Source: a virus. From it: a stretch of 37,564 bases of DNA. How positions within the stretch are numbered: the stretch's first letter is position 1; each line of letters opens with the position of its first letter. A model generated the notes under the pieces. That model made no database searches and was not told the origin of the DNA. It was given only the letters and a program-made list of their open reading frames with translations. The stretch is from IMG/VR virus record IMGVR_UViG_3300036853_000089, positions 1 through 37,564 of that record, one strand, 5' to 3'. The position numbers were made by a program, and so were the translations under genes. Positions 1 through 37,564 of the stretch are shown piece by piece.

Positions 1-122
1 TCCCGGCCCTGGCCGGCCACCCGGCGATTCTGGTGGCTCAGGCTGTCATCGGGGCGCTGCTGCCGTCGCTCGGTGGCGTGTCGCATGCGATCGCCGGGAC
101 GGAAGTCGTTCCCAAGTCATAG
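1..122 (+). CDS. 3' part of the small hydrophobic holin-like protein (duplicate of the window end)
   Basis: The frame from base 3 to the TAG at 120-122 encodes the last 39 residues of the 67-residue protein whose full copy lies at 37356-37559. It is truncated here only because the circular molecule was cut inside the gene. It directly precedes the barrel-protein gene at 168, so the lysis cassette continues across the junction. Confidence 0.8.
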   Translation, partial: PALAGHPAILVAQAVIGALLPSLGGVSHAIAGTEVVPKS

Positions 123-127
123 CGGTC
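1..127. repeat. Terminal direct repeat, left copy
   Basis: These 127 bases are identical to bases 37438-37564. A 127-base exact end overlap matches a common maximum k-mer of short-read assemblers, so it most likely marks a circular assembly rather than a biological terminal repeat. The true circle is then about 37,437 bp and any gene crossing the ends is intact. Confidence 0.95.
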
Positions 128-146
128 TATATCCACCGGCCGCTAT
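119..146 (+). other. Inverted repeat overlapping the holin-like stop codon
   Basis: ATAGCGG (119-125) and CCGCTAT (140-146) form a perfect 7-bp stem with a 14-base loop. It begins at the stop codon of the holin-like gene and ends 8 bases before the strong Shine-Dalgarno sequence of the next gene. There is no T-run after it, so it is not a canonical intrinsic terminator; it may limit read-through or mark RNA processing. Confidence 0.35.
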
Positions 147-167
147 AACCCACAAAGGAGGGTATAA

Positions 168-632
168 ATGAAGCACCTGACCGTTGTCCTCGCTCTGCTG
201 CTCGTCTGCTCTGCCTCGTTCGCCGGGATTCCCGGTAAAACCGAGTTCACCTTTTCCGGCTCCTACGTCAACCCGGACGACGGGAAGGCCACCTGGAACG
301 TCGGCTTCGAGCCGCTGTTCCCGATGGGGACCGGCGTCCTCGTCATCGGCCCGTCCGCCGTGGTCTCCGACAACGACGTGAACACCGGAGCCGGGGCGAC
401 TCTGGAGGTCAACGTCCCCGGCCAGTCCGGCGGCTTCTTCTTCGGCGGGCAGGCGCTCTACTACCTGGACTCCGAGGACGGGCAGGACGACCACACCACG
501 TCGGCCCGCGCCGGCCTGAAGCTGCCCATCAGCCAGAGCGGGCTTTTCAAGGTCTACGTCCAGAAGGGGCTCTCGGGACGGGACCGGGACAACGACTTGT
601 CCGGGGTGCTGGCCGCCGTCATCAAGTTCTGA
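168..632 (+). CDS. Secreted outer-membrane beta-barrel-like protein
   Basis: The 154-residue product starts with a clear signal peptide (basic start, hydrophobic core about residues 4-14, AFA-type cleavage after residue 19). The mature part is rich in Gly, Ser and alternating hydrophobic/polar residues, and the protein ends in VIKF with a terminal Phe, as in proteins inserted by the BAM complex. I infer a small outer-membrane barrel. A strong ribosome site, AAAGGAGGG at 154-162, fixes the ATG. It lies between the lysis genes and the integrase, a common place for lysogenic-conversion genes, so superinfection exclusion or surface alteration is plausible but unproven. No specific family was recognised. 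Confidence 0.65.
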   Translation: MKHLTVVLALLLVCSASFAGIPGKTEFTFSGSYVNPDDGKATWNVGFEPLFPMGTGVLVIGPSAVVSDNDVNTGAGATLEVNVPGQSGGFFFGGQALYYLDSEDGQDDHTTSARAGLKLPISQSGLFKVYVQKGLSGRDRDNDLSGVLAAVIKF

Positions 633-973
633 TGGCCTGGTACGACTTCATCCTCGGCGGGGATAGCAGGCAACTCGACCGGATCGAGAAGAAGCAGGAC
701 GCCCTCATCTCCATGGTGATGGTGCTTTCACAGAAAGAGGAGGAACACTTCATGGCCGACACTTCCGCACTCGACGCACTCACGGCACAGGTCACGGAGA
801 ACACCGACCTGGAGCAGTCCGCCATCCTGCTGATTCAGGGTCTCGCAGACCAGATCGCCAACGCCGGGACCGACCCGGCGGCCTTGGCGGCCCTGTCCGC
901 GAAGCTCAAGAGCAGCGCCGATGCTCTGGCGGCTGCCATCACCGCGAACACCCCGGCACCCCCGGCTCCCTAG
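632..973 (+). CDS. Coiled-coil/Ala-rich small protein with an internal second start
   Basis: 113 residues, with the ATG overlapping the previous stop (TGATG). Residues 1-40 contain a short amphipathic segment with heptad-like spacing (LDRIEKKQDALISMVMVL). From residue 41 the protein is a helical Ala/Leu/Asp-rich domain ending in a Pro/Ala tail. Small proteins resembling this second part are common in phages near tail or lysis genes, function unknown. An in-frame ATG at 752 with its own strong ribosome site would give a separate 73-residue form. It is the last gene before the integrase. Confidence 0.65.
   Translation: MAWYDFILGGDSRQLDRIEKKQDALISMVMVLSQKEEEHFMADTSALDALTAQVTENTDLEQSAILLIQGLADQIANAGTDPAALAALSAKLKSSADALAAAITANTPAPPAP
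737..754 (+). promoter_or_regulatory. Internal ribosome binding site and second start codon
   Basis: GAGGAGG at 737-743 sits 8 bases before an in-frame ATG at 752 inside the 632-973 gene. This is the best Shine-Dalgarno match in the gene; the 632 start depends on coupling to the upstream stop. Two nested products in one frame are therefore likely. Confidence 0.5.
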
Positions 974-1032
974 CCATCACCGCTAGGCCGGGGCGGGATA
1001 CAAGTGCCGGCTACTCCCCCGTCAGATTCAGG

Positions 1033-1061
1033 TTGCCAGCAACGAAGAATAGGCGCAGAAT
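1033..1061 (+). promoter_or_regulatory. Possible promoter upstream of the integrase
   Basis: TTGCCA (1033-1038) and CAGAAT (1056-1061) are separated by 17 bases. They match sigma70-type consensus at 5/6 and 4/6 positions in the 116-base gap before the integrase. The match is modest and could be chance. Confidence 0.3.
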
Positions 1062-1089
1062 CTAGACACTTCGCAATCCGGGGGAATGC

Positions 1090-1974
1090 TTGCGGGACGC
1101 GCCGTTCAGGGATATAGCACGCGCCTTCCTCGCTCACCGCTCTCTCTACAGTTCCGACCCTCGCACCCTCCGCTCGACGATGGCCGTGCTGGCGGCAGGC
1201 TTCGGGGAGCGCCGCCTCCCCGACATCACCCCGCGGCTCATCGAAGGATGGATGACCGCGCGCCTCGCCGCCGGGGTGTCGCATGCCACGCTCAACCGGA
1301 ACCGGGCCGGGCTCTCCGTGCTGTTCGAGTGGTGCATCGCGGAGGGCTACTTCCCGGGTCCGAATCCCACGAAGCGGATCCGCCGCTTCCGTGAGGGGCC
1401 AGGGCGCGACCGCTACCTGACCGCCGAAGAATCCGACCGCCTCATCATGGCAAGCGCGCCGCACTTGCGGACCGTCCTGTACGTGCTGCTCTACACCGGG
1501 GCGAGGCTGTCCGAGGCGCTCAAGCTGACGTGGGCCGACTGCGACTTCTCTGCGGGGCTCATCATCTTCCGGCGCAACACGACGAAGGGGCAGCGCGTGA
1601 CGCGGGCCGTGCCGATAGCGCCGCGGCTGCTGACGCATCTCCGAAGCCTGCGCCGTGGGCGTGAGGATCAAACCGTCTGCTCGTGGGGCGATGCTCCGCT
1701 CAAGTCGGTGAAGACGGCGTTCGCCACGGCGAAGCGGAAGGCTGGCCTCGGGGAAGACGTGGTTCTACACTCGTGCCGGCATTCGTTCTCGACATGGTGG
1801 CGGCAGAACGGCGGCAGCCTGGAGGACTTGAAAGAGATGTTGGGCCATAGCGACCTCAAATTGACCCTTCGCTACGCGCATTTTTCGCCCGAGGCGCGTG
1901 CAGCGGCTGCACGGTATATCGGCCCGCCGCGTCAAGTCAGGGACGCCACGGAAGGGCCATCGGAGAAATCCTGA
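1090..1974 (+). CDS. int: Phage tyrosine integrase
   Basis: 294 residues. Residues about 1-100 are a SAM-like core-binding domain (LNRNRAGLSVLFEW); residues about 108-275 are the catalytic domain. The catalytic set is visible: Arg139 in TGARLSEAL, Lys166 in the beta-hairpin region, His227-x-x-Arg230, His253 in LGHS and the nucleophile Tyr262. It would carry out site-specific recombination between phage attP and a host attB. The start is TTG at 1090; the frame is open upstream only to 1066 and has no ATG nearby. An attP-like tRNA 3' half lies 236 bases downstream, in the usual int-attP arrangement. The protein appears intact. Confidence 0.93.
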   Translation: MRDAPFRDIARAFLAHRSLYSSDPRTLRSTMAVLAAGFGERRLPDITPRLIEGWMTARLAAGVSHATLNRNRAGLSVLFEWCIAEGYFPGPNPTKRIRRFREGPGRDRYLTAEESDRLIMASAPHLRTVLYVLLYTGARLSEALKLTWADCDFSAGLIIFRRNTTKGQRVTRAVPIAPRLLTHLRSLRRGREDQTVCSWGDAPLKSVKTAFATAKRKAGLGEDVVLHSCRHSFSTWWRQNGGSLEDLKEMLGHSDLKLTLRYAHFSPEARAAAARYIGPPRQVRDATEGPSEKS

Positions 1975-1993
1975 CCCGGGGGTAGGGGAGGAC

Positions 1994-2023
1994 TTGACAA
2001 CGCTGCGGACTCCGACTTATCTT
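1994..2023 (+). promoter_or_regulatory. Sigma70-like promoter downstream of int
   Basis: TTGACA at 1994-1999 is a perfect -35. TATCTT at 2018-2023 (spacer 18) or TTATCT at 2017-2022 (spacer 17) could be the -10. It is the best promoter I see, lies right after the integrase stop and points rightwards into the early region. The -10 lies inside the dyad 2011-2049, so a bound regulator or an RNA hairpin could control it. Confidence 0.5.
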
Positions 2024-2049
2024 CCCGCTCGATCTTGGGAGGAGTCGGA
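2011..2049. repeat. Dyad over the -10 region and ribosome site
   Basis: TCCGACT (2011-2017) and AGTCGGA (2043-2049) are a perfect 7-bp inverted repeat. A second pairing, GACTCC (2008-2013) with GGAGTC (2041-2046), is also possible. The left arm overlaps the proposed -10 and the right arm overlaps the GGGAGG ribosome site of the following ATG at 2050. It could be an operator or an RNA hairpin that hides the ribosome site. Confidence 0.45.
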
Positions 2050-2343
2050 ATGGATACCCTGAATGCAATCAGAGATGACCGCCCGGGGAGCCGATACTTC
2101 TCCCAAGACGTATCCCGCCTAGTCGTCCTTCGAGACGGCACCGGGCGGTCTTCTGTGGCTGCACGCGTCGCGGATATCCTGACCGTGGATGTCCGCAGAT
2201 CGGCGTCCGTAGGGTTCCTAATCCGTGGGTCGGCAGTTCAATTCTGCCCAGGCCCAAACCCGCCGACCTCATACGACCTACTGACAGTTGATCTGCAGAC
2301 GCTTCGGACTCGGTGTCCGCGGCGTAGTCGTGTGTCCGCGTGA
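2050..2343 (+). CDS. Doubtful 97-residue reading frame across the attP region
   Basis: The ATG at 2050 follows GGGAGG with good spacing and the stop overlaps the GTG of the next gene, so translation is possible. However, the frame runs through a structured element (2077-2150) and through the tRNA-like attP core, where it reads as a peptide typical of mis-annotated tRNA ends. No domain is recognised. If expressed, integration would change its C-terminus. More likely this interval is regulatory or RNA-coding. Confidence 0.25.
   Translation: MDTLNAIRDDRPGSRYFSQDVSRLVVLRDGTGRSSVAARVADILTVDVRRSASVGFLIRGSAVQFCPGPNPPTSYDLLTVDLQTLRTRCPRRSRVSA
2077..2150 (+). ncRNA. Candidate structured RNA beside attP
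   Basis: A perfect 10-bp stem, GACCGCCCGG (2077-2086) with CCGGGCGGTC (2141-2150), closes a 54-base interval. Inside are two further hairpins: GGAG/CTCC (2087-2090 with 2100-2103) and GTCGTC/GACGGC (2122-2127 with 2134-2139, one G-U pair). Together they make a three-way junction about 50 bases downstream of the promoter, followed by TTCT. This may be a small RNA, a leader or an attenuator; the dyads could instead be protein-binding arms near attP. No known RNA family was recognised. Confidence 0.4.
2210..2256 (+). other. attP: attP core: 3' half of a tRNA, probably tRNA-Arg(CCU)
   Basis: The sequence reads as the 3' part of a tRNA: anticodon loop TTCCTAA (2215-2221, anticodon CCT), variable loop GGGTC (2227-2231), a perfect T arm GGCAG-TTCAATT-CTGCC (2232-2248), acceptor strand CAGGCCC (2249-2255) and discriminator A at 2256. 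No matching acceptor 5' strand (GGGCCTG) or D arm lies upstream and the anticodon stem pairs poorly, so this is not a complete tRNA gene. Tyrosine integrases commonly use such tRNA-end identity as the attachment core, so integration would rebuild a functional host tRNA. Confidence 0.75.
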
Positions 2344-2669
2344 AGTGCGATACGCGCTTCTGGGCCAAGGTCAACCGGACCGATTCATGCTGGCTGTGGA
2401 CCGGCTCGGTCACGAGCGTCGGATACGGCCAGTTTGCCGTCGCGCACAACGTCAATTGGTCGGCGCATCGGTACTCGTGGCTGCTGCATCACGGGAACCT
2501 CCCCAAGCCGCCGCTCCAGGTGCTGCACTCGTGCGACGTGCGGCGATGCGTGAATCCCGCGCACCTGTGGGCCGGGACGCAGAAAGACAACCTGCTGGAC
2601 GCCTCCCGTAAGGGACGTCTGTCTCACAAGTTCAATCAGAAATCCCCCTCGTGCGGAGTGACGACATGA
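2340..2669 (+). CDS. HNH endonuclease (HNH_3-like), copy 1
   Basis: 109 residues, GTG start overlapping the preceding stop. It shows the free-standing homing HNH layout: CWLWTGS near residue 17, GYGQF, AHRYSW, then the metal/active-site segment LHSCDVRRCVNPAHLW with His, paired Cys and a final His-Leu, followed by NLLDASRKGR. It likely nicks or cuts phage DNA. It lacks the C-terminal C-x2-GH zinc tail of the four other HNH proteins here, so it is a separate subgroup. It lies right after attP and before a structured noncoding stretch. Confidence 0.85.
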   Translation: MKCDTRFWAKVNRTDSCWLWTGSVTSVGYGQFAVAHNVNWSAHRYSWLLHHGNLPKPPLQVLHSCDVRRCVNPAHLWAGTQKDNLLDASRKGRLSHKFNQKSPSCGVTT

Positions 2670-3045
2670 GGGGGCTCTCCCACCGTCAGGCGCGTCCCCC
2701 ACAACCCCAGACCACCCAAGCGCCTGATCTCTACCCCCACCGAGGGCGAGTCGAAGTCATTGGCAGCCCTCTCTTGCGGACGGACAGGACAGGCGAAGTT
2801 GTGACGGGCTCACGGGTAGCCCGACGAGCAGCGGACCATTCGGGGACGTTTGAGTCCGCTGCATCCCTACCACCGGCAAAACCCCCGGAGTCGTCCCACC
2901 TTTCTTCAACGAGATGGCTCTCTGTGATGAACGGTGACGGCTCCGGGGGAATGGCTGGAAGGAGCGGCGAAGGCGTGACCCGACGGAATTGGACCTCCCC
3001 GGGCCTGCGTCCCGCCGTTCCTTCGAACCTCTGCGAGGTGAGCCG
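2670..3045 (+). other. 376-base stretch without a convincing gene
   Basis: A reading frame from ATG 2666 to the stop at 3049 would overlap both neighbours by ATGA (127 residues). Its translation is a Pro/Arg/Ser-rich string with no fold signature, and an antisense frame is equally poor. The stretch holds several perfect inverted repeats between 2805 and 2949, described separately. I favour RNA structure or regulation over protein coding. Confidence 0.5.
2805..2949 (+). ncRNA. Candidate structured RNA downstream of the first HNH gene
   Basis: Three consecutive perfect stems are seen: CGGGCT (2805-2810) with AGCCCG (2818-2823); GCAGCGGAC (2828-2836) with GTCCGCTGC (2854-2862); and CCCCCGGAG (2882-2890) with CTCCGGGGG (2941-2949). 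Inside the last loop is GAGA-TGGC-TCTC. Such nested, non-overlapping stems of 6, 9 and 9 bp in 145 bases suggest a folded RNA. It could be a regulatory RNA or part of a mobile-intron-like element with the HNH gene; I cannot assign a class. Confidence 0.4.
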
Positions 3046-3276
3046 ATGAGCGAGCCGTGCCGAATCTGCGGCGGCCCTCGGATGCCGAAGGAGCTGGTCG
3101 CGCTGCGAAAGGAAGTCGCGGGCCTTCACCCGTCGATGGGCCTCTACCAGGACATGGCCGCGACGTGGCGCTCGACCATCGGCAGGGGGCGCGACTGGAT
3201 GTGCGTCTGCTGCCAGACGTGGGTCGCGGAGTTCATGGGCCTCATCCAGAGGCCAAAGCGAGCGGAGGTCACGTGA
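3046..3276 (+). CDS. Small zinc-ribbon-like protein
   Basis: 76 residues from ATG 3046 (ribosome site GAGGTGAG a few bases upstream). CRICGG at residues 4-9 and CVCC near residue 49 make two Cys pairs, suggesting one bound zinc, with a helical middle. The frame continues 57 bases upstream to another start at 2989, but that extension overlaps a structured region and lacks conservation signs. It overlaps the SLOG gene by 4 bases, implying co-translation. No family recognised. Confidence 0.65.
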   Translation: MSEPCRICGGPRMPKELVALRKEVAGLHPSMGLYQDMAATWRSTIGRGRDWMCVCCQTWVAEFMGLIQRPKRAEVT

Positions 3277-3611
3277 GGGTGATCATCTGCGGCTCCCGCC
3301 ACGGCACCGACAAGATGCGCGTCTGGAATCGCATGGCCGCCCTGCCAAAGGACGCCATTGTCATCGAGGGCGGCGCGGCGGGCGTGGATCAACTCGCCTT
3401 CTGGAACGCCGACAAGCTGGGCCTCCGTCACGAGACATACACGGCCCAGTGGGGCCTCTACGGTCGCGGCGCTGGCCCTCGCCGCAATCAGCAAATGCTC
3501 GACGCCGGTGCGGATCTTGTCATCGCCTTCCCTGACGCCAAGAGCAAGGGGACGCTGGACATGATTCGGCGCGCTCGCAAGGCTGGCGTCCCAGTCGAGG
3601 TCATCCGCTGA
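3273..3611 (+). CDS. SLOG-domain protein (DUF2493/YspA-like)
   Basis: 112 residues, GTG start. The pattern matches the YspA/DUF2493 branch of the SLOG (Rossmann-like) superfamily: N-terminal strand MRVIICGSRHGTD, then VIEGGAAGVDQLA (residues about 30-42), a GPRRNQQML segment, and LVIAFPDAKSKGT before the last helix. SLOG domains bind nucleotides or nucleotide-derived ligands such as NAD derivatives, and several act in or against antiviral signalling. In this phage it could sense or sequester such a ligand; that role is inferred. It sits between two Cys-pair mini-proteins in one coupled operon. Confidence 0.8.
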   Translation: MRVIICGSRHGTDKMRVWNRMAALPKDAIVIEGGAAGVDQLAFWNADKLGLRHETYTAQWGLYGRGAGPRRNQQMLDAGADLVIAFPDAKSKGTLDMIRRARKAGVPVEVIR

Positions 3612-3802
3612 TGTCGCTGATCTGGACCGGCCCTGCCCCCGCTCCCACGCCGAAGCCCTCGGGCCTGTGGACGCGCTGCTGGTATTGCGGCGGACGTGGG
3701 CGGATCACCGTCACCTGGAACGGCGACGAGGACGAATGCTCGGATTGCTGGGGTGCCGGTGGATGGGGACCAGTTAGCCGCAGAGAGGCAGAAACGAAAT
3801 GA
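3611..3802 (+). CDS. DnaJ-type zinc-finger mini-protein
   Basis: 63 residues from ATG 3611 (TGATG overlap with the SLOG gene). CWYCGGRGR near residue 23 and CSDCWGAGG near residue 43 match the CxxCxGxG zinc-binding repeats of DnaJ. Two such repeats could bind one zinc. It is a stand-alone mini-protein without a J domain. It overlaps the next HNH gene by ATGA. Confidence 0.7.
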   Translation: MSLIWTGPAPAPTPKPSGLWTRCWYCGGRGRITVTWNGDEDECSDCWGAGGWGPVSRREAETK

Positions 3803-4266
3803 GGCAATCGCGCTTGTCAGAGAGGCCATTCGAGAAGATCGACTTCTGGACCTCTCGGTGCTGGTCGTGGCTGGGCGCTAGAAACGACTCCGGCTATGGA
3901 CAGCTACAAACGTCGGTAGGGCAGAAATCATACGCGCACCGATGGATGTATGAGCGCACTTATGGTCCTATCCCCGAGGGGCTTTGGATTGATCATCTCT
4001 GTAGAAATACATCCTGCATGAGGCCGACGCACCTCCAAGCTGTAACTCCGTGGGAGAACACTAAGAGGGGCAAACAGTTCTCATTGAGAACGCATTGCAA
4101 GCGTGGCCATGCCTTTGATGAGCAGAACAGGTCCATTCGCAAGAATCAAAGGCCATGGTACGGCAGGCCCGAGCACCAGACGTGTCGCACCTGCTTCAAC
4201 GCCAATCAGAGGCGTTATCGACATGCACGCGCTGGCGGATTCGGGCCGGTGCGGAAGGAGGCGTGA
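3799..4266 (+). CDS. HNH endonuclease with C-terminal zinc tail, copy 2
   Basis: 155 residues. CWSWLGARNDSGYGQ (about 23-37), AHRWMYERTYGPIPEG, then the HNH core IDHLCRNTSCMRPTHL, and a C-terminal CKRGHAF...CRTC zinc segment with basic residues. This is the free-standing homing-type HNH layout, predicted to cut DNA. The gene is visibly more AT-rich than its neighbours, a sign of separate acquisition. It is directly followed by a related HNH gene. Confidence 0.88.
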   Translation: MRQSRLSERPFEKIDFWTSRCWSWLGARNDSGYGQLQTSVGQKSYAHRWMYERTYGPIPEGLWIDHLCRNTSCMRPTHLQAVTPWENTKRGKQFSLRTHCKRGHAFDEQNRSIRKNQRPWYGRPEHQTCRTCFNANQRRYRHARAGGFGPVRKEA

Positions 4267-4715
4267 TGGAGCATCCGCTTCACGATGCATGGCTGTCCCC
4301 GAAGATCGTGGTTTGTCCTACGGGATGCTGGATCTGGGCGGCAGCCATTAACGAGTTTGGCTATGGAGTCGCTTTCCCAAAGGCAGAAGGGCGTACTCGA
4401 TTAGCGCACAGGGTCACATATCAAATGCTCAACGGCACGATCCCTGAAGGGCTACAAATCGATCATCTCTGCCGGATCCGCAATTGTGTGAATCCATCGC
4501 ACATGGAACTCGTTACTCCACGCGAGAATACGCTGCGCGGCGCCGTCGCATGCGGACCACTGAGAGAGAGAAAGAAGTTCTGCTCGAAGGGCCATCCACG
4601 ACTACATTTCAATTATGGAGGCCGAGAGACTTTTAGTTGCAAGGAGTGCCCGCGCGAGAATTACCGCAGATATTACTGGCGCCGTAAAGAACGCCTGGAG
4701 GCCTCATGTCCTTGA
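4266..4715 (+). CDS. HNH endonuclease with C-terminal zinc tail, copy 3
   Basis: 149 residues, ATG overlapping the previous stop (TGATG). CWIWAAAINEFGYGVAF, AHRVTYQMLNGTIPEG, core IDHLCRIRNCVNPSHM, then CSKGHPRLHF and CKECPRENYRRYYW. It is paralogous to the preceding gene and similarly AT-rich. Two adjacent HNH genes suggest sequential insertion or a local duplication followed by divergence. A mobility role is likely; the target cannot be read from the sequence. Confidence 0.88.
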   Translation: MEHPLHDAWLSPKIVVCPTGCWIWAAAINEFGYGVAFPKAEGRTRLAHRVTYQMLNGTIPEGLQIDHLCRIRNCVNPSHMELVTPRENTLRGAVACGPLRERKKFCSKGHPRLHFNYGGRETFSCKECPRENYRRYYWRRKERLEASCP

Positions 4716-4948
4716 GCCCTCCATATTCGGAAAGAATCCGCATGAAGCACCAGCCCAATCCTGCACTCGGCAAGGGCTTCCATTGGCCCTCAGAGTGCGT
4801 CGAGGTATTCGGGCATCCGTGGCAGCGGATCTTCATGTGCCAGTCCGAAGGCTGCCGCAAGGGATGGGAGTTCAGGCGTGACGAGATGGACGCCGTAGGT
4901 CTGTTCTGCCACGGCGACGGAACCGTGCAAATCAAAGAGGGGGACTGA
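4706..4948 (+). CDS. Small Cys-containing protein of unknown function
   Basis: 80 residues from ATG 4706, preceded by GGAGG and overlapping the HNH gene by 10 bases; ATG 4742 would give 68 residues. Cysteines in CVEVFG, MCQSEGCRKGW and FCHGDG could form a zinc site. Trp/Phe-rich and compact. It overlaps the SSB-like gene by one base, so it belongs to the replication operon. No family recognised. Confidence 0.6.
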   Translation: MSLSPPYSERIRMKHQPNPALGKGFHWPSECVEVFGHPWQRIFMCQSEGCRKGWEFRRDEMDAVGLFCHGDGTVQIKEGD

Positions 4949-5484
4949 TGCCGATCTACGCCCGCACGAGCAGCAAGGACTTCACCCCCGCACCCGCTGG
5001 CCTGCAGTACGCCATCTGCTGCGACGTGGTGGACCTGGGGATGGTCCACTCCGACAAGTGGGACAAGACGCAGCACAAGGTCCGCCTCAAGTGGCAGTCC
5101 GAGGAAGAGATGCAGAACGGCAAGCCCTTCCTCATCTCCAAGGATTACACCCTCTCCATGCACGAGAAGGCCACGCTGCGGCTGCACATCGAGTCGTGGA
5201 TGGGCCGCAAGCTCACCGAGGAGGAAGCGGCCGAGTTCGACGTAGAGCAGATGCTGGACAAGGTGTGCCAGTTGAACATCGTCCACGTCCAGGGCAGCAA
5301 GGGCGGGACGTTCGCCAACATCGCCAGCATCGTGCCGGCAGGGAAGCGGGCCCCGGTGATGCAGGTCCGCGACTATGAGCGGGTCTGTGCGCGGGAGGGC
5401 TACAAGCCGCCGCAGATGGATGAGCCCCCGCCGCACAGCGACATCGACATGGGGCAGATGCCGGACGAGGAGCCCCCTTTCTGA
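4948..5484 (+). CDS. Single-stranded DNA-binding (SSB-like) protein
   Basis: 178 residues. Residues about 15-110 look like an OB-fold with strand-like segments (LGMVHSDKWDKTQHKVRLKW, FLISKDYTLSMHEKATL) and a QLNIVHVQGSKGG strand. The C-terminus is Pro/Asp-rich and ends DEEPPF, an acidic tip with terminal Phe as in bacterial SSB proteins, which recruits replication and repair partners. It would coat single-stranded DNA during phage replication. Phage proteins of this type and length are common near replication initiators, as here. Confidence 0.72.
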   Translation: MPIYARTSSKDFTPAPAGLQYAICCDVVDLGMVHSDKWDKTQHKVRLKWQSEEEMQNGKPFLISKDYTLSMHEKATLRLHIESWMGRKLTEEEAAEFDVEQMLDKVCQLNIVHVQGSKGGTFANIASIVPAGKRAPVMQVRDYERVCAREGYKPPQMDEPPPHSDIDMGQMPDEEPPF

Positions 5485-5777
5485 TGGACCCGTTCCCCGA
5501 TGCTCAGGCCGAGGCGGACTTTCAGGACTGGCTCGCGGCGCAGGAGCGGGAAGCCGCGGCGCTCCCGCGCTGTCCGACCTGCGGCACGGAGTTCATCACC
5601 CGCATCACGGAGAGCGGGAAGCAGCCGTCGGAGGGCAAGTATTGGTGGGTCTGCAAGGAGCAGACATGCGGTCAGGCGTGGCAGATGTTGAAAGGGCAGA
5701 TGACCCGCAAGCCGGAATCGGACTTCGTGCTGCTGTGCCCTAAGTGCGGACAGGAGGATTGCGGATGCTGGGACTAG
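5484..5777 (+). CDS. Double zinc-ribbon mini-protein
   Basis: 97 residues, ATG overlapping the SSB stop (TGATG). The N-terminus is acidic and helical. CPTCG (about 30-34) and CKEQTCG (about 57-63) form a first probable zinc ribbon with an aromatic WWVC strand; CPKCGQEDCGC near the C-terminus is a second Cys cluster. This layout resembles nucleic-acid-binding ribbons. Its place directly after the SSB suggests a role in DNA metabolism, but none can be assigned. Confidence 0.65.
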   Translation: MDPFPDAQAEADFQDWLAAQEREAAALPRCPTCGTEFITRITESGKQPSEGKYWWVCKEQTCGQAWQMLKGQMTRKPESDFVLLCPKCGQEDCGCWD

Positions 5778-5935
5778 AAGCGGCCAGGGAGGCCTACAGC
5801 GAGGCCATGGACGCGCTGCGCTGCGACAACGCGGACCACGCTGCCGCCGTCACGCATGCGGTGCTGGCGCTCATCGTCGCGGAACGGGAGGACGAGGCGA
5901 GGCGACACCCGACCACAGAGGGAACGGGCCAGTGA
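5765..5935 (+). CDS. Small helical protein
   Basis: 56 residues from ATG 5765, overlapping the previous gene by 13 bases. Composition is Ala/Glu/Arg-rich and probably two helices (LEAAREAYSEAMDAL and AAVTHAVLALIVAEREDEA). It stays open between two coupled neighbours, which supports it as a real gene. Function unknown. Confidence 0.5.
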   Translation: MLGLEAAREAYSEAMDALRCDNADHAAAVTHAVLALIVAEREDEARRHPTTEGTGQ

Positions 5936-6072
5936 CCCGCCTCGTGGAGCCACGAAGTCCCGCCTGGGTGGGCCTGCTGATGGTGGCTGTCCTGACCATG
6001 GCCGGAGTCGGGCTGTATCTGACCATCGCCAAGGCGATTGACCTTGCTCTGGTGACGTGGGCCGCTCAATGA
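5932..6072 (+). CDS. Single-pass membrane mini-protein
   Basis: 46 residues, GTG start overlapping the previous stop (GTGA). A hydrophobic stretch at about residues 12-34 (WVGLLMVAVLTMAGVGLYL) is a likely transmembrane helix, followed by a second semi-hydrophobic helix. The stop overlaps the next ATG. Its role is unknown; small inner-membrane proteins in phage early operons often alter host envelope functions. Confidence 0.5.
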   Translation: MTRLVEPRSPAWVGLLMVAVLTMAGVGLYLTIAKAIDLALVTWAAQ

Positions 6073-6269
6073 CTCTTTGCCCCCGTTGCCCTCACCCTCT
6101 GTCGTCGCACTACGCGGCGTACAGCAGCCCTCAGGGAGACGGGAAGTACGGCTACGGGATTGTCGGGAAGCACGGGTTCAGGTGCTGCGAGAGCGGGACC
6201 GGAGCGAATGCCTGTAGGTGCTGGCTGGACGAGTGGCCGAAGGAAGAGCCGCAAGGGGATCTGTGGTGA
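6069..6269 (+). CDS. Cys/His-rich mini-protein
   Basis: 66 residues. CPRCPHPLSSHY at the start, then FRCCESG and ACRCWLDEW give at least six Cys plus His, compatible with one or two zinc sites. The ATG overlaps the membrane mini-protein stop, and its TGA overlaps the methyltransferase GTG. No known family recognised. Confidence 0.6.
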   Translation: MTLCPRCPHPLSSHYAAYSSPQGDGKYGYGIVGKHGFRCCESGTGANACRCWLDEWPKEEPQGDLW

Positions 6270-7003
6270 AGCCGTACTACCAGGACGCGGCGGTGGCGAT
6301 CTACCACGGAAGCTGCGTCGATCTGCTGCCGCGCCTCGAGGCGGTGGACCACATCCTGACGGACCCGCCGTATTCCCGCGACCTGTATCTGTCGTTCCGG
6401 TCCAACAAGGGGGCCGGAAGCGGCAGCGCCTACCCAGCCAAGAGTCACCGAGAACTCGCCAATCAGGTAATCGGCGCGGTGGAGGATGTTTACGAGTCGG
6501 TCGCGCCGGCGTTCATGCGGTTGGCGCGGCGGTGGATCGTTGTATTCCACGACGCCGAGAGCGGCCACCTGTGGCGGGCACAGTTTGGCGACCTGTACGT
6601 CCGCGCCGGCGTCTGGGTCAAGGTGAACCCGGTACCGCAAATCAGCGGGGACAGGCCCGGGCAGGGATTTGAGTCAATCACCATCGCGCACGCCGCCGGC
6701 AGGAAGAGGTGGAACGGCGGCGGCCTCCCGGCGGTATGGCGTCATGCCTCAGCGAACGGGAATACGCCTGAGCGACCTGACCATCCCTGCCCGAAGCCGC
6801 TGCCGCTCATGGTCGAGCTGGTGTCCCTGTTCACCGACCCCGGCGAAACCATCCTCGACCCGTTCATGGGCTCCGGGACGACGCTGCGGGCCGCGAAGGA
6901 CTTGGGGCGCAAGGCCATCGGGATCGAGTGTGAGGAACGCTATTGCGAGATCGCCGCGAAGCGCATGGCTCAGGAAGTCCTACCGCTGGCGAGCCGAAGG
7001 TGA
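6266..7003 (+). CDS. Orphan DNA methyltransferase (adenine-N6 or cytosine-N4)
   Basis: 245 residues. The catalytic motif TDPPYS lies at about residues 32-37 and the SAM-binding motif DPFMGSGTT near residues 204-212, followed by GIECEERYCEIAAKR, the typical end of N6A/N4C methylases (DPPY motif first, beta-like order). It transfers a methyl group from SAM to a base exocyclic amine. No restriction enzyme is adjacent, so it is an orphan enzyme that may protect phage DNA from host restriction. Target site unknown. A second such gene lies at 35108. Confidence 0.9.
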   Translation: MKPYYQDAAVAIYHGSCVDLLPRLEAVDHILTDPPYSRDLYLSFRSNKGAGSGSAYPAKSHRELANQVIGAVEDVYESVAPAFMRLARRWIVVFHDAESGHLWRAQFGDLYVRAGVWVKVNPVPQISGDRPGQGFESITIAHAAGRKRWNGGGLPAVWRHASANGNTPERPDHPCPKPLPLMVELVSLFTDPGETILDPFMGSGTTLRAAKDLGRKAIGIECEERYCEIAAKRMAQEVLPLASRR

Positions 7004-7024
7004 CGGCTCAGGGGGAATTGTTCA

Positions 7025-7438
7025 ATGGCGATTAGGCGGGTGACGAGATATGTGAGCAGTCCTGTGTGGGATCTCTTGCTGCGTGACCAAGATGTTCCCG
7101 GTTTCTACAAGGAACCGCGCGGGTTCACTGACTACTATCCGGTGACAATCGAAATTGGCAAGGAGGAGCCCCAGGTGAAGACGAGGGAGCGGAGGGTGGA
7201 GGGGCACGCTTGGAGGAATTCACACTCAGGCGAAACGCTATTCATCGCCATGCCCGCGCCACCGTCAAGGCACAACTGTGCGAATGGCGAACCGTGCCTC
7301 CCTGCCGTCCTCATCGTGACCGAGCCGGTTCAGGAGCCGACGCTGGTCGAGGCGGCAGAACAATACCTTGAAGGCATGCTGACCAAAAGCGATCTGCGCG
7401 AAGCCCTAGCCCGCGAGAAGCAGAAGTCCACACGCTAG
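7025..7438 (+). CDS. Hypothetical protein
   Basis: 137 residues, ATG 7025 preceded by GGGGGAA. The N-terminal half has an aromatic strand-rich character (FYKEPRGFTDYYPVTIEI); the C-terminus is a charged helix (EAAEQYLEGMLTKSDLREAL). Two Cys lie close together near residues 85-91. I recognise no family. It lies between a DNA methyltransferase and the replication initiator, in the same direction. Confidence 0.6.
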   Translation: MAIRRVTRYVSSPVWDLLLRDQDVPGFYKEPRGFTDYYPVTIEIGKEEPQVKTRERRVEGHAWRNSHSGETLFIAMPAPPSRHNCANGEPCLPAVLIVTEPVQEPTLVEAAEQYLEGMLTKSDLREALAREKQKSTR

Positions 7439-7468
7439 CCGTTCACGTTCGACTCTCAGGGGGTGGGA

Positions 7469-8320
7469 GTGCCGAACAGGATCATTAAGGAGGTAGGGCT
7501 TACGTCGCGCAAGCTCGCCGCCGTCTCCGATTGGGGCGAACGCCTCTACTGGAGGATCTACCAAGCCGTGGACGACTTCGGCAGGTTCCACGGGGAACCA
7601 TCCCTCATCCGCGCCAGGTGCCTCCCCTTCATGCTCGACCGCTACTCCGAGGCTGACGTGAGAGCCGGCCGGGACGAGCTGGCCTCCATCGGCCTGCTGG
7701 TCCTCTACCGGGTCGGTGCGGATGACTTCATCGAGATCACCAAGTTCGACCAGCGTCGGCGCGCGGAAAAATCCAAATTCCCGTCCCCCGATGACGGCGT
7801 AGTGCTGTCACTTGACGGCAGGTTGCGGGCATCCGCGGCCGTAGTCGTAGGCGTAGTCGAAGACGTAGGCGAGATCGCTCTCGTAGTCGGGAAAACGGCG
7901 AGAGATAGCGAAACGTGCAGCACACCGAAAAGCCCCGAACCTGAGCCCGACCCACGGCCCGAGTCTCCCGCCGAGGAGCCCCGCTCCTTCGCCGCAGCTC
8001 CGCCCGTCGCTCCGCCTCAGGTTCTGCGACCACCGGAGCCCGACTGCCAGGACTGCTTCGGCCTGTTGCGCGTGCTGACCGAGGCGCTCGTGCAGTTCAC
8101 CGCCCCCGGCGAGCTGGTCCTGGGGTGGATCCACGGCCAGCACCGGAGGTTCGGTCTCGACCGGTGCTACCGGGCCGTGCGCTGGAAAGTCGAGACGGCG
8201 AGGGGGAAAGAGCGCATGTACCTGGCCCCACACGTGCTGTTCAAGCCGGCGAATTTCGAGATGACCATCAACGCCGTGGGGCACCAGGACACGCCCCGCC
8301 TGATTCACCCGAGGGTCTGA
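7469..8320 (+). CDS. Phage replication initiator (O/DnaD-like)
   Basis: 283 residues. The start at GTG 7469 gives the (M)PNRIIKE opening typical of this family and follows AGGGGG at 7459-7463; GTG 7463 is an alternative. Residues about 10-100 are a winged-helix DNA-binding region (LYWRIYQAVDDFGRFHG, ELASIGLLVLY). A low-complexity linker follows (about 115-195), then a C-terminal domain. By analogy with lambda O and related initiators it should bind an origin and recruit host replication factors. The linker DNA carries five iteron-like repeats, suggesting an origin inside the gene. No helicase loader was identified. Confidence 0.75.
   Translation: MPNRIIKEVGLTSRKLAAVSDWGERLYWRIYQAVDDFGRFHGEPSLIRARCLPFMLDRYSEADVRAGRDELASIGLLVLYRVGADDFIEITKFDQRRRAEKSKFPSPDDGVVLSLDGRLRASAAVVVGVVEDVGEIALVVGKTARDSETCSTPKSPEPEPDPRPESPAEEPRSFAAAPPVAPPQVLRPPEPDCQDCFGLLRVLTEALVQFTAPGELVLGWIHGQHRRFGLDRCYRAVRWKVETARGKERMYLAPHVLFKPANFEMTINAVGHQDTPRLIHPRV
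7840..7889 (+). repeat. ori: Iteron-like repeats, candidate replication origin
   Basis: The octamer CGTAG(T/G)CG occurs at 7840, 7846, 7852, 7864 and 7882, always at intervals that are multiples of six bases, followed by an A-rich segment at 7891-7914. All copies lie within the linker of the replication initiator gene, as lambda ori lies within gene O. I propose these as initiator-binding iterons. Low-complexity coding for Val/Gly residues is the alternative explanation. Confidence 0.5.
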
Positions 8321-8814
8321 TGCAGATTCCGACCGAAGGCGAAGCGCGGGTGCTGTTCCGTGACTGCCCGCCGGAGAAGAAAGCCGAGCGCCTCGAGGCC
8401 GCGCGCCTGCTGTGGGGCGACGGCTGGGAGCAGCTCAGCGAGCGCGAGCAGGAGATCGCCGCCCGGACGATGCACACGGTGGTCGAGGTGGAACGCCTGC
8501 CGCGGTACTCGTGTCACCTGTGCCTGGCGCGGGAGGGAGATCCGGGGGGCGGATACGTCGGCAATCAGGCACGTCCCGGCGAGGTCGCGGCCGGGGTGTG
8601 GTTCTGCACCTGCAGGGCGGGCGTGCAGGCCGAGGCGGGGTACTGGTATCCCCGGGTGTTCAAGCGCGTCGGGAGGGGCAAGGACGTGCGCGTGGAGGTG
8701 ATTCCGGAGGGGCAGCAGAAGTTCAACGCCTATCTCCGGGAGCGGCGGAACGGGGTGGAGGTCCGCGAGGCGGTCAACCAGTTGGCGGGGCAGAAAGAGC
8801 AGGAGGGCGAATGA
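8320..8814 (+). CDS. Hypothetical protein following the initiator, Cys pairs
   Basis: 164 residues, ATG overlapping the initiator stop (TGATG). The N-terminal 50 residues are helical and charged. CHLC (about 67-70) and CTC (about 92-94) form a possible zinc site, and the C-terminus is basic. Lying immediately after an O-like initiator it occupies the place of a helicase-loader gene, but I see no Walker motif, so that role is not supported. Unknown function. Confidence 0.6.
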   Translation: MQIPTEGEARVLFRDCPPEKKAERLEAARLLWGDGWEQLSEREQEIAARTMHTVVEVERLPRYSCHLCLAREGDPGGGYVGNQARPGEVAAGVWFCTCRAGVQAEAGYWYPRVFKRVGRGKDVRVEVIPEGQQKFNAYLRERRNGVEVREAVNQLAGQKEQEGE

Positions 8815-9029
8815 AGCCTGTGGAGATTCCGGAGGCTTTGACTGTCATCCTCCGCGACATGGGAGCGTGCGGATACGAGTCGAAGTACACGCTTGCCGAC
8901 CTGCGCCGGGAGATCGCCAAGGCGATCTTGCTGGCGAGGGCGGAAGTTCACCGCGTCTACGGAGCCCACCATCGTGCGGATGACCTGCGAAGGCAAGCCG
9001 CCGCTCTGGGCGAGGAGGGGGAGGCATGA
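8811..9029 (+). CDS. Small helical protein
   Basis: 72 residues, ATGA overlap with the previous gene. It is mostly helical with an Arg/Ala-rich C-terminus (ADLRREIAKAILLARAEV). Its stop overlaps the next ATG. No recognised family. Possibly a small regulator or adaptor of the replication region. Confidence 0.55.
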   Translation: MKPVEIPEALTVILRDMGACGYESKYTLADLRREIAKAILLARAEVHRVYGAHHRADDLRRQAAALGEEGEA

Positions 9030-9196
9030 GGGGGACGATCGGACGCGGCCTGTTCGGGCTGTTCCTGCTCGGATTTGCAACGCTTGGGCATTATCTCGAA
9101 GGGCCTAATTGCTACTCGTTGTTTTACTCCGTCTGTGGCGGCTTGGTGATGGCCACCGTATGGATGGATTTGGCCGATCGGCGGAGGAGCCGATGA
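9026..9196 (+). CDS. Two-segment membrane mini-protein
   Basis: 56 residues, preceded by GAGGGGGAGG. Two hydrophobic segments, about residues 5-22 (IGRGLFGLFLLGFATLG) and 30-47 (YSLFYSVCGGLVMATVW), with a basic C-terminus DRRRSR suggest a hairpin membrane protein with a cytoplasmic tail. Both ends overlap neighbours by ATGA. Function unknown. Confidence 0.55.
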   Translation: MRGTIGRGLFGLFLLGFATLGHYLEGPNCYSLFYSVCGGLVMATVWMDLADRRRSR

Positions 9197-9390
9197 CCGA
9201 AAAGCGCCCGAGGAGGAAGCGGAAGGCGAGGGAGGCGTGGGTAGCATTTCATGCTGGCACCGGAGCGGTTTGTACTGCGGAAAGCACAGCGCATGGGGCA
9301 TGGGTCCGCGTCAAGACATTCCATAATGTACCTGTGGACATTGTGCTTGTCCGCGAAGTCCTCCCGAAGAAGGTGAAACGTGGCAAGTGA
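9193..9390 (+). CDS. Small basic protein
   Basis: 65 residues beginning with a very basic segment (KRPRRKRKAREAW) followed by a compact strand-rich part and a basic tail KKVKRGK. Such charge suggests nucleic-acid contact. It overlaps the upstream gene by 4 bases and the downstream GTG by 11. No family recognised. Confidence 0.55.
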   Translation: MTEKRPRRKRKAREAWVAFHAGTGAVCTAESTAHGAWVRVKTFHNVPVDIVLVREVLPKKVKRGK

Positions 9391-9499
9391 TAAGCGGGCG
9401 ACGTGTCCGACGTGCAAGGGAACGGGATTCATTCGCGGCCCCGGCTTTGGTTATTACCCGGGGACGCCGTGTGACCATGACGAGGAGACGAATGCCTGA
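9380..9499 (+). CDS. 39-residue zinc-knuckle mini-protein
   Basis: GTG 9380 to TGA 9499. CPTCKGTGF is a DnaJ-like CxxCxGxG half site, and a further Cys and His follow (TPCDHDEE), enough to hold one zinc. Its C-terminal codons overlap the next ATG at 9492. Very similar half sites recur in other mini-proteins of this operon. Confidence 0.5.
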   Translation: MASDKRATCPTCKGTGFIRGPGFGYYPGTPCDHDEETNA

Positions 9500-9881
9500 C
9501 AAGAGCCTCGAGACGCCGCCGACGGGATGGTGGCAATGGTGCCACCCGGACGGCTTCCCCTGCGTCGCAGAGCGGATGTTGGGGGACGGCCCGCCAAAAC
9601 TCGCGCCCGCGTCCTGTCCCGATTCCGAGGGGCGTTGGGTCCGTGTGGCTCCTGTCAAGCCGATGACCTCCTCCCCGCCCAGCCCCCTCGACCGAGCGCA
9701 TGAGGCGATTGACGATGCTGTCTACGAAGGTCATTCGGATGGGGTGTCGGGGACCAGCCACCGTCACAACGCTGCCAAGGAAGCTCACGCAGCACTAGAG
9801 GAGGCGGTGAATGATGCCGTCATCGGAGCCGTGAATGAATGTCCCGCATGTGGCCGTCTCGACGAGAAAGGAGCCCCGTGA
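9492..9881 (+). CDS. Small protein with AHEAID/EAHAALEEAV repeat motif, paralog A
   Basis: 129 residues. The N-terminal half is Trp/Pro-rich (TGWWQWCHPDGFPC). The C-terminal half carries DRAHEAIDDAV and KEAHAALEEAVNDAV helices and ends with CPACGRLDEKGAP. The same helical motif recurs in the next gene, with similar DNA, showing a recent duplication. Function unknown. Confidence 0.6.
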   Translation: MPDKSLETPPTGWWQWCHPDGFPCVAERMLGDGPPKLAPASCPDSEGRWVRVAPVKPMTSSPPSPLDRAHEAIDDAVYEGHSDGVSGTSHRHNAAKEAHAALEEAVNDAVIGAVNECPACGRLDEKGAP

Positions 9882-10078
9882 ACGCACTTACCAAGGCGCA
9901 TGAGGCGATTGATCGGCTCGCGGCAGGCGAGAAGTGTATTCACACGCAGGGAGACCCGGAGCGCATTTCGTGGTGCGGGGCCTGTGAGGATGCGGCGATC
10001 AAGGAAGCCCACGCCGCGCTGGAGGAGGCGGTCAAGGAGGCCAAGCATGAAGGCGCAAGTAACCCGTACTGTGGATGA
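9878..10078 (+). CDS. Small protein, paralog B with shortened C-terminus
   Basis: 66 residues from GTG 9878, preceded by AAAGGAG. AHEAIDRLAAGEKC, CGACED and KEAHAALEEAVKEAK match paralog A. Aligned with A, a deletion of about 8 bases after the CG codons near 10074 shifts the frame and gives an early stop. The old ending (VDEKGSPDAS) survives in another frame at about 10074-10103. Probably still expressed but truncated. Confidence 0.6.
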   Translation: MNALTKAHEAIDRLAAGEKCIHTQGDPERISWCGACEDAAIKEAHAALEEAVKEAKHEGASNPYCG

Positions 10079-10092
10079 GAAAGGATCCCCCG

Positions 10093-10335
10093 ATGCCTCC
10101 TGAGTCCAAGTCGGGGATGCTGCTGACGGAGGAGGAGATTTTCAAGGCCCTCGGTTGGGCTGGCCCAAGGTCAACAGCCATGGCTGAGGTTGCCGTCGAG
10201 GACGCCCGTCGCATCGAGGCGGCGGTGCTGAGGAAGTGGGCGCGCAATTTCTGCCAGCAGATTAGCGGCGACCATGCGATGGAGCGTGAGATGTTGGAAG
10301 CCGCCGCCGAGGCGGAGGCGCAGGCGAATGACTGA
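10093..10335 (+). CDS. Small Ala/Glu-rich helical protein
   Basis: 80 residues from ATG 10093, chosen because AAAGGA lies 8 bases upstream exactly where the paralogous junction at 9870-9880 has its ribosome site. ATG 10075 (86 residues, ATGA overlap) is the alternative. LTEEEIFKALGW could be a helix-turn-helix-like opening; the rest is a charged helix (EREMLEAAAEAEAQ). Unknown function. Its end contains the first copy of an 11-bp repeat that flanks the following HNH gene. Confidence 0.55.
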   Translation: MPPESKSGMLLTEEEIFKALGWAGPRSTAMAEVAVEDARRIEAAVLRKWARNFCQQISGDHAMEREMLEAAAEAEAQAND

Positions 10336-10337
10336 CC
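10327..10337 (+). repeat. 11-bp direct repeat, left flank of HNH gene
   Basis: AATGACTGACC at 10327-10337 recurs at 10772-10782, at the start codon of the gene after the HNH gene. The two copies frame a 445-base segment that is almost exactly the HNH gene, so it looks like an insertion footprint. Confidence 0.5.
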
Positions 10338-10780
10338 ACCCGCTGTTGCACGAAGTGTTTGCCAAGTTCGTTGTCGTCTCCCCCGATGGCTGCTGGATTT
10401 GGGGAGGCGCACGGGCTGGACGCAGCAGCGAGTATGGAGTGATCCACTTGCAAGGGAAAAACGTCAGGGCACATCGGGTGGCCTACGAAATGCTGCGTGG
10501 GCCAATTCCCGAGGGCCTCCAACTCGACCACTTGTGCCGCATCACCCTGTGCGTGAATCCGGCGCACCTTGAGCCGGTGACGTGCAGGACGAACCTCTAC
10601 CGCGGCACCAACCAAGTAGCGGCGAAGATGCGGCAGACGGAGTGCTTCCGGGGGCACTCGCTGGCGCTTGCTAAGGTGCGCGGCGGGAAACGCTACTGCC
10701 AGGAGTGCGTGAAGGTCTACAACAAATCCCGGTACCAGCCCGGCGGCGACAGATATCGCCCGAAGGAGTCCAATGACTGA
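10328..10780 (+). CDS. HNH endonuclease with C-terminal zinc tail, copy 4
   Basis: 150 residues. CWIWGGARAGRSSEYGV, AHRVAYEMLRGPIPEG, HNH core LDHLCRITLCVNPAHL, then CFRGHSLA and CQECVKVYNKSRY. It is close to copy 3 (same PEGLQ, DHLCRI and CVNP strings). The gene begins within the last codons of the previous gene and ends within the start of the next, with the same 11 bases at both junctions; this suggests precise homing into an ATGA junction. Confidence 0.88.
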   Translation: MTDHPLLHEVFAKFVVVSPDGCWIWGGARAGRSSEYGVIHLQGKNVRAHRVAYEMLRGPIPEGLQLDHLCRITLCVNPAHLEPVTCRTNLYRGTNQVAAKMRQTECFRGHSLALAKVRGGKRYCQECVKVYNKSRYQPGGDRYRPKESND

Positions 10781-10782
10781 CC
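10772..10782 (+). repeat. 11-bp direct repeat, right flank of HNH gene
   Basis: Second copy of AATGACTGACC. It includes the start codon of the downstream gene at 10773. Removing one copy with the segment between would leave the upstream and downstream genes overlapping by ATGA, like the rest of the operon. Confidence 0.5.
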
Positions 10783-11084
10783 CCACCGCCCTGCTGGAAG
10801 CGGCGAAGCGGGAGGCGCACGCAGCCATCGAGCAACTCGCGTTCCCGTATAGCCTGGACTCAAGGCATCCGACGCAACTGCGCGATGACACCAAGGCCGC
10901 GCTCGACCGCGCCCTGCGGATCGCGGAGAGGGTCGGGGAGATCAAGCGCATCGAGGCGCTATTCACACGGCGCGATGAAGCGCTATGGGATAGTAAATGC
11001 GATTCCGACACGGCGCGAGATGCTGCCTTTGGGTGGGCCTATGCGGAACGCGACCGCCTCTTGGCGGAATTGGAGGGGATGTAA
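10773..11084 (+). CDS. Helical protein, distant relative of the AHEAID paralogs
   Basis: 103 residues. KREAHAAIEQLAF near the N-terminus recalls the AHEAID/EAHAALEEA motif of the genes at 9492 and 9878. The remainder is predicted helical with heptad-like spacing (AALDRALRIAERVGEIKRI) and a second helix ending AERDRLLAELEG. Coiled-coil character but no family. It follows an HNH insertion and probably once abutted the gene ending at 10335. Confidence 0.6.
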   Translation: MTDPTALLEAAKREAHAAIEQLAFPYSLDSRHPTQLRDDTKAALDRALRIAERVGEIKRIEALFTRRDEALWDSKCDSDTARDAAFGWAYAERDRLLAELEGM

Positions 11085-11405
11085 ATGTGCGTCGGCGACA
11101 AGGAATATACGGCCACATTGAGCAACGGGAAGCCTGAGAATCCCCCCGCGCCAGGGGACGAGCGGCGGGAGCGGACAAGCCGCATTCAGGCTATCGGCGC
11201 GGCACACACCGCTGTTCATTCTGCGATGTGCGATACCTATGGTGGCAGGAAAGCCCCGCGCTTCAAGTGTGACAATCTGGCGCACCTTTCGTCCCTTGCC
11301 GCCTTGGACAAGACCGTCAAGGAGCTGGTATCGCTTCTAGACTCCGTGTGCGAGCAGCGGGACGAGCTCAAGATGCAGATTGCCAAATTGCAAGGCGGAG
11401 GCTAG
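11085..11405 (+). CDS. Helical/coiled-coil protein of unknown function
   Basis: 106 residues, ATG directly after the previous stop TAA. The N-terminus is polar, the middle contains AHTAVHSAMCDTYGG with possible metal-binding His/Cys, and residues about 70-103 form a leucine-rich coiled coil (VKELVSLLDSVCEQRDELK). Similar coiled coils appear in the next non-HNH gene. Function unknown. Confidence 0.6.
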   Translation: MCVGDKEYTATLSNGKPENPPAPGDERRERTSRIQAIGAAHTAVHSAMCDTYGGRKAPRFKCDNLAHLSSLAALDKTVKELVSLLDSVCEQRDELKMQIAKLQGGG

Positions 11406-11846
11406 GTGCAGACCATTCTCGTGACGAATGCTGGTTGCTGGCAGCGAATCAGAGGCATCGACGCCAAGGGATATGCGCGCATCACGGCAGAGGGGAAATC
11501 CCACAGGGCGCACCGCTATTTCTACGAAGCGTTCAACGGGCCAATTCCCGCTGGCCTCACTATCGACCATCTTTGCCGGAATCGCGCCTGTGTAAACCCG
11601 GCCCACCTGGAGGCCGTCACCAATCGAGAAAATCTTCTGCGTGGCGTGGGGACTTCGGCCACGAATGCCAGGAAGGATGTTTGCGCCCGCGGTCATGCTC
11701 CTGCATGGAAGAGCCGAACCGGCAAGCGCAGGGGGCGCCGCTGTCAGACATGCGAACGCGAAGACTGGAGAAATTGGGTCGCTCGTGGCAATAACCCGAA
11801 TGCGGCGAGAGCAAGAAGGAATGCCGCCAAGCAGGGCACTGTATGA
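11406..11846 (+). CDS. HNH endonuclease with C-terminal zinc tail, copy 5
   Basis: 146 residues from GTG 11406, right after the previous stop. GCWQRIRGIDAKGYARI, AHRYFYEAFNGPIPAG, core IDHLCRNRACVNPAHL, NRENLLRG, then CARGHAPAW and CQTCERED, followed by a basic Arg/Asn/Ala tail. All expected HNH_3 features are present, so it looks functional. Its stop overlaps the next ATG. Confidence 0.88.
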   Translation: MQTILVTNAGCWQRIRGIDAKGYARITAEGKSHRAHRYFYEAFNGPIPAGLTIDHLCRNRACVNPAHLEAVTNRENLLRGVGTSATNARKDVCARGHAPAWKSRTGKRRGRRCQTCEREDWRNWVARGNNPNAARARRNAAKQGTV

Positions 11847-12097
11847 GCGCGGAAGACCGCATCAAGGCGCTGGAGCAAGAGCGCGACTCCCTGAAAGAGC
11901 AACTCGACGCCGCGCAGGATGTGAAATCGTCCCTGCGCCGCAATGTTGAGGCGCTCGCGGAAGATGTGAAGGTGCTGAAAGAGCAACTCGCGGGGGCGCA
12001 TGCCATCAACTGCACCTGCAAGCACGAGCCCAGCAAGTCCGCATTTCGCTGTGACGCGTTGGCCGACCCCCGCTGCGCCGAGATGCGCCGTGGCTAA
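11843..12097 (+). CDS. Coiled-coil protein with Cys cluster
   Basis: 84 residues. Residues about 3-52 are a coiled coil with repeated KALEQERDSLKEQL and VKVLKEQL heptads. The end has CTCKHEP, FRCD and PRCAEM, a possible zinc site. It overlaps the following GTG by 8 bases. Unknown function; dimerisation is likely from the coiled coil. Confidence 0.6.
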   Translation: MSAEDRIKALEQERDSLKEQLDAAQDVKSSLRRNVEALAEDVKVLKEQLAGAHAINCTCKHEPSKSAFRCDALADPRCAEMRRG

Positions 12098-12419
12098 GAC
12101 GAGCCCGACGCAGCGCACCTTGGCTCTCCTGAAGTCCGAAGGCTGGGCCGTCGGTAAGGTCGAGCAGACCATCCCGAAGACGTTCATCAAGCGCGACCTG
12201 TTCGGCTTCCTCGACCTCATAGCCATCAAGCCCGGAGAGCCAGTGCTGGGCGTCCAGGTCACATCAGGGTCCAACGTCTCGGCGAGGGTGCAGAAGATCA
12301 ACGAACTGGAAGCATCAGCCATCTGGCGCGAGGTCGCACGGCTCGAGGTCCATGGGTGGCGCAAGGTGGTGGCGAGGGGGCAGAGGAAGACGTGGGAGTG
12401 TCGGAGGGTGAGGCTCTAA
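12090..12419 (+). CDS. PD-(D/E)XK-like nuclease superfamily protein
   Basis: 109 residues from GTG 12090. Residues about 11-75 show the fold pattern of small PD-(D/E)XK nucleases: Glu25 on a first helix/strand, RDLFGFLDLIAI with Asp36 and Asp42, and a following strand VLGVQVTSGS in which Gln56 and Thr58 stand where E-x-K is usual; a VSARVQKI helix follows. Similar Q-x-T/S phage proteins are thought to be Holliday-junction or VSR-like enzymes. The Gln variant may be active or inactive. Placed after the zinc/coiled-coil genes and before the methyltransferase. Confidence 0.55.
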   Translation: MAKTSPTQRTLALLKSEGWAVGKVEQTIPKTFIKRDLFGFLDLIAIKPGEPVLGVQVTSGSNVSARVQKINELEASAIWREVARLEVHGWRKVVARGQRKTWECRRVRL

Positions 12420-12973
12420 TGCTGAATCTCGAATCGCTGTGCAATCAGCTCTCTGCGGACCCGCTGCGCGACACGGACGCGCATCCGCTGGTGCTCTACA
12501 GCCTCGCGCGGTTCCTGCCGGCGCTCCGGGCTGTCGAGATCGGCGTCGACGACGGCTCGACGACTCGGCCCCTGCTGCTCGGCGTCGCTTCCGTCGACGG
12601 TCACCTGTGGAGCGTGGACCCGGCGCCGTGTGAGGCGACGAAGGCGCACATCGCTGAGTCGGGATACGCCGACCGCTGGACGTTCGAGAACGTCAAGTCG
12701 GCCGAGTTCGCCGCGCGCGCCCCGCAACCGCTCGACCTGGTCTTCATCGACGGCGACCACAGCTTCGCAGGCGTGGCGCGGGACTGGCTCGACTACGAGC
12801 CGCTCGTGCGTCCCGATGGTCTCATCGTGTTCCACGACGCGCTGAACAAGAAAGAGTTCCCGGGGATCTCGGCGCTCATCGATGAGCACATTCGCCCCTT
12901 CTGGGAGCGTTGGGAGTGCGTCACGCTGCCGTGGGGCTGGGGGTTGACGATCGTGCGGAAGGTCAAAATCTGA
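12419..12973 (+). CDS. Class I SAM-dependent methyltransferase (CmcI/Methyltransf_24-like)
   Basis: 184 residues, TAATG junction with the nuclease gene. SAM-binding motif VEIGVDDGSTT at about 39-49, acidic strand end SVDPAP (65-70), and LVFIDGDHSFAGVARDW at about 107-123, characteristic of the Methyltransf_24/CmcI group that methylates sugars or small molecules. It ends with the GLIVFHDA and WGWGLTIVRK strands. It opens a coupled cassette with a Pro/Cys mini-protein, a radical SAM enzyme and a glycosyltransferase, so glycan or peptide tailoring is a reasonable inference. Substrate unknown. Confidence 0.82.
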   Translation: MLNLESLCNQLSADPLRDTDAHPLVLYSLARFLPALRAVEIGVDDGSTTRPLLLGVASVDGHLWSVDPAPCEATKAHIAESGYADRWTFENVKSAEFAARAPQPLDLVFIDGDHSFAGVARDWLDYEPLVRPDGLIVFHDALNKKEFPGISALIDEHIRPFWERWECVTLPWGWGLTIVRKVKI

Positions 12974-13083
12974 TGGGCGACCGCAAGGCCCCAAATCCGC
13001 CACCGCCCGGCGCCGTGAAACCGCCGCCGCCCCCGCCACCACCTCCGAAGAAGACCTGCCCGCACTGTCGTGGGGTTCTGTGA
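12973..13083 (+). CDS. 36-residue Pro-rich Cys-pair mini-protein (possible radical SAM partner)
   Basis: ATG 12973 overlaps the methyltransferase stop (TGATG) and its TGA overlaps the radical SAM ATG at 13083. The peptide has a charged start (MGDRKAPN), a run of four prolines, GAVK, a run of nine prolines, KKT and a C-terminal CPHCRGVL. Overlap on both sides shows that it is co-translated with the cassette. A short peptide beside a radical SAM/SPASM-like enzyme raises the possibility of a modified-peptide precursor, but the CxxC could simply bind zinc, and Pro-rich mini-proteins also occur in other phages. No homology is known to me. Confidence 0.55.
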   Translation: MGDRKAPNPPPPGAVKPPPPPPPPPKKTCPHCRGVL

Positions 13084-14165
13084 TGGGGCAGGAATACAGC
13101 AACCTCAAGATGGCCTGGCACTATGTGAGGGACGGCGGACTACCGGCCGCCCCGAAGCAGGCGCAGGTCATCCTCTCGGACATGTGCAACCAGAACTGCC
13201 ACTTCTGCGCCTACCGCATGGACGGGTACACGTCGAACGAGCTGTTCGTAGCGGACTCGACGCCTGCCAAGTACGGGCACAACAACCCGAAGCGATGGAT
13301 GCCGACCGACCGTGCGCTGGCGCTGCTCGAGGAGCTCGCCGGCGCCGGTGTTCTCGCGGTGCAGTTCACCGGGGGCGGGGAGCCGACGGTGCACCCGGAG
13401 CACGAGCGCATCTTCAAGCGCACTCTCGAACTCGGGCTCAAGGCGGCGCTTGTCTCGAACGGCCTGCACTGGTCGGATCACCTGCTCGGGATGCTGCCGC
13501 GGTTCTCCTGGGTGCGGGTGAGCGTGGATGCCGGTACGCCGGCCACCTACGCCACCATCCGGGACACCCCGCCGGGGAACTTCGAAAAGGTGTGGAATCA
13601 CGTCGCGCGCCTGGCGAACGACATCCGCCAGCAGCTCGGGTGCCTGCTCGGTATCGGGTACGTCGTCACCCCGGAGAACTGGAAGGAGATCGGGGACGGC
13701 GTGGCGCGCGCCGCCGACTCCGGGGCCGCGTACATCCGCCTGTCGGCGATGTTCAATCCGGACGGGGCCGCGCCCTACGTCGAGACCTACGAGCAGATCC
13801 AGCACGCAATCGGGGAGGCGCGCGCCGCGCACGAGCGCGAGGACTTCGCCGTGCACGACCTGTTCGGGGATCGGCTGCAGGACCTGGCCGAAGGGCCTCC
13901 GGACTACCCGACGTGCTACTACCAGGCGTATACGACCTACGTGGGAGGCGACCTCAACCTCTATCGGTGCTGCGTCCTCGCCTACAACAAGCGCGGACTG
14001 CTCGGCTCCCTCAAGGGGCAGACGTTCGAGCAGGCATGGAAGGCGGCCCAGGAAGACTTCAAGACCTTCGATGCGGGTTCGTGCGATCGGTGCCAATTCA
14101 ACGCGCGCAACAGGGCCATGAACTACATCGCCGGAGGCGACCCAGTGCACAAGGAATTCCCGTGA
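13083..14165 (+). CDS. Radical SAM enzyme with SPASM-like C-terminus
   Basis: 360 residues (GTG 13080 would add one). The cluster motif C-x3-C-x2-C is at Cys35, Cys39 and Cys42 in SDMCNQNCHFCAYR, followed by the SAM-contact motif FTGGGEPT at about 95-102 and typical barrel strands (LVSNGLHW, VRVSVDAG). The C-terminal part carries Cys278, Cys296/297, Cys334 and Cys337, a SPASM/twitch-like set for an auxiliary Fe-S cluster. Such enzymes modify peptides, sugars or nucleosides through a 5'-deoxyadenosyl radical. The partner genes are a methyltransferase, a Pro/Cys mini-gene and a glycosyltransferase. All key residues are present. Confidence 0.88.
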   Translation: MGQEYSNLKMAWHYVRDGGLPAAPKQAQVILSDMCNQNCHFCAYRMDGYTSNELFVADSTPAKYGHNNPKRWMPTDRALALLEELAGAGVLAVQFTGGGEPTVHPEHERIFKRTLELGLKAALVSNGLHWSDHLLGMLPRFSWVRVSVDAGTPATYATIRDTPPGNFEKVWNHVARLANDIRQQLGCLLGIGYVVTPENWKEIGDGVARAADSGAAYIRLSAMFNPDGAAPYVETYEQIQHAIGEARAAHEREDFAVHDLFGDRLQDLAEGPPDYPTCYYQAYTTYVGGDLNLYRCCVLAYNKRGLLGSLKGQTFEQAWKAAQEDFKTFDAGSCDRCQFNARNRAMNYIAGGDPVHKEFP

Positions 14166-14989
14166 AGGCCCCCGCAATATCGGCCGTGCTGACCGTCCAC
14201 GACAGGTCGCGCGAGGTAATGGAAAAGACGTTCGAGCCCCTGGAGTCCTTCGCGACCGAGGACTCTGACGACCATCTCATCGTGGTCTTGGACCGCTCCC
14301 CAGAGAGAGTCGAATCCGACATCGAGGAGCTGTGCCCATTCGACAGCCCATTCGTCGACTACGTCCACGTCATGGGGGAGCCGGGATGGCTCTGCCCAGC
14401 CCGCGCCTGGAATGCCGGATTTGCCGAGGTGCAGTCGGAGCTGACGTTCGTCATGTCCAGCGAGGTCATCCTCGCCCCTGGTGCGATCGACCGCTGCAGG
14501 GCCCTACTGGGTGCAGCCCCGGCCGTCCTGTTCGGCAAGTGCGTGGAGTCGGAGCCGGGCCGCTACGGTGGCTCGACCGCCTCAGGGGTGCTGTGCTCGG
14601 CCGAGCAGGCTCGCCCCCTCGGCTTCATCGCCTGCATCCCAACATGGGCCATTCGTGCCACGCAGGGGTACGACGAGGGCTTCATGGCCGGGTACTGGTA
14701 CGACGACGACGACTTCTTCTACAGGCTCTGGAAGCTCGGCCTTCCGTTCCTGTTCGAGGACAGCGTCTCAGGCGTGCACCAGAGCCACCCACGCCCCGTT
14801 CTCGACACGCCCGAGGGGCAGGCCGGGATCGCGAGGAACCGCGCCTACATCCTCGCCAAGCACGGCGCAGAGCACCCCATGAACGGGCAGCGGATACTCG
14901 GCAGGCGGCAGCCCGGGAAGACGCTCTGGGTGAAGGACGCCGCGTTCCTGACCGAGCACCACCTGCGAGCGTGGGGGTTCGAGGGTTGA
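14162..14989 (+). CDS. GT2-like (GT-A fold) glycosyltransferase
   Basis: 275 residues, GTG overlapping the radical SAM stop. AISAVLTVHDRS (residues 5-16) is the first nucleotide-binding strand of family 2 transferases; LIVVLDRS follows; WNAGFAEVQSELTFVMSSEV (83-102) is the region that usually carries DxD, here SSE; and the acidic motif WYDDDDFFYRLWKLG (179-193) corresponds to the catalytic ED-x-D-F-x-x-R site. It would transfer an activated sugar. As the last enzyme of the cassette it may glycosylate a phage protein, the mini-protein product or a host glycan. Confidence 0.78.
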   Translation: MKAPAISAVLTVHDRSREVMEKTFEPLESFATEDSDDHLIVVLDRSPERVESDIEELCPFDSPFVDYVHVMGEPGWLCPARAWNAGFAEVQSELTFVMSSEVILAPGAIDRCRALLGAAPAVLFGKCVESEPGRYGGSTASGVLCSAEQARPLGFIACIPTWAIRATQGYDEGFMAGYWYDDDDFFYRLWKLGLPFLFEDSVSGVHQSHPRPVLDTPEGQAGIARNRAYILAKHGAEHPMNGQRILGRRQPGKTLWVKDAAFLTEHHLRAWGFEG

Positions 14990-15390
14990 CCCCGCGCTGC
15001 TGCGTCCCCGCCTGCACCCGCCCTGTCGTCACCCTCCGCCGCCGCCTCTGCCAGACGCACTACAACCGCGCCAAGGACCGCCGCCGCAACTCCCACGGCA
15101 CCCTCGCCTGGGCGACCCTGCTCGCCAACCCGACCCTCCTCAACGGCGAACGCACCCGCCTGGAACAGATCATCCAAGCCCCCCAGCCGCAGACCTTCCA
15201 AGCCGACGACCTCCGCTCATGCCTGCTCTGCAGCAACTGCAAACCCGTCCCACCAAGAACCATCGCCTGCACCAAAAATCAGTGGGGAACCATAAAACTA
15301 CTGAGCCTCGCATCCGTCGAACGTGGTGGGATTCCTACCCCACTGGTGGGAAGAGCTAAAACTTGTCCGAGCTTTTCCCACAAGCCCTAG
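14986..15390 (+). CDS. Zinc-finger protein (CxxxxC...CxxH type)
   Basis: 134 residues from TTG 14986, overlapping the glycosyltransferase stop. RCCVPACTRPVVTLRRRLC with QTHYNRAKDRRR is a zinc finger seen in many small phage proteins, followed by a helical segment and a second cluster, CLLCSNCKP. The C-terminal third looks less structured. It ends the early operon; 486 noncoding bases follow. A DNA- or RNA-binding role is likely but unspecified. Confidence 0.6.
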   Translation: MTPRCCVPACTRPVVTLRRRLCQTHYNRAKDRRRNSHGTLAWATLLANPTLLNGERTRLEQIIQAPQPQTFQADDLRSCLLCSNCKPVPPRTIACTKNQWGTIKLLSLASVERGGIPTPLVGRAKTCPSFSHKP

Positions 15391-15428
15391 TACCACGCCA
15401 CTTTCCACGACACACCAGGTAGCGCAGA

Positions 15429-15490
15429 GGGGGATGAAAGGCGGGGGGACTATAGGGGGGTGGATAGCAGGGGGTGCTACGATCCCCCCC
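15429..15490 (+). other. Four-run G tract, G-quadruplex candidate, with C7 partner
   Basis: G5 (15429-15433), G6 (15443-15448), G6 (15455-15460) and G5 (15470-15474) are separated by 9, 6 and 9 bases, an intramolecular quadruplex pattern on the + strand. C7 at 15484-15490 can instead pair with the last G-run, and TAGCA/TGCTA flank that run (15465-15469 with 15475-15479), so a hairpin and a quadruplex may compete. This is the only tract of this kind in the window. Confidence 0.5.
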
Positions 15491-15491
15491 A

Positions 15492-15544
15492 GGTAGTAGC
15501 AGTACACGCAGTACCAGGGTAGTTACCTAGGGCCTACTACTACC
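15492..15544. repeat. Inverted repeat GGTAGTAG/CTACTACC
   Basis: Perfect 8-bp arms at 15492-15499 and 15537-15544. The spacer contains GGTAGTTACC and CCTAGG, themselves small palindromes. It lies immediately after the G/C-run tract. Possible terminase-binding or RNA-hairpin element. Confidence 0.4.
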
Positions 15545-15876
15545 ACCACACGCTAATACTCCACACCACGGAACAGCACATACACCGCGAGCAATCGGGG
15601 AGATACGACAACCGACCTCGACTCTCCGGCTACGGTGCACCACGGAGCCTGATACCAGCGAGCTGTGGAGCGTAGGAGCGGCGTGCCAAGCGAGAGAGAG
15701 AGTAGAGCGAGAGCCTCGAAACATATGCGCCCATGCTGCTGAGAACGCGAGACTTAGCCAGGGCGACATAATTGAGGCGAAAGACGGTAAGTGCATAGGG
15801 CTCAACGAGTAACGCAGGTCGACATAACGCATATTCTCGGACGTTGAGTCGAGCGGATTCACCCCTGGGGTACACC

Positions 15877-16071
15877 ATGGCGCAGGCAGGTAGGCTCCCC
15901 CTATCCGGTCAGAAAATCATCGGGGATCCGCCCGGTAGTGTACTTACTCCCCCCCTCCAGAATTTGCCCTCCCGGAAACGGCTTCTGGACATGGAGCCGG
16001 ACGAGCTGGACGAGTTCTTCCTCGGCTGCATCCGGTGGGTGCTGCACGACGACGAGCGGGTGTCTGGGTGA
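15877..16071 (+). CDS. Small protein preceding the terminase genes
   Basis: 64 residues from ATG 15877; ATG 15991 would give 26. The last half, MEPDELDEFFLGCIRWVLHDDE, is acidic with a helix. Its stop overlaps the GTG of the next gene, supporting expression. It could be part of the packaging set. No family recognised. Confidence 0.45.
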   Translation: MAQAGRLPLSGQKIIGDPPGSVLTPPLQNLPSRKRLLDMEPDELDEFFLGCIRWVLHDDERVSG

Positions 16072-16514
16072 GGGCGCCGACGTCTGTGGAGGTGAAGCCG
16101 GACGACCCGGAGATTCTCCGCATGTTGGCGGCGGAGGAGGACGCACGGGCGAGGGGAGCGACGGGGAAAGAGCTGCGGCTGTTGGCGCTGGCGCGGGCGC
16201 GGTACACGAAGCGGGTGGGGTTGGGGCGGAAGGTTCTGGAGTCGTCGGACCTCGAAGACCTGGTTGGGAAGTCGGCGCAGTGGATGCGCGGGCGCGGGTT
16301 CGACCTGCTGACGAAAGCGGCGGAGGGGACGCCGTGCCGGTGCTGTGAGAAGTGCCGGGTGAAGCAGCCGGACCTGAAGGCGGTGGCGTTGCTGGCGGAG
16401 ACGGTGAACAAGGCGTTGGCGCTCGAGTTGGCGCGGTTGCAGGCGAAGAAAGAGAACAGCGGGAGGCCGGCGACGGTGAAGCTGGACTGGCCGTCGGAGG
16501 GGGCGAAGGGGTGA
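16068..16514 (+). CDS. terS: Candidate terminase small subunit
   Basis: 148 residues from GTG 16068 (GTGA overlap). It is strongly helical and basic (ARARGATGKELRLLALARAR, KALALELARLQAKKE), with CRCCEKC near residue 91 as a possible zinc cluster. It overlaps TerL by 4 bases and occupies the normal small-terminase position, where the protein recognises packaging DNA. I see no clear terS motif, so the call rests on position, size and helical character. Confidence 0.5.
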   Translation: MRAPTSVEVKPDDPEILRMLAAEEDARARGATGKELRLLALARARYTKRVGLGRKVLESSDLEDLVGKSAQWMRGRGFDLLTKAAEGTPCRCCEKCRVKQPDLKAVALLAETVNKALALELARLQAKKENSGRPATVKLDWPSEGAKG

Positions 16515-17743
16515 CGTCGCGCATCGTGCTGGACCCGCCGGTGCTGTGGCCGCACCAGCAGGAGTTCGTCGACCACCCGTCGCGCTACACGGTGTGCAAG
16601 TCGGCGACGAAGTGCGGGAAGACCATGGCGGCGGCGTGGTGGCTGGCGCGCGAGGCGGTACGGAACCCGGGAGCGCTGTTCTGGTGGGTGGGGCCGACGA
16701 ACGAGGTGGGGCTCATCGGCTACAAGACCGTGCTGCACTTCATGGAGTCGGCCGGGGTGGTGGAGAAGCGCGGCGAGCGGCCCTGGAAGTTCCGCATGAT
16801 GAACGGGACGATGGTCTGCCTGAAGACGGCGCAGGAGCCGGACTACCTGCGCGGCGCCGGGGTCAAGGGGATGGTGCTCGACGAGGCCGGGTCTCCGGAC
16901 TTCGATGATGCGTGGTCGGAGATTCACACGACCATCCAGGCGACCCGCGGGCGGCTGAAGATCATCGGCAACCCGGGCGAGGCGGGCAGCTTCTTCGACA
17001 ACGCCGAGATGTGGGGCGAGGACCCGGAGATGCCGGAGTGGTCGTTCCGGCGCTGGAAGTTCATGGACCGGCCGACGGCGACCGAGAAGGACCTCCGGGA
17101 CGCGATGAAGGAGCTCGGCGGGGAGGACTCGCCGGACTTCCGCCGGTACTACCTGGGCGAGACCATCCGCGGCGAGGGGGTGTTCTTCTACGGCCTCGAG
17201 CAGGTCGCGACGGCCGAGATGCAGGAGCCGCAGCCGGGCCGCGAGTACGTCATCGGGGTCGACCCGGCGATCAAGTCGGACTATTTCGTGGCGTCGGTGT
17301 TCGACCTGCAGGACTGGCGTCAGGTGGCGGTGAGCCGGCACAAGGGGCCGCCGTCCGAGCAGCAGGAGGATGAGACCGAGCGGCTGGCGCGCGAGTACAA
17401 CGACGCCGCGGTGGTGATCGAGGTGAACGGTCCGGGCGGGCCGATTCACCAGCGCCTGGTCGCGCGCGGCTGCCGGATGTGGCCCTTCAACACCTCCGGG
17501 AAATCCAAGCCGGAGATCCTCTACGGCTACCGCTCGGCCATCAGCCGCGGGCAGGTGAAGCTGCTCAACGACCCCTACCAGCTGCGCGAGCACTACCAGT
17601 TCCAGCGCAAGCAGTCCGGGGTCACCGGGTCGAAGTTCTCGGCGCCCTCCGGTGGGCATGACGACATGGTGATGGCGAACGCCATCGCCGTGCACGGGCT
17701 GCAGCAGTACATCGTCCCAGAGTACATGGACCTGGCGCTGTGA
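16511..17743 (+). CDS. terL: Terminase large subunit (TerL)
   Basis: 410 residues from GTG 16511, overlapping the previous stop by 4 bases. ATPase: Walker A SATKCGKT at about 31-38 and Walker B MVLDEAG near 121-127. Nuclease: RNase H-like strand VIGVDPAIKSDYF and later HDDMVMANA with acidic metal ligands. It cuts concatemeric DNA and pumps it through the portal into proheads. All expected motifs are present, and the portal gene follows with a 4-base overlap. The sequence does not settle cos versus headful packaging. Confidence 0.93.
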   Translation: MTSRIVLDPPVLWPHQQEFVDHPSRYTVCKSATKCGKTMAAAWWLAREAVRNPGALFWWVGPTNEVGLIGYKTVLHFMESAGVVEKRGERPWKFRMMNGTMVCLKTAQEPDYLRGAGVKGMVLDEAGSPDFDDAWSEIHTTIQATRGRLKIIGNPGEAGSFFDNAEMWGEDPEMPEWSFRRWKFMDRPTATEKDLRDAMKELGGEDSPDFRRYYLGETIRGEGVFFYGLEQVATAEMQEPQPGREYVIGVDPAIKSDYFVASVFDLQDWRQVAVSRHKGPPSEQQEDETERLAREYNDAAVVIEVNGPGGPIHQRLVARGCRMWPFNTSGKSKPEILYGYRSAISRGQVKLLNDPYQLREHYQFQRKQSGVTGSKFSAPSGGHDDMVMANAIAVHGLQQYIVPEYMDLAL

Positions 17744-19842
17744 AGCTCCGGGAGCGGTTCCGCGAGGCGGTGGAGGTCTTCCGGGGGGTCGAGAAGACCG
17801 CCGGGGGGCAGCAGGCCGCATGGTTCACCGCTTTCGGCATGGGCCTCGACCAGCTCTTCGGAACGGACTCCCTGCAGCAGCCGTTCGCGCAGCACCCGAC
17901 CGTGTACGCCGCGGTCAAGGCGATCGCTTCGAACCTCGGCGGCCTGCCACTGGAGATGTTCCCGGCCTCCGACGAGCGGCACGAGCTCCCGATCACCGAC
18001 AGCCGGGTGCTGGCGCTGCTGTCGAACCCGAACCCCGACATGGAGCTGGCGCAGCTGCTCGAGGGGACCTACACGTCGCTGCAGCTCTGGGGCGACGCCT
18101 ACTGGTTCTTCGAGGGGATGTCGCGGCGGAATGCTTCGGACGCGCGCTTCCCGACCCGGCTCGAGCTGTGGGAGGCGAACCGGACGCGCCGCTTCACCAA
18201 GACCGACGGCAGCGTTTGGTACGAGTACCGCCTGAGCGACGTCACGAAGACGGCGCCGGCGTCCCAGGTCATCCGGTTCAACTTCTACAACCCCTACGAC
18301 CCGACGTGCGGCCTCGCCCCGCTGCAGGCGGCGATCGTCATCGCGAACGCCGACTACAAGGCGGGGATCTGGAACCGGGCCTTCTTCGACAACTACGCCA
18401 TCCCGACCGGGCTCGTCACCCCGAAGCCCGGGCAGATCACCGACAAGGACGCCATGCTGCGCGTCCGCGACCAGCTCGAGCAGCGGCACCAGGGCCCGTC
18501 CAAGCGCGGCCGGCTCGGGGCGGTCAACATGGCGCTGGAGTTCCTCGAGCTCGGCACCAGCCACAAGGACATGGACTTCCCGCAGCTGCTGGACGCTGCG
18601 ACCGAGCGGATCCTGATGGTCTTCCGGGTCCCGCCGACCGTTGCCGGCATCTCGAAGAACGCCAATTACCAGGAGGCCACCCGCCAGGCGAAGCAGTTCT
18701 GGGCGAACCACCTGCCGACGGCTCTCTACGTCGCCGCGGTGATCAAGCGCCGCCTGTGCGACCCCTTCGGAATCGACGAGGTGCCCTACTTCAAGACCGA
18801 GAGCATCAAGGCGCTGATCGAGGACCAGGAGTCGCTGTCGAACCAGGCGCGGAACTACTTCAACATGGGCGTCCCGTTCGAACAGATCAACGAGCGCCTC
18901 GAGCTCGGGTTCGACACCACGGACCACATCGCGCTCGAGACCTCCTGGCTGCCGTTCTCCATGGTGAACGCCGACGAGCAGGCGCTCATCGACCCGGCCG
19001 ACAAGGGGGGAACGAACCAGCCCTCGGCAGACGCGAACCAGCAGAACCAGCCCGGGGACGAGAGCACCGTCGCCAACGACCCGACGCAGGGGAAGTCGGC
19101 GGAGTTCCTGCGGGCGCTGTCCTGGCGCACGCTGATCTCCAAGGTGCGCGACGTCGAGATCGCCATGAAGCGCACCGTCACGGACCACTTCTTCGCGCTC
19201 AAGCGCGAGGTGCTGGCGAAAGTGCACGGGTCGCAGCGATCGAAAGACTCGCGCCCGGCGGAAATCTCGGTCGAGGCGGTCATGTTCGACGAGGAGAAGG
19301 CGGCGAAGGACATCCGCCGGCGCACGTCGCCGCTCCTCAAGAGCGCCGCCGACCAGGGGATCCGGACCGTCCTCGCGGAGCTGCGCCTCTCGCTCGACTT
19401 CGAGACCGTTCCCGGAGAGGTGCAGGCGTTCCTGCAGGAGAAGACCTTCGCCATCCCGGAGCTGGTCGACACCCCGGCCGCGGAGCGCCTCCGGTTCGCG
19501 CTGCAGGAGGGGCTGCAGAAGGGCGAGACCGTCGACCAGATCGCCGCGCGCGTCTCGGAGGTCTTCGAGGTGCAGCGCGCCCGCGCCGAGCGCATCGCCC
19601 GCACCGAGACGGCCGCATCGTTCACCGCCGGCCGGTTCGAGACGATGAAGGAAGCCGGGGTCTCGAAGATCGAGTGGTTGTCGGCGCGTGACGCGCGCGT
19701 GCGCGATTCGCACGAACAGCTCGACGGCGAGATCGTCATGGTCGGCGACCGGTTCGCGAACGGCCTGCTCTATCCGCTGGATCCTGCCGGACCTCCGGAG
19801 GAGATCGTCAACTGCCGCTGCATTCCCCTTCCGGCGGCGTGA
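17740..19842 (+). CDS. Portal protein fused to a MuF-type minor head domain
   Basis: 700 residues, GTG start overlapping the TerL stop. Residues about 1-420 match HK97-type portals (HPTVYAAVKAIASNLGGLPL, GDAYWFF, PTVAGISKNANYQEATRQAK, ESIKALIEDQE). A Gln/Asn-rich linker follows (about 425-450). The C-terminal part ends in the Mu gpF/minor head signature: RAERIARTETAASFTAGRFE, WLSARDARVRDSHEQLDG and a final VNCRCIPLP. The portal forms the DNA gateway; MuF domains are head-morphogenesis proteins often encoded separately just downstream. Here they are one continuous frame. Confidence 0.92.
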   Translation: MKLRERFREAVEVFRGVEKTAGGQQAAWFTAFGMGLDQLFGTDSLQQPFAQHPTVYAAVKAIASNLGGLPLEMFPASDERHELPITDSRVLALLSNPNPDMELAQLLEGTYTSLQLWGDAYWFFEGMSRRNASDARFPTRLELWEANRTRRFTKTDGSVWYEYRLSDVTKTAPASQVIRFNFYNPYDPTCGLAPLQAAIVIANADYKAGIWNRAFFDNYAIPTGLVTPKPGQITDKDAMLRVRDQLEQRHQGPSKRGRLGAVNMALEFLELGTSHKDMDFPQLLDAATERILMVFRVPPTVAGISKNANYQEATRQAKQFWANHLPTALYVAAVIKRRLCDPFGIDEVPYFKTESIKALIEDQESLSNQARNYFNMGVPFEQINERLELGFDTTDHIALETSWLPFSMVNADEQALIDPADKGGTNQPSADANQQNQPGDESTVANDPTQGKSAEFLRALSWRTLISKVRDVEIAMKRTVTDHFFALKREVLAKVHGSQRSKDSRPAEISVEAVMFDEEKAAKDIRRRTSPLLKSAADQGIRTVLAELRLSLDFETVPGEVQAFLQEKTFAIPELVDTPAAERLRFALQEGLQKGETVDQIAARVSEVFEVQRARAERIARTETAASFTAGRFETMKEAGVSKIEWLSARDARVRDSHEQLDGEIVMVGDRFANGLLYPLDPAGPPEEIVNCRCIPLPAA

Positions 19843-19849
19843 GGGACAC

Positions 19850-20584
19850 ATGAAGATCGAGATGGTCGACCCCGAACCTGCACCCGAGCCGGCCCCGACC
19901 GCGGAGCCCGAGCCCGGTCCGGCGATCGAACTGACCGAGGTCCGCCGCAAGTCCTACGTCGCCGAGACCAAGACGCTGAAGAACGGCGACATCGAGGCGT
20001 ACGTCTCGACCGAGGCGGTCGACCGAATGGGCGACATCATCCGGACCAAGGGCTGGGAGCTGGACAACTTCCGCAAGACCGGGGCGCCGGTGCTGTGGGG
20101 GCACAACCACCACCTGCCGCCTATCGGCAAGGCGGTCGAGATCGAGGCGCAGCGCAAGGGCCTCTGGGCCGTGACGCGCTTCCACGAGAAGACCGCGCAG
20201 TCGCGCGAGCTGGCGGTGCTGGCGCGCGAGCGAATCATCCCGTCGTGGTCGGTCGGGTTCAACCCGCTCGAGGCCCCCGAGCCGCGCACGGTGGAAGGCG
20301 AGATGAAGGGGTTCATCTTCAAGCGGCAGGAGCTCCTGGAGTACTCGCTGGTGAGCATCCCGGCGAACCAGGAGGCGGTCTCGAAGGCACTCTTCCTTGC
20401 CCGCAAGGGCTCGATCAGCAGGGAAATGGCGGCGCTCATCGCCGGTCCTTCGCCGATGGCGGAACAGGACGGCGGGCCACACGCCAAGGAGCAGATCGCG
20501 GAGTCGTTCAAGCTCTCCGCGGAATCGCAGGACGCGCACCTCGCGAAACTCGCGGGGCTGTACTTCCTGAAGAAGGTCATCTGA
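19850..20584 (+). CDS. HK97-family prohead protease
   Basis: 244 residues from ATG 19850. The N-terminus is Pro/Glu-rich; the catalytic core contains VDRMGDII, APVLWGHNHHLPPIGKA (catalytic His region) and LLEYSLVSIPANQEA (serine region), as in S78 prohead proteases. It cleaves scaffold and capsid N-termini during maturation. Its ATG lies 7 bases after the portal stop, and its stop overlaps the capsid ATG. Complete. Confidence 0.92.
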   Translation: MKIEMVDPEPAPEPAPTAEPEPGPAIELTEVRRKSYVAETKTLKNGDIEAYVSTEAVDRMGDIIRTKGWELDNFRKTGAPVLWGHNHHLPPIGKAVEIEAQRKGLWAVTRFHEKTAQSRELAVLARERIIPSWSVGFNPLEAPEPRTVEGEMKGFIFKRQELLEYSLVSIPANQEAVSKALFLARKGSISREMAALIAGPSPMAEQDGGPHAKEQIAESFKLSAESQDAHLAKLAGLYFLKKVI

Positions 20585-21933
20585 TGGAACTCGACGAGAT
20601 CAAGACGCAGATCGACAAGGGGTTCGACGGACTCACCGCCAAGCAGGACGCGCTGAAGAAGGAACAGGACGCCGAGATCGAGCTGCTCAAGCAGCGCCTC
20701 GCGACGTCCGACGCCACCGGACGCGCCCTGGCCGACAAGATCGTCAGTCAGGAGAAGTGGATCTCCTCGGTCGAGGCGCAGGCCAACACGGCGCGCTTCG
20801 GCGGGCCCGGCGGGCAGGCGAGCGATCGCCTCCTGCAGGGCATCCCGCAGGAGCACCGCAAGCACGTCGAGATCGCCGAGCGCTGCGGCTATCCCGACCC
20901 CATCAAGCACGCCGCGAAGGGCCTGTGGTGGCACTTCCAGTACATGGCCCGGATGACCAACTTCAAGCCGATGGGGAAGTCGGCGGCCGAGTACTACAAG
21001 ATGGCCGACGACCTGGAGCGCGCCTGGGGGTTCGACCCGGTCATGAAGGGCGCGATCTCCGAGACGACCGGCGGCGGCGGATCGATCATCGCCACCCCGG
21101 TCGAGGCGGAACTGTGGCGCGTCATCCGTGACGCGACCATCGTCCGTCCGCTCGCGGCCAAGATCCTGATGACGTCGCTGACGCACCAGATCCCGGTGGA
21201 GAACGCCAACGTGTCGGCGTCCATCATCGCGGAGGCGGCGACCATCTCCGACTCCATGCCGTCGACATCGTTCGCGCAGCAGGCGCTGACCGCGAAGAAG
21301 TACTGCGGGCTGGCGACCGTCTCGAACGAGACGCTGCAGGACAACATCATCGGCCTGAACGAGTACGTCTTCACCGCCATCGGGGAAGCGATCGGCATCC
21401 TGGAGGACCAGGCGGCGCTGGACGGCACGAACGCGACCGGCATCGCGGCCGCGTCCGGGGTCAACTCGGCGACCGTCTCCGGCACCGCGACCTCCGGCGG
21501 GAACATCCCGACCTTCGCGGACTGGGTGAACCTGATCTACCTCGGCCTGCAGGCGACCACGCGCAAGAACGGCGCCTTCTTCTGCCACCCGATGGTGACG
21601 AAGAACGCCATCTCGCTCGTGGACACCACCGGCCAGCCGATCCTGAAGTTCGCGGACGCGCTGAACCCGTGGCAGGGCCGGATCGTCGGCTACCCGGTCT
21701 ACGAGGTGTCGTCGCTGTCGACCGCGCAGACCACCATGACGTCGAGCACCAACGCCTACTTCGGGCCGCCGGCGAAGATCCTCTACGGCGACATCGCCGG
21801 GATGACCTTCGACCTCGACCCGTACGGGCTCTTCACCACGGCGCAGACCCGGATCCGCGTGATGAAGCGCACCGGGATCCTGGTGCCGCGCGGCGCCTAC
21901 TTCTCGATCCTGAAGGGCGTCAAGTACACGTAA
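20584..21933 (+). CDS. HK97-type major capsid protein
   Basis: 449 residues. Residues about 1-75 are a charged coiled-coil delta/scaffold domain (AKQDALKKEQDAEIELLKQR) expected to be removed by the protease encoded upstream. The rest shows the HK97-fold pattern: GGGSIIATPVEAELWRVI, a long E-loop, ETLQDN, FFCHPMVTKNAI, GRIVGYPVYEVSSL, AYFGPPAKILYGDIAG and ILVPRGAYFSIL. It builds the icosahedral shell. A strong hairpin directly follows the stop, often seen after highly expressed capsid genes. Confidence 0.95.
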   Translation: MELDEIKTQIDKGFDGLTAKQDALKKEQDAEIELLKQRLATSDATGRALADKIVSQEKWISSVEAQANTARFGGPGGQASDRLLQGIPQEHRKHVEIAERCGYPDPIKHAAKGLWWHFQYMARMTNFKPMGKSAAEYYKMADDLERAWGFDPVMKGAISETTGGGGSIIATPVEAELWRVIRDATIVRPLAAKILMTSLTHQIPVENANVSASIIAEAATISDSMPSTSFAQQALTAKKYCGLATVSNETLQDNIIGLNEYVFTAIGEAIGILEDQAALDGTNATGIAAASGVNSATVSGTATSGGNIPTFADWVNLIYLGLQATTRKNGAFFCHPMVTKNAISLVDTTGQPILKFADALNPWQGRIVGYPVYEVSSLSTAQTTMTSSTNAYFGPPAKILYGDIAGMTFDLDPYGLFTTAQTRIRVMKRTGILVPRGAYFSILKGVKYT

Positions 21934-21939
21934 ACCAAA

Positions 21940-21978
21940 GGGGGCGGGCGGGCGTGCCTCTGCCGGGCGCCCGCCCCC
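21940..21978 (+). terminator. Strong GC hairpin after the capsid gene
   Basis: GGGGGCGGGCG (21940-21950) pairs perfectly with CGCCCGCCCCC (21968-21978), an 11-bp stem 7 bases after the capsid stop codon. It is followed by TCCC rather than a T-run, so it may be a partial terminator or an mRNA-stabilising/processing hairpin that sets capsid mRNA level. Confidence 0.55.
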
Positions 21979-21996
21979 TCCCACCTTCGGAGGCTC

Positions 21997-22239
21997 ATGC
22001 GCATCCTGCTGCAGCACGACTGGAAAGGGCCCGGCCGCGACGGAGTGATCCGCGAACACAAGGCCGGCGAGACCATCTCCGTCAAGCACTTCCCCGGACG
22101 CGATCTCATCTACGGGCGGATCGCCCTGTGGGTTGAGCGTGAGGACGGCGACCCGGAGTTTCATCCGGTGGCGGTCCTGTGCGCCAGGCAGGCGGTCCCG
22201 AAGGTGGACCGGATGATGCGATCGGAGGTGAACCGGTGA
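21997..22239 (+). CDS. Small head-module protein of unknown function
   Basis: 80 residues from ATG 21997, preceded by CGGAGG. Strand-rich, with GAGETISVKHF-like turns and IALWVERED; it resembles small phage head proteins that follow the capsid gene, but I cannot name the family. Its stop overlaps the GTG of the glycosyltransferase gene. A decoration or completion role is possible. Confidence 0.55.
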   Translation: MRILLQHDWKGPGRDGVIREHKAGETISVKHFPGRDLIYGRIALWVEREDGDPEFHPVAVLCARQAVPKVDRMMRSEVNR

Positions 22240-23126
22240 GCGACGAGCGCCAGCCGACCCCCGAAGAAGAGGCCGCCCTCGAGGAGTTCCTGAAGTCGAA
22301 GACCGGCGTTCTCGTCGCGGTTCCGAACCTGAGCGGGCAGATCGCCCTCGGACTTTCGAACTGGCTGCAGTTCCTCGCCTACAAGACGCTGGATGCGACC
22401 TGTCCGTGGTTCTTCCGGGTCCACGCTCCGAACGGGCTCTACCCGCACGAGTTCGCCCGCAACGAGTGCGTCCGCGAGTTCCTGCAGGACCGGCGCATGA
22501 AGAAACTCTGGTTCATCGACGCCGATGTGGTGCCCCAGGAGAACGCGCTCGACCTGCTGGACTTCGACGAGCCGATGGTCTCCGGCTGCACGAACATCTG
22601 GATGAACGAGCACCGCGACGCTGAGGGGTTCTACAAGCACCCGATCATCAAGGCGAACGCCTTCAAGTACCAGCGCGCGACCGATGACTTCATCAGCATC
22701 GTTCCGTCCAACGATGGGAAGCCGTTCTACTGCGACGCGACCGGAGCCTCGTGCCTGGTGATCAAGCGCGAAGTGATCGACGACATGCCGCAGCCGTGGT
22801 TCCGGACGGTGCGCGACCCGTACGGGAAGATGCTGCGCTCCGAAGACCTGGACTTCACCAAGCGCGCCACCGACCGGCGACACCGGCTGCTCTACGTGCC
22901 GGCGGTTCAGTTCGGGCACCTGAAAGAGATCGACGTTCGGCAGATCGTCTGGTTCGGGACCGCGGCGATGCGCGACATCATCCGCACCGTGAAGTCCGCC
23001 GACGACCTCGAGGCGCTGAAGCGCAAGCTCCCGGACGTCTCGTTCCCCGGAGAGCGTGAACTGGTCCAGCCCGCGAAGGAAGAGGCGGCCCCGAAGCTCG
23101 AAGTGATCAGCGGAGGCGCCGCCTGA
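22236..23126 (+). CDS. GT-A glycosyltransferase-like protein in the head module
   Basis: 296 residues from GTG 22236. TGVLVAVPNLSGQIALGL opens the nucleotide-sugar fold; FARNECVREFLQ is followed by KKLWFIDADVVP with a clear DxD-type Asp95-x-Asp97 metal site, PMVSGC, and later CDATGASCLVIKREV and SEDLDFTKRA. This is a GT2/GT-A-like enzyme. Located between capsid and connector genes, it may glycosylate virion proteins or make a phage-specific glycan; both are inference. The C-terminal 40 residues are a charged tail. Confidence 0.72.
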   Translation: MSDERQPTPEEEAALEEFLKSKTGVLVAVPNLSGQIALGLSNWLQFLAYKTLDATCPWFFRVHAPNGLYPHEFARNECVREFLQDRRMKKLWFIDADVVPQENALDLLDFDEPMVSGCTNIWMNEHRDAEGFYKHPIIKANAFKYQRATDDFISIVPSNDGKPFYCDATGASCLVIKREVIDDMPQPWFRTVRDPYGKMLRSEDLDFTKRATDRRHRLLYVPAVQFGHLKEIDVRQIVWFGTAAMRDIIRTVKSADDLEALKRKLPDVSFPGERELVQPAKEEAAPKLEVISGGAA

Positions 23127-23127
23127 C

Positions 23128-23703
23128 GTGTCCGACCTGACGACGCTGCAGCGGTTCAAGGACTGGCTCGGTGTCGAGGACGACACCGACGACGAACGCA
23201 TGTCGCTGATGCTCTCGGCCGCGTCGGCGTTCGTCGAGTCCTACTGCCAGCGGACCTTCGGGTCGGCCACCTACACTGAGTATTACGACGGCAGCGACTG
23301 CGACATGCTGACGCTGCGGCAGTGGCCGATCATCTCGCTCACCGGGATCTACGAAGGCGGCAGCGCCGTGTCGCTTGCGAGCGGCGAGGACCCCTACGCC
23401 AACCCGGCGCCGGAGATCGTCATCTACAAGGAGGAGGGGCGGCTGGTGCGTCCCTTCTCGGCGTTCTTCGGCTACCGGCGCTACTACAAGGTCGTCTACG
23501 TCGCCGGCTACGCCACCATCCCCGCCGACCTCATCGACGCGACTCTCTGCGTCGCGACGGTGATGCTGCGCGAGAAGGACCGGGCCGGGATCGCCAGCAA
23601 GACGCGGGGCCAGGAGACGGCGCAGCTCATGCGCTCCGTGCCGGAATCGGCGCAGCGCACGCTGGACCGCTACCGCGACATGACCATCGGGCGGGCCGCA
23701 TGA
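23128..23703 (+). CDS. Head-tail connector (HK97 gp6-like)
   Basis: 191 residues from GTG 23128. LTTLQRFKDWLGVEDDTDDERMS and LMLSAASAFVESYCQRTF form the N-terminal helical pair of phage connector proteins, followed by a strand-rich middle and helices with DLIDATLCVATVMLREKDR. It would bind under the portal and join the tail. Its order after the capsid genes agrees with HK97-type modules. Confidence 0.82.
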   Translation: MSDLTTLQRFKDWLGVEDDTDDERMSLMLSAASAFVESYCQRTFGSATYTEYYDGSDCDMLTLRQWPIISLTGIYEGGSAVSLASGEDPYANPAPEIVIYKEEGRLVRPFSAFFGYRRYYKVVYVAGYATIPADLIDATLCVATVMLREKDRAGIASKTRGQETAQLMRSVPESAQRTLDRYRDMTIGRAA

Positions 23704-24224
23704 GCGACACCGGCCTCTTCATCAAGGTCACGGGCACCGAGGAGACGCTGCGCGGGCTCGACAAGCGGCAGCATGCCCTGCGCGCCGCCACCGTGAAGTC
23801 GCTTCGCCTGGCGTCCGAGGTCGTACTGCGCCGGGCCACCGAGAACGTGCGCGGCAAGGTCCTGAACGTCGACCGCGGAGCTCTCTGGCAGCGGCTGTCG
23901 TACCACATCTTCGCCGACCAGGGCATCTCGAAGATCGGCTCACCGGTCGTCTACGCTCCGGCGCACGAGTTCGGGACGACCATCCAGCACCCCGGCGGGA
24001 CCGCCTACTACTTCGACGAGCGGAAGAACCGCACGGTCTTCCTGTCCAATGAGAAGGCCGGCGCGCACAACTTCCCCAGGACCAAGCCGCACGCGGTCCC
24101 GATGCCGGCGCGCCCCTGGCTTCGGCCGGCCCTGGCGGACAGCAAGGCCGACATCGAGGCGATCTTCCGGAAGGGGGCGCAGGAAGCCCTCGGCGAGTCT
24201 CCGGAGACGGGAGGGGCCGCATGA
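23700..24224 (+). CDS. HK97 gp10/virion-morphogenesis-like head-tail joining protein
   Basis: 174 residues, ATGA overlap. LFIKVTGTEETLRGLDKRQ with VKSLRLASEVVLRRATENV in the first helices, YAPAHEFGTT and MPARPWLRPALADSKADIEA near the end match the gp10/phage-virion-morphogenesis family (HEFG and ARPWLRP are typical). It contributes to head-tail joining or tail completion. The central insert HNFPRTKPHAVP is unusual but the frame is intact. Confidence 0.78.
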   Translation: MSDTGLFIKVTGTEETLRGLDKRQHALRAATVKSLRLASEVVLRRATENVRGKVLNVDRGALWQRLSYHIFADQGISKIGSPVVYAPAHEFGTTIQHPGGTAYYFDERKNRTVFLSNEKAGAHNFPRTKPHAVPMPARPWLRPALADSKADIEAIFRKGAQEALGESPETGGAA

Positions 24225-24697
24225 GCCCGACGCCCACCCCCGGCATCGAACGCTGCGAGGCGGCCGTCGTGGCGGCGCTGCAGGCCATCCAGATCGCCAA
24301 CGGCTACCGCACCGACGTCCGCAAGGTCTATCGCGTGCCCCTGAACGCCGACCAGCTCCCCGACGGGGCGAATCTCGTGGTCGTGCCGGTTCCGGACGGT
24401 CTGACCCTGGAGGCGCGCAACGAGCAGCTCTACCGGGTGACCGATCGGCTCATCGTCGGCGGGGTGGTCAAGATCGGGACCGGCGACCTGAACGACCCGG
24501 AACGCGCCATCCGGGCGAACCTGCTGCTCGAGGACACCATCGACGCCCTCAACGCCGACCCGTCCTTCGGCTTCAACCAGCAGGTCGACTCGGTGTTCGA
24601 GGTCGCCGACCGGGGCTCGGATGCCGACCGGGGCTTCGGCCTGTTCTCGCTGCGGCTGCACCTGACCTACAACTTCGCGAGGGAGACCATGCGATGA
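24221..24697 (+). CDS. Tail terminator/minor tail protein candidate
   Basis: 158 residues, overlapping the previous gene by 4 bases. An N-terminal helix, CEAAVVAALQAIQIANGYRTDVRKVYR, is followed by strands and LEDTIDALNADPSFG, a layout typical of phage tail terminator proteins located between the gp10-like and tail tube genes. No catalytic motif. Call based on position and pattern. Confidence 0.6.
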   Translation: MSPTPTPGIERCEAAVVAALQAIQIANGYRTDVRKVYRVPLNADQLPDGANLVVVPVPDGLTLEARNEQLYRVTDRLIVGGVVKIGTGDLNDPERAIRANLLLEDTIDALNADPSFGFNQQVDSVFEVADRGSDADRGFGLFSLRLHLTYNFARETMR

Positions 24698-25149
24698 AGC
24701 GATTCCTGACGTCGGTCCTGCTCCTGCTTCTTACGGCCCCCGCCTTCGCCGGGGCTACCCGCTTCGAGCTGCTCGCCTCCGGGGCCCAGACCGCCACCGC
24801 CCAGGGCTCGGCGATCTCGGTGTCCGGCATCCGGGAAATGATCGTGTACGCCACCTGCACCGCGTCCTCGGTGCCGACCCGGCTGGACGTGTACCTGCAG
24901 TCGTCGAGCGACGGCGGGACCACCTGGTACGACCTCTACAACGACATGGCCATGACCACGGCCGCGGCCGGGAACGACATCACCTCGACCTCGACCATGA
25001 AGCGCAACGTGCTCGACAACGTGACGACCTGCGCCTCGGCGGTGAAGGCGGTCGGCCGCTACACCGTCTTCGGGGACCTGGTGCGCGCCGCGTGGGTGAT
25101 CTCCGGGACCAGCTTCACCATCAGCGTCAAGGCCGTCGGGAAGAACTGA
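24694..25149 (+). CDS. Signal-peptide-bearing protein inside the tail module
   Basis: 151 residues, ATG overlapping the previous stop. The first 19 residues are a textbook signal peptide (MKRF, hydrophobic core, AFA cleavage). The mature domain is Ser/Thr-rich and strand-rich (IREMIVYATCTASSVPTRLD, SSDGGTTWYDLYNDMAM) like an Ig-type or fibre decoration domain, with two Cys that could form a periplasmic disulfide. Export is odd for a structural-module gene; it may be a host-envelope-acting protein carried in the late operon. No family recognised. Confidence 0.6.
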   Translation: MKRFLTSVLLLLLTAPAFAGATRFELLASGAQTATAQGSAISVSGIREMIVYATCTASSVPTRLDVYLQSSSDGGTTWYDLYNDMAMTTAAAGNDITSTSTMKRNVLDNVTTCASAVKAVGRYTVFGDLVRAAWVISGTSFTISVKAVGKN

Positions 25150-25158
25150 GGAGGATCG

Positions 25159-25497
25159 ATGCCCCCCACCCGCGTCAAGTACGACCTGCTCCCGCCGGGA
25201 GCGCACACCATCCTCCCCGTCGATGACCCGAAGAAGGTCTTCGACCCCGGCCTCGGCTTCAACGCCATCGTCCACTGGGAGCGCATCAACCTGAACGATG
25301 TGGCCGAGGTGGAAGACCTGAACGACCCGAAGTCGCACCGCGCCTACCAGGTGCGCGGGCATCTGTACGGCTTCGGCACACCCGACCGGCCCGGCTACCA
25401 GGGGCCGCTCTGCACCCTCATCAAGGGGCCGGCCGGGGACGCGCAGAGCACGATGAAGGCCCAGGCCGCCGTGGAGGCTTCCTCCCCGGCGTTGTAG
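25159..25497 (+). CDS. Tail-module hypothetical protein
   Basis: 112 residues from ATG 25159, preceded by GAGGA. It is Pro/Asp-rich and strand-like (VKYDLLPPGAHTILPVDDP, FNAIVHWERINLND). Its place between the tail terminator group and the tail tube suggests a structural or assembly role. No domain recognised. Two strong hairpins follow in the gap before the tube gene. Confidence 0.55.
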   Translation: MPPTRVKYDLLPPGAHTILPVDDPKKVFDPGLGFNAIVHWERINLNDVAEVEDLNDPKSHRAYQVRGHLYGFGTPDRPGYQGPLCTLIKGPAGDAQSTMKAQAAVEASSPAL

Positions 25498-25512
25498 TTC
25501 GTCGACCGCCAT

Positions 25513-25537
25513 CCGGTGGGGCTGATCCCCTCACCGG
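25513..25537 (+). terminator. GC hairpin after the 25159 gene
   Basis: CCGGTG-GGG (25513-25521) pairs with CCC-(C,T bulge)-CACCGG (25527-25537) around a small loop. It lies 15 bases after the stop codon and lacks a T-run. It may attenuate or process the late transcript before the tail tube gene. Confidence 0.4.
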
Positions 25538-25554
25538 CCATGGTCCAGCGCAGG

Positions 25555-25606
25555 AACAGACACGGGGAGTCGTGGCCCCACGACGGCTGCGGCTCCCCGT
25601 TCTGTT
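25555..25606 (+). repeat. Structured repeat element, copy 1 (before tail tube gene)
   Basis: AACAG and ACGGGGAG (25555-25569) pair with CTCCCCGT and CTGTT (25593-25606), closing an inner hairpin GTCGTG-GCCC-CACGAC (25569-25584). The core of 18 bases at 25563-25580, starting CGGGGAGTCG, recurs exactly at 31539-31556. It is 31 bases upstream of the tail tube start. Possible cis-acting RNA for high tube expression or mRNA processing. Confidence 0.5.
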
Positions 25607-25636
25607 GCGGGGCGTCGAGTCAAAAGGTGACGACCC

Positions 25637-26182
25637 GTGCCTCTTTCCTCCCCGGACGTACAGAACATCATCATCGGCGCGCCGACGCAGGTGGCGTGGG
25701 CTCCCTACGTCACGGCCAAGGGCGCCGGCACCTTCTACGACATCGGCCACACGATGGGCGGTGTCCAGATCATCCCGAAGACCGAGGATCACGACATCTT
25801 CGTCGACAAGTACCTCGGCGCCGTCGGGGCCGAACCGATCAAGCGCAGCGAAGACATCAAGTTCACCATGGCCGAGGGGATGATGAAGAACCTCTCCCTC
25901 GCCATGGGGAGCGACCCCACCACCGCCGTCACCGGGACCGACCCCAACTTCGTCTACAAGCACAACTTCTCCGAGCGCGCCTACTACTCGCAGCTGAAGG
26001 TCGTGGGCCGCGGCCTCGGGACCACGAAGGTGCGCACCTACCTGGCGTACCGGACCCGCTCGGTCGAGCAGGAAGCGATCGAGCTGAAGAAGGACGCCGA
26101 GCAGGCCTACAAGGTCACGGTCCGGGTGTACGAGGAGACCACCGGTGCGGGTACGGACTCCTCGAACTGGACCGACGCGTAG
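25637..26182 (+). CDS. Major tail (tube) protein
   Basis: 181 residues from GTG 25637 with AAGGTGA upstream. APTQVAWAPYVTAKGAGTFYDIG, an extended-strand architecture and DIKFTMAEGMMKNLSLAMG resemble siphovirus tube proteins. Its place before the chaperone and tape measure genes is the normal one. It polymerises into the tail tube. Confidence 0.72.
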   Translation: MPLSSPDVQNIIIGAPTQVAWAPYVTAKGAGTFYDIGHTMGGVQIIPKTEDHDIFVDKYLGAVGAEPIKRSEDIKFTMAEGMMKNLSLAMGSDPTTAVTGTDPNFVYKHNFSERAYYSQLKVVGRGLGTTKVRTYLAYRTRSVEQEAIELKKDAEQAYKVTVRVYEETTGAGTDSSNWTDA

Positions 26183-26189
26183 GCCGCCG

Positions 26190-26825
26190 ATGCAGCGCAC
26201 CGCGCGGCTGACGCTCTGGCGGCTCACCCCGCCCTTCCGGAAGACCGTCGAGATCCAGCGCATCACCCTCGGCGGCTTCCTCGAAGTGCTGAACCTCGTC
26301 GCCCCGAAGGTGGCGGCGGCGATGGTCAAGAAGGGCGCGCCGCTCGACGAGCCCGAGTTCCGCCTGGCGCTGGCCGATGCCGACACGTGGTCGGCCGGCG
26401 CGGATTTCGTGGCCGTGGGCCAGCGCGTGGGATTCCTGCACGGCTGGCTGCACGGTCGATTCGCAGGCGCGTTCGCCCGCCACAACGCCAACGCTCTGCT
26501 CGCTGCCTCACGTGCTGTCGAGGGGGAGGGCCAGTGGACCCGCTACCTCGACACGCTCCAGAAGCCGCCCGCTACGCCCGCCCCCTCTCTCGCGCCGGGG
26601 GGGGCGGTGAAGCGGCGGAAGGGCGGGGGGCTGATGGCCGACGCGCTGCTCATCGCGCGCACCTTCGGCGTGCTGCCGGACGTGGTGAAGGCGATGGCGC
26701 TGCGGGACTTTCTCGACCTGTGCGACGCGATGAACGGGGAGATCGAACGCGCCGAGTTCGACCCCGACTCAGAGTCCTACGACCCGACGCTCGACCCGAA
26801 CGCCGAGCCGACGCCGATTCACTGA
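26190..26825 (+). CDS. Tail assembly chaperone-like protein
   Basis: 211 residues from ATG 26190. The N-terminal part is strand/helix-rich (TLWRLTPPFRKTVEIQRITL). After a Pro-rich linker a second helical domain begins at an internal Met (about residue 149) with VLPDVVKAMALRDFLDLCDAM and an acidic tail. Two domains in this position recall the G/GT chaperones that load the tape measure. At the junction is G8 (26597-26604), in phase G_GGG_GGG; slippage there would change the product, and a +1 slip meets TGA at 26608-26610. Confidence 0.5.
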   Translation: MQRTARLTLWRLTPPFRKTVEIQRITLGGFLEVLNLVAPKVAAAMVKKGAPLDEPEFRLALADADTWSAGADFVAVGQRVGFLHGWLHGRFAGAFARHNANALLAASRAVEGEGQWTRYLDTLQKPPATPAPSLAPGGAVKRRKGGGLMADALLIARTFGVLPDVVKAMALRDFLDLCDAMNGEIERAEFDPDSESYDPTLDPNAEPTPIH

Positions 26826-27022
26826 GGCGGGTGCAGCAGGTAGCCGAGGACCCACGTGACCGCACCTGAGACGAGCTGCGACAGCAGGATGCCGACGGCG
26901 ACGACTGAGGCGAGGCGCCAGAAGTTCATGCCCGCGGCCCGACGCGCTTCATCCGCTCGCCATTCCTCTGCACGTCGGCGGCTGGCGCTCTCCTCGAATG
27001 ACTCCCGCAGCGACTCTCCCAT
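26819..27022 (-). CDS. Reverse-strand membrane mini-protein (moron candidate)
   Basis: 67 residues, the only minus-strand gene I support. The ATG (complement of 27020-27022) has a good ribosome site, AGGGGGTGAGA, just upstream. Residues 1-30 form a charged amphipathic helix (RESFEESASRRRAEEW), and residues about 37-63 a transmembrane helix (ASVVAVGILLSQLVSGAVTW). It sits between chaperone and tape measure genes, opposite to all others, and converges with the chaperone gene by 7 bases. This is the hallmark of a moron expressed in the lysogen; superinfection exclusion is one possibility. A TTGACA lies upstream (complement of 27071-27076) but no good -10. Confidence 0.6.
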   Translation of the reverse strand: MGESLRESFEESASRRRAEEWRADEARRAAGMNFWRLASVVAVGILLSQLVSGAVTWVLGYLLHPPQ

Positions 27023-27087
27023 TTCTCACCCCCTGGGGATGCGAAAAGGCTCCCACGGGAAAGCCGTGACTGTCAAGGGGTCCAGCC

Positions 27088-28638
27088 GTGGCCGCATCTG
27101 ACGACCTGAGACTTGCCGTCGTCATCGAAGCCCTGCTCAACAGCAAGGGTTTCGAGGACGCGCAGGCGGCTCTCAAGAAAACCGCCGCGCAGGCCGGGGC
27201 CGCGGTCGGGCCAACGAAACAGGCCGGCGACGCCGCCAAGAAGATGGGCGAGTCCTTCGGCGGGACGCGCGGTCCGGTCGCCGACCTGACGCGCATCCTC
27301 CTGCAGAACGCCGGGGTCTCCGGTGCCGCGGGCGAGGCGGCGAAGGCGGCCGGGACCGCGATGTACTTCATGGAGGGCGCGGCGACTGCGGCGTCCGTGG
27401 CCACCACCGGCATCATCGCGGCCGTCGCTTTCGGGCTCCCGCTCCTCATCAAGTGGATGAGCTCCACGCAGGAGCAGACCAAGGAGCAGCACGACCTACG
27501 CGACAGCCTGGAATCCACGAGCGACCTGATCAACAGGCTCATCAAGGAGGTGCCGCAGCTCGCCGCGAAGTATCGAGAGACGGCGGAGGCCCTGCATGGC
27601 GCATCCCTCGACAAACAGTCCGATCGCCTGCGGGAGCTCCTGAACCGACAGGGGGAGCTGCAGAAGAAGATCGGCGAGACCACGAGCGAATGGCAGAAGC
27701 AGAACTTCGAGCGGGAGATCAACCAGCTGCAGGCCGAGGTCCGTCTGCTGATGGATGCCCAGCGCAAGAACGTCACCGTCACCGAGATGGCGACGACCGC
27801 AATCGAGGCGCAGACGAAGGCCAACAAGGACGACAAGGAGGCCGTCGAATCGCGGATGCGCGCCGTCGTGGAGCTCGACGACATCCTGACCCGGCAGTCG
27901 CAGGAGAAGCTCGAATCGATCCGCAACGCGCAGGACTTCGCCGACCAGCAGGAGAAGGACGCCGAGAAGGACATGAAGGCGCAGTCGTTCTCGGACTTCG
28001 CCGCGCGCAGGAAGAAACTCCAAGCCGAGGCCGAGTATCAAGAGCAGGTCGCGCGTCTCAAGCGGCAGGGCATCGCCATCGACGCCGACGTCGCCAAGCT
28101 GCACCGGCAGTACGTCCTCGGTGGCGTCGCGGACCTCGGCGCCGCGGCGGGGGCCCTGTCCTCCTTCTTCGGCCACAACAAGGCGCTGGCCATCGCCGGG
28201 GCCATCGCCGACACCAGCGCCGCCGCCGTGGGCGCCGCGAAGGACACGCCGGGCCCGGTCTGGGTGCGCGTGGCCGCCATCGCCGCGATTGTCGCAGCCG
28301 GCATGGCCCAGGTGCAGCAGATCCGGAAGGCGAATCCGGAGGGCGTCGGCTTCGACGACCCCTTCGCCGACCTGACCGCCCGCAAGCTCGGCCGCCGGTC
28401 CGCGGAGGACTTCGCCCGGCACTTCGGCGCGACCTTCGTGCAGATGCTCCCCGGCGAGATGCAGCGCCAGACGGTGCAGAACTACCACACCACGATCGAC
28501 CGGAGCACGCGCTACGACATCGGCGGGGTGCACGGGCTGGTCGCCGGCAGCCCGACGGCGTTCGCGCGCGGGCTCGATCGGGCGCTCAACAAGACCGACC
28601 GCTTCCGCCGCCGGACGACTCAGGGCGGTAACAGGTGA
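27088..28638 (+). CDS. Tape measure protein
   Basis: 516 residues from GTG 27088. Ala/Gly/Lys-rich with an N-terminal helical part, a hydrophobic membrane-like segment (about 97-120, AATAASVATTGIIAAVAFGL), long charged coiled-coil stretches (LQKKIGETTSEWQKQNFEREI), a second hydrophobic block (about 365-410) and a compact C-terminus. This composition and its place after the chaperone identify the tape measure. At about 1.5 angstroms per residue it predicts a tail near 75-80 nm, short for a siphovirus. Confidence 0.85.
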   Translation: MAASDDLRLAVVIEALLNSKGFEDAQAALKKTAAQAGAAVGPTKQAGDAAKKMGESFGGTRGPVADLTRILLQNAGVSGAAGEAAKAAGTAMYFMEGAATAASVATTGIIAAVAFGLPLLIKWMSSTQEQTKEQHDLRDSLESTSDLINRLIKEVPQLAAKYRETAEALHGASLDKQSDRLRELLNRQGELQKKIGETTSEWQKQNFEREINQLQAEVRLLMDAQRKNVTVTEMATTAIEAQTKANKDDKEAVESRMRAVVELDDILTRQSQEKLESIRNAQDFADQQEKDAEKDMKAQSFSDFAARRKKLQAEAEYQEQVARLKRQGIAIDADVAKLHRQYVLGGVADLGAAAGALSSFFGHNKALAIAGAIADTSAAAVGAAKDTPGPVWVRVAAIAAIVAAGMAQVQQIRKANPEGVGFDDPFADLTARKLGRRSAEDFARHFGATFVQMLPGEMQRQTVQNYHTTIDRSTRYDIGGVHGLVAGSPTAFARGLDRALNKTDRFRRRTTQGGNR

Positions 28639-30923
28639 GCACCAACCCCACCGACTTCCGGGTCGAGATCATCAAGGCGCGCCCGCAGGGGCTGGCGACC
28701 TTCGACCTCGGCGCTCCGGTCGCAGGCGAAGTGCTCGACGTCACCGAGCACGTGGAGCTCGACGGCCTGTCGGCGGTAAACCGGGCGCTGGAGCGCGACC
28801 TCGACTCGTTCAAGACCGGGGACGTGACCGTCACCTTCGACAACCCGGACGGCTACTTCACCGACCTCTTCGATCCCGTGGTCTTCACCCAGGCCACGAT
28901 CTGGTCGCTCCGGATCTTCCGCCGCGGCGAGGTGCAGTTCTGGGGCGCGCTCATCGGCATCGGCTCGGTCAAGCTGAACAAGAAGGACCGGCAGTGCGAG
29001 GTGACGGCCTACGGCCTGAGCAAACTGCTCGACCGGACCAGCGGCGAGCTGGTGAAGCGCATCTTCCTGGCCGCCGGCTACAAGCTGAACGGCGTGCACG
29101 GCCCTGGCTCGACGACCCTGACGCTCTCATCCGGAGCCGCGGACTTCGCGCGTGGCGACGTGCTCCACCTACGGAACGCCGCGAACAGCAACTCCGAAGA
29201 CGTGACGGTCAAGTACGTCATCAGCAGCACGCAGGTCCGCCTCGAAGCCCCCACGGTCAACGGCTACGCGAACGCCGACCCGGTGGACATCACGACGGAG
29301 TTCTACCGCTACCGGACCATCGCCTTCCTCGTGGAGCAGATTTTCAACGCGGCGGGCGTGGCGAGCAGCACGCTGGTCAGCAATTCGCAGTTCGGAGAGC
29401 TGGGGCCGACGCACATCGCCTACGACGGGCTCGGCACCACCGCAGCCCTCGTGTCATCGGGAGCGGAGCGCAACGGCCGCATCTACGCCACGCTCGCCGG
29501 GGACGGAACGTACTATCAGACCATCGGGCGGCCGGACCAGGCGTGGACGAAAGAGGACGCCACGCTGCGCCCGTGGATCGACTGGTCCCGCTACAAGAAG
29601 CAGAGCGAGACCCCGAGCAGCGTCATCCGGCACCCCGACAACTATGGCGGCGGCATCGGCCGGGAGGAATGGCACTGCGGCGTCGATGACGGCGTGACGG
29701 TCCCGGCGTGGAAGATTCTCTATCGCGCCAACTTCGACGGCCTGGGTCAGCTCGAGATCCAGCTCAACGTGAGCACCGACGGGGGCCTGACCTTCCCCTT
29801 CGGCTGGTCGAACTATGCGACCTACGGTGTGTATCCGGGCTTCTCCGTCTACTCGTGCGACTACGACCCGGTACGCGATCAGGTCTGGGTGACGCTGCAA
29901 AGCGGCGGGGGCGGCTACGACATTCTCGTCTATCACGCCGGCGTCTGGACCGTCGTCGTCGCGGGCGGCGCGGCGGCCAGCACCGGCACGGCGCTGCGCT
30001 ACATCCCGGACCGCGATTACCTGCTCGCGTCCTACGAAGACGCCACCGGGCACCGCCGCTTCGTGGCCTATCGCGACAAGGCGATTCTCTGGGACCGCGA
30101 CCCCGGCCTGCCGCGCTACATCCGGCACGGCAGCCGGATCACCGGGGCCGACACCATCGAGATGACCTGGGGGGCGCGCTACGTCAACGGCGCCGTCTAC
30201 ATGACCGCGCTCTACGACAAGGCCGGCTGCCTGATCTCGAGCAGCGACGACTTCGTCACGGCGTGGATCCGGAAGGTGCAGCCCGGGTCCTCCTTCGTCG
30301 GGCAGGCGATGCCGGCGCGGGTGAACGGGGCGCTCTACTTCTGGTTCTACACGTCGTCGGCCGCCATCGACCGCTCGTACTGGATCGCCGCGCCCTTCTG
30401 GGGCGGGGTCATCGACTACGCCGACTTCGAGGGTATCTCCTGCGCCGAAGCGCTGAAGAAGCTGGCCGTGCTGGCGAATGCCCTCTTCTGGGTGGACGAC
30501 GACTTGCAGGGGCACTTCGTCGCCCGCGACCTGTACGACTCCGGCGCCGTGACGGACATCGAAGACCGCCTCATGGAGGAAACCGACGATCTGATCTGGG
30601 ACGAGACGGCGCAGTACGTCAAGGTCTCGGGGGGCGGGCACGAGGCGACGGCCGGGGATGCCGGCTTCGCGTCCGAGGGGATCGACCTGGAGTCCGCCTT
30701 CATCCCCTGCGACGCCTTCGCGCAGGCCCTCGCCGATGCGGTCTACGACTTCTACTCGGCGCGGCGCGCCATGGTTGAGGCAACTGTCGTTGACCCGGAT
30801 GGCCGCATCTATCGGCCCCTGGACCGCGTCATGCTGGGCGGCGCCGAACGCTACCTCGTGTACGAGTCCGACCACGACCTGGCCAGTGACGAGGTGCGCC
30901 TGACGCTTCTGGAGGACCGCTGA
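28635..30923 (+). CDS. Tail hub / baseplate protein
   Basis: 762 residues, GTG overlapping the tape measure stop. The N-terminal 200 residues (FRVEIIKARPQG, VTVTFDNPDGYFTDLF, WSLRIFRRGEVQFWGAL, CEVTAYGLSKLLDRTSGELV) match phage hub/late-control proteins. The central 300 residues are strand-rich with propeller-like repeats (TYGVYPGFSVYSCDYDPVRDQ). The end returns to hub-like segments (AEALKKLAVLANALFWVDDD, EVRLTLLEDR). It probably forms the tail tip ring and contacts the tape measure end. The large insert could be a carbohydrate-binding domain. Confidence 0.65.
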   Translation: MSTNPTDFRVEIIKARPQGLATFDLGAPVAGEVLDVTEHVELDGLSAVNRALERDLDSFKTGDVTVTFDNPDGYFTDLFDPVVFTQATIWSLRIFRRGEVQFWGALIGIGSVKLNKKDRQCEVTAYGLSKLLDRTSGELVKRIFLAAGYKLNGVHGPGSTTLTLSSGAADFARGDVLHLRNAANSNSEDVTVKYVISSTQVRLEAPTVNGYANADPVDITTEFYRYRTIAFLVEQIFNAAGVASSTLVSNSQFGELGPTHIAYDGLGTTAALVSSGAERNGRIYATLAGDGTYYQTIGRPDQAWTKEDATLRPWIDWSRYKKQSETPSSVIRHPDNYGGGIGREEWHCGVDDGVTVPAWKILYRANFDGLGQLEIQLNVSTDGGLTFPFGWSNYATYGVYPGFSVYSCDYDPVRDQVWVTLQSGGGGYDILVYHAGVWTVVVAGGAAASTGTALRYIPDRDYLLASYEDATGHRRFVAYRDKAILWDRDPGLPRYIRHGSRITGADTIEMTWGARYVNGAVYMTALYDKAGCLISSSDDFVTAWIRKVQPGSSFVGQAMPARVNGALYFWFYTSSAAIDRSYWIAAPFWGGVIDYADFEGISCAEALKKLAVLANALFWVDDDLQGHFVARDLYDSGAVTDIEDRLMEETDDLIWDETAQYVKVSGGGHEATAGDAGFASEGIDLESAFIPCDAFAQALADAVYDFYSARRAMVEATVVDPDGRIYRPLDRVMLGGAERYLVYESDHDLASDEVRLTLLEDR

Positions 30924-30924
30924 G

Positions 30925-31482
30925 ATGCCGCCGCGCATCATCGGCGATCCTGGGGATGGGGGCGGCGGCGCCTCGCCGGTTTCGGCGGCTTCCCCGGCCG
31001 GCATCTCCGTCTCGGGGCTCCTGACGCTCATGCTGCGCGGCATGAAGCTGACCGCCTACCCGGAGGTCGGCCGGCTGGACGTCCAGTCCCTGGCCCTGAC
31101 GGTCCCCGTGGTGGCCCCCTCGGCTGCCGTGGCATGGGCCGCACAGCCGGCGGCGCTGACGGAGCTGCTCGGCCTGGCGATTCACCGGACGCTCGCCGAC
31201 CTGACCGGCTGCACTGAGGCGCGGCTCGTGGCGAACGTCTCGGCGGCCGGGGCCGCGGGCGCGAAGCTGAGGGCGCAGTACAGCCTCGATGCGGCCGCCT
31301 GGAGCTACCTGGACGGCGCGAGCGGCCCGGAAGTCGCCATCGACGCTATGGGTCTCGTGGCGAGCGCCTGGACGGCCCTGGAGGCCGCTGCGGCCGCTGA
31401 CGTATATCTGCGGCTCATCGGCATCAATGGAGATGGTGTGGCCTCGCCAGCACTCGGCGCGGTCGCGTTGCAGGTGCGTTAG
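30925..31482 (+). CDS. Tail-associated protein, Ala-rich
   Basis: 185 residues; the ATG follows the hub stop by one base. Low-complexity Gly/Ala N-terminus, then a region with LRAQYSLDAAAWSYLDGASG, similar to beta-sandwich modules of tail fibres. No specific family recognised. Position between the hub and other tail proteins suggests a virion part. Confidence 0.55.
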   Translation: MPPRIIGDPGDGGGGASPVSAASPAGISVSGLLTLMLRGMKLTAYPEVGRLDVQSLALTVPVVAPSAAVAWAAQPAALTELLGLAIHRTLADLTGCTEARLVANVSAAGAAGAKLRAQYSLDAAAWSYLDGASGPEVAIDAMGLVASAWTALEAAAAADVYLRLIGINGDGVASPALGAVALQVR

Positions 31483-31538
31483 AATCCACCCGCTTCACGG
31501 GTCGCCTGATCAGCGCCGGGAAGCGACGAGAGAGAAAC

Positions 31539-31568
31539 CGGGGAGTCGTGGCCCCAAGGGACACGGCT
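31539..31568 (+). repeat. Structured repeat element, copy 2
   Basis: Bases 31539-31556 equal 25563-25580. Downstream CGGCTTCC (31564-31571) lets GGGAG pair with CTTCC (one G-U) around CGTG/CACG (31547-31550 with 31562-31565). It ends at the start codon ATG 31573, which has no near Shine-Dalgarno; the GGGGAG at 31540-31545 lies 27 bases upstream, so the fold may control initiation. A 13-base partial copy is at 34946-34958. Confidence 0.5.
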
Positions 31569-31572
31569 TCCG

Positions 31573-32022
31573 ATGGCTCTCGGGCACGACTGGACCCCGA
31601 TCGTCCGCATCACCCCGCCTGCCGGCGCCGCCTACACGCGCACCCTGTCGTCGCTCGCATGGATGACCGTCTGTCAGCCCTCCTACGAGCCGCTTCAGCA
31701 GGTCAAGGAAATGCTCACCCGCGCCGTCCGCAAGGTTCCCTACGGCTTCCGCGTGCACGTGCACCAGGAGTTCGAGCTGTACACGCCGACCGCGGACGAG
31801 ACGACGCTGGCGCAGGACGTGATCACGCCCGCCTGCGACCCGGACAACGACTACACCATCGAGCTGTCGCTGGACAACGGGGCCACCTACCGCGAGGCCG
31901 AGATGGTGGACTTCTCGCAGGGGCCGATCGAGCGCAAGAACATCGGCCTGCTCGTCGCGCTCGACTGGACCTGCAAGGACCCGATCGCCTCGAAGCCCGC
32001 GGTCGGCTCGGGGGCGTGGTGA
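31573..32022 (+). CDS. Tail-tip-associated hypothetical protein
   Basis: 149 residues from ATG 31573. Contains VRITPPAGAAYTRTLSSLAW, VPYGFRVHVHQEFELYTP and a Trp-rich end, a strand-dominated fold. Located between hub and fibre genes; likely part of the baseplate or fibre attachment. Initiation may depend on the upstream folded repeat. No named family. Confidence 0.55.
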   Translation: MALGHDWTPIVRITPPAGAAYTRTLSSLAWMTVCQPSYEPLQQVKEMLTRAVRKVPYGFRVHVHQEFELYTPTADETTLAQDVITPACDPDNDYTIELSLDNGATYREAEMVDFSQGPIERKNIGLLVALDWTCKDPIASKPAVGSGAW

Positions 32023-32840
32023 TGGAAACGGTCACCCTGCCGCTGAACGGCGACGTCGAGACGCACGGCACGGTCCTGGGCGGGGGGCCGGCGTGGCAGG
32101 CGATCGGCGAGGACCCGGCGGACGGGGACGCGACCCGCATCCGCATCAACGGCCAGGACCAGGCCGAGGCGTCCTCAGTGGACGGTACGCCGCTGCCCCT
32201 GGTCGGCGTGCAGGTTCAGGCCGTGCGCATCGAGTGGTCGGCGGCCGGGACGGTCGGCGAGGGGACGTCGGCGCGTGTCGGGCTGCGCATCGGCGGCACC
32301 GACTACTGGGCGCCGGCCGTCACGCTCGACCCGCACCTCTACGGCGGCAACCCGGCGCAGTGGACCGTCAATCCGGCGACGGGTGCCCCGTGGTCCCCGC
32401 AGGCGGCGCGCGCCGTCGTGCCGCTGTTCCAGACGACGTTTCAGGACGCCGACTTCGGCTGGCCGCGGCTGACGCAGCGCATCGTCAAGGTCGACTTCGT
32501 GCGTGTCCCGGAGCGGCAGGACGCGAGCGGGAGCGGGAACGCACCGGAGGCGGACGCCAGTGGGGGCGGGGTCGTGGCGAGCGGCACCGGTGGACCGGAC
32601 GCGGCGGCGAGCGGCGGCTCGATCGGGGCGCTGGGGGCAGCCACGACCAGCCCGGCGGCGGTGGGACTCACGACCGGACCGGCGGCTTCCGGCTCCGTGG
32701 TCGCCCCGCGCGCGCATACGACCTCGATCGTCGGCTGCACGGCGAGCCCCTCGAGCAACAGCCCCGGCGCGGCGGTGGCGTCGAACGCTCCGGCGGCCTC
32801 CGGTGAAGCGACCACAGCGCAGCAGAGCGAGGGGGTCTGA
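32022..32840 (+). CDS. Tail protein with low-complexity C-terminus
   Basis: 272 residues, ATG overlapping the previous stop. Residues 1-165 form a strand-rich domain (VQVQAVRIEWSAAGTVGEGT, ARVGLRIGGTDYWAPAV) and residues about 170-272 are Ala/Ser/Gly/Thr-rich low complexity (GSGNAPEADASGGG) resembling a flexible fibre linker. Probably a fibre or collar protein. Its stop overlaps the next ATG. Confidence 0.55.
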   Translation: METVTLPLNGDVETHGTVLGGGPAWQAIGEDPADGDATRIRINGQDQAEASSVDGTPLPLVGVQVQAVRIEWSAAGTVGEGTSARVGLRIGGTDYWAPAVTLDPHLYGGNPAQWTVNPATGAPWSPQAARAVVPLFQTTFQDADFGWPRLTQRIVKVDFVRVPERQDASGSGNAPEADASGGGVVASGTGGPDAAASGGSIGALGAATTSPAAVGLTTGPAASGSVVAPRAHTTSIVGCTASPSSNSPGAAVASNAPAASGEATTAQQSEGV

Positions 32841-34729
32841 TGCTGACCGTCAACTCGGCGAACAACGACGTCGAAATCACCCGCGGCGACGACCAGACGA
32901 TCACCTTCACGGTTACGAAGGCCGACGGCTCGGTGCAGGACGTCACCGGCTGGGCCTTCGCGTTCACGGTGAAGGAAGACATCGACGACGACATCGCCGA
33001 TGCGAAGTTCCAGAAGACGAGCGGCGGGGGCGGGATCGTGCTGACCACCCCGGCGTCCGGGATCATCGACGTCACGGTCGCACACGGCGACACGAACGCG
33101 CTGGCGGGGAAGTACACCTACGACCTGCAGGGCATCGATGGCTCCGGGAACATCCGCACCGTCGCCAGCGCCCGCTTCGTCGTGCGCAAGGACGTGACGA
33201 CGCCGGGGACGGCTGGGAACCCGAGCGCCCCGAACCCGGCATTCCCCGGCGGGGCTTCCTTCGTTGGCCCGGTGGTGACGGGAGTCGCGCCGACCTACAA
33301 CGAGATCATCGTTGACCCGAACGGCCAGATCGGCGGCTACACGACGATCCAGGCGGCGATCAACTATGCGCTGCCGCTGTCCTCTGCGTCCGACCCCTGG
33401 ACCATCCGCCTGCTGCCCGGCATCTACGAGCAGACGGCCGTCCTCAACGCCGCCGGCGCGCAGTATCTGACCTTCATCGGGGCCGGAGCGGACGCCACGA
33501 TCATCAACCGCGCGACGGCGCTCGACGACAGCGACACGACGTATGCCTCGATCACCCGCGACCCGGTTCTGAAGCTGACGGGCTCGGTCGGCTGTCAGGT
33601 CATGAACCTGACGATCCGGCACCAGGGGACGCCGGTCAGCTCGCCGTCACGTCGGCCGACCGCCCTATCGATCAACGACGCCACCGGGTTCCGCGCGTTC
33701 AATGCGAAGTTCCTGTCGTCCTACACCGGCGTCTCCGCGAACAGCAATACCCTCCCGGCGACCTACACGGAGGCGGTCGAGAACATCTTCCACAACTGCG
33801 ATATCAAGGTCGTGCAACTCGGAGGGTCGGGACTGTCGGCGGCCGATACGTTCTGGGTCATCAACCAGTACGCCGCGCTCCTGAATTGCTTCACCACGAT
33901 GGAGAGCGAGTGGATCGGCCCGGACACGATTCGATTCGATAGCGGCACCCTGCGGGTTGTTGGCGGGTATCACTCGCGCATCTATACAGGGTCGCAAACG
34001 CAGCCGAATAACACGACAAGCGGCTCGGCGGTCAATGTTGCGCAGACGGCAACAACGCCGCATCTGTTGGCCGAGGGCGCGCACTTTCACCTCGACATTG
34101 CAAGCACCGTAACGGTCTCCGGATCCCTTGTTGACATCGGCACGATCATTGTTGGCACGCCTGCATTTGACTTCGACTTGAACTTCTCCGGATGCCTGAT
34201 CACCTACTCAACCGGGACGGTCACGAACAGGACCATCGCCGGGATCATCACTAGCGCTCCGACCTCTGGCGATGCGATCAACGGGACGATCCGGCTCAAC
34301 GGCACGCAGATCCGCGATGTGGGTGGCAGCGGCGGCACCAACCGGAAGGACATCATGGTCACCGCCGGATTCCTCACCGGCACGAACCGGATCATCAAGG
34401 CGATCTATCAGACCGGCTCACGCATCGCATCGGTTGGGCACCGCGTGACCGCAGGCGCGCCGACGATGACCGGCACCTACGGCAGCACCGAGCCCACCGT
34501 CAACCGGCAGACTGGCACGGCAACCTTCGCGACAGCCGCGACCGTAGCGGTAACGCTGCCGGTGCCGTTCGCCACGCTCGGTGCGGTCAACGTCACGGAC
34601 TATTCGGTACAGATCGAGGCAGCAGTCAACGAGACCTTCTGGATCACCGCGAAGACCAGCACCGGCTTCACGATCAATTCCAGCAATGGGGCCTCGACCG
34701 CGACGGTCCGCTACACGGTGACGCGGTGA
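32840..34729 (+). CDS. Receptor-binding tail spike/fibre with beta-helix
   Basis: 629 residues. N-terminal about 120 residues resemble a BppU-like Ig baseplate-attachment domain (ITRGDDQTITFTVTKADGSV, GKYTYDLQGIDGSGNIRTV). From about 155, YTTIQAAINYA and IRLLPGIYEQTAVLN mark the start of a right-handed parallel beta-helix of the pectate-lyase/tailspike type, continuing to about 530. The C-terminus is a small strand domain with TFATAATVAVTLPVPF and FWITAKTSTGFTIN. It should recognise and perhaps degrade a host surface glycan; no catalytic residues can be assigned. Confidence 0.78.
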   Translation: MLTVNSANNDVEITRGDDQTITFTVTKADGSVQDVTGWAFAFTVKEDIDDDIADAKFQKTSGGGGIVLTTPASGIIDVTVAHGDTNALAGKYTYDLQGIDGSGNIRTVASARFVVRKDVTTPGTAGNPSAPNPAFPGGASFVGPVVTGVAPTYNEIIVDPNGQIGGYTTIQAAINYALPLSSASDPWTIRLLPGIYEQTAVLNAAGAQYLTFIGAGADATIINRATALDDSDTTYASITRDPVLKLTGSVGCQVMNLTIRHQGTPVSSPSRRPTALSINDATGFRAFNAKFLSSYTGVSANSNTLPATYTEAVENIFHNCDIKVVQLGGSGLSAADTFWVINQYAALLNCFTTMESEWIGPDTIRFDSGTLRVVGGYHSRIYTGSQTQPNNTTSGSAVNVAQTATTPHLLAEGAHFHLDIASTVTVSGSLVDIGTIIVGTPAFDFDLNFSGCLITYSTGTVTNRTIAGIITSAPTSGDAINGTIRLNGTQIRDVGGSGGTNRKDIMVTAGFLTGTNRIIKAIYQTGSRIASVGHRVTAGAPTMTGTYGSTEPTVNRQTGTATFATAATVAVTLPVPFATLGAVNVTDYSVQIEAAVNETFWITAKTSTGFTINSSNGASTATVRYTVTR

Positions 34730-35019
34730 TCCTCGCCACCTTCGTCCTCTCCTGGCTCAGCGTGACGCAGGACTGCCACGGAGCCGCTGAGGCGGTCCCG
34801 CCGGTCTACGAGATCTGGACGTACCGCCAGGAGATATCTGGCTCCTACGTGGGGCCGGACGGCTCACCGTGGCCGGTCTACACGCGGACGCAGATGCGGG
34901 AGATGGTGCCGGGGACATCTGTGCCGATAGCGGACCCGTCGCTCGGGGGAGTCGTGGCGTGGGGGGATCCGGTGGCGGTGGATGCGGCGGGGAACAGGAG
35001 CGGGGAGCCGTGCAACTGA
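34726..35019 (+). CDS. Small possibly exported protein
   Basis: 97 residues, GTG overlapping the spike stop. The N-terminus is hydrophobic (ILATFVLSWLSV), a weak signal or anchor. The body has strand-like segments (VYEIWTYRQEISGSYVGPDG) and ends PVAVDAAGNRSGEPC, like the last strand of fibronectin type III domains. Contains a 13-base partial copy of the structured repeat at 34946. Function unknown. Confidence 0.5.
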   Translation: MILATFVLSWLSVTQDCHGAAEAVPPVYEIWTYRQEISGSYVGPDGSPWPVYTRTQMREMVPGTSVPIADPSLGGVVAWGDPVAVDAAGNRSGEPCN

Positions 35020-35111
35020 AGACCCACGAGCGCGACCTGCTGCCGTTCGTCCTCATCATCGGCGCGGCCTTCGTCTTCGGCCTGTCGCTGATGTGGCTGG
35101 TGAGCCGGTGA
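35010..35111 (+). CDS. 33-residue single-pass membrane peptide
   Basis: GTG 35010 to TGA 35111. After a charged start (MQLKTHERD), residues about 9-30 form one transmembrane helix (LLPFVLIIGAAFVFGLSLMW), ending VSR. It overlaps the previous gene by 10 bases and the methyltransferase by 4, so it is embedded in the coupled operon. Possible holin-related or envelope-acting micropeptide. Confidence 0.45.
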   Translation: MQLKTHERDLLPFVLIIGAAFVFGLSLMWLVSR

Positions 35112-36151
35112 GGAAGATCATCCAAGGCGATTGCCTTGAGGCCATGCGGCGGCTGGACGCGGCGAGCGTGGACGCCATCGTGACCGATCCACCCTACGGC
35201 CTCCGGTTCATGGGGAAGGAATGGGACCGTGGGATTCCGGGCGCGCCGTTCTGGACCGAGGCGCTGCGGGTGGCGAAGCCGGGGACGTACCTGCTGGCGA
35301 TGGGCGGGACGCGGACCTATCACCGGCTGGCCAGTGCGGTGGAGGACGCGGGCTGGGAGATCCGCGACTGCCTGATGTGGCTGTACGGGCAGGGATTCCC
35401 GAAGGGGAAATGGTGCCTCAAGCCCGCATGGGAGCCGATCCTGCTGGCGAAGAAGAAGGGGAAGGCGCGGTTGCAGATCGACCGATGCCTGATCGGCGCT
35501 GAGGGCGGACACAAGGGCGCGGGCGCGGGCGCGGGCGCTCGCGTCTTCGGTGACGGCCTGAACGGCCCGAGAGCGCCGCAGATTCCCGGCCGTGGCCGCT
35601 GGCCCGCCAACGTCGTTCTCGACGAGGCCGCCGCTGCCGCGCTGGACAAACAGACCGGCAAACTCGGCCGGTCCTCGGGGACCGAGGTCGCGGGCAATGC
35701 GCATCCGCATGGGATCTATGGCAACCGAGAGAAAGAGGGGCGCGGCCAGATCGGGTTTGGCGACTCCGGCGGCGCATCCCGCTTCTTCTACTGCGCCAAG
35801 GCGAGCCGCGGCGAGCGCGAGGCGGGGCTGCGCGAGGCGGGGCAACGCTATTGCATGGGGAACTTCCCCGCCGAAGGCCCCGCCAAGATGGGATCGACGA
35901 ACGTCATCAACCGTCACCCCACCGTCAAGCCCATCGCCCTCATGCGCTGGCTGTGCCGCCTCGTGACGGCCCCCGGCGGCCTCGTGCTCGACCCGTTCTG
36001 CGGCTCTGGAACCACCGGCTGCGCTGCCGTCCGCGAGGGCTTCTCCTTCCTCGGAATCGAGAAGCAGGAGGAGTACGTCACCATCGCCGGGGCGCGGGTG
36101 GAGCACTGGCACTGGAACACCGAACCCACCCTAAAGCGAGTGTCGCGATGA
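35108..36151 (+). CDS. Orphan DNA methyltransferase (adenine-N6/cytosine-N4), second copy
   Basis: 347 residues from GTG 35108. TDPPYG at about 26-31, the target region in the middle (with GAGAGAGAR low complexity near 137-145) and DPFCGSGTTG followed by FLGIEKQEEYVTIAG near the end give a beta-type order. This is the phage type with CEWP-like segments (KPAWEPILLAKK). It methylates DNA using SAM. No restriction partner is near, so protection or regulation is likely. It is not closely similar to the enzyme at 6266. Confidence 0.92.
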   Translation: MRKIIQGDCLEAMRRLDAASVDAIVTDPPYGLRFMGKEWDRGIPGAPFWTEALRVAKPGTYLLAMGGTRTYHRLASAVEDAGWEIRDCLMWLYGQGFPKGKWCLKPAWEPILLAKKKGKARLQIDRCLIGAEGGHKGAGAGAGARVFGDGLNGPRAPQIPGRGRWPANVVLDEAAAAALDKQTGKLGRSSGTEVAGNAHPHGIYGNREKEGRGQIGFGDSGGASRFFYCAKASRGEREAGLREAGQRYCMGNFPAEGPAKMGSTNVINRHPTVKPIALMRWLCRLVTAPGGLVLDPFCGSGTTGCAAVREGFSFLGIEKQEEYVTIAGARVEHWHWNTEPTLKRVSR

Positions 36152-36615
36152 GGTCCCTCGCCGTCCCCGTGCGCCCGTGGAGGGGCTTCAGGGACACCGA
36201 TTCCTACGGGTCAGGGGTCTTCCTCGCCTCCCGCGACAATGGGGCCAGAAAGCACCTTGGGCGCGACCTCGTGACCGTTCCCGGAGACTTCATCTTCGCC
36301 CCGTTCCCCTGTGTCGTGGCCCGCATCGGCACCCCCTATCCGGACGGCAAGCTGCACCTCATGGAGCTGCACGGCGGGGCGGACTTCTTCGGCTGGCGCT
36401 CCCGGATCATGTACGTCAAGCCGACTGTCGCCGTGGGGATGAAGCTGGACGCGGGGGAGATGCTCGGGGAGGCGGAAGACCTGACCGCCTACTACCGGGA
36501 GACGCACCCCGGGCACACGGGCGACATCACCTGTCACGTCCACGTCGAGATCGACATGCCGGTGGACATCGGGGAGCTGCTGCCGCACGACCTGCGGCCG
36601 GGGGTGACCGCGTGA
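36148..36615 (+). CDS. M23/LytM-type peptidase endolysin
   Basis: 155 residues, ATG overlapping the methyltransferase stop. Zinc ligands of M23 metallopeptidases are visible: His36-x3-Asp40 in ARKHLGRDLV and His130-x-His132 in CHVHVEID. Strands such as IFAPFPCVVARIG and YVKPTVAVGMKLDAGEMLG complete the fold. It should cleave peptidoglycan cross-links at lysis. There is no signal peptide, so it needs a holin for release; small membrane genes follow. Confidence 0.82.
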   Translation: MRSLAVPVRPWRGFRDTDSYGSGVFLASRDNGARKHLGRDLVTVPGDFIFAPFPCVVARIGTPYPDGKLHLMELHGGADFFGWRSRIMYVKPTVAVGMKLDAGEMLGEAEDLTAYYRETHPGHTGDITCHVHVEIDMPVDIGELLPHDLRPGVTA

Positions 36616-36941
36616 CCTTCAGCAAGTCTCAGATCATCACCGCAGCCGGGGTCATCGCCGGACTCCTCGGCGGCTGGCTCATGCGCCATGACTACCAGAC
36701 CGTGACGGCTCGCGATGTCCAGAACAAGTTGGAATCACAGGGACGGGCAATCGAGCAGTTGCGCCTGGCTCAGGATCGGGCCAACGCCTACGCCCTGAGC
36801 ACCTACGGCTGGAATATGCAGGTGTCGTCCCGAATGGGCTGGCCGATGCCACCGAAGCCGGAGTTCTTCCTGCCGGCGGCATGGAGCGTGCCCGCCGATG
36901 GCGTCCTGTTCACCCCGGCCGTGGCCTCAGAGAACCCGTGA
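36612..36941 (+). CDS. Spanin-like or holin-like membrane protein with coiled coil
   Basis: 109 residues, GTG overlapping the endolysin stop. Residues about 7-24 are a transmembrane anchor (IITAAGVIAGLLGGWLM), followed by a periplasmic-type coiled coil (ARDVQNKLESQGRAIEQLRL) and a Pro-rich tail. This resembles an inner-membrane spanin (Rz-like), which disrupts the outer membrane in lysis. The next gene starts inside it by 4 bases, as Rz1-type genes often do. Confidence 0.55.
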   Translation: MTFSKSQIITAAGVIAGLLGGWLMRHDYQTVTARDVQNKLESQGRAIEQLRLAQDRANAYALSTYGWNMQVSSRMGWPMPPKPEFFLPAAWSVPADGVLFTPAVASENP

Positions 36942-37234
36942 CGGCGCTCCTGGCTGGCGTGGCCATGGCGTGGATGCTGCCCCCGGCGACGTGTCCGGTG
37001 GCCTCGCTCGAGGTTGACGACTGGTACATCACGTCCTCCGGGCAGGGGGCATGGGGACCCCATACCATGCCGCCGACGCAGACCTCGATCACCATCGCGG
37101 TCGGCAAGCCCTATCCGGGCTGCGCTATCGGCTACTCGTGGCCGAAGGCGAAGGACATCGACGGACAGGAACTGCCGGGGGATTGCCAGCCGTCCAACTT
37201 CACCGCGGATGGCGTGGCGTGGGCGGGCATGTGA
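36938..37234 (+). CDS. Small exported protein, possible o-spanin
   Basis: 98 residues, GTG overlapping the previous stop. N-terminal hydrophobic LLAGVAMAWML, then PPATCPVASLE, where a Cys near residue 19 could be lipidated although the lipobox is poor. The mature part is Pro/Gly/Trp-rich with two further Cys. Its position after the anchored coiled coil suggests the outer-membrane partner of a spanin pair, but this is not certain. Confidence 0.45.
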   Translation: MTALLAGVAMAWMLPPATCPVASLEVDDWYITSSGQGAWGPHTMPPTQTSITIAVGKPYPGCAIGYSWPKAKDIDGQELPGDCQPSNFTADGVAWAGM

Positions 37235-37308
37235 AGCCGCCGTTCTGGCTGGTGGCGCTCATGTCCCTGTTCGGGCTGGGGACACAGCCGCCCAAGAGGA
37301 AGCCGTGA
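37231..37308 (+). CDS. 25-residue hydrophobic peptide
   Basis: GTG 37231 to TGA 37308, GTGA overlap with the previous gene. One hydrophobic segment (FWLVALMSLFGLG) and a basic C-terminus (PPKRKP) give the plan of a small membrane peptide. It may be a lysis accessory or just a translation bridge. Low confidence because of its size. Confidence 0.35.
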   Translation: MKPPFWLVALMSLFGLGTQPPKRKP

Positions 37309-37355
37309 TTCGTGAACTGCTGCTGTTCCGCAGACTGAAAAAGGAGGGAGTCCAG

Positions 37356-37559
37356 ATGCGTAAGTATCTCGTTGGCGCGCAGTGGGCGAATGCCCTTGTC
37401 CTGCTGGCTCAGGTTCTCAACCAGGTGACCGGGGTGTTCCCGGCCCTGGCCGGCCACCCGGCGATTCTGGTGGCTCAGGCTGTCATCGGGGCGCTGCTGC
37501 CGTCGCTCGGTGGCGTGTCGCATGCGATCGCCGGGACGGAAGTCGTTCCCAAGTCATAG
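37356..37559 (+). CDS. Small hydrophobic protein, holin candidate
   Basis: 67 residues from ATG 37356, preceded by AAAGGAGGGAG. An in-frame GTG at 37305 overlapping the previous stop would add 17 residues (VIRELLLFRRLKKEGVQ). Two semi-hydrophobic segments, about 10-31 (WANALVLLAQVLNQVTGVF) and 35-60 (PAILVAQAVIGALLPSLGG), suggest a membrane hairpin like class II holins. In the circular genome it is directly followed by the barrel-protein gene at 168. Confidence 0.5.
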   Translation: MRKYLVGAQWANALVLLAQVLNQVTGVFPALAGHPAILVAQAVIGALLPSLGGVSHAIAGTEVVPKS

Positions 37560-37564
37560 CGGTC
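37438..37564. repeat. Terminal direct repeat, right copy
   Basis: Identical to bases 1-127, covering the end of the holin-like gene and the first bases of the following intergenic hairpin. It is redundant in a circular map. Confidence 0.95.

Follow-up and report, generated by a model that had tools for sequence, protein, structure and literature searches.

A few mycobacteriophages are known to have glycosylated virions, a modification that influences their recognition by the immune system. Virion glycosylation in the mycobacteriophages Che8, Corndog and Myrna (Freeman et al. 2023, as relayed in PMC12363180 and PMC13313380) and a glycosyltransferase (GT) and methyltransferase (MT) pair proposed for Rhodococcus phages are close described parallels to the locus analysed here. 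As these papers summarise them, the Che8, Corndog and Myrna systems resemble the present cassette in using a phage-encoded GT for tailoring. However, a radical SAM enzyme goes unmentioned in those summaries, whereas in the present cassette such an enzyme (rSAM) is the conserved centre and modification of the virion is predicted. In pelagimyophages, hypervariable regions carry GTs together with radical SAM gene cassettes (PMC7029224), a GT-rich setting that, by description, is like the present one; those are, however, large myophages, the region is that of the tail fibres, and the authors read it as O-chain modification. The podovirus ctQWt234 (MW202801) shows the akin order capsid - rSAM - GT - PhyH (dioxygenase) - MT - NodB-like - GT - stabilisation protein, but its rSAM is about 25% identical to ours and sits on a long, unsure tree branch, and the small gene described below is absent. 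In the literature searched, most subscription journals lying outside the search, this rSAM family is not described for phages. Within that literature, the remark of the first-pass annotation that no described phage system has exactly this gene set stands uncontradicted, although its ingredients, namely phage GT with MT and virion glycosylation, are already known.

Genome context and gene coupling

The window, meaning the whole stretch of 37,564 nucleotides analysed, holds the complete genome of a temperate, siphovirus-like phage with a 127-bp terminal repeat, with terminase and portal genes downstream of the cassette (Table 1). The phage encodes an integrase, with which conversion of the host surface is possible. 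The portal and the terminase large subunit (TerL) matched named phages only distantly, and a portal-based scan for close relatives of the phage found none, so the comparison of the small gene rests on more distant relatives. An Rfam search of the window returned no match.

Table 1. Genes of the cassette and of its virion-gene context in the window
Feature	Position	Strand	Evidence
SAM-dependent MT, Methyltransf_24 type	12419..12973	+	Pfam PF13578 4.8e-20; best profile PDB match 6g7d
36-aa Pro-rich mini-ORF, CPHC near end, not conserved	12973..13083	+	1-nt overlap with each neighbour
rSAM, one 4-Cys auxiliary cluster (twitch-like)	13083..14165	+	Pfam PF04055 2.4e-15
GT-A fold family 2 GT, soluble	14162..14989	+	Pfam PF00535 4.6e-5
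Terminase large subunit (context)	16352..17743	+	phrog_2 3.7e-28; true start probably ~16511
Portal fused to Mu F-like head morphogenesis domain (context)	17740..19842	+	PF04860 4.3e-47; PF04233 2.5e-19; phrog_2662

The end-to-end overlap of the four cassette genes claimed at first pass was borne out, with overlaps of 1-4 nt. The MT stop and the ATG of the mini-ORF have one base in common (TGATG, 12973), as do the mini-ORF stop and the ATG of the rSAM gene (TGATG, 13083), and the rSAM stop overlaps the GTG start of the GT gene in GTGA (14162-14165). The chain in fact extends beyond this span on both sides: on the 5' side a preceding ORF has its end in TAATG at 12419, and on the 3' side the GT stop is overlapped at 14986 by a Cys-rich ORF with a TTG start. 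Because about 1.0 kb separates the GT gene from the ORF in the position of a small terminase, membership of the cassette in the late operon is only putative in this genome; expression together with the late genes is probable.

The proline-rich mini-ORF

The mini-protein, MGDRKAPNPPPPGAVKPPPPPPPPPKKTCPHCRGVL, contains the runs of four and nine prolines and the CPHC motif read from it earlier, and the overlaps joining its gene to both neighbours were likewise found. In simulations with gaps of equal length, 526 of 100,000 contained an ORF that starts with ATG and is coupled to both neighbours; overlaps of exactly 1 nt at both ends arose in 622 of 300,000. Since double coupling is rare in these simulations and the proline codons form a mixed synonymous set (CCG, CCA, CCC and CCT), we take the mini-ORF to be translated.

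One role suggested at first pass was a RiPP-like product, in which the 36-residue Pro/Cys peptide would be a precursor matured by the rSAM and then methylated and glycosylated. The coupling of the mini-ORF to the MT and rSAM genes, which exceeds chance, and the presence of SkfB and SuiB among the structural matches of the rSAM speak for such a peptide. Against it, the homologous loci lack the mini-gene in every relative examined: none has a short Pro-rich CxxC gene directly upstream of the rSAM gene, no viral relative examined keeps a Pro/Cys mini-gene beside it, and its position is taken by unrelated small ORFs or by nothing. A tblastn search of phage records with the mini-protein gave no match, and low-complexity proline stretches were the sole matches in the relatives' loci. 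The enzyme itself also argues against peptide maturation, because a RiPP recognition domain would not fit at its N-terminus; no such domain is fused to it, its cluster motif is reached by residue 35 of 360, and the AF2 model places a single short helix ahead of the core motif. All RiPP-maturase NCBIfam models scored below cut-off for the rSAM, the peptide core has two Cys, and a leader-core layout, a protease or an exporter was not seen. A RiPP precursor is thus hardly credible here. Most likely the mini-ORF is translated, is confined to this lineage and does not encode the substrate; it may aid translational coupling or encode a small metal-binding protein.

A virus-dominated radical SAM family

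The rSAM belongs to the radical SAM superfamily by its PF04055 score (57.5 bits, cut-off 29.5), and the C-x3-C-x2-C motif described earlier was located at C35/C39/C42, invariant in 61 alignment rows. In the C-terminal part, four cysteines (C278, C296, C334 and C337) are invariant in the family and one (C297) is nearly so. The cysteines had been read at first pass as SPASM-like, but neither the seven-Cys SPASM pattern nor a match to PF13186 was found; the set fits a predicted single-cluster, twitch-like domain and not a full SPASM domain with two auxiliary clusters. An alignment-based scan recovered 315 rSAM relatives in viral contigs, the best at 52% identity, whereas scans of viral and genome contigs with the single protein returned no relatives because exact peptide patterns are narrow. 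In the rSAM tree 60 of the 63 rows of its clade are viral, so the family is virus-dominated, and it is covered by no NCBIfam equivalog model.

The AF2 model of the rSAM (mean pLDDT 93.4) and its sequence profile have DesII and BlsE among their best matches to solved structures, yet identity to these enzymes is 14-18% and TM about 0.6. The substrates of BlsE and DesII are sugar-nucleotides. The fold lies just as near to the peptide-acting SkfB, SuiB and EpeE, which the profile also resembles, and this equal closeness, together with the adjacency of such cassettes to virion genes, would suit an enzyme that modifies an amino-acid side chain or the backbone of a virion protein directly, whether or not the protein bears a sugar, while the GT and MT modify that protein in parallel. 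We judge direct action of this kind improbable, in view of the constant partners of the rSAM, which are glycosyltransferases and not peptides or recognition proteins, and of its lack of room for a recognition domain.

Viperin was rejected as an identity, since the rSAM scores 47.5 bits with NF038283 against a curated cut-off of 180 bits. Prokaryotic viperin (pVip) shares with it a weak likeness across the radical SAM core (PADLOC pVip 3.7e-16), but the gene context is unrelated and the rSAM has the invariant auxiliary 4-Cys cluster. To our knowledge, viperins are without this cluster. Nucleotide chemistry of any sort, be it hypermodified DNA bases, a role also proposed at first pass, or a nucleotide of viperin type with antiviral or anti-host action, seems very unlikely: the weak viperin matches and the use of GTs in known base hypermodification point that way, but the score falls far short of the viperin cut-off, and the genes tested include no recognisable base hydroxymethylase or nucleotide kinase. 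Hypermodification draws no support from the gene content tested.

Glycosyltransferase partners and proposed role in glycan tailoring

Assignment of the GT to family 2 was confirmed (PF00535, 23.8 bits against a cut-off of 23.3), and the protein has a GT-A acidic metal motif, YDDDDF, at residues 180-185. Foldseek matches of its AF2 model (pLDDT 85.9) include chondroitin polymerase (1.9e-11), WrtF and polypeptide GalNAc-transferases, GT-A enzymes of polysaccharide synthesis or peptide glycosylation. By hydropathy no transmembrane segment was found in the GT (maximum 19-aa value 1.05). The MT had been called CmcI-like, a label that we replace with Methyltransf_24, as its match to the CmcI profile is weak (E ~1e-3) and stands behind many O-methyltransferases; by sequence it is probably the O-methyltransferase of the cassette. 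MT homologues directly adjoin the rSAM gene in the relatives' loci L013, L027, L049, L051 and L081.

Across 80 loci of rSAM relatives, a clustered GT-type gene is found no more than three genes from the rSAM in at least 63 and MT clusters in at least 28, these tallies being lower bounds since the gene caller erred in several GC-rich loci, notably L005. In about 17 of the 80 no GT was recognised at that distance, partly through such errors (L005 was one such case). With its gene calls corrected, L005, the nearest relative, keeps the rSAM and an orthologous GT (43%), with a small ORF and an HNH-type gene between them. In 28 longer records, including some of 105-205 kb, 38 of 45 PF00535 domains fall within 5 kb of the rSAM where 10.3 are expected, a value reached in none of 20,000 random placements. 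A pooled Pfam scan of viral neighbours found GT2 in 28 of 143, as well as Gly_transf_sug, GT8, MTs and NDP-sugar epimerases.

Many of these cassettes are placed among virion genes. Loci L052, L074 and L083 have the order capsid - MptE-like - MT - rSAM - GT2 - connector; L006 has terminase - GT2 - MT - GT - rSAM - portal, L009 has tail genes - GT2 - rSAM - tape measure, and L038 and L047 have rSAM - GT2 - GT8-like - terminase - portal. Of 9 records with an HK97-type capsid gene, 8 have it no more than about 5 kb from the rSAM. Distances from TerL (phrog_2) to the rSAM vary, some being as short as about 1.4 kb and others very long, and the placement argument leaves them aside in favour of the capsid finding and the gene orders of single loci. 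The linkage of a phage GT to virion genes, a mark of virion-glycosylation cassettes, is seen in GT-rSAM pairs among the virion genes of relatives; in the window the GT lies beside the rSAM, about 1 kb from the terminase region.

The same enzymes could instead alter a glycan of the host surface, in serotype conversion or superinfection exclusion, with GT and MT decorating O-antigen or capsule and the rSAM changing one sugar. The integrase would suit this, as would the cellular relatives, which sit in loci of surface-glycan type: the cellular sister clade of the rSAM adjoins DegT, epimerase, transketolase halves and MTs, an arrangement like that of surface-sugar loci. In SynMITS9220M01 the rSAM adjoins heptose genes, and the GT-rich regions of pelagimyophages with their rSAM cassettes were taken as host surface modification (PMC7029224). 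Host-surface modification is nevertheless rather unlikely, as the GT of the window is soluble, no GtrA/GtrB-type flippase or membrane GT was seen nearby, and the position of many phages' cassettes among capsid, connector, terminase and tail genes fits late expression. O-antigen conversion of the GtrABC type was rejected: the GT is not membrane-bound, and neither the searched proteins of the window nor the pooled viral neighbours included a flippase-like family.

Of the roles first suggested, virion or host glycan tailoring is the one that comparative gene context strongly supports, and sugar tailoring is a likely function of the cassette. On sequence and model comparisons we somewhat favour a glycan-tailoring cassette acting on virion proteins; the virion as acceptor, which we infer, carries this same modest preference. 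In such a cassette, the soluble GT-A enzyme would transfer the sugar of a host sugar-nucleotide to an acceptor that is most likely part of the virion (a capsid, connector or tail protein), and the MT would then cap or alter the sugar by O-methylation. The radical SAM/twitch enzyme may carry out a radical rearrangement of the sugar, the sugar-nucleotide or the glycosylated residue, candidate chemistries being epimerisation, dehydration, deoxygenation and decarboxylation, as in DesII, BlsE and AprD4. Both this sugar chemistry and the order of the steps are what we infer. More tentatively, the virus-specific radical SAM/twitch lineage, present in hundreds of environmental tailed phages, might act by radical chemistry on the sugars of virion glycoproteins and give particle surfaces sugar types beyond the reach of ordinary glycosyltransferases.

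If hundreds of environmental phages do carry a virus-specific radical enzyme in such cassettes among particle genes, phage glycan decoration would be commoner than described, and richer in its chemistry. Such a result would also provide a functional handle on an rSAM family that lacks an equivalog model, with a sugar or protein substrate that is directly testable.

Cassette layout and the mini-ORF

The exact 127-bp direct terminal repeat marks the 37,564-base window as a complete virus genome, and the phage is probably temperate, since an integrase is encoded; terminase, portal, capsid, head-tail adaptor, tail and tape-measure genes are also present. When the ORFs were re-checked, the four genes placed by the first-pass annotation held their positions, with neighbours joined by overlaps of 1-4 nt.

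Features of the phage genome around and beyond the cassette
Feature	Position	Remark
Direct terminal repeat	1-127 and 37438-37564	
Integrase	1180-1974	
N6/N4 DNA methylases (two)	6263-7003 and 35093-36151	
HNH_3 endonuclease	11406-11846	a short way upstream of cassette
Short ORF	12090-12419	stop overlaps methyltransferase start (TAATG); small nuclease-type fold by eye; no match in Pfam or PHROG
Methyltransferase	12419-12973	
Mini-ORF	12973-13083	36 aa
Radical SAM enzyme	13083-14165	
Glycosyltransferase	14162-14989	
ORF	14986-15390	TTG start, 134 aa; overlaps glycosyltransferase stop, lengthening the overlap chain; Cys/His pairs like small phage zinc-ribbon proteins (by eye)
Cassette to terminase region	15391-16034	~640 bp; no convincing ORF, Rfam match or notable repeats; possible packaging or promoter site

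The mini-ORF product is MGDRKAPNPPPPGAVKPPPPPPPPPKKTCPHCRGVL. In random sequence of matching composition, an ATG-started ORF coupled at both ends arose in 526 of 100,000 simulated trials, and both junctions overlapped by exactly 1 nt in 622 of 300,000 random-sequence trials. Because such coupling is rare and all four proline codons are mixed in the proline runs, translation of the mini-ORF seems more likely than chance. At a guess, the nine-proline stretch slows ribosomes and tunes coupling to the radical SAM gene, and the CPHC motif binds metal.

The first-pass annotation had singled out this gene and offered a RiPP-like role among others. The relatives' loci do not support that role: none of the ORFs before or after the radical SAM gene combines a proline run with a CxxC, and the adjacent small ORFs vary between phages. 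In L005, the locus of the nearest relative, a basic 78-aa ORF lies upstream of this gene, and a 75-aa ORF and an HNH-type gene (7306-7761, by eye) separate it from the orthologous glycosyltransferase. Judged from these loci, the mini-ORF is not a defining part of the system. The HNH-type gene inside the L005 cassette and the HNH_3 gene in the window suggest that homing genes move around these cassettes.

A largely viral family of radical SAM enzymes

The radical SAM enzyme carries the expected cluster motif and four invariant C-terminal cysteines (C278, C296, C334 and C337), a twitch-like set for one auxiliary cluster, not a full SPASM domain. No NCBIfam model matched it at its cut-off, and matches of the family were scattered thinly across many models. 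Its structural model (pLDDT 93.4) matched DesII, SkfB, BlsE and SuiB at TM about 0.6, so that the predicted fold by itself would be compatible with sugar and peptide substrates alike; BlsE ranked first with the family profile.

A family alignment seeded with three distant phage homologues was scanned against viral contigs, yielding 315 relatives at up to 52% identity, of which the best 80 were kept. The same profile found a handful of matches at 36-44% in genomes, one of them (L088) identical to viral contig L029; beyond these came a separate group at 22-30%. The tree puts the window enzyme in a set (support 86) in which 60 of 63 rows are viral, whereas the other main clade (support 100) is cellular in 72 of its 74 rows. 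Neighbours of this cellular sister clade are sugar genes, including methyltransferases, transketolase halves, NDP-sugar epimerases and DegT. A related clade adjoins split transketolase genes both in L003, a phage of 735 kb, and in many bacterial and archaeal loci, which points to a surface-sugar pathway not yet characterised.

Neighbouring genes were first grouped without use of annotation, and the groups were then assigned types with Pfam. A glycosyltransferase-type gene lies within three genes of the radical SAM gene in 63 of the 80 loci, and a methyltransferase does so in 28. Among 143 viral neighbours scanned together, family-2 glycosyltransferases came top (28), followed by methyltransferases, other glycosyltransferase families and NDP-sugar epimerases. 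Across whole records, 38 of 45 PF00535 matches lie within 5 kb of the radical SAM gene (10.3 expected; none of 20,000 random placements as high), and the only two in a 205-kb record (L062) are both less than 3 kb away. L050 carries, inside the same cassette (6566-8116), another radical SAM protein, which shows SPASM similarity and is fused with a methyltransferase; members of its gene cluster also sit next to the family's radical SAM gene in L013, L019, L029, L059 and others.

In the literature searched, we found no description of a radical SAM family that is specific to phages and belongs to glycosylation cassettes, nor of this cassette, which we rate as a variant within phage glycan-tailoring systems. 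Published work does mention radical SAM genes in glycosyltransferase-rich regions of phages, but with no analysis of their function (PMC7029224).

Proposed sugar tailoring and placement among virion genes

Pfam assigns the methyltransferase to Methyltransf_24. A profile built from its phage homologues gave 6g7d as top match, which we take to be MeT1, a methylmannose 1-O-methyltransferase; tRNA and small-molecule O-methyltransferases scored nearly as well, so sequence does not identify the acceptor of the phage enzyme. MeT1 is described in PMC9883506, which does not mention the code 6g7d. The glycosyltransferase has a GT-A fold and is soluble, and its model (pLDDT 85.9) finds structural matches in chondroitin polymerase, WrtF and polypeptide GalNAc-transferases.

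In the most economical reading, the glycosyltransferase would load a phage acceptor with a sugar derived from the host, the methyltransferase would then methylate that sugar, and the radical SAM enzyme would rearrange the sugar or its precursor. RiPP, viperin-like and DNA-modification readings each fail at least one test. Virion proteins are the best candidate acceptor, based on gene placement, the lack of membrane glycosyltransferase or flippase genes among the genes searched, and the virion glycosylation known in mycobacteriophages (PMC12363180, PMC13313380). Host-surface modification by the cassette is a less likely alternative, for which the integrase and the pelagimyophage interpretation (PMC7029224) speak.

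As for placement, three loci (L052, L074 and L083) share the order capsid, MptE-like gene, methyltransferase, radical SAM, GT2, connector. The order is terminase, GT2, methyltransferase, glycosyltransferase, radical SAM, portal in L006 (similar in L012); tail genes, GT2, radical SAM, tape measure in L009; and radical SAM, GT2, GT8-like gene, terminase, portal in L038 and L047. The MptE-like cluster (L074:4235-4909; 17 loci), weakly similar to PF01973 and often directly after the capsid gene, possibly encodes a further glycosyltransferase. Of the nine records with an HK97-type capsid gene, eight have it no more than about 5 kb away, which is supportive rather than decisive since several of these contigs are short. 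Podovirus MW202801 has a related cassette between its capsid and stabilisation genes. The recurrence of one enzyme set at different insertion points argues for a mobile tailoring module that would be selected together with virion production.
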